Below, one piece after another: positions 1-64,000 of a DNA stretch of 64,000 bases. How positions within the stretch are numbered: the stretch's first letter is position 1; each line of letters opens with the position of its first letter. The stretch comes from Nostoc sp. TCL240-02. Its GTDB lineage: Bacteria; Cyanobacteriota; Cyanobacteriia; Cyanobacteriales; Nostocaceae. The notes beneath the pieces were generated by a model. The model did not search any database and had not been told where the DNA came from. It saw only the letters and a list, made by a program, of their open reading frames with translations. The position numbers and the translations under genes were made by a program. The stretch spans positions 4,886,001 to 4,950,000 of the forward strand of contig NZ_CP040094.1 in assembly GCF_013343235.1 (NCBI RefSeq), read 5' to 3'.

Positions 1-32
1 ACCCGTATCACTAAATGGAAGTTTAGCTATAT

Positions 33-356
33 CTAAGCTACCCAACAGCCACTAGGATAGCCAGGTACTGGACAAGGTTTACAAAATCCGCCTATAGAAA
101 ATGTTTTAACGGTTGTATTTTGTCCTTTAATTGTTTGCAAAAATTTATTAGCTTGCTGATTGTCAACAGCATCACTAACTTCGATTTGAGTTAAATCGAG
201 TAAGCACTGAAGTTTTAAAATATTTTGTCCTGAGATGCCGTATTTTTCGAGTACTTCGCCAAAATTAGAGTTTTTCAGTATGTTAGTCAATTCATTCTTA
301 ATCTCGTCTTCTAATTGCTGTAATGTTTGAGTATCTATAACTGTTTGAGATTCCAT
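33..356 (-). CDS. Small leader-plus-Cys-tail protein (possible RiPP precursor), copy A
   Basis: A 107-residue protein of no family I recognise. The first ~75 residues are acidic, helical-looking and leader-like (TLQQL near residue 11, VLEKYG near 35). The last ~16 residues are rich in Cys, Pro and Gly with the pattern CxPCPxxGxPxGCxx. The protein at 3494-3805 has the same layout and the same TLQQL, VLEKYG, QC.LD and C-terminal Cys pattern, so the two are paralogues. There is no signal peptide or membrane segment. The leader/core look suggests a ribosomal-peptide precursor, but no modification enzyme or peptidase-transporter is visible nearby, so the function is inference only. It is transcribed toward the left edge, so downstream partners may lie outside the window. 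Confidence 0.6.
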   Translation of the reverse strand: MESQTVIDTQTLQQLEDEIKNELTNILKNSNFGEVLEKYGISGQNILKLQCLLDLTQIEVSDAVDNQQANKFLQTIKGQNTTVKTFSIGGFCKPCPVPGYPSGCWVA

Positions 357-765
357 GAATTTTGCTCTCCTTGCAGACTGGTGAATGTGTGAGCTTATCT
401 TGTAATGTAAAACTAACGTGACTTCGATTAGTACAGTTTGGCGACGAAGAAATTAAGGATACAGAGTCTAGAGTGGCACGACAGCATTAGGTTTCTAACG
501 CTCTTGCGAACTCCCATAATTATGACTTCTGCCTGTCTAGTTATAATTACGCATTGTGTAACAAAACTTCATATATTTCTGCTGGATTTCCTTAAAGCCT
601 TCATGAATCTGGCTACCAACCAGACAAAGAAGCCATACCCTCTCTACGAGACTCTACGCGAACGGTGAGCTACACCAACGCACTAACACCTGAGTTGAGT
701 GGAAAAGGCGATGTCTACGACGGGCTACGCCAGCGCACCAACAAAATTTACGAGAATCCCAAATT
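357..765. other. Gene-free spacer with dispersed-repeat fragments
   Basis: 409 bases between copy A and the exoprotein. I see no convincing gene. Positions 640-745 carry pieces resembling short dispersed Nostoc repeats (TCTCTACGAGAC..., GCGATGTCTACGACGGGCTACGCC-like). The short open frame on the + strand here is compositionally unlike a gene and overlaps these pieces. Confidence 0.5.
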
Positions 766-3210
766 TTAATTACCAGCGCAAGATGTAGCGATGAGTGAAG
801 AATTATGAGGCGACGCAGTGGGTACTTGAGCAACCAAAACCACGTTCCCATTGGCATCCACTACCCATCCTTGGGCTTCCACAATTTGAGTAGGTTCATT
901 TACAGAATTAACTTTCTGTGATTCTTCTGTGTTTATCTGCTTGTGAACAACTACTCTCTTCTGAATACCCTCAGCATGATTCTGACTCTCTGGAGAGAGT
1001 GTAATCCAATCTGCTAGCACCGCATCATCGGCTATCAATGGCTCCGTGGGATTGGGCGCTATTCCTCCACGCCCAGTTGTAATAAATGAACTTCTGGCTA
1101 TTTTTCCACCGGAATTACAACCAGCAACAATTTGTTGGGAAGCATCAACCAAATTTACAGGCAACTCCACTAATCCTTGACTAGGGTCAACATCTGGTGA
1201 GTTGATTCTTACCGTGCCACTTAATGAAGGGTTTTGCTGAGAAAACGCCGTGATGTCACTTGTTCGCAGGTTATTCGGGTTTATTTTTTCTGGATCAAGT
1301 TTTTCTACGTCTGCACGAGTGCGTGGTACAAATCCAAAAATGTTCTTAGCGGTGATTGTGATTTTACCACCAGAGTCAGAGAAGGCATTGGCGGTGATAT
1401 CGTTATTTCCCAAGAGAGTAGCCACGATAAAGCCATTAGGTGCATTGATGATGATATTACCGCCATCTCCACCCAGCCCTGTTGTACCTGCATTAGTGGT
1501 GATTTGACTTTCGCGGCGCATCAATAATAAATTCTGCACCTGTAGGGTAATATTCCCACCTTTACCTGACTCACTATTAGATATGAGTTTTCCTTTGTTG
1601 TCGAGAAGTATGGAGCGAGCGATTATATTTAAATCGCCTGCTTTTCCTAGATTATTTGGATCTCCGATATAGATTACATTTTTTCGAGCTTGGCTGCTCA
1701 CATTTATTGCAGCCCCATCCTTGATAATCAATTGCCCTGTAGTTAGGGTCAAGTTTCCACCATTTCCAGGCCCTTGAGTCCCAGAAAACAAGCTACTGAG
1801 CTTAGAACCATTTGGTGAAGTTCCAATTAATTCTACCGACTCGGAAGCGTTCACCGTCAAGTTTCCTGCATTGCCTGTAGCTGGTGTAAGTTGGTTAGGA
1901 ATAAACCTATATATGCCCTCAGAGCTTGTTGATATTCTTGCTCCTCCTTCGATACGCAACTTTCCAGTATTAACTGTGATGTTGCCAGCATTTTTATCGC
2001 CGTAAGTTGCACTAAATAATCCACTGGATATTAAATCACTACCATCTCGGAATACAGGTATGGTAGTGCCGCCAATTAGTTCTACGGAATCTGAAGCGTT
2101 TATGGTCGATTGCCCCTGCAATTGCGCTCCACTTCTGACCACCAAATTCTTAGTATTTACATTTATGTTTCCAGAGTATGCGTTGGAGAAACTCTGAGTA
2201 AACAGTTGTGAATCTTGTTCAATTACTACAGAATCTGAGGTGTTCACTGTCAAATTCCCTCCTGATTGCATTCTCAAGGGATTAACTAGAATTAGGAAAC
2301 TGCCAGCTACTCGCACAAGTCCCCCTTGCAGGTGGATATTGCCACTATTGTTTCCATGAGTATCTACAATCGATGGAATTTTATTTAACTGGATTATTTC
2401 GATGTTTTGGAAATTTTGAACACCTTCATATCCCAAAACCCAACCTTGGTTGGTTGGGCTTAAACTGACCAGACTATTGCCAGCAACGCTTCCTAATTCA
2501 ACCCTTCCTGACCTTGCCGTTATATTTCCACCCTCTAGGGTGATATCACCGCCTATAAGTGCTAAGGTTTTGCCTCGTTGCACCTGTAGACCAACGCCTT
2601 GTCCTAAAATATTAACTGCGCCATTTGGACTTGCTTGAGATTGATTGCGGATGGGAGCCGCAGTTGCTCCAAATTGTAAGCCAATGGGAACACTTAATGT
2701 CAGTAGAGGTTTAGCTTGAGGAGATGTAGCACTAAACTTTGTACCATCAGCAAAGTTCAAGCTACTCGCCGTACTTGCCACAAATGAACCGCCAATATTT
2801 AAAGAAGCATTGGGCCCAAAAATAACGCCGTTAGGGTTAATCAGAAATAGGTTCGCCGTGCCGTTAGCTTTCAGAATGCCATCTATTTTAGAAATGGAAT
2901 TACCCGTCACCCGACTGATAATGTTCTGAATATCTATTGCATTGTTAAAGTAGGCTGTCCTTTCCACAGAGACAGAAAACTGTTCAAAGCTGTGGAATAA
3001 GTTTGTACCACGAACTGCCCCACCATCAATCTGGTCTATCAGCTGACCATCGATTAGCTTTGGTGTAATGATTGAACTTTCAGATTCAAGTGTGCCATCT
3101 TTTTGTATTTGAGCTAAGACAAAACTCTCAAAGAAAGTGAGTACTCCAGCAATTACTAATGTACTCACTATCCCTAACTCCCAGTACCAACTACTTCGGT
3201 ATCGAGACAT
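766..3210 (-). CDS. Two-partner-secretion exoprotein (filamentous haemagglutinin N-terminal domain family)
   Basis: An 814-residue secreted protein of the TpsA type. A hydrophobic signal segment lies at about residues 12-33 with cleavage likely after the LA of VLAQ. A haemagglutinin-type TPS domain follows (about 45-180), with the diagnostic NPNGVIFG motif and the GTNLFHSF and FVAST segments. The middle is a right-handed beta-helix-like repeat region with recurrent SGNI/GGNLT/VNAS segments. The C-terminus carries the conserved cyanobacterial ending (IVAGCNSGG, TGRGGI.PNP.EPL, GWVVDANGNVVL). Such proteins are exported through an outer-membrane TpsB pore, but no TpsB gene is visible here, so the partner must be elsewhere. 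Adhesion or surface function is inferred from the family. It is flanked on both sides by the paralogous small Cys-tail genes. Confidence 0.88.
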   Translation of the reverse strand: MSRYRSSWYWELGIVSTLVIAGVLTFFESFVLAQIQKDGTLESESSIITPKLIDGQLIDQIDGGAVRGTNLFHSFEQFSVSVERTAYFNNAIDIQNIISRVTGNSISKIDGILKANGTANLFLINPNGVIFGPNASLNIGGSFVASTASSLNFADGTKFSATSPQAKPLLTLSVPIGLQFGATAAPIRNQSQASPNGAVNILGQGVGLQVQRGKTLALIGGDITLEGGNITARSGRVELGSVAGNSLVSLSPTNQGWVLGYEGVQNFQNIEIIQLNKIPSIVDTHGNNSGNIHLQGGLVRVAGSFLILVNPLRMQSGGNLTVNTSDSVVIEQDSQLFTQSFSNAYSGNINVNTKNLVVRSGAQLQGQSTINASDSVELIGGTTIPVFRDGSDLISSGLFSATYGDKNAGNITVNTGKLRIEGGARISTSSEGIYRFIPNQLTPATGNAGNLTVNASESVELIGTSPNGSKLSSLFSGTQGPGNGGNLTLTTGQLIIKDGAAINVSSQARKNVIYIGDPNNLGKAGDLNIIARSILLDNKGKLISNSESGKGGNITLQVQNLLLMRRESQITTNAGTTGLGGDGGNIIINAPNGFIVATLLGNNDITANAFSDSGGKITITAKNIFGFVPRTRADVEKLDPEKINPNNLRTSDITAFSQQNPSLSGTVRINSPDVDPSQGLVELPVNLVDASQQIVAGCNSGGKIARSSFITTGRGGIAPNPTEPLIADDAVLADWITLSPESQNHAEGIQKRVVVHKQINTEESQKVNSVNEPTQIVEAQGWVVDANGNVVLVAQVPTASPHNSSLIATSCAGN

Positions 3211-3493
3211 GACAAACTTGCACCCAAAAAATAAGAGTATATTAAAATGCTGCTCTTTGCTAGTTAAATAAGTTAAGTAAGTGTGAACAATTAAAGGTTT
3301 GTAATAAGGGATTCAGCCCTTACTACGAGCCAATCTAATTAATCTTAATATTGCGTAAGATAATTTTATTTGTCCTTGCTCACTAACTTGTGGTGATACT
3401 TGAAATTATCTCTGTAGCCTAACTAGTAAATGCAAAGTTCAGTATTTTTATACTCACTAGAATAAACTTTTTACAGTCTAAAAACTAAATTAT

Positions 3494-3805
3494 TTAGCAG
3501 TTACAACCTAAAGGACTGCCAGTTGAAGGGCAAGGGATACACCATGATTTTTCCATCAGCACAATTTCTTGTTTTGGAGTTGCTGGCAACAATTCATTTA
3601 CTTTCTGGTTATTAAATGCATTACCAGATTTGATTTTATTTGGGTCAAGATTACACTGCCATTGAACGATTAAAGCTCTATCATCTAATACACCGTACTT
3701 CTCAAGCACACTGTATAAACCAGCGTTATTAACGCTTTCAAGGAGTTTTTGTTCAATCTCGGCTTGTAATTGTTGTAATGTCTCAGGATTCATGATTGTT
3801 TCCAT
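3494..3805 (-). CDS. Small leader-plus-Cys-tail protein (possible RiPP precursor), copy B
   Basis: A 103-residue paralogue of the protein at 33-356. It shares ETLQQLQ.EI, VLEKYG, WQCNLD and NQKVNELL, and a short Cys-rich tail (CIPCPSTGSPLGCNC) that aligns with copy A in CxPCPxxGxPxGC. A second in-frame ATG at codon 5 (position 3793) is an equally plausible start, since the conserved part begins there. No export signal is visible. The variable middle with a conserved leader-like N-terminus and a fixed Cys/Pro/Gly tail is the basis for suggesting a modified-peptide precursor. It could also be a small structural or regulatory protein. It lies upstream of the exoprotein in the same orientation, across a 283-base spacer in which I see nothing else. 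Confidence 0.6.
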   Translation of the reverse strand: METIMNPETLQQLQAEIEQKLLESVNNAGLYSVLEKYGVLDDRALIVQWQCNLDPNKIKSGNAFNNQKVNELLPATPKQEIVLMEKSWCIPCPSTGSPLGCNC

Positions 3806-3942
3806 TTCCTACAGAATGTGTATAATTCTGCTTCAGCCTGGCTCAGAACAATTACGCATAACTTCATAAAAATTCATATCTTACTGCTGAATTTACTTAT
3901 CCCGCGCTTCACCGAAATCTAAAATTCAGACAGCTTCCTTTG

Positions 3943-4770
3943 CTAATTCTTAATTCCTGTTGCAGCAATACCTTGAATAAACTGACGTTGACCGATGAAA
4001 AATAACACCATTACTGGAACTGTCGCTATTGTCACCGCCGCCATCATCAAAGGCCAATTATTCGTAAATTGTTCTTGAAACTCAGCCAACGCCAGTTGCA
4101 CTGTTCTTAATTCGGGACGGGTTGTAAATACCAGAGGTTTAAACAAATCATTCCATTCGCCGATGAAGGTGAACAAAAACAGCGTCACCAAGGCCGGACG
4201 GGCTAAAGGCAACATTACCCGCCACAATATTTGTAATCTGGTTGCCCCATCTATGGCTGCGGCTTCCTCTAATTCCACCGGAATTGTCTGGAAATACTGA
4301 CGTAATAAAAAAATCCCAAACCCATTGACAGCAGTTGGTAAAATGAGCGCCCAGTATGTATTTATCAGGTGTCCCCACTTCAAAACCAAAAATATGGGAA
4401 TCACCAATAACTGAAAAGGAATCACCAAAGTTGCTAAAACAACCAATAGCAGTGCTTGCCGTCCCCGAAACTTCAGCCGTGCTAAGGCGTAACCAGCCAA
4501 AGCAGAAGTGACAATCTGAAACGCCGTCACAGCGATCGCTACCAAGGTAGAATTAGCAAACGCCAGCAAAAATTTTCCCTGTTGCCATGCAACGCGGTAA
4601 TTAGCTAAAGACCAGTTATTTTTCGACAAATTTTCTGGGCTGGCGGTTGTCGGTGCAAAGGAGGTGAGAAAAACCACAAATAGCGGTAGTAGAACGATAA
4701 ATGCCCCTAGCAGTAAGACTACTAGGCTCAAAAAATCACCAGATTTCACATTCAGGTTTGGTTTAGACAT
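3943..4770 (-). CDS. Carbohydrate ABC transporter permease (MalG type)
   Basis: A 275-residue inner-membrane permease of the binding-protein-dependent sugar transporter family. It has about six hydrophobic segments (first at ~15-37). The cytoplasmic EAA loop (EEAAAIDGATRLQILWRVML, about residues 168-187) contacts the ATPase. Length and sequence pattern match MalG/UgpE-like permeases. No second permease, solute-binding protein or ATPase gene is adjacent, which is common in cyanobacteria, where sugar transporter genes are often scattered. The substrate cannot be told from the sequence. It is transcribed divergently from ado, with a 180-base spacer between them. Confidence 0.9.
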   Translation of the reverse strand: MSKPNLNVKSGDFLSLVVLLLGAFIVLLPLFVVFLTSFAPTTASPENLSKNNWSLANYRVAWQQGKFLLAFANSTLVAIAVTAFQIVTSALAGYALARLKFRGRQALLLVVLATLVIPFQLLVIPIFLVLKWGHLINTYWALILPTAVNGFGIFLLRQYFQTIPVELEEAAAIDGATRLQILWRVMLPLARPALVTLFLFTFIGEWNDLFKPLVFTTRPELRTVQLALAEFQEQFTNNWPLMMAAVTIATVPVMVLFFIGQRQFIQGIAATGIKN

Positions 4771-4950
4771 AACTTGAGCCGCAAAGCATTTGTTTCGCTA
4801 GTACTAGAGCATTGCCCCCAGCAACCATTAATCTATAAACATAGTCTACTTGTTAAGTTAAATTAAACCACAGTGATTGTTACCCTCAGTTCATAGGGTA
4901 AATCGAATCCTGGTGTCAAATAATTCAGTTTTACGGGAGTAAACATAACC

Positions 4951-5649
4951 ATGCAGCAGCTTGCAGACCAATTTAAAGAATTAGATTTCAAGAGCGAAAC
5001 ATACAAAGATGCTTATAGCCGGATTAATGCGATCGTGATTGAAGGGGAACAAGAAGCCCATGAAAATTACATCACGCTAGCCCAACTGCTGCCAGAATCT
5101 CATGATGAATTGATTCGCCTATCCAAGATGGAAAGCCGCCATAAGAAAGGATTTGAAGCTTGTGGGCGCAATTTGGCTGTTACCCCAGATTTGCAATTTG
5201 CCAAAGAGTTTTTCTCCGGCCTACACCAAAATTTTCAAACAGCTGCGGCATCCGGGAAAGTGGTTACTTGTCTGTTGATTCAGTCTTTAATTATTGAATG
5301 TTTTGCGATCGCAGCATATAACATTTACATCCCCGTTGCCGACGCTTTTGCCCGCAAAATTACTGAAGGAGTAGTTAAAGAAGAATACAGCCACCTCAAT
5401 TTTGGAGAAGTTTGGTTGAAAGAAAACTTTGCAGAATCCAAAGCTGAACTTGAACTTGCAAATCGCCAGAACCTACCCATCGTCTGGAAAATGCTCAACC
5501 AAGTAGAAGGTGATGCCCACACAATGGCAATGGAAAAAGATGCTTTGGTAGAAGACTTCATGATTCAGTATGGTGAAGCATTGAGTAACATTGGTTTTTC
5601 GACTCGCGATATTATGCGCTTGTCAGCCTACGGACTCATAGGTGCTTAA
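4951..5649 (+). CDS. ado: Aldehyde deformylating oxygenase (alkane synthase)
   Basis: A 232-residue soluble di-iron enzyme that converts fatty aldehydes to alkanes plus formate in cyanobacteria. It aligns over its whole length with the well-known Synechococcus enzyme. The expected iron ligands are present: Glu33, Glu61 and His64 (KMESRH), Glu116 (IIECF), Glu145 and His148 (EEYSH). Its substrate comes from the acyl-ACP reductase encoded just downstream (123-base gap). The ado-aar-accA order seen here is the arrangement typical of many cyanobacteria. The spacer after the gene is full of heptameric TCCTAAC-type repeats. Confidence 0.97.
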
Positions 5650-5680
5650 AGCAGTTAGGAGTGAGAAATTATGAGCCGTA

Positions 5681-5737
5681 CTCCTAACTCCTAACTCCTA
5701 ATTCCCAAGTCCCAATTCCTAACTCTCCTAAATCCCC
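5681..5737. repeat. Heptameric short tandem repeats between ado and aar
   Basis: Degenerate 7-base units of the CTCCTAA / TTCCCAA kind run through the spacer. They match the short tandemly repeated repetitive elements known from heterocystous cyanobacteria. Confidence 0.75.
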
Positions 5738-5772
5738 CGCGCTCAAGATAGCATAAGCCTAATAATCACTAC

Positions 5773-6792
5773 ATGTTTGGTCTAATTGGACATCTGACTA
5801 GTTTAGAACACGCTCAAGCGGTAGCCCAAGAATTGGGATACCCAGAATATGCCGATCAAGGGCTAGACTTTTGGTGCAGCGCCCCGCCGCAAATTGTCGA
5901 TAGTATTATTGTCACCAGTGTTACTGGGCAACAAATTGAAGGACGGTATGTAGAATCTTGCTTTTTGCCGGAAATGCTAGCTAGTCGCCGCATCAAAGCC
6001 GCCACACGGAAAATCCTCAACGCTATGGCCCATGCACAGAAGCACGGCATTAACATCACAGCTTTAGGCGGATTTTCCTCGATTATTTTTGAAAACTTTA
6101 AGTTAGAGCAGTTTAGCCAAGTCCGCAATATCAAACTAGAGTTTGAACGCTTCACCACAGGAAACACGCATACTGCCTACATTATTTGTAAGCAGGTGGA
6201 AGAAGCATCCAAACAACTGGGAATTAATCTATCAAACGCGACTGTTGCGGTATGTGGAGCAACTGGGGATATTGGTAGTGCCGTTACACGCTGGCTAGAT
6301 GCGAGAACAGATGTCCAAGAACTCCTGCTAATCGCCCGCGATCAAGAACGTCTCAAAGAGTTGCAAGGCGAACTGGGGCGGGGGAAAATCATGGGTTTGA
6401 CAGAAGCACTACCCCAAGCCGATGTTGTAGTTTGGGTTGCTAGTATGCCCAGAGGCGTGGAAATTGACCCCACTACTTTGAAACAACCCTGTTTGTTGAT
6501 TGATGGTGGCTATCCTAAAAACTTAGCGACAAAAATTCAATATCCTGGCGTACACGTGTTAAACGGTGGGATTGTAGAGCATTCCCTAGATATTGACTGG
6601 AAAATTATGAAAATAGTCAATATGGACGTGCCAGCCCGTCAGTTGTTTGCCTGTTTTGCCGAATCAATGCTGCTGGAATTTGAGAAGTTATACACGAACT
6701 TTTCGTGGGGACGGAATCAGATTACCGTAGATAAAATGGAGCAGATTGGCCGGGTGTCAGTAAAACATGGATTTAGACCGTTGTTGGTTTAG
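5773..6792 (+). CDS. aar: Long-chain acyl-ACP reductase (aldehyde-forming)
   Basis: A 339-residue reductase that turns fatty acyl-ACP into fatty aldehyde with NADPH, supplying Ado. The N-terminal third is the substrate-binding region. A Rossmann nucleotide-binding motif ([10 protein letters not shown]) follows near residue 162. The catalytic cysteine of the family is present as Cys294 in QLFACFAE. Length matches the family (about 340). It lies 92 bases upstream of accA, the gene feeding malonyl-CoA into fatty acid synthesis, so the three genes make a functional block. Confidence 0.97.
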
Positions 6793-6884
6793 TCATTGGT
6801 CATTAGTCATTCGTTATTTGTAAATGACAAAGGACAAATGACTAATGAAAAAAAATAGATAACTTGTAACTTATAACCCCTACG

Positions 6885-7865
6885 ATGGCAACTACCGAGC
6901 GTAAACCGCTACTGTTAGATTTTGAAAAGCCCCTAGCAGAACTTGCAACCCGAATTGATCAAATTCGGCAACTTGCAGAAGAAAATGGCGTTGATGTTTC
7001 TGGTCAAATTCGTCAACTAGAAGCACGCGCCATGCAACTACGTGAGGAAATTTTTACTAGTCTATCGCCTTCCCAGCGACTACAAGTCGCTCGTCATCCG
7101 CGTCGCCCTAGTACTCTCGATTACATTCAGGCTATTAGCGATGAATGGATGGAATTGCATGGCGATCGCTGTGGTGGTGACGATCCGGCTTTAGTTGGTG
7201 GTGTCGGTCGTCTAAGTGGACAACCTGTGGTGATGTTGGGTCATCAAAAAGGTCGTGATACCAAAGACAATATTGCCCGTAACTTTGGAATGCCTTATCC
7301 TGGCGGCTACCGCAAAGCTATGCGGTTGATGGAACACGCTAATAAGTTTAGTATGCCCATACTAACTTTTATCGACACACCAGGGGCTTGGTCTGGAGTG
7401 GAAGCAGAACATCAAGGTCAAGGAGAAGCGATCGCTTACAACTTGCGGGAAATGTTTTGCTTAGATGTGCCAATTATCTGCACAGTTATTGGTGAAGGTG
7501 GTTCTGGTGGCGCGCTTGGTATTGGTGTAGGCGATCGCCTACTGATGTTTGAACACTCCGTTTATACCGTCGCCACCCCCGAAGCCTGTGCCGCCATTTT
7601 GTGGAAAGATGCTGGTAAAGCTCCTCAAGCCGCCGTTGCGCTGAAAATTATTTCCCACGACCTGAAAAGATTGGGAATTATCGACCAAATACTGCCTGAA
7701 CCCACTGGTGGCGCTCATTCCGATCCTTTAAAAGCTGCTACCACGCTCAAGCAAGTGCTGCTAGAAAATTTGGACGAACTTAACCATTTAACCGCTCCAG
7801 AACGCCGCCAACTACGTTATGAAAAATTCCGTAAAATTGGTGTTTTTACAGAAGTTGCCCACTAA
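6885..7865 (+). CDS. accA: Acetyl-CoA carboxylase carboxyltransferase subunit alpha
   Basis: A 326-residue alpha subunit of the carboxyltransferase half of acetyl-CoA carboxylase, which makes malonyl-CoA for fatty acids. It has the N-terminal coiled segment ([18 protein letters not shown]) and the crotonase-like core with [28 protein letters not shown] and [15 protein letters not shown] motifs. Full length. It works with the AccD subunit, which is not in this window. A weak hairpin terminator follows at 7970. Confidence 0.97.
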
Positions 7866-8219
7866 AACCACTGCATAATGATGGATTAGTAAAGCAGCAA
7901 TGCTATAATTGCCTATGTGCTTAAAGATTTTTAACAATCTGGCCATAGGCATTTGCATGTTTGGCAAATCTACTCAATTTGATTGAGTAGCTTTTGTGTT
8001 ATTGAGTAATCTAATTTGAGTGTACGGCGTGGTTTTCCAGGCGACGATTTGTTGTCTTCACTGATAAAACCCACAATATGCCCACTATTGCACTGCATCA
8101 TAGCAGTTGCTTAATAGAAATCATCAGATTTTTAGATTCCTTTAATCTATCTAAACCGATAAATGTGAATAATTGGGTGGTACTAGGCTTTGGGAACTGC
8201 CAAAAAATTGGGAGACATC
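7866..8219 (+). other. Structured spacer with extended -10 promoter and hairpins (candidate small RNA)
   Basis: 354 bases with no protein gene. There is an extended -10 box (TGCTATAAT, ending at 7909) and then two possible stems: GCCTATG at 7911-7917 pairing with CATAGGC at 7944-7950, with an inner AGATT/AATCT pair. The terminator-like stem at 7970-7990 follows. A transcript of roughly 80 bases could start near 7915. No known RNA family was recognised. Confidence 0.35.
7970..7994 (+). terminator. Hairpin after accA
   Basis: CTACTCAAT (7970-7978), loop TTG, ATTGAGTAG (7982-7990), followed by CTTTT. The 9-base stem is perfect and the T-run is short. It could end accA or the candidate small transcript upstream. 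Confidence 0.5.
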
Positions 8220-8945
8220 ATGAATGTTGAGCAAAAACGACGCGCCCTGATTACTGGGGCCAGTAGTGGAATTGGGAAAGCAACGGCTTTAGCCTTTGCC
8301 AAAGCCGGAATAGATGTCGCCTTAGTCAGCCGTTCTTTGAATAAGTTAGAGGCGGTGGCAGAAGCTGTACAGCATACTGGGGTAGAAGCGAAAGCTTACG
8401 CTGTAGATTTAGCGCGGATCTTTGAAGTAAAAGAAAAAATCCAAGAGATCGCCCTTGACTTTGGTGATGTAGACATTCTGGTAAACAGTGCGGGCCTTGC
8501 CTATACAGCCACTTTGAGCGAAACTCCCCTAGAAGGATGGCAGCAGGTAATTGACTTGAATCTTACCAGCGTGTTTCAGTGCATTTTAGGGATTTTACCT
8601 TCAATGCGCGATCGGGGCACAGGCACAATTATCAATGTCGCTTCAATTGCCGCCAAGCAACCGTTTCCTGGTTGGGGAGCATACAGCGTCAGCAAAGCTG
8701 GTTTGATTGCCCTCTCTCAAACCCTGGCACAAGAAGAACGCACCCACGGTATTCGTGTCACAGCTATCTCCCCTGGCGCAGTCAATACTGAACTTTGGGA
8801 CACAGAAACAGTCCATGTCAACTTAGACCGTTCTAAGATGTTAACCCCGGAAATAGTGGCTCAGTCAATTCTCCACACAGTTCTGTTACCACAACAGGCA
8901 GTTATTGACGAATTGACCCTGATGCCCAGTGCTGGCGCACTTTAA
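8220..8945 (+). CDS. Short-chain dehydrogenase/reductase (SDR)
   Basis: A 241-residue classical SDR. It has the NAD(P)-binding TGASSGIG motif near residue 13, NSAG near 89, a catalytic Ser in NVASIA, and YSVSK with the catalytic Tyr and Lys. I chose the ATG at 8220 because GGGAG sits six bases upstream. The in-frame TTG at 8190 would add ten residues that are not family-like. The gene lies after ado-aar-accA, so a role in fatty aldehyde or ketoacyl metabolism is tempting, but the 354-base gap and the generic fold do not prove it. Confidence 0.88.
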   Translation: MNVEQKRRALITGASSGIGKATALAFAKAGIDVALVSRSLNKLEAVAEAVQHTGVEAKAYAVDLARIFEVKEKIQEIALDFGDVDILVNSAGLAYTATLSETPLEGWQQVIDLNLTSVFQCILGILPSMRDRGTGTIINVASIAAKQPFPGWGAYSVSKAGLIALSQTLAQEERTHGIRVTAISPGAVNTELWDTETVHVNLDRSKMLTPEIVAQSILHTVLLPQQAVIDELTLMPSAGAL

Positions 8946-9030
8946 TTTATCCTTTGTCATCAGTCCTTTGTAAATGACCAATGTACTAATGACTAATGAC
9001 CAACTTTCAAACCATAACCAAGACTGAATC

Positions 9031-9738
9031 ATGACTATCGCTAGTTCCAACGGTTCCAACTACTCTCAATCGCCTCTGATTCCCGACTTGGCAGAAGCCA
9101 TAACTCCTAGACCCGATCGCAATACGAATAACGGGCGACAAGCTGATTTGTTCCCCCCAAAAGAGGAACATATAGAGGAAATGAAGGATGCAGTGCGGAA
9201 AATAATATTGGGCGTTGGCGAAGATCCTGAACGCGAAGGACTCCTCAAAACACCAAAGCGAGTGGCCGAGGCAATGCGGTTTCTTACCAGTGGCTACAAC
9301 CAATCCCTTGAAGAACTCGTTAACGATGCCATCTTTGATGAAGGGCATAACGAGATGGTATTAGTCCGAGATATTAATTTCTTTAGTCTGTGCGAACACC
9401 ACATGCTGCCATTTATGGGTAGAGCGCACGTTGCTTATATCCCCAACCAAAAAGTTGTAGGACTGAGCAAACTGGCCCGCATTGTTGAGATGTATTCCCG
9501 TCGCTTGCAAGTCCAGGAGAGATTAACCCGCCAAATTGCTGAAGCAATTCAGACCATTCTAGAACCCCAAGGCGTAGCCGTTGTGATGGAAGCTAGCCAC
9601 ATGTGTATGGTGATGCGAGGCGTACAGAAACCAGGTTCTTGGACTGTCACTAGCGCAATGGTTGGCGTGTTCCAAGAAGAGCATAAAACCCGTGAAGAAT
9701 TTTTTAACTTGATTCGCCATCAACCAGCATTCTTTTAG
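9031..9738 (+). CDS. folE: GTP cyclohydrolase I
   Basis: A 235-residue enzyme that converts GTP to dihydroneopterin triphosphate, the first step of folate and pterin synthesis. It has the family motifs [19 protein letters not shown], the zinc-binding [30 protein letters not shown] and the second cysteine in [11 protein letters not shown]. The N-terminal ~50 residues are a variable extension. The spacer before it carries a TTTGTCATT/AATGAC-type inverted repeat also seen at two other places in the window. Confidence 0.97.
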
Positions 9739-9813
9739 AGAATGGGGAATTGGGCATTGGGCATGAAGAAGAGACAAAGTAGACAAGGAAGAGGGGGGAG
9801 ACAAGGGAGAGAC

Positions 9814-10521
9814 TTATTCAATAATTCCCCCTTGTCCCCCTTGTCCCCCTGCTCCCTGCCCCCTGCTCCCTTTCTTCTTACCCATTGCCCATTGCCCATT
9901 CCCTAATTTTTCAAACAACTTGGTTACTTTATCTAAATCCTTATCTCCAGGTGCGCGTTCTACACCACTAGATAAATCAACGCCACTAGGACTAACCTGA
10001 CTTAAAGCTTCCACAATATTATCTGCTGTTAATCCCCCAGCTAAAAACCAAGGGCAATTGGGGTTAAATTGTTCTAATATTTTCCAATCTAAGGTTTTAC
10101 CTGTACCACCAAGTTGTTCGGGATGGTAGGCATCAAGTAGTAAAGTATCTACGTATTTTGTGTAATTGGCCGTCGTGCCCAGATGCTCAAGACTACGAAT
10201 TCTAAGTGCTTTAATAATTTCGACATTTGGTAAAGCTTGACGTAATTGGTAGCAAAAATCTGGTAATTCATCCCCGTGTAACTGAACCCCCGTCAACCCA
10301 GAATCAACAACTATCTGGCTGATTTCAAGAATACTAGGGTTGGCAAAAACTCCAATTGTGTCAATATCTGCCGGTAGTTCTGCCACTGCTGCCCGAATTT
10401 GGGATGTAGTCACGTAGCGAGGGGAGTTTGGTACACAAATAAATCCTAGCGCTGTTGCACCCAGAGAAGCGATCGCTACAGACTGCTGTGGTTGAGTGAT
10501 GCCGCAAATTTTAACGCGCAT
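9814..10521 (-). CDS. trpF: Phosphoribosylanthranilate isomerase
   Basis: A 235-residue TIM-barrel enzyme of tryptophan synthesis. Motifs are KICGI at the N-terminus with catalytic Cys, [49 protein letters not shown] and [16 protein letters not shown]. The usual enzyme ends near FEKLGN, about residue 206. The last ~29 residues ([10 protein letters not shown]..., [12 protein letters not shown]) are read from intergenic heptameric repeats, so the natural stop appears to have been lost or moved. It is convergent with folE and divergent from psaK. Confidence 0.95.
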
Positions 10522-10644
10522 GAAAATATAACAAAATATTTAGAATAATCACCTCAAAAGTCTAAACTATCTAAAAAACTTTTGGGCCTTGTAATTTTAT
10601 AATCTTGAGGTCTACGTTAACTTTTCCATTTAGGAGACAAAAGC

Positions 10645-10896
10645 TTGATTTCATCAATTTTACTAGCAGCTGCATCTGTTCCCGCCACACCTGCGTGGAA
10701 TCCTACAGTAGGCATTATCATCAGCATCAGTAGCTTAGTAATGGTTTTACTAAGTACTAGAATCGAAAAACCCCTAGTTGGTCCCAAGTTCCCCATCCTA
10801 CCGATTAGTATTCCGACATTTGTTGGTGCAATGGCTTTCGGTCATATTATCGGCATTGGTATCGTTTTAGGACTGACTAACATCGGTCGTCTGTAG
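10645..10896 (+). CDS. psaK: Photosystem I subunit PsaK (subunit X)
   Basis: An 83-residue membrane subunit at the edge of photosystem I. Two transmembrane helices are visible (about 20-40 and 58-80), with the family pattern P.TP.W.P at the start and FGHIIGIGIVLGL in the second helix. The start codon is TTG with TAGGAGA seven bases upstream. An ATG start is absent in this frame. Photosynthetic membrane location is from family knowledge. Confidence 0.92.
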   Translation: MISSILLAAASVPATPAWNPTVGIIISISSLVMVLLSTRIEKPLVGPKFPILPISIPTFVGAMAFGHIIGIGIVLGLTNIGRL

Positions 10897-11358
10897 TTTT
10901 GCGATGATCACAAGTAACGCTGCGATCAATACAAAACTCGTCAAAACGATTTTAGTTCTTTCTCCAGCAAAGTAACTCATAAGCATCAGCCAGCCTCCGT
11001 GTAGTAAGCCTAACTAAGGGGGAGGCATTAACCTTCCCCTTGAGGAACGCTGCAACTACTTCATCAGAGGAGGATTTATATGGCTTTAGGGACGGGATTA
11101 ATCCCCTCTGTAAGGCGCTTATGAGATGTGATGCGTAAAACCCCCGAATTCTATTCGGGGGATATAAGGGAAAGCAAGAAAATGGAATAACCAATGCCCA
11201 ATGTCCAATGTCCAACAGTCATTAATTGTCTATTCTAGAAATAAGAGCATTTTGGAACTCGACACTACCAAATTGATGCTCAGATATATACATGTATGTA
11301 TATACGCAAGTATTGCTGTATAGGAACTACTGGCGATATCTAGTTTTAGGACAATGTA
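10897..11358. other. Spacer with a probable decayed element end and a strong hairpin
   Basis: 462 bases without a credible gene. Positions 10960-11161 look like a compact structured block: a GGGGGAGGCATTAACC...CTTCCCCTT pairing region, GGGACGGGATTAATCCCCTCTG, then a perfect hairpin (11141-11161). The layout resembles the end of an IS200/IS605-type element with its guide-RNA region, but no tnpA or tnpB remains and I cannot prove it. The open frame on the minus strand here looks spurious. Confidence 0.35.
11141..11161. repeat. Perfect 9-bp inverted repeat, 3-base loop
   Basis: CCCCCGAAT (11141-11149), TCT, ATTCGGGGG (11153-11161). No T-run follows on either strand, so it is more like an element-end or RNA hairpin than a terminator. 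Confidence 0.8.
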
Positions 11359-12555
11359 ATGCAAACAAATTGGAAAATTGGGTCTTTATTTGGAATTCCC
11401 CTGTTTTTAGACCCGTTATGGTTTGTGATTTTAGGGTTGGCAACCCTTAACTTTGGGGTAGCTTACCAGGAATGGGGGAATGCTATAGCTTGGAGTGCTG
11501 GAATAATTATGGCGCTGCTGCTATTTGGTTCGGTGTTGCTACATGAGTTGGGTCACAGCTTGGTAGCCCGATCGCAAGGTATTAAAGTTAATTCAATTAC
11601 TCTGTTTCTGTTTGGCGGGATTGCTGCGATTGAAGAAGAATCTAAAACTCCTTTCAAAGCTTTTCAAGTAGCGATCGCTGGGCCATTGGTGAGTATCATA
11701 CTATTTTTCCTGCTCAGTCTAGGAGTTATTGTAATCCCTGATACTAGTCCACTCAGTGTCATGGTTGGAGATTTGGCGAGAATTAACTTGGTGGTAGCAC
11801 TATTTAACATGATTCCTGGTTTACCTCTAGATGGAGGCCAAGTGTTAAAAGCAGCACTATGGCAAATAACAGGTAATCGTTTTCAAGCCGTACACTGGGC
11901 TGCAAGGGCTGGGCAAATTTTGGGTTATGGTGCGATCGCTTTAGGATTTGTTGTAGATTTCTTGACAAGGGAGTTAGCACTTGGTTTGTGGATTGCGCTG
12001 TTAGGTTGGTTTGCTGTCCGCAACGCTAACACCTATGACAACATGACTACGTTGCAGGAAAGCCTAATTAAAGTGGTGGCGGCTGATGCGATGACTCGTG
12101 ACTTTCGGGTTATCGATGCTGACCAGACACTGCGCTCCTTTGCCGATTTATACTTGTTGGAAACCGCTCCTTCACAAGTTTATTTTGCTGCTTCTGATGG
12201 ACGTTACCGGGGTTTGGTTTCCATTGACGATTTTCGTTTAACCCAAAGGAGTGAATGGGAAACCCAAACCTTACACAGCATTGTGCATCCCCTAACAGAA
12301 ATACCCACTGTTACTGAAGCAACAACCATAGCTGAGGTAATTAACAAGCTGGAAAATGAGCAGTTACCTCGAATTACCGTACTTTCTCCTGCTGGTGCTG
12401 TAGCTGGCGTAATTGACCGGGGAGATATTGTGCGAACATTGGCACAAAAGTTAAATTTACGGCTCACAGACGCAGAAATCAAGCGGATAAAAGAAGAAGG
12501 TAGCTATCCGCCTGGCTTGCAACTGGGAGTAATAGCGAAGTCAATTGCAAATTAA
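11359..12555 (+). CDS. Site-2 protease family zinc metalloprotease with CBS domains (M50)
   Basis: A 398-residue intramembrane protease. Residues 1-220 carry about six membrane segments, the zinc site HELGH (His62, Glu63, His66) and the third ligand region PGLPLDGGQVL. Residues about 235-370 form a CBS pair likely to bind an adenine nucleotide and regulate cleavage. This matches the SpoIVFB-like, CBS-containing subgroup common in cyanobacteria. The substrate (often an anti-sigma factor or membrane-bound regulator) cannot be told. A good terminator follows at 12652. Confidence 0.93.
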   Translation: MQTNWKIGSLFGIPLFLDPLWFVILGLATLNFGVAYQEWGNAIAWSAGIIMALLLFGSVLLHELGHSLVARSQGIKVNSITLFLFGGIAAIEEESKTPFKAFQVAIAGPLVSIILFFLLSLGVIVIPDTSPLSVMVGDLARINLVVALFNMIPGLPLDGGQVLKAALWQITGNRFQAVHWAARAGQILGYGAIALGFVVDFLTRELALGLWIALLGWFAVRNANTYDNMTTLQESLIKVVAADAMTRDFRVIDADQTLRSFADLYLLETAPSQVYFAASDGRYRGLVSIDDFRLTQRSEWETQTLHSIVHPLTEIPTVTEATTIAEVINKLENEQLPRITVLSPAGAVAGVIDRGDIVRTLAQKLNLRLTDAEIKRIKEEGSYPPGLQLGVIAKSIAN

Positions 12556-12859
12556 ACGTCATATCCTTGTCATAGTTTTGCAATAGCTTTGTCAAAAGCT
12601 TGTGTGATATTGAATATGGTATTTGGTTACAAAATGCTTTTTTTGGGTAAGAGGTAGGATTTCCTACCTTTTTTATTTTTTAAACCTGAGTTTGACATCG
12701 TAAAATCAGAAAACAAGTTTCAAGAAAGAGCGATCGCGCTCATGACTGATTGCGGCAATCTTGGTTAGTCTCGATAAGAGTGGGAAAGCGAACATTCTCG
12801 GCTTTTTCACACGTTTCAGGTTGCTTGTCACCTTTAAAATGCGATCGCCTATTAAATTG
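12556..12859. other. Convergent spacer between protease and RTX genes
   Basis: 304 bases. It holds the terminator at 12652-12674 and several GCGATCGC octamers. No gene was seen. Confidence 0.5.
12652..12674 (+). terminator. Rho-independent terminator of the site-2 protease gene
   Basis: AGGTAGG (12652-12658) pairs with CCTACCT (12663-12669) and is followed by a run of T. It lies about 100 bases after the stop codon. Confidence 0.75.
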
Positions 12860-15800
12860 TTATCCTAGATTTGCGAAATCCCACAAACCAAGGGTATTGG
12901 CTTGTACTCCGATTAGTGTGGCTAAGAGTTCGCCATCCTGTTTACTGATTAGAGTATCGTTGGTGTTGGTGCCAATGCCTTGAGTAATTGCGATCTGTTC
13001 AAAAGTCAGACCATTCAATAATCCTAGATAATCGCTACCAACTGTAAAGTTGAAAATAGTGTCACTTCCAGACTCGCTCGCCAGCACAAACATATCACGA
13101 CCGCTACCGCCGTATAATGTATCTTCACCTGTTCCACCATTCAGGATGTTGTCACCGCCACCTGTAAGATAATCGTTGCCACCCCTGTTGTTGATCGGCT
13201 CCTTCTCGGCATTGCCAAAGAGATAATTATCTCCGTCCTGCACTTGCGGGATATCGGCATAAAGCACATCGTTACCAGCACCACCTTCTAGTGAGTTGTT
13301 ACCAGCGCCACCGTAGAGCCGATCGTCACCGTCATTACCAAAGAGATAATCATCTCCGTTCTCTCCTTTCAGGATATCGGCATTGTCGCCACCCTGAAGA
13401 TTGTCATTACCACTGCCTCCATAAAGAGTATCAGTACCTTCTTGTCCAAATAGTTGGTCGTCACCGTCGCCGCCTACGATCTGGTCATCACCCAATCCAG
13501 CTTCTAGGTAGTCATTATCAGCACCACCATCTAGGATGTCGTTGCCTGCGCCGCCGTAGAGTTGGTCGTTACCCGATCCGGCTAAGAGTTGGTCATTGCC
13601 TAACCCACCTTCTAAGTAGTCATCACCAGCACCCGCATTCAAAATGTCGTTCCCTTCTTGACCAGAGAGTAGATCGTTGCCATCGCCTCCCAAAAGATTG
13701 TCATCACCAACTCCACCATATAAATTGTCATTATCAGCGCCGCCATTGAGGGTGTCGCTACCGTCTTGACCGTAAAGGGAATCATTACCTATGCCCCCGG
13801 TCAGTTGGTCATTGCCCAATCCACCTTCAAGGTAATCATTACCAGCATTGCCATCAAGGATGTCATTGCCGTCTCGACCATATAGTTGGTCGTTGCCGTC
13901 TCGACCATATAGTTGGTCGTCACCAGCGCCACCATCTAAGTAGTCATTGCCAGTCTGCCCTAGCAGCTTATCAGCATCATTGCCCCCATAAAGGAAATCA
14001 TCGCCGATGCCACCATCAAGGTAGTCACGCCCTTGCTGACCGAAGAGTTGGTCATCACCCGTACCCCCTTCAAGGCGGTCATCGTCATTGCCGCCATCAA
14101 GGTAGTCCTGACCTACTTGACCGTAAAGGCGATCGCTACCATCTCTACCATAGAGATAGTCATCTTCAGTACCACCATCCAGGAAGTCAGCGCCAGCACC
14201 ACCATCTAGGATGTCGTAGCCTTGCTGACCGTAGAGGCGATCGTTACCTTCATTACCATTGAGTTCGTCATTGTCTAACCCGCCATCAAGGTAGTCATCG
14301 CCAGTATTACCGTTCAGTAAATCATCACCTTGTTGACCATAAAGGCGATCGCTACCTTCGTTGCCATTGAGTATGTCGTCGCCCGATCCACCATCGAGGT
14401 AGTCATCACCCGTTTGCCCTAAAAGGGTATCCGTCCCATTACCTCCGTAGAGAGCGTCATTTCCGGCTCCACCTTCGAGGTTGTCATCACCAGCTTGACC
14501 GTAAAGTTGATCGTTACCGTCATCGCCATAAAGTAGGTCATTATTATCACCTCCATCTATGAGGTCATTGCCTAATCCACCATATAAGCTGTCTTCACCG
14601 ACTTGACCGTAGAGGCGATCGTTACCGTCGTCACCATTGAGTTGGTCATTACCGTCACCCCCATTTAGCAGGTCATTACCCAACCCGCCATTTAGGGTAT
14701 CTTTATCAGCTTGACCGTAAAGTTGATCGTCCCCGTCTCCTCCAGTGAGGTAGTCCTCGCCGATGCCACCATCGAGGAGGTCATCGCCTGTGCCACCTTC
14801 AAAATAGTCATTGCCTTCCTGACCATAAAGTTGGTCATTACCTTCCTGACCATAAAGGTTGTCATCGCCTGTGCCGCCTTCGAGATAGTCATTGCCAGCA
14901 TCGCCATTTAAGGTGTCTCTGCCGTCTTGACCGTAGAGTTGATCGTTGCCGTCTCCTCCATTCAGGTTGTCATTGCCAGCTTCACCTTTGAGCAGGTCTT
15001 CATCGGCTCGACCATATAGGTTGTCGTTACCGTCTCCACCGTAAAGGCGATCGCTTCCTGTGCCACCATCGAGCCAATCGTCGCCTGCTTCACCATAAAT
15101 TAGGTCATTTCCACCCAACCCACTGAGGATATTCTTGCCAGCGTCGCCGAAGAGTAAATCCTCAAATTCTGAACCTTCTAGATTTTCAATGGCTTGGAGG
15201 CGATCGCCTTTGGCATCTCCAGCCCAGCCTGTATCTGTTGTGAGACTAACAGATACAGGTGTTGCTGAGGTGAAATAAGAAGCCGTATCATTGCCTTCTC
15301 CACCATTGAGATTATCGGCATCCGTACCCCCAACTAAGAAATCGTCACCGTTTTCGCCAGAGAGAGTGTCTTTACCACCTTCGCCAAAAATGATGTCGTT
15401 GCCATTTCTGGCGTTAACAACGTCATCGCCATTTCCAGCGTGAATGATATTCGCTTGGGCATCGCCGATGATTTCATCATTGAAGGCAGAGCCAATGACG
15501 TTTTCAACATTAAAGATTTGGTCAGTGCCGCCAAAGCCGTCCTTAGCGTAGTTTTGCTCTAAGTTGACTTTAACTGAAATAGGATCGCGGCGGTAGCTGA
15601 CAGTATCAATGCGATCGCCACCATCAAGGGAGTCATTGCCAGCATTGCCAACTAACAGGTCATTCCCGACTAAGCCTAAGATGCGGTTATTTAAGTTGTT
15701 ACCAATTAGAACATCATCAAATCCAGAGCCGATAATATTTTCTAGATTTCGTAGAGTATCTATAGTGCCAAACCCATCTAAAGCTTTGCCTGCTGCGATC

Positions 15801-18613
15801 GTAAAGTTTGGCTCTGTGTCGGTAGGGATGAGGCTGGCAGAAACTATAGTTGTATGGAAAGTTCCACCGGGATTTTGGTAGTTCTGTGCTTCATTAATAT
15901 TTACAACTACACCACTGAGTGAGTTCTCATAGCTGACGGTATCGATTTCAGTATCACCGTCAATTAGATCATTGCCTGCTTCACCCAGTAGCAGGTCATT
16001 GCCAGCATCCCCAGACAGCTTATCATTGTCAGCACCGCCGTATAGAGTGTCAGCATCAGCCCCACCGTATAGACTATCAGTACCAACACCTCCCGCTAGC
16101 TCATCATCGCCAGCATCACCTTTGAGGAGGTCATTGCCGTCTTCGCCGAAGAGTTTGTCATTTCCCGCACCGCCATAAAGACGGTCATTGTCTATACCTC
16201 CGTAGAGGCGATCGCTGTCGTCACCACCTTCTAGCTCATCATTGCCAGCGTCACCTTTGAGAATGTCATTCCCGCCTTCACCGAAGAGTTTGTCATTCTC
16301 TGCACCCCCATTGAGAGTGTCGTTGTCTATACCCCCGTAAAGAGTGTCAGTATCATCACCACCTTCTAGCTCATCATTGCCAGCGTCACCTTTGAGAATG
16401 TCATTCCCGCCTTCACCGAAGAGTTTGTCATTCCCCTCACCGCCATTGAGAGTGTCATTGTCTATACCCCCGTATAGAGTATCAGTGTCATCACCACCTG
16501 TTAGTTCGTCATCGCCAGCATCACCTTTGAGGATGTCATTCCCGCCTTCACCGAAGAGTTTGTCATTCCCTGTACCGCCTTCGAGAGTGTCAGTACCAGC
16601 ACCACCGTATATAACGTCATTACCGCCTTCGCCGTAGAGAAAATCTCTACCTCCATTTCCAGTAACATAATCGTTTCCAGCCCCTGCCCGAATCTCATCG
16701 CCTACGTCAGTACCTTCTAACACATCTGCTCCTATGCCGGTTTGAAGCGAAATGCTGCCGTCAGGTCGGTAAGTAATCCCACTACTTGGTCTAGTAGGAA
16801 ATTTAGGCTTCTCAGGGAATGGTGGACGGGCTGGAGCTTGGTTGGAGTCACCTCCATCAGTTAACCCAAAAATTTCTTCAAACGCTCCTCCAATCTGTTC
16901 AAACGGTTTTCCTGCATCGTCTACAAACTTACCTGCTTTGTTAAGACGAAAGAATTTACCAGCAGAATCACTGAAGGATTCCAGTTTTTCACCGATCCAC
17001 TCGGCTGTCTCCTTTCCTTTTTTATAGGTTGTTTTGGCACCATCCCAAACTTGTTCTGCACCATCTTCTGCTATTTGAGTTAGCTTTCCTCCCTCCTTAA
17101 TTAGCCGCTTTCCTCCTCCAATAAATTCTTCGGCTCCACCTTCCAACTTGTTCCAAACTTGTTCTGCACCATCTCCTGCTATTTGAGTTAGCTTTTCTCC
17201 CTGCTTAATTAGCCGCTTTCCTCCTCCAATAAATTCTTCAACGCCATTTTCCCCTATTTTCCATATCTTATCAGCAACTTTTTTGCCATTTTTGATTTCT
17301 GATTCAATCAAATCTCCAGCCGCATTAGCTGTTTTTCTGATCCCGTCACCAGCTGCATTTACTGCATCTACTACTAGCTCTGTAGGCTTATCTACCAATA
17401 CATCTTTTACAAACCTTGCGACCGCTTTTCCGCCTTTTAAATCCTTGATTTGCTCGACATAGCCAAGCACCTTATTAACTTTGTTCTGTATTGCTGCTGG
17501 AGGAAATCCTTCTAAGTCAAATTCTACTTTTGGGGATGAAACACCAGCAATAGAAGAACCCAAAATAACAATGTCAGCGCCAAGCCTTATATTAAGAGTT
17601 GGTTCTGGCTTTTTAAAAATATTACTGAATCCTAATTTCTCAATCTCACTCAATCGCACAATACCAGGAGATTTTGGCGATGGATCGTTGATAGTAAATC
17701 CAAGTGTTAGTCCAGTTTCTAAAGTTGTACTCAAGTTGGCAACGTTAGGAATACCAGCAAATGCACCAACTCCAACTGCTCCAGACAATTCAACTTCATT
17801 GCCTGGGTAATCTTTGACAAAAAAACCATCTTCAAAACTATGACCTGATTGAATTCCATAGGTATCAAAGCCAAAGCCTAGTTGGATTTCGGCTCCAAAC
17901 TTACCCGTCAGAACACCACCTACTATTCCTACGATCGGAAAATCTACGGCAAGGGCATCATCAAATGCTAGCTTAAACTTAGGTGCGTCATAAGAAAAGA
18001 GAGTTTTATTTTCGTTTAGTAAAATACCAAAAGCTGTATCTGCTGGATCTTTAATTAGTGGAATATTAAATGTCGAAGGCAAATCTAGCGCAGGGAGTGA
18101 AATATTAGGGAGCAAGTTTTTTGTGATCTTACCTGCGGCATCAATTGTTAATTCACCAAGCTCTATTTTCTCACCACCGCTAGGAATCTTTTTAAGGAAA
18201 TTGTCAAAAGAAAAAATTTCGTCTATCCGTTTAACATCAATTTCATTACCTTTTGCTTTAGCAGCAAATCCAATAACATCTAATAAACTAATTGAGTTAG
18301 AGTTATAATCTTGATCGAGGTTAATGCCATTAAAAACGTTTTGATAGAAAATGTTTTTATAATCCGAGATTAAAGGAATTTCTGTTTCCAATAATTCAAA
18401 CACAGGATTCAGTGGTTTCAATGTGTTCTGAATAAACCCAAGATTGTCTTTTAGGAAACTACCACTGTAGAAAGAACCGGAATCAAAACTAACAGAAAAT
18501 TTGACTGATCCTGATGCATCAGTCGTTTGTGTCGCACTAATCCCTAGCTTTTGACCGAATTTATTAAGCCTTTCATTGATTGCTGCAACTTCAGTCAATT
18601 GATTGTTTGCCAT
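12860..18613 (-). CDS. Giant RTX (haemolysin-type calcium-binding repeat) protein
   Basis: A 1917-residue acidic protein. Residues 1 to ~620 are non-repetitive with beta-rich and helical parts, including a tandem 36-residue duplication (EEFIGGGKRLIK...GAEQVW, about residues 455-530). From about 625 to 1830 there are dozens of GGxGxDxLx nonapeptides that would form calcium-filled beta-rolls, broken by a few TVSY...VVVNI spacer domains. The last ~70 residues (DTIFNFTVGSDYLGL..., ending WDFANLG) are the usual cyanobacterial RTX ending that acts as a type I secretion signal. There is no N-terminal signal peptide, in keeping with type I export. Role inferred as surface or extracellular protein. 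No HlyB/HlyD genes are adjacent. Confidence 0.92.
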   Translation of the reverse strand: MANNQLTEVAAINERLNKFGQKLGISATQTTDASGSVKFSVSFDSGSFYSGSFLKDNLGFIQNTLKPLNPVFELLETEIPLISDYKNIFYQNVFNGINLDQDYNSNSISLLDVIGFAAKAKGNEIDVKRIDEIFSFDNFLKKIPSGGEKIELGELTIDAAGKITKNLLPNISLPALDLPSTFNIPLIKDPADTAFGILLNENKTLFSYDAPKFKLAFDDALAVDFPIVGIVGGVLTGKFGAEIQLGFGFDTYGIQSGHSFEDGFFVKDYPGNEVELSGAVGVGAFAGIPNVANLSTTLETGLTLGFTINDPSPKSPGIVRLSEIEKLGFSNIFKKPEPTLNIRLGADIVILGSSIAGVSSPKVEFDLEGFPPAAIQNKVNKVLGYVEQIKDLKGGKAVARFVKDVLVDKPTELVVDAVNAAGDGIRKTANAAGDLIESEIKNGKKVADKIWKIGENGVEEFIGGGKRLIKQGEKLTQIAGDGAEQVWNKLEGGAEEFIGGGKRLIKEGGKLTQIAEDGAEQVWDGAKTTYKKGKETAEWIGEKLESFSDSAGKFFRLNKAGKFVDDAGKPFEQIGGAFEEIFGLTDGGDSNQAPARPPFPEKPKFPTRPSSGITYRPDGSISLQTGIGADVLEGTDVGDEIRAGAGNDYVTGNGGRDFLYGEGGNDVIYGGAGTDTLEGGTGNDKLFGEGGNDILKGDAGDDELTGGDDTDTLYGGIDNDTLNGGEGNDKLFGEGGNDILKGDAGNDELEGGDDTDTLYGGIDNDTLNGGAENDKLFGEGGNDILKGDAGNDELEGGDDSDRLYGGIDNDRLYGGAGNDKLFGEDGNDLLKGDAGDDELAGGVGTDSLYGGADADTLYGGADNDKLSGDAGNDLLLGEAGNDLIDGDTEIDTVSYENSLSGVVVNINEAQNYQNPGGTFHTTIVSASLIPTDTEPNFTIAAGKALDGFGTIDTLRNLENIIGSGFDDVLIGNNLNNRILGLVGNDLLVGNAGNDSLDGGDRIDTVSYRRDPISVKVNLEQNYAKDGFGGTDQIFNVENVIGSAFNDEIIGDAQANIIHAGNGDDVVNARNGNDIIFGEGGKDTLSGENGDDFLVGGTDADNLNGGEGNDTASYFTSATPVSVSLTTDTGWAGDAKGDRLQAIENLEGSEFEDLLFGDAGKNILSGLGGNDLIYGEAGDDWLDGGTGSDRLYGGDGNDNLYGRADEDLLKGEAGNDNLNGGDGNDQLYGQDGRDTLNGDAGNDYLEGGTGDDNLYGQEGNDQLYGQEGNDYFEGGTGDDLLDGGIGEDYLTGGDGDDQLYGQADKDTLNGGLGNDLLNGGDGNDQLNGDDGNDRLYGQVGEDSLYGGLGNDLIDGGDNNDLLYGDDGNDQLYGQAGDDNLEGGAGNDALYGGNGTDTLLGQTGDDYLDGGSGDDILNGNEGSDRLYGQQGDDLLNGNTGDDYLDGGLDNDELNGNEGNDRLYGQQGYDILDGGAGADFLDGGTEDDYLYGRDGSDRLYGQVGQDYLDGGNDDDRLEGGTGDDQLFGQQGRDYLDGGIGDDFLYGGNDADKLLGQTGNDYLDGGAGDDQLYGRDGNDQLYGRDGNDILDGNAGNDYLEGGLGNDQLTGGIGNDSLYGQDGSDTLNGGADNDNLYGGVGDDNLLGGDGNDLLSGQEGNDILNAGAGDDYLEGGLGNDQLLAGSGNDQLYGGAGNDILDGGADNDYLEAGLGDDQIVGGDGDDQLFGQEGTDTLYGGSGNDNLQGGDNADILKGENGDDYLFGNDGDDRLYGGAGNNSLEGGAGNDVLYADIPQVQDGDNYLFGNAEKEPINNRGGNDYLTGGGDNILNGGTGEDTLYGGSGRDMFVLASESGSDTIFNFTVGSDYLGLLNGLTFEQIAITQGIGTNTNDTLISKQDGELLATLIGVQANTLGLWDFANLG
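16119..16590. repeat. 135-bp higher-order tandem repeat inside the RTX gene
   Basis: The segment beginning CCTTTGA recurs at 16254, 16389 and 16524, exactly 135 bases apart, and a more diverged copy precedes them. Each unit encodes five nonapeptides (45 residues: GGNDILKGDAG..., ending NDKLFGE). This is recent unit-level amplification on top of the basic 27-base repeat. Confidence 0.85.
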
Positions 18614-19338
18614 CTTTGCTTTTATTCCTAATTATCTTATCTGGATGAGTTTTACATTTAAAGTGTGTCTACAAGAAAGGGCTAATAATATATCGCCTGC
18701 TGCTTCCTCGTAACATTTCTCCAAGCTATACAACCGCGATCGCACCCCTCCCAAACCCCGATAAATTAAGTGCGATCGCATCGCATCCCATCCCAATTCC
18801 AAACCATTAGTCAGAAGAAACCAGCAAACGAATAAACATCGTCGCTCACAACTGCTATGGCTCAACTAGATGGAAAATTTATCGCACTCAACACCTTCCG
18901 GTGTTTGGGTAAACACTTACCTGTGTTTAATCATTGGGTAAATTCTTGTACTACAACTGAATCACATCAATACTCTACAGCCTTGTATCAACTTTGACGG
19001 TTGGAAAAGGTCGGGTCTTTTTGGTAGATTTACGTAAACTTTTGCGAAAAAATCAAGTTTATCGTGGGAATATTGTAGTTAACCTGTATTACTACCGAAT
19101 AAATGACGGTTGAAGAAGCGATCGCACTCGTTGAGCGATTATTGGAACGGGGATGATTGCTTTCTAAATCTGTGCGATCGCACCCAATTAACAAAATGCG
19201 ATATCTCACGGTAAACTACGCAATACCAAAAATCAGCGTATGTTGGCAAGTGCGATCGCATGAAATTATCGTGTTATGGGAAAACATTATGTTGGGTTTC
19301 GCTTTAATCAACCCAATCTACTCGCTAGTAACCAAACA
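18614..19338. other. Spacer containing a relic of the STAND/WD40 gene start
   Basis: 725 bases. The RTX-proximal part (to ~18900) carries several GCGATCGC octamers and nothing else I can support. From 18926 it is a decayed copy of the region upstream of the 20561 gene (separate entry). After 19156 I see no gene. Confidence 0.6.
18926..19156 (+). pseudogene. Truncated duplicate of the STAND/WD40 gene: promoter plus first 17 codons
   Basis: This stretch aligns nearly continuously with 20371-20614, the leader and start of the WD40 gene. Shared blocks include TACTACAACTGAATCACATC, ACAGCCTTGTAT and TAGATTTACGTAAACTTTT. The reading frame from ATG at 19103 gives MTVEEAIALVERLLERG and then TGA at 19154, against MTVEEAIALVEELLERG in the intact gene. 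The rest of the gene is absent. It marks an ancient tandem copy that was deleted, or a copied 5' end. Confidence 0.85.
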
Positions 19339-19884
19339 CTACCAGTTAAAAGGCGACCATTTAGAACCGCCCCCATTGTTAACACCGTGGTAGACACATT
19401 TCACACTAGTTTCCACATTTATATGGCCTTCTGAAGGATTACCATAGTAGCCTTTCACAGTCCAATTTTGAGTTAAATTACGCCCTTCAGAGCCTTTATC
19501 AATTGATAAAGATTGAGTGACGTAAGCGCTACCGTTCGTATATTTGACGGTAACAGAACCTTCTGTATGGTACTGATTTGGGCAACTGGGCACTCCGACG
19601 GGCATTGAGATTCGGATACCTTCACTTTGCCAGGATTTACCACCACCAGCAAAATCTGCACAAGCATTATCCTGACCACCACAGCTACTTGCTGGTCGCG
19701 GTGTAAAGCCTCGAATATTTCCCTGTTCTACAGTGATGTCTCCAACCCAAACATCGCCTATATGTTTATTGAAACCAAAAGTTCCAGTTTCATTTGCTAG
19801 CGCTTGTGAAGACAGCAACAACACTCCAAAAGGTAATAATCTAACTGCTGTCAAACTCTTCCAGGACGACCAACAAAGTCTCAT
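19339..19884 (-). CDS. Small secreted protein of unknown function
   Basis: 181 residues. A signal peptide is clear: a charged start, a hydrophobic core (VRLLPFGVLLLSS) and an ALA cleavage site near residue 30. The mature part is beta-rich, Gly/Ser/Asn-rich and has four cysteines, suggesting disulphides in the periplasm or outside the cell. I do not recognise a family. It faces away from the STAND gene, and 103 bases separate it from a second small secreted protein of the same orientation, so the two may be co-transcribed. Both sit between the decayed and intact copies of the STAND/WD40 gene start. Confidence 0.7.
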   Translation of the reverse strand: MRLCWSSWKSLTAVRLLPFGVLLLSSQALANETGTFGFNKHIGDVWVGDITVEQGNIRGFTPRPASSCGGQDNACADFAGGGKSWQSEGIRISMPVGVPSCPNQYHTEGSVTVKYTNGSAYVTQSLSIDKGSEGRNLTQNWTVKGYYGNPSEGHINVETSVKCVYHGVNNGGGSKWSPFNW

Positions 19885-19987
19885 AATCGTACTCCTGTAT
19901 TACGGTAAACGACTAGAATAAAGATTTAGAAAATAGATGATAGATGAACCCCGACAAGGCTAAGAGGCTATAGAGTATCAGAGGGAG

Positions 19988-20338
19988 TTAACGTCCTAAT
20001 ACCTGTCTATATCTGTTGGCTAACTCCTGAGACAAGTTATAATCATTGCCTGTACCTGTTACCATGATCGTTGCGTTGCCATTAGGAGCACAGACAACGA
20101 AGGCAGTGCCACTGTTACTACGGTAACTTGCCCAAGTATGTGGACTTTGCTTACCAGCATCGTAGAGTTCTGGCTGCTTTCTTAAAAAGTTATAAGAGCC
20201 ATCCAGACACGCACCCTGCGATCCGAATTTTGTTTCGTACCATCCCCACCAAGCTGTGTAGACTCCTGCATAGCTTGGTGTTACAGCAATAGTAACCAGC
20301 GCTGTTACAGCAAATAATGGGGAAAAGTGTTTGTTCAT
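19988..20338 (-). CDS. Small secreted protein of unknown function
   Basis: 116 residues from the ATG at 20338. A TTG three codons earlier is less likely. It has a signal peptide (KHFSPLFAVTALVTIAVTPSYA) and a short mature part with aromatic residues (TAWWGWYETKFG) and two cysteines. The family was not recognised. It lies upstream of the 19339-19884 gene and divergent from the STAND/WD40 gene, sharing the intervening control region. Confidence 0.7.
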   Translation of the reverse strand: MNKHFSPLFAVTALVTIAVTPSYAGVYTAWWGWYETKFGSQGACLDGSYNFLRKQPELYDAGKQSPHTWASYRSNSGTAFVVCAPNGNATIMVTGTGNDYNLSQELANRYRQVLGR

Positions 20339-20370
20339 GAGATGCAATCCTTTGCTATTTCATCTAAGGG

Positions 20371-20560
20371 TTTAATCACTGGGCAGATTTCTGTACTACA
20401 ACTGAATCACATCAATACTTTACAGCCTTGTATAAAGTTTGACGGTCGGAAAAAGGTCGGAAAAAGGTCAGGTCTTTTTAGTAGATTTACGTAAACTTTT
20501 TCAATAAACAAAGCTTATGGTGCGAATATCGTAGTTAATTTAGTATTTCTACGTGGATAA
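20371..20560 (+). promoter_or_regulatory. Duplicated leader/promoter region of the STAND/WD40 gene
   Basis: The intact partner of the repeat at 18926-19102. Two 10-base GGTCGGAAAA-type units are present here in tandem (about 20445-20468) but only once in the relic. The most conserved block, TAGATTTACGTAAACTTTT, holds the palindrome TTTACGTAAA and may be an operator. Confidence 0.45.
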
Positions 20561-23500
20561 ATGACGGTTGAAGAGGCTATCGCACTAGTAGAGGAATTAT
20601 TGGAACGGGGGCACTTAACAAAAGTTCAAAAGATTGTCTTCTGTCATTCATGGGCAGGACAGACATACTTAGACATGGCTGTAGATTCCGATTACGATCC
20701 TGGTCACATTAAAGATGTTGGTTCGGAACTATGGCGATCGCTCTCTCAAGCTTTGGGCGAAAAAGTTACCAAAAATAACCTGCACGGAGTACTGAAGCGA
20801 ACCGCACAGCAACAAAAGGACACAAACGCCTCCTTAACCTTAAACTTTCAACCCATCACAAATTGGGGGGAAGCAATCGACGTTTCCCACTTCTATGGAC
20901 GTACTAATGAATTAGAAACTTTGAGCCAATGGATTGAGCGCGATCGCACTCGTCTGGTAGCAATACTGGGTATGGGTGGTATGGGCAAAACCGCACTCTC
21001 AGTCAAGTTGGCAGAACAATTACAGGGAGAATTCGAGTATGTAATTTGGCGATCGCTGCGGCACGCACCTTTTTTCCATGACAAGCTGACGGACTGCATC
21101 AAAATTCTTTCCAATCAACAAGCGATCGCATTGCCTGCTGACCCTCACGAGCAAATTACCTGTTTAATCGAGTACTTTCGTAAATCTCGTTGTTTGTTGA
21201 TTTTAGATAACTTTGACACCCTGTTGCAACAGGGTAAGCATACAGGCTGTTACCGGGAAGGCTATGAATCTTATGGTGAGCTTTTGTGGCGATTAGGAGA
21301 AACTGGGCATCAAAGCTGTGTTCTGCTCACCAGTCGGGAAAAACCTGCTCAAGTTGCTGCTTTGGAAGGTAATGGTTTGCCAGTTCGTACCCTTGCTCTA
21401 TCAGGATTAGAAATTGCAGCCGGAGAAACAATTCTCTCCCTGAAAGGGCTATTAAGTACAGAGAACGAAACCCGCCAACTAATTGACTGTTACCGTGGTA
21501 ATCCCCTAGCGTTGAAAATTGCTGCAACTTCAATTCGAGACTTGTATGAAGGCAGCATTTCCCGCTTTTTTACCGAAGGTACAACAGTTTTTAATGGTAT
21601 TGGCAATCTCATAGACCAGCAATTCCAGCGACTCTCTGTTTTGGAGCAACAAGTCATGTACTGGCTGGCCATTAATCGAGAAAGTGTTTCGGTGACAGAA
21701 TTGCAAACAGACCTGACACCCACAGTTCCTAAATCTAAGTTAATTCAAGTTCTGGAGTCTTTATCTTGGCGTAGCTTGATTGAAAACGACACTGCGGGAT
21801 TTACACAGCAACCAGTAGTAATGGAATACGTTACAGATTGCTTGATTGAGCAAATCTGCCAGGAAATCGTCACGGAATCGCCGCGATATCTGCTCAGTCA
21901 TGCCTTGATGAAAGCCCAGACAAAAGACTATATCCGCGATAGTCAAATTCACCTGATTGTGCGGCCCATCCTGGAGCAACTACAAGTAACTCTTGGCTCT
22001 ACTCGTCAGCTTGAGTATAAAATTAGCCGATTGATTAACAAATTACAAGATAAAAAACTCCACCCACAAGGGAATGAGGATAACAGAGACAAGGAAGAAG
22101 CAGGGGGCGTTGGGAAGAAGCAGGGGAGCAGGTGGTCACTGAGCGTAGCCGAAGTGGAGCAGGGAGAAAAGGGGAAAATCCCCCTTGCCCCTCCGTCTCT
22201 TCCCAATGCCCCATACCTAGATACAGTTGGGTATGGTAGCGGCAACCTGCTGAATTTATTGGCTCAATTAGAAACTGATTTGACTGGGTATGATTTTTCT
22301 CGTCTCAATATTCGACAAGCAGATTTGCGATCGCTCAACTTACATCAAGTTAATTTTACCCAAGCGACATTTCGAGAGTGTGCATTTGCTGCAACCTTTG
22401 GCGGTATTACTAGTGTTGCTTTCAGTGCTGATGGGTATCATCTTGCTATCAGTGATAGCAACGGTGGAATTTATATCTGGAACGCCAGCAATGGTAAAGA
22501 ACTTTTTATCTGTAAAGAACACAACAGTTGGATTTGGAGTCTTGCCTTTAGTCCTGTGCATCCAGTTTTAGCTAGTTGCGGTCAGGATCATAAAATCAAA
22601 CTTTGGGATATCACCACAGGTAAATGTCTTAAAACGTTCCAGGGACACACCAGTATAGTTACATCAATCGCCTTTAGTCCCGATGGTCAATTCCTTGCCA
22701 GTACCAGCTACGATCATACAGTCAAACTCTGGCATCTCGGTACAGACCAATGTGTGCAAACACTAGAAGGACATACAACCTCTGTTTGGAGTGTAACCTT
22801 TCATCCCACAGGTAAAACCTTAGCCAGTGCTGGTGAAGATAATACAATCAAGTTATGGAATATAGAAACTGGATGCTGTGTGCAAACCTTAATTGGCCAT
22901 CAGCACTGGATAAAAGCGATCGCCTTTAACCCAGAGGGACAAAGGTTAGCCAGTGCCAGTTTCGATCAAACCGTGAAACTGTGGGATGTATCTACTGGGG
23001 TGTGGGTATGTTTGATGACCTTGGTGGGACATACAGGGCTTGTAACATCCGTAGCATTCAGTCCCCAGGGCGATCGCATAGCAAGTGCCAGCTATGACAA
23101 AACTGTGAAGATTTGGGATACCAACACTGGCAAATGTTTGGATACCCTCAATAAGCATAGAAGCCGGATTTGGTCAATAGCTTTTCACCCCCAAGGACAC
23201 TTAATTGCTAGTGGTGGAGATGACCATGCAGCTAGAGTATGGGAGCTTCATACCGGAAAGTGTACTAAAACCTTGCAAGGGCATAGCAATATTATTTACG
23301 CGATTGCCCACTGTGAGCAACAAAACCTCCTGGCTAGTGGACACGAAGACCAAACAATCAAACTTTGGGATATCAATCTCAGTGCCCCACAACTCTTAAA
23401 AGTTGACCTCCAGCCTTTTCGGGTACTACATGGACATAGCAATCGTGTCTTCAGTGTTGCATTCAGTCCCGATCGGCAATTCCTGGCTAGTGCTAGTGCC

Positions 23501-24280
23501 GATCGCACCATTAAACTCTGGAGTCCCTATACAGGACAATGCCTCAAAACCTTGTATGGTCATGGAAGCTGGGTTTGGACGATCGCGTTCAGTCCCGACA
23601 GTAACTTGCTTGCTAGTGGCAGTTACGACCACACAGTTAAGATTTGGGATGTACGTTCTGGTGAATGTTTACAAACATTGCTGGGACATCCTGGTTGTGT
23701 ATTGGCGATCGCTTTTAGTCCTGACAGCAAAACTCTCTTCAGTAGTGGCTATGAAAAGATAGTTAAACGATGGGATGTTAAAACAGGCATCTGTCTCAAT
23801 ACTTGGGAAGCAGATTCCAACCGTGTTTGGGCAGTTACCGTCAGTCCAGATAGTCAGTATATTGCAAGTGGTGGTGATGAGCAGACAGTGAAACTGTGGG
23901 ACATTCACACCGGAAGTTGTCACCGGATATTCCAGGGACATACTGGCCAAATTGTCTGTATTCTATTCACCGCCGATGGTAGCCGCATGATTAGCGGTAG
24001 TAGCGATCGCACCATCAAAATTTGGCATATAGCTACTGGAGACTGCCTTGCTACACTAGAAAATCACCAAAATTGGATATGGTCGCTCAGTTTGAGCCAC
24101 AACGAGCAAACTCTCCTCAGCGGTAGCCAAGATGAAACCATCAACTGTTGGGATCTCGCTACAGGGGAATGTCAACAAACTTTAAGACCAGCCCGTCCTT
24201 ATGAAGGCATGATTATTACTGAAGTGATGGGTTTGACTGAAGCAGAGGTAGCAACTTTAAAAGCTTTAGGGGCAAAATAA
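20561..24280 (+). CDS. STAND NTPase: HTH-type N-terminus, NB-ARC domain, 14 WD40 repeats
   Basis: 1239 residues. Residues 1-90 are the small helical domain found at the N-terminus of many cyanobacterial conflict/signalling ATPases (vMAP-type HTH). The NB-ARC domain has a P-loop (GMGGMGKTA, about 138-146) and Walker B (CLLILDNFD, about 211-219). A short pentapeptide-like stretch (YDFSRLNIRQADLRSLNL) precedes 14 WD repeats (about 613-1200), enough for two seven-bladed propellers. An ~45-residue polar insert near residues 505-550 is read from intergenic repeat DNA. Family members are molecular switches that oligomerise on ligand sensing, in defence or regulated signalling. Its effector role here is unknown. 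A decayed copy of the gene start lies 1.45 kb upstream. Confidence 0.92.
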   Translation: MTVEEAIALVEELLERGHLTKVQKIVFCHSWAGQTYLDMAVDSDYDPGHIKDVGSELWRSLSQALGEKVTKNNLHGVLKRTAQQQKDTNASLTLNFQPITNWGEAIDVSHFYGRTNELETLSQWIERDRTRLVAILGMGGMGKTALSVKLAEQLQGEFEYVIWRSLRHAPFFHDKLTDCIKILSNQQAIALPADPHEQITCLIEYFRKSRCLLILDNFDTLLQQGKHTGCYREGYESYGELLWRLGETGHQSCVLLTSREKPAQVAALEGNGLPVRTLALSGLEIAAGETILSLKGLLSTENETRQLIDCYRGNPLALKIAATSIRDLYEGSISRFFTEGTTVFNGIGNLIDQQFQRLSVLEQQVMYWLAINRESVSVTELQTDLTPTVPKSKLIQVLESLSWRSLIENDTAGFTQQPVVMEYVTDCLIEQICQEIVTESPRYLLSHALMKAQTKDYIRDSQIHLIVRPILEQLQVTLGSTRQLEYKISRLINKLQDKKLHPQGNEDNRDKEEAGGVGKKQGSRWSLSVAEVEQGEKGKIPLAPPSLPNAPYLDTVGYGSGNLLNLLAQLETDLTGYDFSRLNIRQADLRSLNLHQVNFTQATFRECAFAATFGGITSVAFSADGYHLAISDSNGGIYIWNASNGKELFICKEHNSWIWSLAFSPVHPVLASCGQDHKIKLWDITTGKCLKTFQGHTSIVTSIAFSPDGQFLASTSYDHTVKLWHLGTDQCVQTLEGHTTSVWSVTFHPTGKTLASAGEDNTIKLWNIETGCCVQTLIGHQHWIKAIAFNPEGQRLASASFDQTVKLWDVSTGVWVCLMTLVGHTGLVTSVAFSPQGDRIASASYDKTVKIWDTNTGKCLDTLNKHRSRIWSIAFHPQGHLIASGGDDHAARVWELHTGKCTKTLQGHSNIIYAIAHCEQQNLLASGHEDQTIKLWDINLSAPQLLKVDLQPFRVLHGHSNRVFSVAFSPDRQFLASASADRTIKLWSPYTGQCLKTLYGHGSWVWTIAFSPDSNLLASGSYDHTVKIWDVRSGECLQTLLGHPGCVLAIAFSPDSKTLFSSGYEKIVKRWDVKTGICLNTWEADSNRVWAVTVSPDSQYIASGGDEQTVKLWDIHTGSCHRIFQGHTGQIVCILFTADGSRMISGSSDRTIKIWHIATGDCLATLENHQNWIWSLSLSHNEQTLLSGSQDETINCWDLATGECQQTLRPARPYEGMIITEVMGLTEAEVATLKALGAK
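22060..22200. repeat. Intergenic-type repeat inserted in frame in the STAND gene
   Basis: The run is purine-rich (GGAAGAAGCAGGGGGCGTTGGGAAG...) and contains GGTCACTGAGCGTAGCCGAAG, a word typical of Nostoc intergenic repeats. It is open in the gene frame and encodes a Gly/Lys/Glu-rich linker between the ATPase part and the propellers. Confidence 0.6.
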
Positions 24281-24499
24281 ATGAATCTGCTGAAGCACTG
24301 GATTATATCATGTCCGGCTGATTAGTGATAATTTCTCCGCCCGCTGCGGTCTTAATAATAAGTCTTTAACTGGACACGATATTACCCGAAAGTTCCCATT
24401 GTCTACATCCAAATACTTGGAAAATTATTAAAACTTCAAGTTTAAAATGAGTAAAATGTAAGTACGTGATATACTACGTCTCTCACTTACCCTGGTTTT

Positions 24500-25870
24500 A
24501 TGGCACTGCCAATTGTTGCAATTATCGGACGCCCAAATGTGGGCAAATCCACCCTGGTTAATCGACTCGCCGGGGAACAAACGGCGATTGTCCATGATGA
24601 ACCGGGAGTGACACGCGATCGCACTTACATGCCAGCTTTCTGGAATGGCCGCGAATTTTTAGTCGTAGACACTGGTGGATTAGTCTTTAATGATGATACC
24701 GAATTTCTACCACTGATACGCCAGCAGGCAATGACAGCCCTTGCAGAAGCCTGTGCCGCAATTTTTGTCGTAGATGGTCAAACAGGCCCCACATCGGCAG
24801 ACCAAGAAATCGCCGAATGGATGCGCCAACAACGCGTACCTGTGCTACTAACTGTAAATAAATGTGAATCTCCAGACCAAGGCTTAATGCAAGCTGCCGA
24901 GTTTTGGGAATTGGGTTTGGGCGAACCATACCCCATCTCCGCAATTCATGGTAGTGGCACAGGAGAGTTACTCGACGAGTTAGTTAATCACATACCTGCT
25001 GTTGAAGACATCCCAGAAACGAATGAAATCAAAGTAGCAATTGTGGGCCGCCCAAATGTGGGCAAATCGAGCTTACTCAATTCTTTTGTTGGCGAAGAAA
25101 GGGCAATTGTCAGCCCAATTTCTGGCACAACCCGCGATGCCATTGACACCGTTATTGAACGAGAAGGACAAACCTACCGCTTAATTGACACCGCCGGCAT
25201 TCGCAAAAAGAAACACATAGAATACGGCACAGAATTCTTTAGTATTAACCGTGCCTTCAAAGCGATTCGTCGCGCTGACGTGGTTTTATTAGTACTAGAT
25301 GCTGTAGATGGAGTCACAGAGCAAGACCAAAAATTAGCTGGGCGGATTATCGAAGAAGGTCGAGCTTGCATCATCGTCGTTAATAAGTGGGATGCTGTTG
25401 AAAAAGACTCTTACACAATCTACGACTACGAAAAAACTCTGCAATCACGGTTACATTTTACCGAATGGGCAGAAACAATTTTTGTGAGTGCCTTGTCGGG
25501 ACAACGGGTAGAAAAAATTCTAGAGTTGGTGAAAACGGCGGCTGAATCACACAAACGGCGTGTCAGCACATCAGTTATTAACGAAGTTTTAACAGATGCC
25601 GTTAGCTGGCATTCACCGCCAGCATCCCGTGGTGGTCGTCAGGGCAAGATCTATTATGGTACACAAGTAAGTAGCCAACCACCAACGATCGCACTATTTG
25701 TCAATGATTCCAAACGCTTCAACGACAACTACCGCCGATACATTGAACGTCAATTCCGTCAACAGCTAGGATTTAAAGGCACGCCTATTATTTTACTCTG
25801 GCGCAGCAAAAAAGTCCGTGATGCCGAAATTGGTAATGTTAATAGAGCAACTCGCGTCAAATTAAGTTAG
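24500..25870 (+). CDS. der: Ribosome biogenesis GTPase Der (EngA)
   Basis: A 456-residue tandem GTPase needed for 50S ribosomal subunit maturation. Both G domains are intact: GRPNVGKST near residue 10 with DTGG and NKCE, and GRPNVGKSS near 183 with DTAGI and NKWD. A C-terminal KH-like domain follows (about 350-440). Full length. It starts a conserved block with an EcfT-like gene and, further on, pipX-pipY-sepF-proC. Confidence 0.97.
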
Positions 25871-25983
25871 GAAACGCGATGAATCGCGTCTGTACAAGAG
25901 TTATGAGTTAAAGTCAGAATTGCTTGCTAACTATAAAACTCTATCGACTAGAGTTTGATAGCGACAGAAGGTGAAAGTTATGA

Positions 25984-26043
25984 GTTTAAGTCAACACTCA
26001 TAACTCCTTACTCCTAACTCCTTACTTTTAACTCTTAACTCTA
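25984..26043. repeat. Heptameric repeats between der and the EcfT-like gene
   Basis: Degenerate CTCCTAACTCCTTAC-type 7-base units run up to the next start codon. Confidence 0.7.
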
Positions 26044-26045
26044 AA

Positions 26046-26966
26046 ATGGATTTATTGCGATCGCTGCCACTTGGACTTTATTTAGAACAACCCCAAACTT
26101 GGCTGCATAAAATCGATCCGCGAGTCAAGTTCGCCTGGTTGATGAGCTTTTTAACAAGCTATGTTTTAGCTAACAACTTTTGGCGGGTATTGCTGGTAGT
26201 ACTGTTGATTATTGCCACCTTGATTGCTAGGATTCCCCGGCGAGTATGGCAGCAACAAATGGGCTGGCTATTAATGCTATCCTTTTTTGTCTTAGCGATC
26301 GGAGCCATCAGTCCTGATGGAATGGGTGTAGATTATCAGCCACGCCTGCCAGCTAATGAACAAATATTAACCCAGCCAGCGAACTCCAAGAATATTGTTC
26401 CAGAGCAAACAAGTAATAACAAAAAATACAACTATGTGCTATTGCAGAAAGGCCCAGTCAAAGTAACTCGCCGCTCCTTGGATTTGGCTGTACGTCTGAG
26501 TACAATTATATTTACCGTAATTTACAGCACCAACCTCTATCTGCTAACAACCGCACCAGAAGAAATTACATCTGGTATAGAAAGCCTAATGCAACCCCTG
26601 CGACGCTTCAAATTGCCTGTCACAGAAATTGCTTTAACTTTAACCTTGTCCTTGCGCTTTATTCCTCTAGTTTTAGAAGAAGTGCAAAACTTATTTCGTT
26701 CTGTGATGACAAGGGCAATTAATTGGAAAAAGCTGGGATTGAAAGGAGGCTTCAAAGTTTGGATGACAGTCGCAGAGAGATTGTTAGAAAATCTGCTCTT
26801 ACGAGCCGATCAAATGGCGAATGCAATGATGGTGCGGGGTTTTACCAGTCCCAACGAGCATCGAGTGCAGTGGCACGACTTACGATTCAAAGGGCGTGAC
26901 TGGCTTGCTATTGCAACTTTAATTGTATTTTGGGGAATACGGCTAGCTATAGGAACTCAGGTCTAA
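26046..26966 (+). CDS. EcfT/CbiQ-like energy-coupling factor transmembrane protein
   Basis: 306 residues. It has an N-terminal LHKIDPRVKF motif, four to five membrane segments and the cytoplasmic coupling region with RADQMANAMMVRGF, the Ala-Arg-Gly-type signature that docks to the ATPases of ECF vitamin and metal transporters. A ~45-residue polar insert separates the second and third membrane segments. No A or S component lies nearby, so the transported compound is unknown. A gene of this family next to der is, as far as I recall, common in cyanobacteria. Confidence 0.85.
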   Translation: MDLLRSLPLGLYLEQPQTWLHKIDPRVKFAWLMSFLTSYVLANNFWRVLLVVLLIIATLIARIPRRVWQQQMGWLLMLSFFVLAIGAISPDGMGVDYQPRLPANEQILTQPANSKNIVPEQTSNNKKYNYVLLQKGPVKVTRRSLDLAVRLSTIIFTVIYSTNLYLLTTAPEEITSGIESLMQPLRRFKLPVTEIALTLTLSLRFIPLVLEEVQNLFRSVMTRAINWKKLGLKGGFKVWMTVAERLLENLLLRADQMANAMMVRGFTSPNEHRVQWHDLRFKGRDWLAIATLIVFWGIRLAIGTQV

Positions 26967-27131
26967 TTTTGCACCGAAAAGGTAGTATAGCGGTGTGCAG
27001 TTGAGTAAGATACAAAAACTTTACTGAAACGATTTCATAGTAAGGATTTTGGTTTTCTCATCTAATCGATAACTGCTATATTTTCTTTTCGCGCTTTCCC
27101 ATCTCCCCTTCACAGGCCCTTTATTAGGTTG

Positions 27132-27154
27132 TCTATACCACTATGTGGTATAGA
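27132..27154. repeat. Perfect 10-bp inverted repeat
   Basis: TCTATACCAC (27132-27141), TAT, GTGGTATAGA (27145-27154). No T-run adjoins. It may be a relic of a mobile element end. Confidence 0.75.
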
Positions 27155-27394
27155 AAATTGAACAGTTATTCCACCAGAAAATTGATCCCATACCATTTTA
27201 CGTAGCTTTTTAGTATGAACCAGATTATTTTGCTGTTTTAGGTCGCGTGCAACAAATTTTTGGCTAGCTGCCAGTGATGCAAGTGGGTGCGGGAAGTGTC
27301 GCAGACAGCGATCCTGAATAAAGCATGGTATGAATCTCTGCACAAAGCCCAGGCACAATTGACAATGCTGAATAGGGAATAGTTTTTTTCTAGT

Positions 27395-27456
27395 CCCCAA
27401 TTCCCATTCCCCATTCCCCAATTCCCATTCCCCATTCCCCAATTCCCAATCCCCAC
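27395..27456. repeat. 21-bp direct tandem repeat, 2.9 copies
   Basis: Units at 27395-27415 and 27416-27436 are identical (CCCCAATTCCC then ATTCCCCATT). A third, shorter copy follows and diverges at its end. Each unit is three heptamers. Confidence 0.85.
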
Positions 27457-27891
27457 TTCGCACTTAAGTTAGCTATTTTGTGCCATTTAGCAATAGTTGT
27501 GGCAGTATGGAAAGAAGTTGAAAAGTTCGCTGTTGCCGTTGGGAGCTTCAAAGGGTGTTTTCCCTTGCTACGTCGAACTTTTAACAAGAGGATCAGGACT
27601 ATCTTGTACCTTGTTCCGACAGATTGGTAAATTGAAGTCACCAAAGCAGATGGTGATGTTTCTCAACCAGCCTTTACTCTCTGAATCCACGCTTTGCGGC
27701 TTCTGTTGTACCATTTCGCTTCACTACCACTAGCTTCATCTGCCAATTAGAAACTAGATCAAGGTCTTCGTAACCGCAGTTTTGCATTTTAAGCAAATAT
27801 TCTGACGAATGTTGGTATTATCGTCTGAATGTTTGTAATTCACTGCGAAAAGATATATATACTCCCACCTTGACTACACCTTGACTCATAA

Positions 27892-28170
27892 ATGAATCCA
27901 GAAAACGCAGAAACTTACATAAACCATCCAACTTGGGGTTTACTCTACAAAATCTGTATGGTTGATGAGACCCAGGATTTGTTCACCACACTTTATGCCC
28001 AGCGCCTGTTTTTTTTGGTCGCAAATGACGTTAAAGGTGTCAAATTCCAGCCAATAGGACGAACTGAGGCTAGAATGATGTTGGAAAATCGCTTACGTAC
28101 CCTGCGGCGCAGTGGACATTCTCAGGAGTACGATCAACTTCAAAGTGTTTTCCAACGCACCTTCCAATGA
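27892..28170 (+). CDS. pipX: PII-interacting protein PipX, NtcA co-activator
   Basis: A 92-residue cyanobacterial regulator that binds either PII (GlnB) or the nitrogen-control factor NtcA and so links nitrogen status to transcription. The Tudor-like N-terminal part (INHPTWGLLYKICMVDETQDLFTTLYAQRLFF) and the C-terminal helices (GRTEARMMLENRLRTLRR) match the family, and the length is typical. Its stop overlaps the start of pipY by four bases (ATGA), so the two are translationally coupled. Confidence 0.96.
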   Translation: MNPENAETYINHPTWGLLYKICMVDETQDLFTTLYAQRLFFLVANDVKGVKFQPIGRTEARMMLENRLRTLRRSGHSQEYDQLQSVFQRTFQ

Positions 28171-28835
28171 ACAGTTCGATTTCCGAACGTATTGTTTCCA
28201 TTCGTTCTTCCTTACCAACTTCAGTCAAATTGATTGCTGTTAGCAAACAAGTTTCTGCCCAGGCCATTCGGTCTGCATACTCCGCAGGAATTCGTGATTT
28301 TGCGGAGAGTCGCATCCAAGAAGCTGCCAGTAAACAAGCCGAGTTGCAAGACTTACCGGATATTACCTGGCACTTTATTGGACATTTGCAAAGCAATAAA
28401 GCTAAAAAAGCCCTCGAAAAATTCTCTTGGATTCACTCTGTGGATAATTTGAAGCTGGCACAGCGCTTAGATCAATTGGCGCAACAGCTAGGGGTGAGTC
28501 CCAAAGTTTGCTTGCAAGTGAAAATTCTCCCCGATCCCAACAAATCTGGTTGGAGTGTGTCAGAACTTTTGGCTGATTTACCCATACTCGATCAATACAA
28601 AAATTTACAAATTCAAGGTTTGATGACAATTCCACCTTCAGGATTAAACGATCCCGAAATTTTGAATGTGTTTAATCTCAATCGTGAGCTAGCAAAGAAA
28701 ATCCAGGAGCAACATTGGTTGCACATTAAAATGCAGGAACTATCTATGGGTATGTCAAGCGACTATGAACTAGCAGTACAAGCAGGTGCAACGATGGTAC
28801 GATTAGGAACTATATTGTTTGGCGATCGCTCTTAA
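28167..28835 (+). CDS. pipY: PLP homeostasis protein PipY (YggS/PROSC family)
   Basis: 222 residues. A pyridoxal-phosphate-binding barrel protein without known catalytic activity that keeps PLP and amino-acid pools in balance. The PLP lysine lies in LIAVSK near residue 27. The family signature HFIGHLQSNK and MGMSSDYELAVQAGATMVRLG are present. It overlaps pipX by four bases, the classic cyanobacterial pair. A 59-base imperfect copy of its 3' end lies 95 bases downstream. Confidence 0.96.
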   Translation: MNSSISERIVSIRSSLPTSVKLIAVSKQVSAQAIRSAYSAGIRDFAESRIQEAASKQAELQDLPDITWHFIGHLQSNKAKKALEKFSWIHSVDNLKLAQRLDQLAQQLGVSPKVCLQVKILPDPNKSGWSVSELLADLPILDQYKNLQIQGLMTIPPSGLNDPEILNVFNLNRELAKKIQEQHWLHIKMQELSMGMSSDYELAVQAGATMVRLGTILFGDRS

Positions 28836-29295
28836 GCATATTACACATCCCTCTTTCGGTTGAGTATCAAGTACAAGCAGGAGCAATGAGGGTGTAATTA
28901 GTAACAATATTGTTTGGCGATCGCTCTTAGCCCTCGACAGTCAGCTTTTCAGGTCAGTATTAATAGAGATCAGGATTTGATGACAAGAATTTTGTAAGAG
29001 ACTGGTGCAATTAGAAACAAAGGATATAGTATTGACAAGAGCAATCGCCAAGGGAAAATGGGGTAAAAAGAACTTTCCTTCGGACAAACCTTAGGATATA
29101 ATCTTGACTCATTATTATGTTTAGGCGATGCACAGACCTTTCCAATAAGTGTCGGTTCATCGCCAAAACCCGTAGTATGGGCTACAAATAGCAATATACT
29201 TGCTGGAGTATCCACCGATGTAGCGATTGCTCCTATCTCAATAAATCCTAAGCCAAGTCAATACAGGCTATTCGCACCAGGAGAGTACACAGACA
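28836..29295. other. Spacer before sepF with a duplicated pipY tail
   Basis: 460 bases. 28871-28929 repeats the last 59 bases of pipY (28776-28834) with 8 mismatches and no gaps. The rest is AT-rich, with no gene or terminator that I could support. Confidence 0.75.
28871..28929 (+). pseudogene. Duplicate fragment of the pipY 3' end
   Basis: The stretch from GTACAAGCAGGAGCAATGAG to TTTGGCGATCGCTCTTA aligns base for base with 28776-28834 (51 of 59 identical). The copy has an internal stop and cannot encode protein alone. Confidence 0.85.
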
Positions 29296-29901
29296 ATGAA
29301 CAACATCTTTTCCAAACTCAGAGACTTTGTAGGTCTAAATGAGCAAGTGGAATACGAATATTACGAAGAAGAACCAGAAACAGATAATAATAATTACCAA
29401 AATCTGTATCAGCAAGAAAATCCCCAACCCGCAGCCCCACAAGAGAGCGCAACCGCTCAGAATCGACGCTGGCGGGAACCAGTGCCTACAATGGGAGATG
29501 ATATCGCAGCAGGTTCAAAGCCAATGGGGAATGTAATTGGTATGCCAGGAGCAATTAACGGAATTTCGGAAGTTTTAGTCCTCGAACCACGCACCTTTGA
29601 AGAAATGCCCCAGGCAATTCAAGCGTTGCGAGAACGGAAGTCAGTGGTATTAAATCTGACAATCATGGACCCAGACCAAGCTCAACGAGCAGTAGATTTT
29701 GTTGCAGGTGGTACTTACGCACTAGATGGACATCAAGAGCGCATCGGTGAAAGCATCTTCTTGTTTACACCAAGCTGTGTCCAAGTTAGCACCCAAGGTG
29801 GCGTTCTTCATGAAGTACCACAACCGCCAGCACGTCCTTCTCGTCCTACAGGTTCTCCAAATCAAACCTGGGGCAACGAAACTAACCGGATGGCACAATA
29901 G
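29296..29901 (+). CDS. sepF: Cell division protein SepF
   Basis: A 201-residue FtsZ-binding division factor. It has an N-terminal amphipathic start ([14 protein letters not shown]) that would bind the membrane and a Gln/Asn/Pro-rich linker. The conserved SepF domain (about 90-175) holds [36 protein letters not shown] and [10 protein letters not shown]. The neighbourhood pipY-sepF-proC parallels the yggS-sepF gene order of Gram-positive division clusters. Confidence 0.95.
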
Positions 29902-29915
29902 AGTTAAATTAGTTG

Positions 29916-29990
29916 TTAGTCCTTTGTCCTTTGTCATTTATCTAGGATTTTGATCGTAGTGGCAAATGACAAACGACAGAGGACTAATGA
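29916..29990. repeat. Long imperfect inverted repeat between sepF and proC
   Basis: TTAGTCCTTTGTCCTTTGTC... (29916-29942) pairs with ...AAATGACAAACGACAGAGGACTAA (29961-29987). Related inverted repeats built of the same words (GTCATT, AGTCCTTTGT, AATGACAAAGGAC) lie at about 6793-6848 and 8945-9002. Confidence 0.7.
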
Positions 29991-30007
29991 CAAATGACTA
30001 ACGATCA

Positions 30008-30826
30008 ATGACTATAAAATTTGGTTTAATTGGTGGTGGGGTAATGGGAGAAGCGCTCTTATCCTGCCTTATCGCGCGTGGAATTTATCAATCATCAGAA
30101 GTCATAGTTAGCGAACCGCTACCTTCACGTCTAGATTTTTTGCAACAGCAATACGGTGTTGCTGTGACGACAGATAATAGTGAGGTTTTCACTCAAGCAA
30201 AAGAAGTTGTATTTTTGGCAGTGAAACCGCAGGTGTTCAGCGCGATCGCGCAAGAATTAGCAGATATTGATATTATTAATAGAGAACAATCACCCCTGAT
30301 AATTTCCATATTGGCGGGTGTGCCCTTAAGTCAGCTAGAAGCTGCATTTGTGCAATTGCCAGTTATCAGAGCAATGCCCAACACTCCAGCCACTGTGGGA
30401 GCAGGAATTACCGCCATTTGTTCCGGTGCATATACCAATACCAAGCATCACCAAATAGCACAACAAGTTTTTTCTGCTGTGGGCGAAGTTGTGGAAGTCT
30501 CAGAAGGGCTGATGGATGCAGTCACAGGGCTATCTGGTAGTGGCCCCGCTTACGTGGCGCTGCTAGTAGAATCACTTGCTGATGGCGGAGTATCCGCAGG
30601 TTTACCTAGAGCAATTGCCAATCAATTAGCATTGCAAACCGTACTGGGAACAGCGAAACTGTTGTATGAAACCAAAATGCACCCAGCAGAACTTAAAGAT
30701 CGCGTTACCAGTCCCGGTGGTACAACCATTGCGGGAATTGCCAAGCTAGAACAGGCAGGATTTCGTTCAGCTTTAATTGAAGCAGTGAAAGCTGCCACAG
30801 AGCGATCGCAAGAACTGGGAAAATGA
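30008..30826 (+). CDS. proC: Pyrroline-5-carboxylate reductase
   Basis: A 272-residue NAD(P)H enzyme for the last step of proline synthesis. It has a Rossmann motif at the start (GLIGGGVMGEAL), AVKPQVF, RAMPNTPATVGAGITAI, and the C-terminal signature SGSGPAYVALLVESLADGGVSAGLPR and TSPGGTTIAGI. Full length. It follows sepF by 106 bases that hold an inverted repeat. Confidence 0.96.
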   Translation: MTIKFGLIGGGVMGEALLSCLIARGIYQSSEVIVSEPLPSRLDFLQQQYGVAVTTDNSEVFTQAKEVVFLAVKPQVFSAIAQELADIDIINREQSPLIISILAGVPLSQLEAAFVQLPVIRAMPNTPATVGAGITAICSGAYTNTKHHQIAQQVFSAVGEVVEVSEGLMDAVTGLSGSGPAYVALLVESLADGGVSAGLPRAIANQLALQTVLGTAKLLYETKMHPAELKDRVTSPGGTTIAGIAKLEQAGFRSALIEAVKAATERSQELGK

Positions 30827-30971
30827 GAGACTGGGGACTAAGGGCTTAGGGACTGGGAAAAAGTTTTCCAAATACCCAGTACCCAATCCCCAACGCCCAG
30901 TACCTAATCCCTAACGAAGTTGACAAAAGACTCGTTAGTATAGTAAACAATCTGGTTGCAAATGTGATTGA

Positions 30972-33650
30972 GTGAATTATCCTGCGCCGTCTCCAGAACT
31001 TGACTTAGGGTCTATATTTCCCTTTGATCTAGATCAGTTTCAAAAAGAAGCGATCGCGTCCCTAAACGCCGGACGCTCCGTAGTCGTTTGTGCGCCCACA
31101 GGTTCGGGCAAAACGTTAGTCGGGGAATACGCCATTTATCGCGCCCTGTCGCGAGGAAAACGTGTATTTTATACTACTCCCCTAAAGGCGCTGTCGAATC
31201 AAAAATTACGTGACTTTCGAGAAAAATTCGGGTTTGATCAAGTCGGACTGTTAACTGGAGATGCCTCCATTCACAGGGATGCACCGATTTTGGTGATGAC
31301 CACAGAAATTTTCCGAAATATGCTCTATGGCACACCTATCGGGCAAGTCGGCATCTCATTAGTAGACGTGGAAGCGGTGATACTTGATGAGTGCCACTAC
31401 ATGAACGATCGCCAGCGCGGTACAGTTTGGGAAGAATCCATCATTTATTGTCCCCGTGAAGTGCAACTGGCAGCCCTCTCAGCAACGGTTGCTAATAGCG
31501 ATCAACTCACCGATTGGTTAAATCGCGTTCACGGCCCAACAGACCTGATTTACTCTGATTTTCGCCCAGTTCCCTTGGAATTTCACTTTTGCAATCCCAA
31601 AGGGTTATTTCCCCTGTTGAATGATAGCAAAACCAAAATTAACCCCCGTCTTCTTCAGAAGAAGAAGGGCAGAGGGGGAGAAAGGGACAGGGGGAGAAGT
31701 GGTAGACCAGAAGCTTCTGGTATAATTTATACATTGAGCCAGTTAGAGCAAAGGGATATGCTACCAGCTATTTACTTCATTTTCAGTCGCCGGGGATGTG
31801 ATAAAGCGGTGGCTGAAGTGGGTGATTTATGGCTGGTAAATAATGAAGAATCCCAGATTTTACGGCAACAAATTGATGACTTTTTAGCCCGCAATCCCGA
31901 AGCTGGGCGTTCTGGACAAATTGCCCCTCTATACCGGGGAATTGCTGCCCACCACGCCGGGATTCTACCTGCATGGAAAGCACTGGTAGAAGAACTATTT
32001 CAGCAAGGGCTGATTAAAGTAGTATTCGCCACTGAGACGCTGGCTGCGGGAATTAATATGCCCGCTCGGACAACGGTAATTTCTACCCTTTCCAAGCGGA
32101 CTGACACCGGACACCGCCTGTTGAATGCTTCCGAATTCTTGCAAATGGCGGGACGGGCAGGCCGTCGGGGAATGGATAAACAAGGTCATGTGGTGACAGT
32201 CCAAACTCCCTTTGAAGGGGCCAAAGAAGCCGCGTATTTGGGAACATCCAAGCCAGACCCCCTCGTAAGCCAGTTTACGCCCAGTTATGGGATGGTACTC
32301 AACTTGCTGCAAACCCACACCCTAGACCAAACCAGGGAACTGATAGAACGCAGTTTTGGACAGTACATGGCCACCTTGCATCTAAGGCCAGAATACGATG
32401 AGATTGCCGAACTAGAAAAACAATTAGCTCAACTTCACGAGCAAATCGCCGCAGTTGATGAAAATGAACTGGCTATTTATGAGAAATTACGGCAACGTCT
32501 GAAAGTCGAACGCCAGATATTAAAAACCCTGCAAGAGCAAGCGCAGGAAGATAGACAAGAAGAACTGGGGATGATGTTGGACTTTGCAGTGTCAGGAACT
32601 CTGTTAAGTCTCAAAGGCAAAAACATCACAGTGTCTTCACCTGTAACCGCAGTGTTAGTGGGAAAATCGCCGGGTTCTGGTCAAGCTCCTTACTTGGTAT
32701 GCTTAGGGCATGATAATCGCTGGTATGTGGCAACCACAGGGGATGTAGTCGATTTGTATGCTGAACTGCCGCGAATTGAAGTGTCACCGGATATACTACC
32801 ACCGCCAGAGATGCCCTTGAAGCCCGGACAGTCGCGCCGTGGTAACGAAGAAACTTTTGCGATCGCTACGCGTATTCCCAATCCGATAGAATCTTTGCAT
32901 CTAGCACCAGAAGTAGCAGAACAACTCAGTCGCACTGCTGCCATCCAAGAGCAATTAGAAGCTCATCCCTTACATCAATCAGGCAATGCTGCCACCCTTT
33001 TCAAGCGTCGCGCCAAATATGTCGAACTAGAAGCCGAACTCGAACAGTTGCAAGGGCAAGTAGAACAACAGTCACAACGTCACTGGGAAGAATTTCTCAA
33101 TTTAATCTTAATTTTGCAACACTTTGGCGCTTTAGATAACTTAGTGCCCACACAATTAGGGCGAATTGCTGCCGCCATTCGGGGTGAGAATGAATTGTGG
33201 TTGGGTTTGGTATTCGCTAGTGGTGAATTGGACAACTTAGATCCCCACCATTTAGCCGCCGCCGCCGCCGGTTTGGTGATGGAAACACCCCGTCCAGATA
33301 GCAAGGTTAACTTTGAACTTAGTAATGAAGTGGCAGAAGCCTTAGCAAAATTGCGGGGAATTCGTCGCCAAATGTTCCAACTACAACGGCGGTATAACGT
33401 AGCGCTACCTATATGGTTAGAGTTTGAGTTAATTGCCATAGTAGAACAATGGGCGCTCGGAATGGAGTGGACAGAACTCTGCGAAAACACCACCTTAGAT
33501 GAAGGCGATGTGGTGAGAATTCTCCGCCGGACGTTGGATTTATTATCACAAATACCTCACGTTCCACATCTGCCAGACTCTTTTCAGCGTAATGCTTATC
33601 GGGCGATGCAGTTGATTGATAGATTCCCTGTGAATGAAGTGGTTGAATAA
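30972..33650 (+). CDS. DEAD/DEAH-box RNA helicase, Ski2/Mtr4-like
   Basis: An 892-residue ATP-dependent helicase. It has Walker A (CAPTGSGKTLVGEYAIYRAL, about 39-58), the DECH box (near 138), SATVAN, and the second RecA domain with LAAGINMPARTTV and QMAGRAGRRGMDKQG. A long helical C-terminal region matches Ski2-like proteins (DSHCT-type end). The start is GTG at 30972. I see no ATG in the right frame nearby. Residues ~226-250 (KKKGRGGERDRGRSGRPE) are a basic insert read from repeat-like DNA. RNA processing or decay is inferred from the family. Confidence 0.92.
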   Translation: MNYPAPSPELDLGSIFPFDLDQFQKEAIASLNAGRSVVVCAPTGSGKTLVGEYAIYRALSRGKRVFYTTPLKALSNQKLRDFREKFGFDQVGLLTGDASIHRDAPILVMTTEIFRNMLYGTPIGQVGISLVDVEAVILDECHYMNDRQRGTVWEESIIYCPREVQLAALSATVANSDQLTDWLNRVHGPTDLIYSDFRPVPLEFHFCNPKGLFPLLNDSKTKINPRLLQKKKGRGGERDRGRSGRPEASGIIYTLSQLEQRDMLPAIYFIFSRRGCDKAVAEVGDLWLVNNEESQILRQQIDDFLARNPEAGRSGQIAPLYRGIAAHHAGILPAWKALVEELFQQGLIKVVFATETLAAGINMPARTTVISTLSKRTDTGHRLLNASEFLQMAGRAGRRGMDKQGHVVTVQTPFEGAKEAAYLGTSKPDPLVSQFTPSYGMVLNLLQTHTLDQTRELIERSFGQYMATLHLRPEYDEIAELEKQLAQLHEQIAAVDENELAIYEKLRQRLKVERQILKTLQEQAQEDRQEELGMMLDFAVSGTLLSLKGKNITVSSPVTAVLVGKSPGSGQAPYLVCLGHDNRWYVATTGDVVDLYAELPRIEVSPDILPPPEMPLKPGQSRRGNEETFAIATRIPNPIESLHLAPEVAEQLSRTAAIQEQLEAHPLHQSGNAATLFKRRAKYVELEAELEQLQGQVEQQSQRHWEEFLNLILILQHFGALDNLVPTQLGRIAAAIRGENELWLGLVFASGELDNLDPHHLAAAAAGLVMETPRPDSKVNFELSNEVAEALAKLRGIRRQMFQLQRRYNVALPIWLEFELIAIVEQWALGMEWTELCENTTLDEGDVVRILRRTLDLLSQIPHVPHLPDSFQRNAYRAMQLIDRFPVNEVVE

Positions 33651-33716
33651 ACAGGACACTCTTAGCTACAGAGTTCTATGTGTCTTTTTATTTCAGGACT
33701 TACTCAAAATTAGACA

Positions 33717-33748
33717 TTGTAGGGGCAATTCATGAATTGTCCCTACAA
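33717..33748. repeat. 32-bp near-perfect palindrome
   Basis: TTGTAGGGGCAATTC and its inverse GAATTGTCCCTACAA face each other around AT, with one mismatch. A relative (TAGGGGCA...TGCCCCTA) lies at 56984-57008. It looks like a dispersed miniature repeat. Confidence 0.8.
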
Positions 33749-33885
33749 AGCACCCCAAGAATGAATTTAGATTTAATAGTAGTGGTACGTAGTTAAAAAT
33801 GCTTTTTTTGTTTCGTATATCTGCTATACGTAATTAATCACATCTATTTAACAGAAGTTGTAGTCGCTATAAGCGCTATTCAACC

Positions 33886-34269
33886 TTAGTACACCAAGTT
33901 TCCAGTACCCTGCAACTGACGCAAAGAATTTATACATAATGGACAGTCGCATCCAAATACCCTGATTGCAGCATCACTTTCTTCATCAGTAAAGTTCAAC
34001 ATAGCAACATTCTGATTTGATATTGATGTGACAATAGTTGAGGAACGTGCAGATGAGGTGTAAGGTTTCTTTCTCTCTGAATCTCGAATGCACACAAAAT
34101 CTTTTCCACCATGTGGGTTAGTGATACAAGTACGACCATCTTCTGTGTGCATCAATCGCTGTGTAATACTACCACTAGCATGGGCAGGATGAAATGCTAC
34201 CAGCGTAGACATCATCGATACAAAGATTGAGGAAGTTGAAAGCAAATTCAGAAGAATTTTTTTGTTCAT
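33886..34269 (-). CDS. Secreted Cys-rich small protein of unknown function
   Basis: 127 residues. It has a signal peptide (KKILLNLLSTSSIFVSMMSTLVAFHPAHA, cleavage after AHA near residue 31). The mature part has five cysteines: one in RTCITNP, one in FVCIRD, and a CDCPLC cluster in the C-terminal segment DEESDAAIRVFGCDCPLCINSLRQLQG. The CxCxxC cluster may bind metal or form disulphides. The family was not recognised. It lies about 0.45 kb from a divergent metal-exporting P-ATPase, which may or may not be meaningful. Confidence 0.7.
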   Translation of the reverse strand: MNKKILLNLLSTSSIFVSMMSTLVAFHPAHASGSITQRLMHTEDGRTCITNPHGGKDFVCIRDSERKKPYTSSARSSTIVTSISNQNVAMLNFTDEESDAAIRVFGCDCPLCINSLRQLQGTGNLVY

Positions 34270-34724
34270 AGATTTTTTTGAGAAAATTGTCTACTAGCTT
34301 AGGGTATTCGATTCACTTTCAAACTTCAAGTGGGTTTACCCTAAGAATAGCTAGCTTGACACTTGTTATTCAAGAAAGTTCCATATTTACCCAGTTTGAT
34401 CGCAAAGTAGTTGTCATAGCAGAATTAAGCAGTCAAACAGGCTTGAAGTTTGCGGATCAAGACCTTTAAAACCTTATGCAGAGTGATAAATCGCTCACTA
34501 CGAACAAAAATTATATCTTAGATTATTCTACAAAAATTATAACTGCTATAGCTATCCTTACAAGATTTAAAATCTTAATTTGAACCAAAAGATAGCATTA
34601 GTATTGAACAATAAAATTGATATAGATTCTCATTCTTAAATGTTCAACTTGTAAAAATCTCTTTTTTTTATTACATTTGGAAAAGGCTCATATACCAAGT
34701 AATTTACTAGCCTAAATACAAAAG
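34270..34724. other. Spacer before the metal P-ATPase
   Basis: 455 AT-rich bases between divergent genes. It presumably holds both promoters. I could not recognise a MerR, ArsR or Zur operator with confidence, and the short + strand frame starting at 34278 looks spurious. Confidence 0.45.
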
Positions 34725-36719
34725 ATGAAGCAAAAACTACATTCAGAATCTTCAGGTTGTTGCAATGGTGAACACAATCATCATGAGAATCATAACGACG
34801 CTCATAATCATACCCATGATGAGAATCATAACCATGACCACAATCACGATCATGGTGGAGAATTCAATCTAAAAAATGAGCTATTGCCTTTGGTAGCAAT
34901 TTTAAGTTTATATGTGCCTGGTGTAATTTTTGAAAATCAATTACATAATACATTCTACTCAATAGGTGAATATCTGCTTTTCATCCCTGCCTATTTATTG
35001 AGTGGATGGAGTGTTTTAAAAACTGCTGGACGCAATATACTTAAAGGTAGATTATTTGACGAAACTTTTTTGATGACAGTAGCGACATTAGGGGCGATCG
35101 CAATTCATAAATTGCCCGAAGCTGTTGGAGTCATGCTATTTTATAAAATTGGCGAATTGTTCCAGGATCTTGCCGTTAGTCGTTCCCGTAGTTCCATCAA
35201 AGCCTTATTAGAAGTCCGTCCAGACTATGCAAATATCCAAATCGAGGGGGAACTAAAAAAAGTCCGCCCAGAAACAGTAAATATTGGAGATATTATCGTC
35301 GTCAAACCTGGGGAAAAGATTCCCTTGGATGGTGAGATTATAGATGGAAATTCGCAAGTTGATACATCTGCATTAACTGGAGAATCTGTACCGCGAACAG
35401 TGAGGCTGGGTGAAATAGTTTTGGCTGGGATGATAAATAAAATGGGTGTTCTCAGCATTAGAGTCACCAAACTATTTGATGACTCTGCTATTGCCAAGAT
35501 TTTAGACTTGGTGCAAAATGCCAAAAGCAAAAAAGCAGAGACAGAAAAATTTATTACTAAATTTGCCCGATATTATACGCCAATAGTAGTTTTTATATCT
35601 CTAGCAGTTGCTTTATTACCTCCTTTATTCATTTCTAGTGCAAGTTCTTCAGAATGGATTTATCGTGCCTTAATTTTGCTAGTTATTTCCTGTCCTTGTG
35701 GACTCGTTATCAGTATTCCGTTAGGTTACTTTGGAGGAGTGGGAGGTGCAGCTAAACGGGGGATTTTGGTTAAAGGCTCTACTTTTTTAGATACTCTAAA
35801 TGCAGTCAATACAGTTGTATTTGATAAAACTGGAACGTTAACTAAAGGCGTATTTAAAGTAGTAAAAACAGTAGCATTAAATGGCTACAATGAAACAGAA
35901 TTGCTGCAATTAGCTGCCAAAGTAGAATCGCGCTCAAATCATCCCATCGCTCAATCTATCCTTAAGGCTTATGGGGGAAAGATTGATGAATTTGAGGTGA
36001 GAGATTATGAAGAGATTGCAGGCTATGGAATTAGAGCCAAGGTTGAAAATAGGGTAGTGATAGCGGGAAGCGATCGCTTACTCCATAGAGAGAATATTGC
36101 TCATGATAATTGCCAGCTAGAGGGAACAGTCGTTCATTTAGCAGTGGATAATATTTACGCTGGTTATATTGTCATTGCTGATGAACTGAAAGAAGATGCG
36201 AGACACGCTATTCAAGCACTCAAGCGAATCGGTGTACAAAGAACAGTAATGTTGACTGGAGATAATCAAGCGATCGCTTCCCGAATTGCCGAACAGCTAG
36301 GCATAGATGCTTACGAAGCCGAGTTATTACCAGAAGAAAAAGTTAATGCCATTGAGAAATTACTCAGCACCGCCGACAAGCATGGTAAAGTTGCCTTTGT
36401 TGGGGATGGTATTAATGATGCGCCAGTGATTGCTAGAGCTGATGTTGGGATGGCAATGGGTGGCTTAGGTTCAGATGCAGCCATTGAAACTGCTGATATT
36501 GTCATCATGACAGATGCGCCGTCAAAGGTAGCAGAAGCAATACAAATCGCCAGAAAAACAAGGCAAATAGTTTGGCAAAATATTGGCTTTGCGTTAGCAA
36601 TTAAAGCTGTGTTTATTGGATTAGGTATTTTAGGTATAGCGACAATGTGGGAAGCTGTCTTTGCTGATGTTGGAGTAGCATTGCTGGCAATTTTAAATGC
36701 AACTAGAGCGATGAAATAA
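34725..36719 (+). CDS. CPC-type heavy-metal P-type ATPase (Zn/Cd/Co exporter-like)
   Basis: A 664-residue P1B ATPase. It has no ferredoxin-like metal domain. Instead, residues 6-43 are a His/Asn/Asp-rich tail with about 13 His plus a CC pair. The core has the transport motif Cys323-Pro-Cys325, a phosphorylated Asp367 in DKTGT, the HP motif (SNHPIAQS), TGES and GDGINDAP. CPC with a His-rich tail points to Zn, Cd, Co or Pb export rather than copper, but the metal cannot be fixed from sequence. It is followed by a secreted protein gene. A MerR regulator lies 3 kb away. Confidence 0.93.
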   Translation: MKQKLHSESSGCCNGEHNHHENHNDAHNHTHDENHNHDHNHDHGGEFNLKNELLPLVAILSLYVPGVIFENQLHNTFYSIGEYLLFIPAYLLSGWSVLKTAGRNILKGRLFDETFLMTVATLGAIAIHKLPEAVGVMLFYKIGELFQDLAVSRSRSSIKALLEVRPDYANIQIEGELKKVRPETVNIGDIIVVKPGEKIPLDGEIIDGNSQVDTSALTGESVPRTVRLGEIVLAGMINKMGVLSIRVTKLFDDSAIAKILDLVQNAKSKKAETEKFITKFARYYTPIVVFISLAVALLPPLFISSASSSEWIYRALILLVISCPCGLVISIPLGYFGGVGGAAKRGILVKGSTFLDTLNAVNTVVFDKTGTLTKGVFKVVKTVALNGYNETELLQLAAKVESRSNHPIAQSILKAYGGKIDEFEVRDYEEIAGYGIRAKVENRVVIAGSDRLLHRENIAHDNCQLEGTVVHLAVDNIYAGYIVIADELKEDARHAIQALKRIGVQRTVMLTGDNQAIASRIAEQLGIDAYEAELLPEEKVNAIEKLLSTADKHGKVAFVGDGINDAPVIARADVGMAMGGLGSDAAIETADIVIMTDAPSKVAEAIQIARKTRQIVWQNIGFALAIKAVFIGLGILGIATMWEAVFADVGVALLAILNATRAMK

Positions 36720-36814
36720 AAATTTTGGAAAATCGGGAATCTGTAATTGGGAAATTGTAGCAGTTAAACTATGAGTCCTTCTGACTCATATTTTGCTACC
36801 CAAGAATAGAACCT

Positions 36815-37492
36815 ATGAATTCATCAATCACAGGCATTGCTACAGCTAGTTTAGCTTTATTACTAAACTATTCTGCAAATCCAGCTTTTGCACTACCCCA
36901 GAAAATCAATCATCCAATTACTGTTGCTAAATCGCAACCATTAACAAACACCTTGATTGTTCCTGGCGAACGAGTAGGGCCAATAACACGCACAACCACG
37001 AAGCAAGATTTAGTGAAGTTGTTTGGTATATCCCATCTCGTTGATAAAACCATTTCCGGTGCTGAAGGAATAGGGAGTTTCGCTGCTACTCAGGTAAATC
37101 TAAATCAGGGGCGATCGCTCTTGGTAGTTTGGAGTGATAATACTCGTACTAAACCTCTAGATGTGCGTAACCTGGGTTCAGCTTGGAAAACCCGCGAAGG
37201 TATTGGTGTTGGAACCCCGTTGAGCGAGTTACGCAAGCAGTTAGGTGACTTTAAGCTCTATGGATTGGAGTGGGATTACGGCGGTACTATCTTGTTGGAT
37301 AGTAGTAAATTATCCCGTTATCAAGGCAAACTCATTTTACGAGTAAACGCTGCTCCCAATGCTTATGAAAAGTTCCCCAATGACTACCAAGCAGTGTTAG
37401 GGGATGGTACTTTTTCCTCCAGCGATCGTCACTGGAAACCTTTGGGAATTAGGCTAGCAGAAATTATCGTTGTATTGAATCCTAGTGAGTAG
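36815..37492 (+). CDS. Secreted protein of unknown function
   Basis: 225 residues. It has a signal peptide (ITGIATASLALLLNYSANPAFA, cleavage after AFA near residue 26). The mature part has no cysteines and contains GVGTPLSELRKQLGDF, WDYGG and LRVNA segments reminiscent of small periplasmic beta-sheet proteins. The family was not recognised. It follows the P-ATPase by 95 bases in the same direction and may share its transcript, but nothing in it looks metal-binding. Confidence 0.65.
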   Translation: MNSSITGIATASLALLLNYSANPAFALPQKINHPITVAKSQPLTNTLIVPGERVGPITRTTTKQDLVKLFGISHLVDKTISGAEGIGSFAATQVNLNQGRSLLVVWSDNTRTKPLDVRNLGSAWKTREGIGVGTPLSELRKQLGDFKLYGLEWDYGGTILLDSSKLSRYQGKLILRVNAAPNAYEKFPNDYQAVLGDGTFSSSDRHWKPLGIRLAEIIVVLNPSE

Positions 37493-38250
37493 TGGTATGC
37501 TAAACATCAGTTTGCTTGCTATGGTGCAGAAAGAATCTGGAAGCGACTTTTTATACTAAGTTTAGAACTAGTAAATTACTGTGGCCAGTGAATAAACTAT
37601 CGGGATGTTCCAATTAAGAATTGAGTCAGGATGCGTATAATTGCATCTGAGCAGTTAGTGAGGAATTGCGATCGCAGTTTCAATCGGGGAAGTTTGGTGA
37701 AGATGCGATCGCATTCTTCACCCACTGTATGACGAACCAAAGCTTTACCAACGGTTATGCCTTACTCCATTAGCGTAGATGCAGATTTATCTGTCACGCT
37801 CAAAGATGCAAGAGCTATAGTAAATATACTGATTGATAGCGATCACACTGCCTATCCACCAGAAAAAGTTACACTTGAGTCTGCATTGTAGTCATGAGAC
37901 TTATGTAAATATACAGTTATTTAGCGCATCGAAATTACGATTTTCTCACCCAGAAAACAAGGAAAATACAGATATTCAGCTAATTGGTGTTTGTTTATAC
38001 TATTTCAAATTTTTGTAGTCGTTATACTCATAACTTAGGTTCTACCTGGGAATTAGGAAGTGGCTTTGCCACTTCTTTTTATTAATTTAGTAACCCAGTA
38101 AAAAATAAATTAAAAGTTAAAAGTAATTTGTTGAACTTTTAACTTTTATTAGCTGTCATATATGTCCGTTTAATTGCTCATCAAATAATTATTCTGTCAA
38201 GCTATGGCTTTGTAATCTTCAACAGAATTTTGGTCAATGTAGACATGATA
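37493..38250. other. 758-bp gene-poor spacer ending in a strong terminator
   Basis: No convincing coding region. The short frame at 37833-38018 lacks a ribosome site and has poor composition. A perfect terminator on the + strand stands at 38057-38080 with no clear gene upstream for over 560 bases, so an untranslated transcript is possible. Confidence 0.5.
38057..38080 (+). terminator. Strong Rho-independent terminator without an obvious gene
   Basis: GAAGTGGC (38057-38064), TTT, GCCACTTC (38068-38075), then TTTTT. The 8-base stem is perfect and T-rich on the + strand only. Confidence 0.85.
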
Positions 38251-39339
38251 TTAGTCATTACTCGTTGTATCTTGCCATCTCTCACGCTTAGGCTTGCTCT
38301 CTACATCGCGCGATCGCGCTTCTTGCCAAGTCCCCCACATTAGAGATTGCTGCCTTTCAACATAGTTAATAAACTGCATGATTGACTGATCTGCTTTGAT
38401 TGGAGTTTTTAAATCAAACTTAATTGTTTGGACAATCTTGATGTCACCCATGAGAAAAAATGTACCTGCAATCTTAGTCAGCCATAACACCACTCGATTG
38501 GATAACCAACCAAAAAATCCTTTACGTTTCTTAGTAATTAACAGGATTTGACCTTCAGCTTTTCCACCTTCATGGAGGCGAACTGCAAACATTGTGTGGA
38601 CATGGAAGAAATCGGGACCAAGTGTCACAATGCCAATGCTACCGTACCAATAGCAAATACTGTAAGTTATGGCATTTTTGTAGAAAAGACGGATGAGTTT
38701 AATGAAAGATGAATTCTCTTTAATGTGTGTAGTGTTACTGAAGATAATTGCATTTTCGTTCAGTTCCTGTCTTTCAAAAATAATTTCTATTGGTAGTTTA
38801 TGGACTGTATTGACATGTTGAGTATCAATCGCATTAATCATCACCACATTGGGGTGACAGTTCATTAGAAAGTGAGAATGGATAGCGACATCACACTCTT
38901 TTTGTTCTAATTCGGGAATAAAAGGTAGGGGTTGTTGTGGTATTTCTCCAGTCCAAACCCAAATCATGCCGTACTTTTCAGCAGTGGGCCAAGTTTGTAA
39001 CTTTAGTGAAGGCGGCGTATCTAAACATGGGATATCAATACACATCCCTTCAGCATCAAACTTCCAGTGATGGAAGAAACAACGGAGTGCATTACCCTCA
39101 ACTTTGCCTTCAGCAAGATGAGCGCCCATGTGGGGACAGTAGGCATCAAAGGTAGTTACTCTTCTGTCCTTACCACGGTAAATCACTAGTTCTCTGCCCA
39201 AAATCGTGACAGGTTTTACTTCACCCACCCGCAGATTTTGAGAGGGTATTACCCAATACCATCCTTCAATAAAACGCTCTGGATTATTGAAAGTTTTAGG
39301 TTTACGGGTTGAGCTAGAAGTCTGCGAGTTGAGATTCAT
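38251..39339 (-). CDS. Rieske non-haem iron oxygenase
   Basis: A 362-residue ring-hydroxylating-type oxygenase alpha subunit. The Rieske [2Fe-2S] ligands are Cys68-x-His70 (YCPHMGAHL) and Cys87-x2-His90 (CFFHHWKF). The catalytic mononuclear iron site is DTQHVNTVH (Asp, His, His) near residues 175-183. Related cyanobacterial proteins act on terpenoid, sterol-like or chlorophyll-like substrates with a separate reductase, and the substrate here is unknown. The gene is divergent from the MerR-type regulator across 335 bases. Confidence 0.9.
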   Translation of the reverse strand: MNLNSQTSSSTRKPKTFNNPERFIEGWYWVIPSQNLRVGEVKPVTILGRELVIYRGKDRRVTTFDAYCPHMGAHLAEGKVEGNALRCFFHHWKFDAEGMCIDIPCLDTPPSLKLQTWPTAEKYGMIWVWTGEIPQQPLPFIPELEQKECDVAIHSHFLMNCHPNVVMINAIDTQHVNTVHKLPIEIIFERQELNENAIIFSNTTHIKENSSFIKLIRLFYKNAITYSICYWYGSIGIVTLGPDFFHVHTMFAVRLHEGGKAEGQILLITKKRKGFFGWLSNRVVLWLTKIAGTFFLMGDIKIVQTIKFDLKTPIKADQSIMQFINYVERQQSLMWGTWQEARSRDVESKPKRERWQDTTSND

Positions 39340-39674
39340 TTTTATGGTTTCACTTGAGGTGAAGCAGTTGATCTAGAAGTAACATGCGAACTAAAAAAAA
39401 ACAGTTACTTTCAGTACCATGAGAAATAGTCACCCAACAAATCGATAAAAATCGAGGAGTAAAACATTGAGTAAATTAGATTCAAAATGTTAAAATTATA
39501 CTAATTAATTATTAGATAGTATCAGCCAATATTTATTATGAATAGATATCTGAAAAATCAAAACTTAGTAATATCTCTAATTAAATAAAAGTTTCAACTA
39601 CTGACACCAAGATTTGGCTAAAGTCTAATCTGAATTAATAAATTAGTATAAATATGTAATAATAATTACAATAT
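39340..39674. other. AT-rich spacer between the divergent Rieske oxygenase and MerR genes
   Basis: 335 bases, very AT-rich. It is presumably the shared control region. No classical MerR palindrome could be pointed out with confidence. Confidence 0.45.
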
Positions 39675-40115
39675 TTGGGAAAATCTACCGTGTTAACTCA
39701 GGAGACAAAACTGCTTTTAATTGGTCAGGTAACAGATATAAGCGGAATCCCTATCAGGACAATTCGCTATTACGAGAGTTTAGGTTTAATCAAATCATCA
39801 AGACGAACAGAGGGAGGCTTCCGTCAGTTTTCATTGGATGTGCTGACTCGTCTAGCGTTCATTAAAAGGGCACAAAATCTTGGTCTGAGCTTAGAGGAGA
39901 TTGGAAATATTCTTCAGGTCTATGACCAAGGACAAGCTCCCTGTGGTGAAATCAAAGAAAAGCTCCAGGACAAGCTTTTGCAAATTGATCGCCAAATCGA
40001 TCAGTTGTTAACTTTGCGATCTGAAATAAAGGGATTACTTTCAGGCTGGAAGAATATCGGCGACCAGTATGAAGATACAATTTGTCCCATTATTCAAAAT
40101 ATCCCTCAGTGCTGA
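39675..40115 (+). CDS. MerR-family transcriptional regulator (metal-responsive type)
   Basis: 146 residues from a TTG start. A GTG at 39690 is an alternative, and neither has a strong ribosome site. The winged-helix DNA-binding part (DISGIPIRTIRYYESLGLI.S.R...GFR.F) and the dimer helix are typical. The Cys pattern (APCGEI at the start of the dimer helix, and CPIIQNIPQC at the very end) matches Zn/Cd/Pb-sensing MerR proteins such as ZntR. It could control itself, the response regulator 41 bases downstream, or the P-ATPase 3 kb upstream. Which one is inference. Confidence 0.9.
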   Translation: MGKSTVLTQETKLLLIGQVTDISGIPIRTIRYYESLGLIKSSRRTEGGFRQFSLDVLTRLAFIKRAQNLGLSLEEIGNILQVYDQGQAPCGEIKEKLQDKLLQIDRQIDQLLTLRSEIKGLLSGWKNIGDQYEDTICPIIQNIPQC

Positions 40116-40156
40116 GAAACAGAAAAGAAGACAGAGGAGGCAGCAGGAGCAAACTT

Positions 40157-40837
40157 ATGACAGCACATATCCTTTTGGTGGAAGATGAAGTCAAACTAGC
40201 ACGATTTGTTGAATTAGAGCTAAGTAGCGAAGGATACCAAGTAAGTGTAGCTCATGATGGGATTGCCGGTCTCACCCTAGCGCGAGACTCATCGCCAGAT
40301 TTAGCGATTCTGGATTGGATGTTACCAGGTTTAACAGGTTTAGAAATTTGTCGCCGTTTGCGAGCAACAGGTAGTACAGTACCAGTAATTTTATTGACAG
40401 CAAAAGATGAAGTGAGCGATCGCGTTGCCGGATTAGATGCGGGAGCCGATGATTATGTAGTTAAGCCCTTCAGCATAGAGGAATTACTAGCTAGAATTCG
40501 CGCCCATCTACGCCGTACGCAAGAAACAGCCGAAGATTTGTTGCAATTTGAAGATTTAAGCTTAAATCGTCGCACTCGTGAAGTTTTTCGGGAAAAACGA
40601 AGCATTGAGTTAACAGCAAAAGAGTTTGACTTATTAGAATATCTCCTTTCACATCCCCGTCAAGTGTTTACTAGAGATCAAATTTTAGAGAAAGTTTGGG
40701 GTTACGATTTCATGGGTGATTCTAATATTATTGAAGTATATATTCGTTATTTGCGACTCAAATTAGAAGAGAATAATGAAAAGCGTTTGATTCATACAGT
40801 CCGTGGTGTAGGCTATGCACTACGGGAACAATCGTAA
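40157..40837 (+). CDS. OmpR-family response regulator
   Basis: 226 residues from the ATG at 40157, which has AGGAG seven bases upstream. An in-frame ATG at 40082, inside the MerR gene, would add an unlikely N-terminus. The receiver domain has the acid pair at Glu9-Asp10, phospho-acceptor Asp53 (ILDWMLPG) and Lys in VVKPFS. The C-terminal winged helix (about 128-224) has TAKEFDLLEYLLSHP and HTVRGVGYAL. No kinase gene adjoins, so it is an orphan regulator apparently co-transcribed with the MerR gene. It resembles cyanobacterial metal- and redox-responsive regulators of the RppA kind, but I do not assign a symbol. Confidence 0.92.
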   Translation: MTAHILLVEDEVKLARFVELELSSEGYQVSVAHDGIAGLTLARDSSPDLAILDWMLPGLTGLEICRRLRATGSTVPVILLTAKDEVSDRVAGLDAGADDYVVKPFSIEELLARIRAHLRRTQETAEDLLQFEDLSLNRRTREVFREKRSIELTAKEFDLLEYLLSHPRQVFTRDQILEKVWGYDFMGDSNIIEVYIRYLRLKLEENNEKRLIHTVRGVGYALREQS

Positions 40838-40887
40838 TGACTTGGTGATTTCGACAAAAAGCAAAATTTTAAAGAAAAAAGAGGATC

Positions 40888-41100
40888 ATGAATAAAAAAT
40901 GGGCTGTCAAACGGCTAACAGTAAATCTCACGGCTGAGGAAATGAAGAAACTTGAACACTACTGTGCTTTGACAGGTAGGCCAGCAACAGACGTAATTCG
41001 AGAATTACTCCGATCTCTTGAGGTTGACAATACTGAAAACTCTGAAATGGCAACAGCAGACTCAAAAACAACAGTTGGCAGTGGCTCAAAATTACAGTAA
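40888..41100 (+). CDS. Small ribbon-helix-helix-like (CopG-type) protein
   Basis: 70 residues. The N-terminal half (RLTVNLTAEEMKKLEHYCALTGRPATDVIRELLRSL) fits the beta-strand plus two helices of an RHH DNA-binding protein. The tail is polar and disordered. An AGAGGA ribosome site lies just upstream. There is no toxin partner next to it. It lies 50 bases after the response regulator in the same direction. Confidence 0.65.
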   Translation: MNKKWAVKRLTVNLTAEEMKKLEHYCALTGRPATDVIRELLRSLEVDNTENSEMATADSKTTVGSGSKLQ

Positions 41101-41591
41101 CTATTCACCAGAATATCTCGCCAAATCTCAAAAATCTGCTAGCTATCTTGAATTACCAATAGGGCTCAAGGTAATACTTCTCGGTTAAGGGTACAAGGGT
41201 AAGGGTTTAAATTCATCCCTTACCCTTGTACCCTTAAACTTTTCCTATCCCCTTTTCTCCTTAATCGACAAGTATTAGGGCAATCTGGGTTTATTCTCGT
41301 TGCTGCCAGATGGGTCATTTAGCGTTCAAGTCGCTTCTCTACAAGACGCTCTTGCTTGCTTCTATCTAAGAGTACGCTCCAATTAAAAATTATTAATTAA
41401 AAATTGCAAGACGCTCTTGAAAAAAATACTAACTAGACAGTCAAGGGGCAAATATATAAAATTAATGCCTTTTTTCTTTGCCATGTCTTAACAAGCATAT
41501 ATTTTGGGCATCATAATTCCAAGCTGAATACATGAGCTAGCAGTCAGAAAACTCTTTGGCAGCAAGTTTTTTACAACTATAGTATTGACCT
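41101..41591. other. Spacer with long hairpin and repeat fragments
   Basis: 491 bases. It has a 21-bp perfect hairpin at 41185-41237 and two copies of the word CAAGACGCTCTTG (about 41341 and 41407), itself partly palindromic. No gene was seen. Confidence 0.6.
41185..41237. repeat. Perfect 21-bp inverted repeat
   Basis: Left arm TTAAGGGTACAAGGGTAAGG+G (41185-41205), 11-base loop, right arm 41217-41237. The arms are themselves built from AAGGGTA-type heptamers. It may form a strong RNA hairpin after the RHH gene. No proper T-run follows. Confidence 0.85.
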
Positions 41592-42860
41592 ATGGCAGAT
41601 AATTTTATGCTTTATTTCTTTATTTCTCCACATAGTTCATACACTGGGTTGATTTGGAGATGCCTACAGATTCAATTGGGAGTAATCTGTAGCGTAGGTA
41701 TTTGGACATTCTCAGAAGCTAAGTTACAAGCTGCCCAAGCACATCAGACCTGGAAATCACCTTCAGAATTGATTGAGGGAGTCACCAAAGTCAATCCTGA
41801 GCCAACACCTATCTTGATGGCCGCACCCGAAAACTTCAATCCTGATTTGCAATTACGGCCAGCGCTACCCGAACCCCCGCAAAATTCTAGTCCACCAAAA
41901 ACTTTCACCGAACCACCGCAGAATTCTAGCCCACCAAAAACTTCCACTGAACTAAAAACGCCAGATGCAGTTTTGGAAAGCATTCATACGGACTATCGCT
42001 ATGACACAGATAACTTTGGCCAAACCAATTTCTTTTTTGAACCAACGGTTCAGTTTCGATTGAGTAATGGCAATAAAATATTTGTGAAAACAGGTTTTAA
42101 CTTATTTGAACAACGCGGTGTTGAATCAATTACGAATTTTCCCTTGCAAATTGGATGGCAAGGAAAAATTGGGCACGTGACTCTGCAAACAGCAGCTGGA
42201 GTCGATGTCTTCAATCGTTTACCTACAGCGATCAATCTCAATGCTAAAGTGGAGGCTCCCATTTCGACACCGCAAGTTTCGTCATCAGGTCGATTGCTAT
42301 CGGTAGTAGTACTATCAGGTAATTTAGAACAAGGCCCTTATAAATCAAATGCCCGAACTTTAGAAAATCAAATTACTGCTTGGCGATTTGGGCCTGATTT
42401 ATACTGGCAAATTGACGGTGATACCAGCTTATTTTCATCATTGCGTTTAGGTAGTTACAACGATGGGAATTCCGAGGTGCAGTCATTTAGTCGGCTAGAA
42501 CGCAAGTTCGGACAATTTTCTCTGGCAGCTAACTTATTCACTTGGAATTTTGATCGCGATTTAGAACGCACAAGTGGCTATTTTTCCCCACCAGATTTTC
42601 TGGTTTACAACGCTGAGGTGGCTTGGGAAGGAGATATTGCTAATTTCTTACGCTGTCGCCTCGCTGCCAACTTAGGACAGCAGCGACTTAAAGGAGAATT
42701 TGATAACGCCAATACCTATCAAACACGCTGTACGGTAAAGGTTTCACCAAATATAGAGGCAGATATTGGCTATAGCTTTAGTAATGTCCGAAACCAAGAA
42801 ACCGGGGGAAGTGCCTATGGTGGTAATTCTTTGACAGGACAGTTGCGGGTCAAATTTTAG
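41592..42860 (+). CDS. Probable outer-membrane or secreted beta-rich protein
   Basis: 422 residues. A hydrophobic segment (IQLGVICSVGIWTFSEA, about 26-42) is a likely signal. A Pro/Ser-rich stretch with a repeated PPQNSSPPKT (about 93-120) follows. Then a domain of alternating strands (FFFEPTVQFRLSNGNKIFVKTGFN..., LFSSLRLGSYNDG) ends in VKF, an aromatic C-terminus typical of outer-membrane barrels. I recognise no named family. It lies 22 bases before a giant hybrid kinase in the same direction, so it may be the sensed or controlled envelope component. Confidence 0.65.
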   Translation: MADNFMLYFFISPHSSYTGLIWRCLQIQLGVICSVGIWTFSEAKLQAAQAHQTWKSPSELIEGVTKVNPEPTPILMAAPENFNPDLQLRPALPEPPQNSSPPKTFTEPPQNSSPPKTSTELKTPDAVLESIHTDYRYDTDNFGQTNFFFEPTVQFRLSNGNKIFVKTGFNLFEQRGVESITNFPLQIGWQGKIGHVTLQTAAGVDVFNRLPTAINLNAKVEAPISTPQVSSSGRLLSVVVLSGNLEQGPYKSNARTLENQITAWRFGPDLYWQIDGDTSLFSSLRLGSYNDGNSEVQSFSRLERKFGQFSLAANLFTWNFDRDLERTSGYFSPPDFLVYNAEVAWEGDIANFLRCRLAANLGQQRLKGEFDNANTYQTRCTVKVSPNIEADIGYSFSNVRNQETGGSAYGGNSLTGQLRVKF

Positions 42861-42882
42861 TAGTCACTGATAAGGCTGAAGA

Positions 42883-45800
42883 ATGAAAGCACCATTACCT
42901 GATAACGAAATACAGCGAATCGAATCTCTTTTAGAGTATAAGATCCTTGATACTCGTTCGGAAGCTGCCTTTGACGATCTCACCCGTTTAGCCTCATATA
43001 TTTGTGGCACTCCTATTGCCTTAATCAGTTTAATTGATAGCGATCGCCAGTGGTTCAAGTCAAAAGTTGGAATGGAAGCCCTAGAAACACCGCGAGATTT
43101 GGCATTCTGCGCCCATGCCATTGTTCAACCTGAAGTTTTTGTTGTGCCTGATGCAACACTTGACGAAAGATTTGCGACAAACCCGTTTGTCACCTCTGAC
43201 CCAAATGTTCGGTTTTATGCTGGTGTACCGCTAACTAACCCTGAAGGATATGCACTCGGAACACTGTGTGTAATTGACCGTGTACCAAGAAACCTCTCCC
43301 CAGAACAAGTTGAAGCATTGCAAATTATCGGTCGCCAGGTAATCAAGCAATTAGAAATGCGGCGTAACCTAGCAAGTTTGGTATTGGCGAGTCATACACG
43401 CAAACAGGCACATAAGGGACGCAAACAATTTTTTCAAAGAGTCGCTGGAGGGTTTGGGTTAGCATCGGTAATTTTAGTTTTAATTGGCGTGATTTCTTAT
43501 CAAAACACACGCATATTGATTGATGCTAGTAATCAGGTACAAAAAACCCAAGGAAAAATCAATAAACTGGAAGAATTACTGTCCGAGATGAAGGATGCTG
43601 AAACTGGACAACGCGGTTATATCCTGACTGGACAAGAAAGTTATCTGGAACCTTATCTAGCAGTAGTCGCAAACATCGATCAAAAAATTGTAGAACTGAA
43701 GGATTTAATCGCAGATCAACCTAGCCAACAAAAGCAGTTTGCCGCCCTTGAATCTCTGATAGCTGCAAAATTTGCCATACTCAAACAGACTATATACCTG
43801 CGTCAAAATCAAGGATTTGAAGCGGCGTTGCAGGTAATCCAGACAAATCAAGGGAAATATATCATGGATGATATCCGCAAGGTCATCCATGATATAGAAA
43901 ATGAAGATAAAAGGTTGCTTCAACAGGAGTCACAAGCTGCAAAAGCCAGTGCAAACAACACGGTTTTGACACTTGCGATCGCTATTTGCCTAAGTTTTAT
44001 CACTCTGGCCATAGTCTACTACTTCATTTATCGTGAGGTAAAAGAACGTAAATTAACAGAGGAAACCCTAAACCGAGAACGCAACTTTATTTCAGCAGTC
44101 CTTGATACAGCTAGCGCTTTGGTAATAGTTCTGGACACACAAGGGCAAATCGTTCGCTTCAATCAAGCTTGTGAACAAACAACTGGTTACTCGTTTGATG
44201 AGGTGAGAGGAAGGTATTTCTGGAACTTGTTTCTAAGTCCTGAAGATGTAGAAGTTGTTAAAGCAGTTTTTGAGCAGTTACGAAATGGTAAAGTGCCCAA
44301 AGAATATGAGAACCATTGGGTAGCAAAGGATGGTAGTCGGCGGTTGATTTCATGGGCTAACGCTACTTTGCAAGACGATGAGGGTTGCGTTGAATATATT
44401 GTGGCCACAGGTATTGACATTAGCGATGCCTACGACGAGCTTCGTTTACGCAAACGAGCAGAACAGCACCTCAAAGCCCAGTATTCTACAACGCGCGTCT
44501 TAGCAGAGTCAACTACAATCAGTGAAGCTATGCCCCAAATCCTGCAAGGAATCTGCGAGAGTTTGGAATGGGATTTAAGTGAAATTTGGATGGTAAATCA
44601 ACAACTGAATCTACTGTTTTTACTTAATTCATGGTATAAAATATCTTCAAAAATGCAAGAATTTGACATCCTTAGTCAGCAGACCACCTTTGCACCAGGA
44701 ATTGGCCTACCTGGTCGTGTCTGGGAGAGTGCTGAACCTGTTTGGATGACTGATGTAGTTAAAGACAAAGATTTCATCCGCTCTCAAATGGCTGCCCAAG
44801 CAGAACTGCACGGAGCTTTTGGTTTTCCGATCCATAGTGGTAAAAACATTCTTGGTGTCATTACCTGCTTTAGCCATGAAATCCAGCAACCTGACCCAGA
44901 TTTGGCAAAAGTTATGAATTCTATTGGTGAGCAAGTAGGGCAGTTTATTGAGCGCAAGCAGGCAGAAGAAGAACTCCAACGCCAAAATTTGCGATCGCAA
45001 CTATTTACTGAAATCACCCTCAAGATTCGTCAGTCTTTGCAAATCAAAGAAATTCTCCAAGTCAGTGTTACGGAGGTACAAAAAATTCTCCATAGCGATC
45101 GAGTTTTGATTTATCAACCTTTGACAGATGGATCTGGAAGTACTGTGGTTGAGGCAGTAGTTTCTGGCTGGTTGACAATTAAAGAGAACAAACTCACTGA
45201 TTCTTATTTTCAAGCGGAATATACACAACAGTACTATCTACAGCAATATCGTCAAAAACGGAATCTAGAGCTTGCTGACTTAGATATAGTGGAAATTCAA
45301 AAAAGACATATAGAATTACTGCAACAATTTGGGGTCAAATCCAATTTAGTCATACCTATTCTTGTCAAAGAAGAACTCTGCGGTTTGCTGATTGTCCATC
45401 AGTGTGGCAGTTCCCGCCAGTGGTCTAGTTTTGAAACTCATCTTTTACGACAAATAGCCGATCAAGTAGGTATTGCCTTAGCTCAAGGCCAAATGTTATA
45501 TGCAGAAACTCAACAGCGAAGAGAACTTGAGGTTGCTCGTCATCAAGCTGAATTAGCTTCTAAAACCAAAAGTGCCTTTTTAGCAAACATGAGTCATGAA
45601 ATTCGGACTCCAATGAATGCTGTGTTGGGGATGACAGGCTTAATGTTAGAAACTCCCCTAAACTCAGAGCAACAGGATTTTATCGAAACTATTCGCATTA
45701 GTGGAGATGCTCTTTTAAGCCTCATCAACGAAATTTTGGATTTGTCCAAACTTGAGGCTGGGGAAATGGCACTAGAAACTCTAGATTTTGACTTATCTTC

Positions 45801-47577
45801 CTGTCTAGAAGAAGTGTTGGAATTATTAGCTCCCTCAGCCCATAATAAAGGATTAGAAATTGCAGCGTTAATCTATCCCAACGTTCCCACCCAACTCCAA
45901 GGTGATGCTGGCCGCCTCCGGCAAATTCTGATGAACCTGATCAGTAATGCGATCAAGTTCACCAGCAATGGAGAGGTAGTAGTCCGAGCAGAATTGCGTT
46001 CGCTTTCCTCTACTACAGCCACCATTTATTTTGCCATCACAGATACCGGTCTTGGCATTACCTCTGAAGACCAATGCAAACTCTTTACCCCATTCACCCA
46101 AGTAGATGCTTCCACCACCCGCAAGTATGGCGGCACAGGTTTGGGATTAGCCATCTGCAAGCAACTGGTAAGCTTGATGGGAGGAGAAATTGGCGTAGAA
46201 AGTCGATTGGGTAAAGGATCTAAATTTTGGTTTGAAGTAACTCTTGCCCAGCAACTTCACCCTATTTCCTCAGAAAGCGAACGCGAACTTCTGACTAATC
46301 GGCGCTTGTTAGTGGTGGATGACAATGCTACTAATCGCAAAATTATCCACCATCAAGCTACGCGTTGGGGAATGTTAGTAGATCAGGCTGCTTCGGCTAC
46401 TATTGCCCTCAAAGCTATTGAGGAGGCTGCCAAGCAAAAAAATCTCTATGACATTGCTGTGATTGATATGCAGATGCCAGAAATAGATGGCATGACCTTG
46501 GGAGAGCAAATTAAAGCAAATTCAGCGATCGCTAGGCTACCTTTGATTATGCTTACCTCTACTAATCAACGCGATGAAATCCAACGAGCGCTAAAAATAG
46601 GATTTGCGGCTTATTTGGTCAAACCTGTTAAGCCGTCACGACTCTTCGATACCATCATGACTATCTTAGGAACGCAGATAAAGGAGGAGATAGAAGTCAG
46701 AAGTCAAGAGTTAAAACTAAAAAATTACAAAAACAACATCAACGATCATTCTCCTAGCTCACGCTTCCCGACTCGTGACTCCCATAAATTAAGAATTCTT
46801 TTAGCTGAAGATAATCTAGTGAATCAGAAAGTAGCTTTGAAGCAACTTCAAAACCTGGGTTATGGTGCTGATGTCGCTGGTAATGGGAAAGAAGTTTTGC
46901 AACTCTTAGAAAAAATTCCCTACGATTTAATTTTGATGGATTGCCAAATGCCAGTTCTCGACGGTTTAGAAACTACAAAAGAAATTCATCGTTGGCAAGA
47001 AAGTAGCTTTGTCAATAGTCGTCGCCCTGTAGTAATTGCGATGACAGCTAATGCGATGAAAGAAGATCAACAAATGTGTATAGATGCAGGAATGGACGAC
47101 TATCTGAGCAAACCAGTAATCAAAGAAAAATTGGCGGCGGTTCTACAGCGTTGGGGAAGTGTGATATTCAAGGCAAAAGAAATATATGTTTTAGAGCAGA
47201 AAGTTTCTAAAACAGATGTAGGGTCAGTTGACCTCCCAATTGATTGGGAACGCTTGCATCAACTCTCGGAAAACAACCCAGAATTTGAATTAGAACTACT
47301 GCAAATATTTGTTGAAGATATGCAACCTCGTTTGGAGATCATTAAAATAGCGATCGCAACCCATGACTTTGAGCAACTAGCACTCCAAACCCATCAAATT
47401 AAAGGTGCTAGTGCCAATGTTGGAGCTACAACAATGCATCTAGCAGCACAAAAGCTAGAAAAATTAGCAATAAATCAAGAGCGCCGAGGTACTACTCACT
47501 TAATCTCAGAGTTAGAAGAGTTTGTTAAACACATCCAAGATTTTTTGAACTGTAAAAATAGTAACACCAAAAGCTAA
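42883..47577 (+). CDS. Hybrid histidine kinase GAF-CHASE3-PAS-GAF-GAF-HK-REC-REC-HPt
   Basis: 1564 residues. A GAF domain comes first (~1-160). A transmembrane segment (~188-208), a CHASE3-like extracellular sensor with [11 protein letters not shown], a second membrane segment (~362-384), PAS (~405-520), two more GAF domains (~530-690, ~705-875), and HisKA with His905 ([10 protein letters not shown]) follow. Next are the ATPase domain, receiver 1 (Asp1195), receiver 2 (Asp1353) and an HPt domain with His1504 ([10 protein letters not shown]). A full phosphorelay is thus in one chain. The last ~260 residues are nearly the same as in the kinase at 51367-53751. No dedicated output regulator adjoins. 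Confidence 0.93.
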
Positions 47578-47837
47578 AAAAATCATAATATTTATTAATA
47601 AATTAACAGCGACGATTTTTTCTGAGTAATCATGAAAAATATTTATTTTTCATTTTTCATTACCAATTTACTATTTTCAAGATAGAACTTGCGAACAATT
47701 GGGAATAATAAATTTGATCTACTAAAAGTAGGTTCGGTGAGTTAGCTACAATCATAAGCTAAAAATTTTTAGCCTAAATTTCAGTTAAATTCATCACCCC
47801 TATCCCCAATAGATTACCAAAAAGCGAGGTTTTTCTG

Positions 47838-48494
47838 ATGAGTCAGATGAGTAGAGACGATGTACGAGAACGGCTTGGTAATATCGATCAAATCCGCGAT
47901 ATTATTTTGGGAACACAGCTAAGAGAGTACGAAAATCGATTTAGCAAGCTGGAGTCAGATATATCTCTGTTGCAACAACAGATGCGATCGCATATCGATC
48001 AACTCAAGTCAAACTTTTCGGCTGAACTAAAAGCAGGATTTGAAGCACTGGATAAAAAGCTGAAGTCACTCAACCTGACAACTCAAGAAGAAACTCTTGA
48101 CTTACGCCAACAGGTTGATAGACTTAACAAAAAATTCTCTAGCAGCGTTCAGTCTCTTGATGAAACCCTAGATAGCCAAACTACCTCGATTCGAGATGAA
48201 ATCTTTCAAACTAAAGTCAAATTACAAGATGATGTCACGGTATTACGGGATCTGATTTTAGAAGAAATAGATCGACGCTTTTCGCAGTTGACAGACACTA
48301 AAGTTTCTAAAGACGATATGGCTGAAACTTTGTTTGCTTTAGGAATGCGCCTGAAAGAAACTGAATTTATTCCTAAATTACGAGAAGCCGCTGATGAAAT
48401 TAACGAAGACTATACTGCTGTACCACTTCTAGAAACTACAAAGTTCTCAAAAGTGTTAACTCACGCTAACAGTACCGCAGAATTACATTCCTAA
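47838..48494 (+). CDS. Coiled-coil protein of unknown function
   Basis: 218 residues, almost all predicted coiled coil with heptads (FSKLESDISLLQQQMRSHIDQLKS..., LDLRQQVDRLNKKFSSSVQSLDETL). The start MSRDDVRERLGNIDQIRDIILG and the end EFIPKLREAADEI are less regular. There is no signal or membrane segment. It precedes the roadblock/BON/OmpA gene by 96 bases in the same direction and probably belongs to its operon, perhaps as a scaffold. The function is not recognised. Confidence 0.75.
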   Translation: MSQMSRDDVRERLGNIDQIRDIILGTQLREYENRFSKLESDISLLQQQMRSHIDQLKSNFSAELKAGFEALDKKLKSLNLTTQEETLDLRQQVDRLNKKFSSSVQSLDETLDSQTTSIRDEIFQTKVKLQDDVTVLRDLILEEIDRRFSQLTDTKVSKDDMAETLFALGMRLKETEFIPKLREAADEINEDYTAVPLLETTKFSKVLTHANSTAELHS

Positions 48495-48590
48495 TCAAGT
48501 CAGAAGGCAAGGATAGATGAGGGAGATAATAACATAATAACTCCTAACTCAGTATGGGCTAAACGCCCCGCTAACAGCACTCTTAAAAGG

Positions 48591-50780
48591 ATGACTCAGG
48601 TGGAAAATTCGATTTCTCAATCTGTTGAGTTAAAGCCAGAAGAAACTGTACATCTTGATAATTTAGTGCATCTACTAGTTGAACTCAAAATTATCGAATC
48701 ACCTGAGCAATCTTTTTCTTCATTACCATTAGAAAATGATTATAGTAATGAATTGATTATAGAAAAAATTGAAGTATTGCAACTTACTCCGGTAACATTA
48801 GAAACATGTATACCTTATTTAGAGCCGACTTTTAATTTTCCTCAAGATATATCGAATTTATCAAAAGATATCGAAGAAGAATTAGAAAAAAATATTGAAA
48901 TATTTACAATTTTTGAGGAAAAGATAGATAACTCAGAGGATGCATTGCAAAAATTAAAAGATATATTGGTCGGATATGATATATCAGAAATAAACAAGAC
49001 TATATCTAAAATTGAACAAAAATTCATAAACATAGAGCATCAAATTTACGACCCTAAAGAGCTAATAAATCTACTACTACCTTGTATTTCTGAGCTTTTA
49101 AGGCTGAAAATTGCAGAATCAAAAGAGGAAATTGCACAGATTATTGCTCCGATTATTGATCGGGCTATTCACGGTCGAACTGAACAGGAGAAAAGTAGTA
49201 TGAGTGCAGCGATCGCACCTGTTATTCCTCTGGCTATTACTCAGCAGATTATTGTTGCTCCAGAAGAAGTTTCAGATGCGATCGCTCCGGCAATAGGACG
49301 AGCCATAAAAAAGCAAATTGAAATTGAACAGAATATTGTGGTTGATGCACTCTACCCAATTATTGGTAGTACCATAGCCAAATATATGGCAGAGACAATC
49401 CGTGCCATTAACCGACAAGTTGAAGAAACCCTTAGCGTTGAAGGGATCAAACGTAAAATTCGTGCCAAGCTACAGGGAGTTTCGGAAGCAGAATTAATTC
49501 TTAAAGAAGCTCTGCCATTTACCATTCAAGCCATTTTTTTGATTCATAAAGCATCTGGTTTAATTATTTCAGATATTCAGCACTCTGATGTAGAGAAGCT
49601 AGAGGCTGAGATGGTAGCAGGAATGCTGACAGCAATTCGCAGCTTCGCCAATGATTGCATCAATCAATCAGGAAGTATAACAGAATTAGATGCAATTGAA
49701 TATGGGACATCAAAAATAATTTTAGAAGTTGCAGGATACTGTTATTTAGCGATTGTTGTGCGAGGAGAGCCAAGCAAAAAGTTTATTTGGAAAATGCGGC
49801 AGGTTTTCAGCAAAATAGTTAAAGAATATGGTGATTTAATTGAAAAGTTTGACGGCGATCCAGATTCAATTCCTTTTGAAGTTCATACACTTCTAGAAGA
49901 ACTAAAAAATTTAGGTATTCAGGAGAAAAAGAAAACAAAAGTTTCACCAATACTAGTATTAGGTTTAACAGTAATCAGTGCCATTTTCATTCCTTGGGGC
50001 ATTTGGCAATACCATAGTGGAGTTATAAGTTCCATTGAAAATCAAACTTTGTTGGCTCTAACTTCTGTTCCCGAACTAGCCGTATATCGGCTCTCTGTAC
50101 AAGTAGAACACAATAAAATAAAATTAACAGGACGATTGCCTAATCCACTTCTTCGTCAGAAAGCCGAGCAAATTGTCAAAATAACCTCTCCTAATTGGTT
50201 GATTGACAATCAAATTTTATTAGTAGAAGTACCAGCAGATCCTGTATTAGCTGCTGCTGAAGTCAAACGAGTCACAGCAGTTTTAAATCAAGCTGACGAT
50301 ATAGCAATTTCCGCTCAATACATTGCTGGTAAAGTAACTATTGAAGGAACTGTGAACCGAATTGCAGATGCTCAGATTATTGCTAATGCGTTTGAACAAA
50401 TTCCAGGCGTAAAATCTATGTCTAGCGCGGTGCGAGTACAACCCCCACAGATCGAAGTTCGATTTTACTTTCAACCCGACTCAGCCAGTTTAATGAAAGC
50501 AGATACAGCAGATAAGATTCAACAGGTCAGGTTTTTCCTCAACCAGCACCCAAATAAACATTTAAAAATTATTGGTTATAGTTATGACCGTACTGGCGTG
50601 AATAAATCTCAAAAATTGGCCTTGGCGCGAGCAAAATCTGTACAACAAGCACTGATTAAATTAGGTATTGAGCCATCTCACCTACAGATCATTGGTAGGA
50701 CAAATTTACCAGATGGAATTGATGTCACTCACCCATTGTGGTTAAGCCGCTGTGTCACTCTAGAAGCGATAAACAAGTAA
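48591..50780 (+). CDS. Membrane protein: helical repeats, roadblock-like domain, BON and OmpA domains
   Basis: 729 residues. The N-terminal ~450 residues are soluble. They include a helical part with repeated IAPxIxRAI segments (IAPIIDRAI, IAPAIGRAI) and a domain starting FLIHKASGLIISD (about 318-425) that resembles roadblock/LC7-type GTPase-binding domains. One membrane helix follows (ILVLGLTVISAIFIPWGIW, ~453-471). The rest should be periplasmic: BON-like repeats (~490-620) and an OmpA-type peptidoglycan-binding domain (FYFQPDSASL to the end, with YDRTGVNKSQKLALARAKSV). The next gene, 56 bases on, is a Ras-like GTPase, so this looks like its transmembrane partner. The domain reading of the roadblock part is tentative. 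Confidence 0.8.
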   Translation: MTQVENSISQSVELKPEETVHLDNLVHLLVELKIIESPEQSFSSLPLENDYSNELIIEKIEVLQLTPVTLETCIPYLEPTFNFPQDISNLSKDIEEELEKNIEIFTIFEEKIDNSEDALQKLKDILVGYDISEINKTISKIEQKFINIEHQIYDPKELINLLLPCISELLRLKIAESKEEIAQIIAPIIDRAIHGRTEQEKSSMSAAIAPVIPLAITQQIIVAPEEVSDAIAPAIGRAIKKQIEIEQNIVVDALYPIIGSTIAKYMAETIRAINRQVEETLSVEGIKRKIRAKLQGVSEAELILKEALPFTIQAIFLIHKASGLIISDIQHSDVEKLEAEMVAGMLTAIRSFANDCINQSGSITELDAIEYGTSKIILEVAGYCYLAIVVRGEPSKKFIWKMRQVFSKIVKEYGDLIEKFDGDPDSIPFEVHTLLEELKNLGIQEKKKTKVSPILVLGLTVISAIFIPWGIWQYHSGVISSIENQTLLALTSVPELAVYRLSVQVEHNKIKLTGRLPNPLLRQKAEQIVKITSPNWLIDNQILLVEVPADPVLAAAEVKRVTAVLNQADDIAISAQYIAGKVTIEGTVNRIADAQIIANAFEQIPGVKSMSSAVRVQPPQIEVRFYFQPDSASLMKADTADKIQQVRFFLNQHPNKHLKIIGYSYDRTGVNKSQKLALARAKSVQQALIKLGIEPSHLQIIGRTNLPDGIDVTHPLWLSRCVTLEAINK

Positions 50781-50836
50781 TTTTAAGTTTATAGTAGCTA
50801 TGATTCGGATAAAATATTCTCTACTTTTTCTTAACT

Positions 50837-51361
50837 ATGTCTACAATTTCTAAAAAAATATGCTTATTTGGTGATTTTGGGGTTGGTAAAACTAGTCTAA
50901 TTCGCCAATTTGTGGAGTGTCAATTTAGTGACGAATATCTTTCAACTGTAGGAGTGAAAATTTCTCGAAAATTGGTTAGTGTTTCTGAAAAAGACTTACT
51001 TATTAAAGAAAACTTACAGTTAATAATTTGGGATATTGAAGGCAGTAATAAGTTTAAGGCAGTTGCTAACAATTATTTTCAAGGTTCTAAAGGTGCTGTG
51101 ATAGTTGGTGATGTAACACAAGCAGATACGCTCGCTCATATCCAGAAACATATTCAAACTTTTTTAGCTGTTAATCCTAAAAGCTATATTGTTGTTGCAC
51201 TGAACAAATCAGATATGATCGCATCTGAGTATTTAGAAAGCATTCGGACAACGTATCAATTCACTAATCAAGTTAATATATTAGATACATATATAACTTC
51301 AGCAAAAACTGGCAATAATGTTGATAAAATATTTCAATCTTTAGCTAATCGTTTAATTTAA
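50837..51361 (+). CDS. Ras/Rab-like small GTPase
   Basis: A 174-residue single-domain GTPase. It has P-loop GDFGVGKT (12-19), switch I Thr37 (STVGVK), DxxG at 66-69 (WDIEG), NKSD at 123-126 and SAK at 155-157. The residue after DxxG, Gln61 in Ras, is Ser70 here, so unaided GTP hydrolysis should be slow and a partner may supply the missing group. There is no C-terminal cysteine for lipid attachment. It lies between the roadblock/OmpA gene (56 bases before) and a hybrid kinase (5 bases after), a clear operon. The role is inferred to be a switch in envelope or polarity signalling. Confidence 0.9.
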   Translation: MSTISKKICLFGDFGVGKTSLIRQFVECQFSDEYLSTVGVKISRKLVSVSEKDLLIKENLQLIIWDIEGSNKFKAVANNYFQGSKGAVIVGDVTQADTLAHIQKHIQTFLAVNPKSYIVVALNKSDMIASEYLESIRTTYQFTNQVNILDTYITSAKTGNNVDKIFQSLANRLI

Positions 51362-51366
51362 TTAAG

Positions 51367-53751
51367 ATGAAATCATTGTTGGCAAAGCTATTATCTATAT
51401 GTGGTATTGAATATTTGATAATTGATGAAAACTTGAAGATTCGAGAGATGTCTTTAGGAATAAATCATTTTGCCAATATTCATAATGAAGTGAAGCCAGG
51501 TCAGGATGTCCGGATTATATTTCCAGAATTAGAGGGAATTGAAGATATTTTTGATGCAATTCTACAGGGCGATCAAGATAATTTTGAATTAAAGGGAATT
51601 ATGCGATCGCAAGATACGGCTTCTCCTTTATATATTGATATTCGTATTACTAATAACCTCCAAGAAGACCATTATAGCAATAGAATAATCATTATTATCG
51701 AAGATTCAACAGAACGGATGGTTCTTGAGCAATCTTTGTTTCAAGGTGCAAATGAAGCAAATCTTTTATTACGTAACCTAAAGGCTTCCAAACAATATAT
51801 TGACCAAATTGTGACATCAATGGCAGACGCGTTGTTAGTGACAACACTATCAGGCGAGATAAAAAAAATAAATTATGCTGCACAAATTTTATTGCAATAT
51901 AACGAAATAGAACTCATCGGTCAACATATTACAAAAGTTATTAAAGAAGTTAGCAACTATCAATTGATAATTAAGGATACTGAAAGTATTAATACACATA
52001 ATCAAGATATAAACTCTTTAGAACAAGAGGTAGAAAGCGTTTGTTATACTAAAAGTGGTAAAACAATTCCTGTAGCTTTTTCATCCTCAATAGTGAAGAC
52101 AGAAATTGAACATTTTCAAGGTTATGTTTACATTTTGCGAGACATGACTGAACGGAAGCAAGCGGAACTTGCTAAACAAGAATTCTTAGCCATGATTAGC
52201 CATGAGGTGCGGACTCCAATTTCATCGGTAATTGGTATAGCCAGTTTGTTGCTATATACTGAATTGACTGATGAACAGCAAGATTTCGTTGAAACCATTT
52301 ACACAAGTGGAAATTCATTACTCAAAATTATTAACGATTTCCTTGACTTCTCCAAAATACAATCGGGGAATCTGGAATTTGAAGAGGAACCTTTTTCCTT
52401 GCGAAATTGCATTCATGAAGCTCTTTATATGCTTGCGCCTACAGCTACAGAAAAAGGTTTAAAATTGACATTTTTAGATACTCCTGAACTTCCTACTACA
52501 ATTGTGGGAGATATCACCAGACTGCGCCAAATATTGATTAATTTACTCAGTAATGCTATTAAATTTACTGAAACTGGGGGGAGCATAGAAGTTTCAGTTC
52601 TAACCCGCAAGAATAGCGATATTAATCATTCTTCTATCGCAAATACTGATGAAATTCAGTTTAGTGTTAAAGATACAGGCATCGGAATTCCACGCGATCG
52701 CCTTGAACGTTTATTTAAAGCCTTCAGTCAAGTTAACTCCTCTATTACTCGGCAGTATGGGGGTACTGGGTTAGGTCTTGCTATCTGCAAGCAACTGTGC
52801 GAGTTAATGGGTGGCAGAATTTGGGTTGAAAGTGAGCTTACTGTAGGTAGTACATTTTACTTTACGATTACCACTTCTGTTATTCCAAAGGAGTCAGAAG
52901 TTAAGAATCAGCAATTATTTTTATTGTCCCCGTGTAAAAGCGTCCCTGTTTCTTCTTCTCAGTCTCCTGACTTCTATAAATTAAGAATTCTCTTAACTGA
53001 GGATAATCAAGTGAATCAAAAAATAGCCTTGAAACAACTCAAAAGTCTGGGTTATAGCGCTGATGTTGCTGCTAATGGGAAAGAAGTTTTGCAGCTATTA
53101 GAAAAAATCCCCTACGATTTAATTCTGATGGATTGCCAAATGCCAGTTCTCAACGGTTTAGAAACTACAAAAGAAATTCATCGTTGGCAAGAAAGCAGCT
53201 TTGTCAGTAGTCGTCGCCCTGTAGTAATTGCAATGACAGCTAATGCGATGAAAGAAGATCAACAAATGTGTATAGATGCAGGAATGAACGACTATCTGAG
53301 CAAGCCAGTAATCAAAGAAAAATTAGCTGCGGTGCTAGAACATTGGGGAAGTGTGATATTCAGGGCAAGAGAAACAGATGCTTTGGAGAAGACAATTTCT
53401 ACAACAGATGTCGGTTCAGTTGACCTTCCAATTGATTGGGAACGCTTGCATCAACTCTCGGAAAACAACCCAGAATTTGAATTGGAACTACTGCAAATAT
53501 TTGTTGAAGATATGCAACCTCGTTTAGAGCTAATTAAAATAGCGATCACAGATAGTGACTATGAGCAACTAGCGCTCCAAACCCATCAAATTAAGGGTGC
53601 TAGTGCCAATGTTGGAGCTACAACCATGCATTTAACAGCACAAAAGTTAGAACAATTAGCGATAAATCAAGAACGTCGAGGTACTACTCACTTAATATCA
53701 GAGTTAGAAGAGTTTGTTAAATGTATCCAAGAGTTTTTAATCACGAGATAG
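51367..53751 (+). CDS. Soluble hybrid histidine kinase PAS-PAS-HK-REC-HPt
   Basis: 794 residues without membrane segments. Two PAS-like domains come first (~10-125 and ~140-265). The kinase core has His279 ([11 protein letters not shown]) and the ATP-binding N, G1 (DTGIGIP) and G2 ([13 protein letters not shown]) boxes. The receiver has Asp589 (LMDCQMP) and the HPt domain has His740 ([10 protein letters not shown]). The gene starts five bases after the GTPase stop, so the two are tightly co-transcribed. The receiver-HPt tail is almost a copy of that of the 42883-47577 kinase, suggesting recent duplication or gene conversion and a common phosphorelay target. Confidence 0.93.
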
Positions 53752-53950
53752 TTATGGTATAAAATATAACGTCAATTTCAAGCTTGGATTTTTTAATGGC
53801 GACCGAATCAAATCGATAACTATCTGCATTTACTGGGGGATTGTTGGAAAAGTTGGTAAAAAAATTGAGTCTTGCTGTATGAAGCACTTTAGAGTTTTTT
53901 GCTTATGGCTAATAATTAAGCTATCAGCTAGCAAAGCTCAGATAAAATGA

Positions 53951-54367
53951 TTAATAATATTTACTGATAAATAAACAGTAACGATTGTCTCCTGTTGGCT
54001 CATAACTTAATTTGTCGGCAATGGTAGACATAATTTTTAAACCCCGCCCCCGGTCTTGCTCATTCTCATCAAATTCAGATATTTGCCGCAATTGCTCCTC
54101 TAAATTAAATGGTTCACCTTGAGACCAAATGCGGATTTCTATATATTCATTTCCCCGTACAGCTTCTATTTCAATAGGAGTTTCAACAGGTAATTTTTTG
54201 TGTGCATGTTCAACAATATTAGTAAAGCCTTCCATCAAAAGTGTTTGACATTGCCACCAAATCTCTTTATCAGAAATAGGTGGGTGATTCATCTGCTCGA
54301 ACCAAAATAATACTTGAGGCGATGCTGTAAGGTCTGTGTTGACTTTTAGATAAATTTTAGTTTTCAC
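53951..54367 (-). CDS. RsbW-like anti-sigma factor / serine kinase
   Basis: 138 residues of the GHKL ATPase type used in partner switching. The N-box region is LLMEGFTNIVEHAHKK (Glu and Asn in place) and the G-box region is ENEQDRGRGLKIMSTIADKL. These proteins bind a sigma factor or other target and phosphorylate a STAS antagonist. It stands divergent from the PP2C phosphatase gene, and a STAS gene lies 1.4 kb further on. The three together make a full switch. The target is unknown. The gene is convergent with the kinase operon. Confidence 0.9.
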   Translation of the reverse strand: MKTKIYLKVNTDLTASPQVLFWFEQMNHPPISDKEIWWQCQTLLMEGFTNIVEHAHKKLPVETPIEIEAVRGNEYIEIRIWSQGEPFNLEEQLRQISEFDENEQDRGRGLKIMSTIADKLSYEPTGDNRYCLFISKYY

Positions 54368-54541
54368 TTCTTAACCAATGAAATAATTTGAGACGATCCT
54401 ATTCTTATTTAATTTATTTAATTTGAGTATTTTTACTATACATTTAAAACTAAATTGCATATAAGTTTAATGATAGCAATTGCTTCCTTTTGATATAAAC
54501 ATAATTCAGGAATCAGAATTCATTCTAGTAAACTTTAATTT

Positions 54542-55732
54542 ATGTTTAAAATTTTGGTTATTGATGATGATCCTATAGTGCGAGCAGTACTGAAAAAAAC
54601 ACTCCAAAATCAGGGTTATGATACCACTGTAGCGAGCAATGGCAAAGAAGGAATTACACAAGCAAAATTACTACATCCGGCTCTGATTATCTGTGACTGG
54701 ATGATGTCCGAGCTAGATGGGCTAGAAGTGTGTCGTCGAATTAGAACAGATCCACAGTTAGCAACTACTTTTTTTATTCTATTGACGGCTAGGGGAGCAG
54801 CTCGAGGAGAGGAGGAAGATCGAGTTAGAGGACTTGACGCTGGAGCAGATGAGTTTATCTCTAAACCAATAGAGATGAATGAATTGAAAGCACGGGTGAG
54901 AGCAGGATTAAGATTACACCAGTTAAATCAAGATTTACAAAGTCAAAAAGAAGTTTTGGAGACACTCAATCAAGATTTACAAACCCAAAAGCAAATTTTG
55001 GAGGCAGAATTAGCTGAGGCTGCTGATTATGTGCGATCGCTCTTACCCTCACCGCTTGCAGGAGCAGTAACTACAGAAAATCTGTTTATTCCCTCAGCAC
55101 AGCTAGGGGGTGATTGCTTTGACCATTATTGGATCGACGAGGATAATTTGGCAATTTATTTGTTGGATGTATCAGGTCATGGGGTGGGTTCAGCCCTCCT
55201 ATCTGTATCGGTGCTGAATGTTTTGCGATCGCAATCTTTACCAAATACCAACTTTTGTCAACCCAGTGAAGTCCTAAAAGCGCTCAATCATGCCTTTCAA
55301 ATGACGAAGCACGGTGATAAATACTTCACAATCTGGTATGGAGTTTATCACCGTCTGAAACGTCAGCTTATTTATGCCAACGCTGGACATCCACCAGCTT
55401 TACTGCTATCTCATACCTCGACAACAAGCATCCAAGTTAAACAGCTAAGTTCTTTGGATCTCCCAATCGGCTTTTTAGCTGATGTCCAATTTGAGGATGC
55501 TATTTTTCAGATCGAAGAGAACAGTATTTTATACATTTTTAGTGATGGTGTTTATGAAATTAATCAGTCAGATGGTAGAATTTGGGGTATTGATGCTTTC
55601 ATTGACTTACTAACTAAATATAGTCGAAAAGATTCTTGTGTTCTCAATCAACTATTAGCGAACATCCTTATCTTAAATTCTCAAGATAATCTTGATGATG
55701 ACTTCTCTTTAGTAAAAGTGAACTTTGGTTAG
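54542..55732 (+). CDS. Response-regulator PP2C phosphatase (REC-SpoIIE/RsbU type)
   Basis: 396 residues. The receiver domain has Asp52 (IICDWMMSELDG) and Lys in ISKPIE. A coiled linker with a repeated LNQDLQxQKxxLE unit (~123-160) follows, then a PP2C/SpoIIE phosphatase domain (~175-396) with GGDCFDHYW, LLDVSGHGVGSALLS, YANAGHPPALL and FSDGVYE metal-binding segments. It should dephosphorylate a STAS protein when its receiver is phosphorylated. The hybrid kinases nearby with HPt domains are obvious candidate phosphate donors, which is inference. Confidence 0.94.
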   Translation: MFKILVIDDDPIVRAVLKKTLQNQGYDTTVASNGKEGITQAKLLHPALIICDWMMSELDGLEVCRRIRTDPQLATTFFILLTARGAARGEEEDRVRGLDAGADEFISKPIEMNELKARVRAGLRLHQLNQDLQSQKEVLETLNQDLQTQKQILEAELAEAADYVRSLLPSPLAGAVTTENLFIPSAQLGGDCFDHYWIDEDNLAIYLLDVSGHGVGSALLSVSVLNVLRSQSLPNTNFCQPSEVLKALNHAFQMTKHGDKYFTIWYGVYHRLKRQLIYANAGHPPALLLSHTSTTSIQVKQLSSLDLPIGFLADVQFEDAIFQIEENSILYIFSDGVYEINQSDGRIWGIDAFIDLLTKYSRKDSCVLNQLLANILILNSQDNLDDDFSLVKVNFG

Positions 55733-55774
55733 TATGTCAAATGTGCCAATTTAAATTTAGGCTAGTATTGGAGC

Positions 55775-56101
55775 TTACTGTGTTGCCAATACTTGGCGAT
55801 TGAATTCATCTTGGTCAGCAAAGGTTTGAAAAACTCTATCCATTTTAGTCAATTCAAACAACATTCTGACTTGATCGCTGATCGAACAAACAAAAAGTTT
55901 AGTATTAGCATTCCGAGCCATTTGCATTGCTGAGACTAAAGCACCTAAACCAGAACTATCGATAAACTTTACTTCTTTCATGTCAAGTAACAAAATATCG
56001 GCTCCAGTTACCAGAATTTCGCTAACTTCACGACGCAGTTCATTACCTCTAACACCATCTAAAATCCCAGATAATTCTAGTAATTTTACGCTCATAGTCA
56101 T
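55775..56101 (-). CDS. STAS-domain anti-sigma factor antagonist (RsbV/SpoIIAA type)
   Basis: 108 residues with the whole STAS fold. The phospho-acceptor region is IDSSGLGALVSAM (Asp48-Ser49-Ser50-Gly51). It should be phosphorylated by the RsbW-like kinase at 53951 and freed by the PP2C protein at 54542, with which it is convergent (42-base gap). An alternative start at codon 3 (MSVKLLEL) is equally possible. Confidence 0.93.
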   Translation of the reverse strand: MTMSVKLLELSGILDGVRGNELRREVSEILVTGADILLLDMKEVKFIDSSGLGALVSAMQMARNANTKLFVCSISDQVRMLFELTKMDRVFQTFADQDEFNRQVLATQ

Positions 56102-56626
56102 GGTTTTATCCTATTGTTTGACTGGGGAAAATGTATTTACATTTTGGCATTGACCTAAGCTAAAGTGCAATAGATATTGCAATAGTTTTGTATCTTAAAG
56201 GAATTTGCTTTAATTCGTGTTCGCGTACCGTGGCGTAGCCATACTTACTTGTGTAGTGCGGCTTGGTAATTATTATTTACTATTGCAGTAAAGAATCTAG
56301 CCTCTAGACATTAGCGAAAAATTTCAAAAGCTTTAAAATAACCATCTTTATAACCTAAATATCGTGCCCAGAAACAAGACATGTCGAGTGGCAATGTGGC
56401 AAACTTGCCACCCAACATGAAAAAATACTGCAAATTATACAGCTAGGATTACGTTATTCCTTGACGTTAGCACAACTATCGCATTGTTTCTTTCTAGATG
56501 GTCTGAAAATTCAGTGTCTGATTAAATCAAGATCAAGTTAGCGGCTCTGCGTTAAAGTAAAAATATTGGGATCAAAATCTCTGCCAGTAAGTTCAAACAC
56601 CACTAATCTTTACCACTGCGGCGATA
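56102..56626. other. 525-bp spacer
   Basis: No gene. It holds a GCGTACCGTGGCGTAGCC-type dispersed repeat (~56223-56240) and a perfect hairpin GTGGCAA-AC-TTGCCAC (56396-56411) without a T-run. Confidence 0.5.
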
Positions 56627-56965
56627 ATGTCTCAAGAGCATAACGAATCACTCCAACTTCAAGAGATCACCAAACTTAAACCGAAACACTTTGCTGATTT
56701 AGTCAGATCAGCACAATTGATTTTCGACCCTACAGCCGGAGTTTCGGGAAGACATATAACAGTTGACTGGGAACAATTCGGAATTCCCCATGATGTGGCA
56801 GACAATCTCAAGTCACTTGGTCAAGAGTACCAATATGCATCTCCTCACATCCCTGTTGAAGTCATTTGGAGTAAATTAACTCCCAAAACTCGTATTTGGT
56901 TTGTTGAAAACAAAAATAAGTTGTGGCAAATTGAAGAAGCTTTCCCAGCCCTTGACGAAGATTAA
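56627..56965 (+). CDS. Small conserved-looking protein of unknown function
   Basis: 112 residues, acidic and soluble, with no signal or membrane segment. It has a folded look with mixed helices and strands (KHFADLVRSAQLIF, HITVDWEQFGIPHDVADNL, TRIWFVENKNKLWQIEEAFPAL). I do not recognise the family. It stands alone: a 525-base spacer before it and a convergent ArsR-like gene after it. Its composition is like that of its neighbours, so I think it is a real gene. Confidence 0.65.
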   Translation: MSQEHNESLQLQEITKLKPKHFADLVRSAQLIFDPTAGVSGRHITVDWEQFGIPHDVADNLKSLGQEYQYASPHIPVEVIWSKLTPKTRIWFVENKNKLWQIEEAFPALDED

Positions 56966-56983
56966 AGAAATATGAATCATTTG

Positions 56984-57008
56984 TAGGGGCATAATCGTTG
57001 TGCCCCTA
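56984..57008. repeat. Short palindrome related to 33717-33748
   Basis: TAGGGGCA (56984-56991) and TGCCCCTA (57001-57008), nine bases apart. It shares the TTGTAGGGGCA word with the larger palindrome at 33717. Confidence 0.65.
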
Positions 57009-57062
57009 ACTACCAGCAGCTAGGAGGACATTTTTTTACCAAATTAAGGCATCACGTATTTT

Positions 57063-57305
57063 TTAAAAAACTGCTGTTTTGCTTCGAAGGACTTTTAAGC
57101 TTTCAGCCTGCTGTTGCACGCGTTCACTAATGCGATCGCACGCTAACTTACAAAGCTCAAAAATCATTGGTTCGGCAATCTCGTAATAGGCACTTGTGCC
57201 TTTGGGCTGACGAGATAGAATTCCTGCTTGAGTTAAGATTTTCAGATGCTTAGATAGATTTGCCTGACCTAAGCTAGTAACCTCAGCAATTTCCATTACA
57301 TTCAT
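57063..57305 (-). CDS. ArsR-family regulator, N-terminally truncated
   Basis: 80 residues with the winged-helix core of ArsR-type repressors (VMEIAEVTSLGQANLSKHLKILTQAGILSRQPKGTSAYYEI). The frame runs upstream for 13 more codons (FLLQILASLKSGP before the first ATG), which match the usual first helix, but then meets a TGA at 57345-57347. The normal first ~25 residues are missing. Either translation starts at a non-standard codon or ATG inside, or the gene is a pseudogene. No metal-binding cysteines are visible except one in the last helix (LCKLACD). It stands divergent from the oxidoreductase gene, a typical place for its regulator. Confidence 0.6.
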   Translation of the reverse strand: MNVMEIAEVTSLGQANLSKHLKILTQAGILSRQPKGTSAYYEIAEPMIFELCKLACDRISERVQQQAESLKVLRSKTAVF

Positions 57306-57501
57306 TGGACCTGATTTTAGACTAGCTAAAATCTGTAACAGAAATCAACTAGCCTTTTAGTCCAAAGTCCAGAAGTAAAACTACTGTCCCCTATACAGCA
57401 GTTTTCTCTTGTATGAAGTACAAAGAGCAGACTTTTAGCCACTTTGCTGCTAATTTGCTACTCAAAACGGTAGCCTTAAAGAAATACACTATATTTTGGC
57501 T

Positions 57502-59724
57502 ATGTTGCCTAAACCCAAGAAATATTGGACACCCCAGCACTGGGCAAGTTGGAAGCCTTTCGGCATTGGCGAACAGTACCCTAACAACTATTGGGAAGTA
57601 TTTCGGGCAATCTGGCTGTCTCGTGACAAACTACCTTATGCGTGGAATATTCTTGATAAAGGTGTTTGTGATGGTTGCGCTCTTGGAACAACCGGGATGA
57701 AGGATTGGACAATAGAAGGTATCCATCTCTGCAATGTCCGGTTGCGGCTGTTGCGGATGAATACTATGCCAGCTTTTGACCCTGTGCTATTGGAGGATGT
57801 CTCACAATTACAAAAGCAAAAAAGTGTCCAATTACGGGACTTGGGAAGACTTCCTTTCCCGATGATGCGTCAACGAGGGGAAAAAGGTTTTCGCCGTATT
57901 AGCTGGGATGAAGCTTTAGGGGTAATTAGTGATCGCATCCGTGCCACTACACCAGACCGCCTTAGTTTTTATATTACCAGTCGCGGAACTGTCAACGAAA
58001 CTTATTATGCCACCCAAAAAGCTGTGCGGGCAATGGGAAGCAATAATATTGATAACGCTGCCCGCATCTGCCATTCTCCCAGTACGGCGGGACTGAAAGC
58101 TGCTCTGGGTGCAGGGGCCACCACCTGTTCTTATAAAGACTGGATTGGTACTGATTTATTAGTTTTCATTGGTTCCAACGTTGCCAATAATCAGCCAGTC
58201 ACTGTTAAATATCTCCATTACGCCAAAAAAGCTGGCACGAAAATTGTAGTTATTAACACTTACCGCGAGCCAGGAATGGAGCGCTACTGGGTGCCTTCAA
58301 TTGTGGAAAGTGCCGTTTTCGGTACAAAGTTTGCCGAAGACTTCTTCTTAATCAACATGGGCGGGGATATAGCATTTTTGAATGGCACAATTAAACACAT
58401 AATTGCTAACAACTGGGTAGACCAGTCATTTATAGATTTACACACAGTTGGCTTTGCCGAACTCAAAACATCTTTAGAAAGCCAATCTTGGGAAGAATTA
58501 GAGCGGCTTTCTGGTACATCCTGTGAGCAAATGTACGCCTTTGCCAAAATGGTCAAAGAAGCCAACAAAGCGGTGTTTGTTTGGAGTATGGGCATTACCC
58601 AGCATGAATGCGGCGAAGATAATGTGCGAAGTATTATCAACTTAGCTCTCACCAAAGGTTTTGTCGGTCGGGAAGGCTGCGGTTTAATGCCAATTCGCGG
58701 CCACTCTGGGGTACAGGGTGGGGCAGAAATGGGCTGTTATGCCACAGTGTTTCCCGGTGGTAAATCTATCACTCCAGAAAATGCTGCCCAATTGAGTCAG
58801 CATTGGGGCTTTAAAGTGCCAGCGAGTAAAGGTTTAATTGCTCCAGAAATGATTAACGTCGCATATCAGGGGGAATTAGATGTGTTGTTTTCCGTGGGAG
58901 GGAATTTTTTGGAAGTGTTGCCAGAACCGGATTATGTGGAAGCGGCGCTGAAGAAAATACCGTTGCGGGTACATACGGATATTGTTCTCTCCAGCCAAAT
59001 GTTGGTGGAACCTGCTGATACTGTGGTGCTTTTACCTGCGACGACTCGCTACGAAATACCAGGGGGAGTAACAGAAACTAATACTGAACGTCGGGTAATT
59101 TTCAGTCCAGAAATTCCAGGGCAGCGCATTGGAGAAGCGCGTCCAGAGTGGGAAGTTTTTCTAGAATTAGCAAGGCGCGTGCAACCAGATTTGGCAGATA
59201 AGTTGGCTTCTGCTGACACAGCTGCTATCCGTCAAGAAATTGCTCAAGTTGTCCCCCAATATGCTGGGATTCAACACTTACAACAGGCTGGCGATCAATT
59301 TCAGTATGGTGGGTCACATTTGTGCTTTGGTTGGAACTTCCCTACATCAGATGGGAAAGCACACTTTGGCGTATTATTGCCACGCCAAAGGGAATTACCA
59401 GAAGGTTACTTCTTAGTAGCAACGCGCCGAGGTAAGCAATTTAATAGTATGGTACAGGAACGTAAGGATGCAATTACTGGGGCGGTGCGAGAGGCAGTGC
59501 TAATAAATGCTGCTGATGCGGCACTGTTGGATTTAAAAGATGGGGATAAGGTAATTCTTAAGAATGAGTTAGGTGAGTTGTTCTGTCAAGTTTATATTGC
59601 GCCAATTCAGTCAGGAAACTTGCAAGTCCATTGGCCAGAAGGTAATGTGCTACTAGATAAAAGTAAGCGATCACTAGAAGGGGTTCCTGATTATAATGCG
59701 ATCGCACGGTTGGAAAAAATCTGA
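57502..59724 (+). CDS. Molybdopterin oxidoreductase, FdhF/YdeP family
   Basis: 740 residues. A large bis-MGD enzyme related to formate dehydrogenase alpha. It has an N-terminal cysteine region (CDGCALGTTG...HLC), then RISWDEALGVISDRIR, YATQKAVRAMGSNNIDNAARICHSPST, GSNVANNQPVT, MGITQHECGEDNVRSIINLALTKG and a C-terminal beta-barrel domain (FLVATRRGKQFNSMV...). I prefer the ATG at 57502 over the TTG two codons earlier. YdeP-type members have no settled substrate. The gene has no adjoining electron-transfer subunits and faces away from the truncated ArsR gene. Confidence 0.9.
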   Translation: MLPKPKKYWTPQHWASWKPFGIGEQYPNNYWEVFRAIWLSRDKLPYAWNILDKGVCDGCALGTTGMKDWTIEGIHLCNVRLRLLRMNTMPAFDPVLLEDVSQLQKQKSVQLRDLGRLPFPMMRQRGEKGFRRISWDEALGVISDRIRATTPDRLSFYITSRGTVNETYYATQKAVRAMGSNNIDNAARICHSPSTAGLKAALGAGATTCSYKDWIGTDLLVFIGSNVANNQPVTVKYLHYAKKAGTKIVVINTYREPGMERYWVPSIVESAVFGTKFAEDFFLINMGGDIAFLNGTIKHIIANNWVDQSFIDLHTVGFAELKTSLESQSWEELERLSGTSCEQMYAFAKMVKEANKAVFVWSMGITQHECGEDNVRSIINLALTKGFVGREGCGLMPIRGHSGVQGGAEMGCYATVFPGGKSITPENAAQLSQHWGFKVPASKGLIAPEMINVAYQGELDVLFSVGGNFLEVLPEPDYVEAALKKIPLRVHTDIVLSSQMLVEPADTVVLLPATTRYEIPGGVTETNTERRVIFSPEIPGQRIGEARPEWEVFLELARRVQPDLADKLASADTAAIRQEIAQVVPQYAGIQHLQQAGDQFQYGGSHLCFGWNFPTSDGKAHFGVLLPRQRELPEGYFLVATRRGKQFNSMVQERKDAITGAVREAVLINAADAALLDLKDGDKVILKNELGELFCQVYIAPIQSGNLQVHWPEGNVLLDKSKRSLEGVPDYNAIARLEKI

Positions 59725-59851
59725 ATCAAGTCTCATTTTTTCAGCTTTAACATTTCCACCAGTATATCCATTAACTTATATCCCAAAGCCTTGTATGAAA
59801 ATTACACAGCGATCTCATAAAAAACCCTCTCTTGAACTTAAAATTTCTAAC

Positions 59852-60301
59852 ATGGATATAAATGAACTTCTCAAATCTTATGCTGCTGGAGAAAGAAGCT
59901 TCCAAAGACTGAATCTGCAAGAAGCAGAATTAACAAATGCCAACCTCATAGGCGCAGATTTTAGCTATGCTGATTTACGTAAAACGCGATTTGGTAAAAC
60001 TAATCTTAGCCAAGCTTGTTTACGGGAAGCAGACTTGAGTAAGTCTATCCTTTGGGGTATAGATTTGAGTGAAGCAGACTTATATCGTGCTGTTCTCCGA
60101 GAAGCTGATTTAATGGATGGAAAACTAGTCAACACACGCTTACCCCGCTCAAAGAATCTAAATCAACTATTAAAAATCAATTGGGTAAAGCCAGAAATGT
60201 TGAATGCTGATACAAAACTTTACATTATTAGTTACACTAAGTCTCAAAAGCTTAAATTAGTCAGCAAAACATCATCTCCTCAAACCAATGAACATAGCTG
60301 A
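59852..60301 (+). CDS. Pentapeptide-repeat protein, 3' end overlapping an IS4 element
   Basis: 149 residues from the ATG at 59852 (MDINELLKSYAAGERSF, a common start for this family in cyanobacteria). ATGs further upstream would add an unlikely leader. The middle is a run of A(D/N)LxX pentapeptides (NLIGADFSYADLRKTRFGKTNLSQACLREADLS...) that form a square beta-helix. The last ~14 codons (SKTSSPQTNEHS) overlap the antisense end of the transposase gene by 41 bases, so the original C-terminus may have been replaced when the IS arrived. Function unknown. Confidence 0.8.
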   Translation: MDINELLKSYAAGERSFQRLNLQEAELTNANLIGADFSYADLRKTRFGKTNLSQACLREADLSKSILWGIDLSEADLYRAVLREADLMDGKLVNTRLPRSKNLNQLLKINWVKPEMLNADTKLYIISYTKSQKLKLVSKTSSPQTNEHS

Positions 60302-61289
60302 TTTTCTGACACATACAAGATTGAAGATAGCGGAATTTATCTAATAGTGTATGTCCCCATTGTTCGGGAATAGATAAAAGCTGTAAAATCAGATAGGCTA
60401 TCAAGCTCACGTAAATTTGTATGGTAATACCATTGACGTTTTTGGTAATGAGTTTGTCAAGTTTTAAGTGCATCTTTAAAAACTTCCACAACAATTCAAC
60501 TCCCCAACGTAATCGATAAATATCCCTAATTTCATCATCATGAACAGCTGCATCTCCCGACTCTGGTAAATTAGTCACTAAGCGAAACTCGGTTTTTGTC
60601 TCTAAATCACAGAAATTAATTACTCTATAAGCTTGAGCATCATCAGATGCACCAACTTTGACCAATCCATTTGAGCCATCAAATTCTAGTTTCCAATTGT
60701 TTTTTATCCGCAAAACAAAATATTTGTTTTCTTGTACTAATTCTTGGATAAATTTTAATCCAGCAAAACCCCTATCCATTACTCCAACAGCATTTATTGG
60801 GAGACTAGACATCATTTTGGAACCAAATTTATAATCATGGTCATGTCCAAAATTGATGAAGTTATCTTCTGGGCTTCCTGTGGAGAGATTTAAGGAACTA
60901 AACAGCTTGACTTGATGATGACCTAGTACCCATAACAATTTACTTGTGAGAGTAATAATTGTTGAATCTATTGGACAAATTGCATATTTATTGTGTAACT
61001 TTTTTTGAACTTTCTTCTGTACTAATTCATTTAATTTTTGGTAAATCTCTTGAAAAGGTTTTTGGCTTCGATGTAAATTTGCTTTAGAGAAAGTAGAAAT
61101 ATCTACCTCAAAACAATTGTTATTTAATCTGTTAAACAAATCTCGCATACTTGTTAAGCTGTTATCCAGGGCATAGGATAGCCAGCACTCAAAAAACAGA
61201 CGACTGTTCAATACTGGATAATCGTTTTTTGGCAGGCTTTTCAGTATATCTTTGACAATTTTGGGAAATGAATTTATAATCACAATCAA
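60261..61289 (-). mobile_element. IS4-family transposase gene
   Basis: A 342-residue DDE transposase with IDSTII (first Asp), VMDRGFAG (second Asp) and the YREK signature (Y-x2-R-x3-E-x6-K in YRLRWGVELLWKFLK). The frame looks intact. I could not fix the terminal inverted repeats with confidence. Candidate ends share an AGC-TTAAA...TTAGT word near 60250 and 61290. The element sits right at the end of the pentapeptide gene, and a terminator follows at 61309. Confidence 0.88.
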
Positions 61290-61835
61290 ACTAATATATT
61301 TTAAGCCTTAGCCCAAAACTACCATATTTTGGGCTATTTTTATCGGATTTTTCTTAACATTCAACACTTCTGGGGTAAAGCAACTGACCGCCCCACTTTA
61401 CGTTAGATATTTCAATGCTTCCAGTCTATTCATTTAGTTAGATTTAACAATGAAAAACACGTCTCTAATTGGACTCAAGACAGGGATTTCATTTTAAACC
61501 TTTTACCAGATGATTGTCTCCATTACTATCAATTAGTCAGCTAAATTTTCTTTTTATTAATTTAATATAGACAAAACAATGAGCTAATATCTTTGATTTA
61601 TAGCTCTAACTTGCTATGTCGATAATCTAGTTTCGCTACTGTTATTTATTCATCTAATTTATGATTAAAGCATTTAATATCTTCATTTATTTATCTCATT
61701 TAAATCTATCTAACACCAGTTATTATTGCTCGTTATTGACAATAGGCTTTGATGCCATTTTTGCTGATTCATGGCTGCTCAAATCTCTTTTTCGACTAAA
61801 TATGTCTGTTTTAATTCCTGCTTCGCTTTTTGATC
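61290..61835. other. AT-rich spacer in the insertion-sequence region
   Basis: About 545 bases with no gene I can support. It includes a two-way terminator hairpin at 61309-61341 and otherwise AT-rich, decayed-looking DNA. The short + strand frame at 61661 is not convincing. Confidence 0.5.
61309..61341 (+). terminator. Hairpin terminator beyond the IS4 transposase
   Basis: TAGCCCAAAA (61309-61318), 8-base loop, TTTTGGGCTA (61327-61336), followed by TTTTT on the + strand. It may be the original terminator of the pentapeptide gene, now separated from it by the IS. Confidence 0.7.
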
Positions 61836-62009
61836 TCAGTAATTTCCCTCTGTGACACTTGGGGTGCGGAAGGTGGGATAGAAAATTGCGTTAAGGACTT
61901 CCCACATATCAACTTCACGCTTGCGACTACCGGGTTTTGGTTCTGGAATCATGTCACTTAGAAATTCATATTGAACACGGGTCAGATTGCTGGGGTATGC
62001 TTTACTCAT
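61836..62009 (-). pseudogene. IS5-family transposase, N-terminal fragment
   Basis: 57 codons starting MSKAYPSNLTRVQYEFLSDM and running to WEVLNAIF, the well-known start of IS5-type cyanobacterial transposases. The sequence then leaves the family (YPTFRTPSVTEGNY) and stops. The remaining three quarters of the gene, with the catalytic residues, are missing. Confidence 0.85.
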
Positions 62010-62012
62010 GTC

Positions 62013-62098
62013 GCTCTCTCAGTGCTGTCTACTATATATTGACAGCGTATACTGAGAGAGCTTTTTTACCATCTCTCCGACTTTTCAAACACCCTCTA
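62013..62098. mobile_element. Terminal region of the IS5-family remnant
   Basis: Upstream of the fragment, GCTCTCTCAGT (62013-62023) and ACTGAGAGAGC (62051-62061) form a perfect inverted pair with an inner CTGTC/GACAG pair. Beyond it lies ACTTTTCAAACACCCTCT, which looks like the outer terminal repeat of IS5-type elements. The element abuts the IS701 remnant near 62098. Confidence 0.6.
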
Positions 62099-62859
62099 AG
62101 ATTGAATTAGTACTGGCTGATAGCTTATATGGTGAAAGTAGCCAATTTATTAGTAAAATAGCTGAATATAATTTAGCATATGTAGTCAATTAGAAGTAAT
62201 AATGGAGTCTGGTTGCCAGCAGGACAAGGCGTTAGGGCAAATAAATGGTGTAAATTTGAAAGAACATTTAGCAATCAAAAATCAGAAACTAGATACATTA
62301 GGGAAATAATTTATGGTAAAAAAAGAGCCATAACTTACTGGGAAATAACTACTGACCCAGAAACTATGCCAGAAAATTCTACCTCCTTCGTGATGACAAA
62401 CCTTCAAGGGAATTTGAAGAAAACTTTAGGCGATTTATATGGATTAAGAACCTGGGTAGAATATGGGTTTCGACAGTGTAAACAGGAACTAGGATGGACA
62501 GATTATCGTTTCACTAATTTCCAACATATTGAGAGATGGTGATAGATTATTTTTTATGTTTACACGATGATTTTTTTAAATTCTCCAGTCTTCTTAGGCT
62601 TAAATAAATCTCGTCAAATTGAGACTGAGGCAGAAGAAAATAGTGATGTTGATTTTTCTAATCATCCGCAATGGAACCATGAATACGGATGGAAAAATAC
62701 TTTAAATAATCTGCGTCTAATTATCCAACCACTTTTACTATTTTGGTTGATTTATCCCTTCCCTGGCTAAGTATTTTCCCTAATTCACATTTATTGCTAG
62801 GATTTAATCATTTAATTGCTGCAATGAATCAATTTAAACCTGGTTATGCTTGTGGATAA
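62099..62859 (+). pseudogene. IS701-family transposase, degraded 3' part
   Basis: Three frames must be joined to read the protein. The first is IELVLADSLYGESSQFISKIAEYNLAYVV. After a frameshift near 62189 comes NNGVWLPAGQGVRANKWCKFERTF... to TWVEYGFRQCKQELGWTDYRF and QHIERW, with stops at 62540 and just beyond. The next is MIFLNSPVFLGLNKS... to LLLFWLIYP, and after a small insertion LSIFPNSHLLLGFNHLIAAMNQF...ACG and the stop at 62859. The 5' part of the gene is absent, cut off by the IS5 remnant. Confidence 0.8.
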
Positions 62860-63108
62860 TTTAACTTATTTACTACTTACTTGTTCCGGAAAGTGACAGA
62901 AGAGGAATACAGCGTTTCCTGCTGTTATGAAGTACACTATTTTCCCCTCAACAATCGCTCTTTTTCGACCCTTTCAGTACTAAACACGTACCTCACAATA
63001 GCGGTAACTGCTTGTATATTGGTGAATTTGGAGGGCGATGCCTACAGCGGTAAACTACGCATTTTGTGGAATCATGGAATGCGTAGTTGACAGCAGTAGA
63101 TGCAAAAT

Positions 63109-64000
63109 TTAACGCACGGTTTCCCGTAAAACCTCAGCATCAACGGGTTTAATCAGGTAAACCAACAATAGATTCCAAACAATTGCTGCAATCAAAGGTA
63201 GTTTGCGAATCAGCTTCACAACTTTGGGCACAGAACTGCTCTCAATCTCTGCAATTTTCATGTTGTAGCCCGCACAGCCTTGCAGGCGTGGGAAAAACTT
63301 GGGATGTTCCGTATTTAACATTACAGGGAAAGCTCGGCCGGCAGTTTCATTGGTGTTACGAACAACTTCGCGGTCAAATTCCGTCGCATCAAGTCCCAAT
63401 GAGGTGTAAAAACCAGCCCGTTCATGAACTGTCAAAGTGTGGGTAGCAAATACCGATAACAAGAAAAAGCGACTCCACAACCTAGCTTTCCAGTTGTTCC
63501 ACAGTTGTGGTTGAGAACGTAAAAGCGCCTTGAATATATCCCCGTGACGGTTTTCATCCTGACACCAACTCTCAAAATATTGGAATATCGGGTAAAACTG
63601 GTTTTCTGGGTGCTTTTCTAGATGTCTATAGATAATAATGTAACGCCAGTACCCGATTTTTTCTGATAAGTAAACGGTGTAAAGTACCCACTGAATTGGG
63701 AAAAACGTATAGGTGCGGGTTTTAGTAACATTGCCTAAATCTAGGGAGAGTTTAAAATCGCCCATTGCTTTGTTGAGAAATCCGGCATGGCGAGCTTCAT
63801 CACGTGCCATCAGTTGAAATATTTCCGCTAGCAGTGGACTGCGATTTTTCAGCTTGCGGGATAGTTCTTTGAATAGCAAGAAGCCGGAAAACTCAGAAAT
63901 GCAAGAGCGCTCCAAATACTCAATAAATGCCTGTCTTGCTTCACCTTCAATGTGTTCCCAAGACTGGTTAAATACCTCATCCCGAACAAAATGATGACGG
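63109..64000 (-). CDS. acsF: Mg-protoporphyrin IX monomethyl ester oxidative cyclase (partial, runs off right edge)
   Basis: The last ~296 residues of the aerobic cyclase that forms the fifth ring of chlorophyll. The frame is open to the window end (RHHFVRDEVFNQSWEHIEGEARQAFIEYLERSC...), so the true start lies outside. Di-iron ligand motifs DEARHAGF and DENRHGD are present, with FPRLQGCAGYN near the C-terminus. Thylakoid-membrane association is from family knowledge. Nostoc-type genomes often carry more than one acsF copy, and I cannot tell which this is. The IS graveyard lies just downstream of its stop. Confidence 0.92.
   Translation of the reverse strand, partial: RHHFVRDEVFNQSWEHIEGEARQAFIEYLERSCISEFSGFLLFKELSRKLKNRSPLLAEIFQLMARDEARHAGFLNKAMGDFKLSLDLGNVTKTRTYTFFPIQWVLYTVYLSEKIGYWRYIIIYRHLEKHPENQFYPIFQYFESWCQDENRHGDIFKALLRSQPQLWNNWKARLWSRFFLLSVFATHTLTVHERAGFYTSLGLDATEFDREVVRNTNETAGRAFPVMLNTEHPKFFPRLQGCAGYNMKIAEIESSSVPKVVKLIRKLPLIAAIVWNLLLVYLIKPVDAEVLRETVR

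Follow-up and report, generated by a model that had tools for sequence, protein, structure and literature searches.

The closest described relatives of the locus examined here are the neighbourhoods of the Group 1 Rup GTPases, which reportedly bear a strong resemblance to Rab/Ran/Ras/Rho (Wuichet and Sogaard-Andersen, 2014; PMC4316618). According to the sections of that paper which treat Group 1, these neighbourhoods have four genes in common, encoding a Rup without the G3 glutamine, a coiled-coil protein, a protein with an unknown domain, a transmembrane (TM) segment and an OmpA domain, and an output protein. The output, a kinase or a c-di-GMP protein, has a shared N-terminal region with an invariant glutamine; as of that account, no Rup interaction had been characterised. 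The actinobacterial conservons (Cvn), which like MglA/MglB combine a small GTPase with a roadblock/longin-superfamily partner, also include a histidine kinase, as stated in the same sections. In eukaryotes, Rab GTPases are paired with longins, as in TRAPP-Ypt1, Mon1-Ccz1-Ypt7 and Fuzzy-Inturned-Rab23.

The Hmp partner switch (HmpU/V/W) of Nostoc punctiforme, reportedly the subject of Riley et al. in 2018, resembles the second half of our locus in bringing together a PP2C phosphatase, a STAS antagonist and an RsbW-like kinase in Nostoc. In the part of PMC10581220 that names the genes, hmpU (Npun_R5135) adjoins hmpW (Npun_R5134) whilst hmpV (Npun_F5169) lies apart by locus tag; the trio described here is contiguous on alternating strands, and is set apart from Hmp by arrangement and locus tags. 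An RsbW-like kinase and a STAS antagonist also occur in the Synechocystis Slr1861-Ssr1600-SigC switch, for which a sigma factor is the reported target, and icfG operon; compared by description, as given in excerpt in PMC12329169, our locus differs in its receiver-PP2C, putatively fed by a hybrid kinase, and its Rup cassette. Neither a Rup-longin pair nor a combination of Rup with RsbUVW appeared among the matches listed in the open-licence literature.

The window, a stretch of 64,000 nucleotides from Nostoc sp. TCL240-02, contains a Group 1 Rup cassette inside an HK1-RsbUVW module, between HK1 and rsbW (Table 1). We lean towards the reading that two modules are joined here, the Rup cassette being set in a phosphorelay partner switch with its kinase, HK2, routed to the PP2C phosphatase of that switch. 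Relative to the 2014 description, what is new is the assignment of folds (a predicted longin-type fold for the unknown domain and a predicted PAS fold for the shared N-terminal region), the placement of the cassette in a partner switch and the HK1-type tail of the cassette kinase; the four-gene core was already known (PMC4316618, as far as its Group 1 sections go), and for that core the statement in an earlier note on this DNA, that no described system has such a set, does not hold.

Table 1. Features of the Rup cassette and the flanking phosphorelay partner switch (positions within the window).
Feature	Position	Strand	Basis
HK1 hybrid kinase (GAF-CHASE3-PAS-GAF-GAF-HisKA-HATPase-REC-REC-HPt)	42883..47577	+	Pfam
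REC-HPt tail copy 1 (HK1 residues 1298-1547)	46774..47523	+	
33-nt stretch like the rsbW 3′ end, directly downstream of HK1	47585..47617	.	
Coiled-coil-like protein, Rup cassette gene 1	47838..48494	+	ORF; sub-threshold Pfam matches only
Membrane protein (N-terminal region, longin-type domain, TM, BON, OmpA)	48591..50780	+	Pfam BON, OmpA; AF2
Longin-type domain (membrane protein residues 311-448)	49521..49934	+	Predicted model
Single TM segment (about residues 453-475)	49947..50015	+	Translation read by eye
OmpA domain (residues 626-703)	50466..50699	+	Pfam OmpA, E 5e-10
Rup-type small GTPase (Rab-like)	50837..51361	+	Pfam Ras, E 2.3e-28
HK2, Rup-cassette hybrid kinase (N-domain-PAS-HisKA-HATPase-REC-HPt)	51367..53751	+	Pfam
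HK2 N-terminal domain, predicted divergent PAS fold	51367..51771	+	AF2, Foldseek
REC-HPt tail copy 2 (HK2 residues 534-783)	52966..53715	+	
RsbW-like kinase (HATPase_c_2)	53951..54367	-	Pfam, E 8.9e-17
Receiver-PP2C (RsbU-like, SpoIIE) phosphatase	54542..55732	+	Pfam
STAS (RsbV-like) antagonist	55775..56101	-	Pfam, E 8.4e-20

Apart from the roadblock-like domain, the gene and domain content that the earlier note had read for the seven genes between 47838 and 56101 agrees with the open reading frames and Pfam, as do its gaps of 56 and 5 bases on either side of the GTPase gene and its membrane protein with one TM segment, a BON domain (E 1.4e-9) and an OmpA domain; the coiled coil of the first product and the TM segment were judged from sequence. 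HK1, which that note did not include, links both halves of the locus. The RsbW-like and STAS genes lie on the minus strand and the PP2C gene on the plus strand, so that neighbouring genes are in turn convergent, divergent and convergent and do not form one transcription unit; co-transcription of the whole set, and with it a single operon of all seven genes, is rejected. A scan of 47400-56400 gave 36 promoters (32.1 expected) and 3 terminators (5.1 expected), counts that are uninformative, whilst Rfam and tRNA scans of the whole window returned no matches. No sigma factor gene was found among the window genes scanned with Pfam, nor is there one adjacent to the partner switch.

Judged by similarity (Pfam Ras and PDB Rab matches), the window GTPase is of the Rup type. 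It carries a serine in place of the catalytic glutamine of G3, after the DxxG motif. Of 109 related GTPases found, 108 were counted (some genomes occur twice): 104 lack the glutamine, with S in 50, H in 42, E in 9 and N in 3, and Q stands in the other 4. Its best PDB matches are Rab14 and other Rabs.

The AF2 model of residues 275-452 of the membrane protein has a roadblock/longin-superfamily fold, closer to longins than to MglB. Structural matches ranking above MglB are mostly longins, adaptin and coatomer chains, and TRAPP/Mon1-type proteins, and the three eukaryotic Rab/longin complexes named above are among the matches. The longin order b-b-a-b-b-b-a-a, with the C-terminal helix, is found on the predicted model (E37-45, E51-56, H65-85, E93-97, E100-107, E110-117, H122-144, H155-165 and H167-173), with an extra helix (H25-33) ahead of the first strand, and 126 residues align with the 127 of Sec22b. 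The assignment comes from one model of mean pLDDT 75.6 (ten-residue blocks over the domain range from 53 to 93). At the level of sequence, 2 of 13 members gave a weak match to the Fuz_longin_1 profile, the better one at E 0.0085. Searched against the sequences of the PDB with a cut-off of E 10, a profile of the longin alignment matched a lipoprotein (E 0.82) and no longin. We propose that the unknown domain of the Group 1 Rup membrane protein has a predicted longin-type fold.

The earlier note had called this domain roadblock-like, a description that stands at the level of the superfamily fold in the model and falls at the level of the Pfam family: no Pfam roadblock match was obtained in the receptor at E 0.1, and Robl_LC7 (PF03259) matched in 0 of 14 genomes, that of the window included (in a control, the profile matched in 3 of 14 well-known genomes). 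On these searches a roadblock domain in the Pfam sense is rejected. With it recedes the note's likening of the pair to MglA/MglB, under which the membrane protein would be the roadblock GAP of an MglA-like GTPase. We consider such a module highly unlikely, given the missing PF03259, the longin-dominated structural matches, the closeness of the GTPase to Rabs and, from table 1 of PMC4316618, the coupling of 0 of 71 small Rups to MglB. Our system differs from MglA/MglB and Cvn in its Rup-type GTPase and in holding the superfamily domain within an OmpA-anchored protein. The note's peptidoglycan-anchored receptor is supported in so far as the protein encoded next to the GTPase combines a peptidoglycan-binding domain with a domain that the model places in the roadblock/longin superfamily. 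The combination of a Rab-like GTPase with a predicted longin fold is like that of the eukaryotic pairs, although here it is bacterial, membrane- and wall-anchored, adjoins a histidine kinase and is known from genes and models.

The N-terminal domain of HK2 gave no Pfam match at E 1 in the window protein; its AF2 model (pLDDT 87.1) has PAS/LOV domains as top Foldseek matches. Gln 122 and Gln 126 are each present in 131 of 134 such N-domains, the position of the reported invariant glutamine not being given in the portion of PMC4316618 that mentions it. The shared N-domain is found on HK, HK-REC and GGDEF proteins of Rup cassettes. Amongst 80 named cassette loci, the GTPase is present in 76, a relative of the coiled-coil protein in 77 and a shared N-domain protein in 75, and the GTPase-kinase neighbourhood is kept far beyond Nostoc, in support of the earlier note. 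The recurrence of the N-domain protein, on kinases and GGDEF proteins alike, suggests that the N-domain proteins are the effectors of the GTPase. The same observation weighs against a reading in which HK1 alone controls the partner switch, the Rup target lies elsewhere (for example in pilus or envelope machinery) and HK2 is a side branch. In other cyanobacteria the outputs of the cassette vary (plain HK, HK-REC, HK-REC-REC and GGDEF proteins), so the kinase is exchangeable, which speaks in favour of that reading; we nevertheless hold it to be most improbable.

Within the genus, an orthologue of the PP2C phosphatase (at least 83% identity) occurs in 41 of 53 genomes, plus one broken copy; a Nostoc paralogue of this PP2C lies at G000:C1:5739250. 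HK1 lies beside RsbW in all 20 genus genomes with PP2C but without the cassette (a small ORF stands between them in two, a fragment in one). The whole set is present in 19 of 22 cassette-positive Nostoc genomes; in the other three (G045, G046 and G065) the cassette and HK1 lie away from RsbUVW. Amongst named cassette loci outside Nostoc, PP2C and STAS accompany the cassette in 1 of 65 and RsbW in 0 of 65, and no PP2C was found in the further outgroup cassette loci surveyed. The conserved neighbourhood that the earlier note looked for therefore exists for the full set within Nostoc and hardly outside; we reject the idea that all these genes together make up an ancient system conserved beyond the genus. 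For the link between HPt and the PP2C receiver, which the note had postulated, comparative evidence argues in favour: at 20 loci outside the genus, from only 12 genera, an HK1-type kinase is found in 15, an HPt-bearing gene alone in 2 and neither in 3, and HK2 bears the HK1 tail.

The two tail copies are identical at 219 of 250 residues, compared with about 51% identity for the kinase cores of HK1 and HK2. In Nostoc, the HK1-type REC-HPt of HK2 replaces the tail seen in outgroup orthologues, and the Nostoc HK1 and HK2 tails group apart from outgroup tails in quick trees of 31 and 46 tails (support 100 and 99, the larger tree with long-branch warnings; L136, which duplicates L038, was excluded, and the L139 kinase, in a frame separate from its N-domain, was relabelled HK2). 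AU tests rejected neither a single clade of all HK2 tails (p 0.219, log-likelihood 24.8 lower) nor a single clade of Nostoc HK1 and HK2 cores (p 0.396); the case for tail replacement therefore rests on the identity contrasts and the grouping of the Nostoc tails. The REC D/T/K and HPt H residues are kept in 18 of 18 HK2 proteins examined.

The duplicated tail may itself be an insertion scar. The HK2-rsbW junction matches the HK1 junction of a closely related, cassette-free genome, and the two kinases may therefore share a tail without any selection for rewiring. The rsbW-like remnant after HK1 has a local score of 41 in the window (29 for the best of 200 letter shuffles) and is clear in L038 (47 against 29). 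It exceeds the shuffles by a narrow margin in L037 (35 against 32) and L112 (34 against 30), and does not exceed them in 12 of the 16 loci tried (L034, L035, L036, L039, L040, L041, L042, L043, L044, L109, L110 and L111). The HK2 tail is nearer to the HK1 of its own genome than to the HK2 of any other in 4 of 18, a sign of gene conversion. In six cassette-free genomes, a crossover test showed the 3′ end of HK1 shifting from HK1-like to HK2-like (L093, L108, L197 and L198) or mixed (L094 and L100); the pattern fits an ancestral junction and loss by tail recombination alike, and gain and loss of the cassette are thus indistinguishable by it.

Junction and remnant fit duplication at insertion and, together with the gene conversion, the off-site cassettes and the near absence of the combination outside the genus, are what would be expected of unrelated neighbours, in which the cassette landed by chance, the tail is a recombination scar kept by gene conversion and HK2 signals to another receiver. 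REC-HPt tails help determine phosphorelay partners in two-component systems, so that a scar, too, would tend to redirect HK2. All 18 HK2 tails examined are moreover intact and under constraint, and L140 holds another pairing with a REC-PP2C; we regard unrelated neighbours as rather unlikely, if a serious alternative.

In the joined arrangement that we favour, HK1 of the older module would pass phosphate via its HPt domain to the PP2C receiver, and PP2C would set the phosphorylation of STAS against the RsbW-like kinase. In the cassette, the membrane protein, whose longin-type domain would lie in the cytoplasm and be joined by a single TM helix to BON and OmpA domains in the periplasm, may control the Rab-like GTPase, and GTP- or GDP-bound Rup would act on the N-terminal PAS-fold domain of HK2. 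As the cassette lies inside the older module and HK2 carries an HK1-type REC-HPt, the Rup signal should reach the PP2C of that module; the Rup system would thereby report the state of the envelope or wall to the phosphatase that HK1 is proposed to feed. Gene content, folds as predicted, conservation of the cassette, its insertion site, the contrast between tails and the kept catalytic residues are established by computation; we infer the signal, the binding of GTPase to longin and PAS domains, the direction of regulation, the transfer from HPt to PP2C and what the system finally controls.

These findings suggest that, in Nostoc, a G-protein system widespread in bacteria has been connected to a gene-control switch of older origin. 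The predicted longin-type fold in a conserved Rup membrane partner provides a concrete candidate regulator and bears on whether the Rab-longin pairing came before eukaryotes, whilst the duplicated REC-HPt tail is a candidate example of how recombination can add G-protein input to a phosphorelay already in place. More tentatively, and at somewhat less than even likelihood, this may be a true bacterial Rab/longin switch with a wall-anchored TM longin receptor, wired in Nostoc by tail capture from the adjacent kinase, with a cassette that could be gained and lost by recombination across the two tail copies. If so, Rab/longin switches would not be confined to eukaryotes and Asgard archaea, and the locus would be a natural case of phosphorelay rewiring by tail capture.

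The gene list in the earlier note is borne out, in that every gene was found where the note placed it and the domains were confirmed by Pfam, but corrections are required. The RsbW-like kinase and the STAS protein are encoded on the minus strand; the three Rsb-like genes are therefore not co-directional. HK1, a large hybrid kinase which the note had omitted, proves central to the locus. The host genome is a single contig of 7.89 Mb, and the closest relatives of the receptor (the membrane protein with BON and OmpA domains) are mostly from Nostoc. A 422-aa protein encoded at 41592-42860, whose match to BCSC_C is weak and falls below the cut-off (E 5e-4), comes before HK1 in most genus genomes read; a relative of it lies near the PP2C gene in some non-genus loci (L201, L207, L211, L217, L218).

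Genes of the Rup cassette and partner switch in the window
Feature	Position	Strand	Remarks
HK1, large hybrid kinase ending REC-REC-HPt	42883-47577	+	one gene upstream of cassette
Coiled-coil-like protein	47838-48494		
Membrane protein with BON and OmpA (receptor)	48591-50780		Pfam
Ras-family GTPase	50837-51361		Pfam
HK2, PAS-HisKA-HATPase-REC-HPt kinase	51367-53751	+	Pfam
RsbW-like, HATPase_c_2 protein	53951-54367	minus	Pfam
Receiver-PP2C protein	54542-55732		Pfam
STAS protein	55775-56101	minus	Pfam

The four-gene core, from the coiled-coil-like protein to HK2 (the cassette), belongs to the Group 1 Rup system already described from computation (Wuichet and Sogaard-Andersen, PMC4316618), contrary to the earlier suggestion that no system with this set had been described. 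Group 1 Rup GTPases are described there as being without the catalytic Gln of G3 and as having three kinds of neighbour: a protein with a coiled coil, one made up of an unknown domain, TM and OmpA, and an output protein, either a kinase or a c-di-GMP protein, the output proteins having a common N-terminal region; no interaction had been characterised for any Rup. The window GTPase has Ser in place of this Gln, which is missing from 104/108 related GTPases, and has matching neighbours. Among the best 80 of 248 relatives kept as loci, all cyanobacterial by title, a coiled-coil relative is present in 77, a GTPase relative in 76 and a relative of the HK2 N-terminal domain (N-domain; predicted divergent PAS fold) in 75, with some missing genes falling at contig ends; the outputs vary (plain HK, HK-REC, HK-REC-REC and GGDEF proteins). 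Searches of the open-licence literature did not show the longin fold predicted for receptor residues 311-448, or the proposed tying of HK2 into a partner switch by capture of its tail (the REC-HPt end).

Other Rup arrangements were also observed. The genome of the window has one more Rup locus (G000:C1:4012090-4014191; L033:7005-10203), a divergent one whose GTPase is 38% identical to that of the window; it encodes in order a coiled coil, a longin-OmpA type protein (601 aa), a GTPase (166 aa), a 133-aa protein directly after it (L002) and a histidine kinase; similar loci occur in seven other genomes read (L056-L062). In L048, L143, L145 and L185, a single Rup GTPase is adjoined by two to three consecutive N-domain proteins, an arrangement that would suit a GTPase acting on several effectors. 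The N-domain is fused to a very large HK1-type hybrid kinase with HPt in L153, L155, L165 and L192; the next protein in L153 and L179 combines a kinase-like part with a receiver that resembles that of PP2C at 59-63%.

By sequence comparison, the Nostoc HK2 is a kinase bearing an HK1-type tail. In the window, residues 1298-1547 of HK1 and 534-783 of HK2 are identical at 219/250 positions, whilst the kinase cores are ~51% identical. Across 18 cassette-positive genomes the mean HK1-HK2 core identity is 0.51, and the tails are more alike within a genome (0.826) than between genomes (0.784; HK1-HK1 0.818 and HK2-HK2 0.817 between genomes). Outgroup Rup kinases (L127-L139; Hassallia, Iningainema, Richelia, Rivularia, Calothrix and others) have HK2-type cores (66-76%) and differing tails (REC 40-45%; HPt 21-30% or not found). 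The tail tree separates 12 outgroup tails from 23 Nostoc HK1 and HK2 tails, and a branch with support 100 sets the HK2 cores apart. As AU tests rejected none of the alternative groupings tried (p 0.219, 0.396), it is the identity contrast that carries the argument. The REC Asp, Thr and Lys and the HPt His are conserved in 18/18 HK2 tails, and 153 pairwise comparisons give a median dN/dS of 0.20.

The Rsb half of the locus (RsbW, receiver-PP2C and STAS) appears to be an older module, separate from the cassette. A PP2C orthologue (83% identity or more) is present in 41 of 53 genus genomes (own included), plus one broken copy, and the window-type receptor in 22; these 22 comprise 21 with intact PP2C and the one with the broken copy (G066:C7:891130-894249; two pieces, stops within the first), and the 31 receptor-negative genomes comprise 20 with PP2C and 11 with neither gene. 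HK1 adjoins RsbW-PP2C-STAS in all 20 genomes with PP2C and without the cassette (L093-L108, L197-L200), counting two with a small intervening ORF and one whose HK1 is a fragment close to where a contig begins. Beyond the genus, 20 loci from 12 genera were read out of the 21 that matched PP2C best (G121 left out). An HK1-type kinase adjoins PP2C at 15 of them, spread over eight genera; at two its place is taken by a REC-HPt or lone HPt gene, and at three (L201, L219, L220) neither an HK1-type kinase nor an HPt gene is present; RsbW is present in 18 and STAS in 20. The stretches read at these 20 loci contain no Rup gene, though a Rup locus lies elsewhere in at least one of these genomes (G037). 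The keeping of an HPt beside PP2C is the best evidence that the HPt may feed the PP2C receiver. A receiver-PP2C paralogue (57%) lies with a convergent STAS gene at G000:C1:5739250-5740380 (L193:9211-10713), with no RsbW or kinase match within the 20 kb read; matches of this kind (56-58%) occur in 52/53 genus genomes.

In Nostoc the cassette is located within the Rsb module. The conserved co-occurrence named earlier as a check holds within the genus, where the cassette lies <10 kb from PP2C by coordinates in 19 of the 22 cassette-positive genomes (individual genes were read in 13, among them the window, and coordinates alone in six), but hardly beyond it. RsbW, PP2C and STAS occur together within the stretch read in 14/15 genus-type loci of the 80-locus set; in the other 65, several with short flanks, RsbW occurs in none, and PP2C with STAS in one (L140, Stenomitos). 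In G045, G046 and G065 the cassette and HK1 stand together elsewhere, and RsbUVW stands without HK1.

In L093, a closely related genome that lacks the cassette, the junction of HK1 with rsbW corresponds to the HK2-rsbW junction of the window: identity is 98% across the 59 nt that end the gene and 87% across the following 319 columns, which run into rsbW itself. HK1 in the window is followed by a 33-nt stretch resembling the rsbW 3′ end (score 41 v 29 for the best letter shuffle), clear in one other of 16 loci tried. On these grounds, a direct repeat of the tail and rsbW end seems to flank the cassette, a pattern expected from integration through homologous recombination. Cassette loss would be possible through the same repeat and would account for the patchy presence; the comparison fits gain and loss alike.

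We infer every interaction in the Rup-HK2-PP2C scheme, the analysis itself providing anatomy, predicted folds and a comparative pattern. The BON-OmpA part would sense wall or envelope state, altering the predicted longin domain and hence the Rup nucleotide state; Rup would act on the predicted PAS-fold N-domain of HK2; HK2 and HK1 would pass phosphate via their similar HPt domains to the PP2C receiver; and PP2C would set STAS phosphorylation against RsbW. Directly after STAS the window has no polysaccharide-type genes. In L034, the one relative scanned there, STAS is followed by genes for a PIG-L deacetylase, a cellulose-synthase-like glycosyltransferase (GT2) and a DUF3131 protein (L034:2-4098), and a DUF3131 protein is encoded near STAS in L094 (3996-6791). 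These neighbours hint at polysaccharide control.
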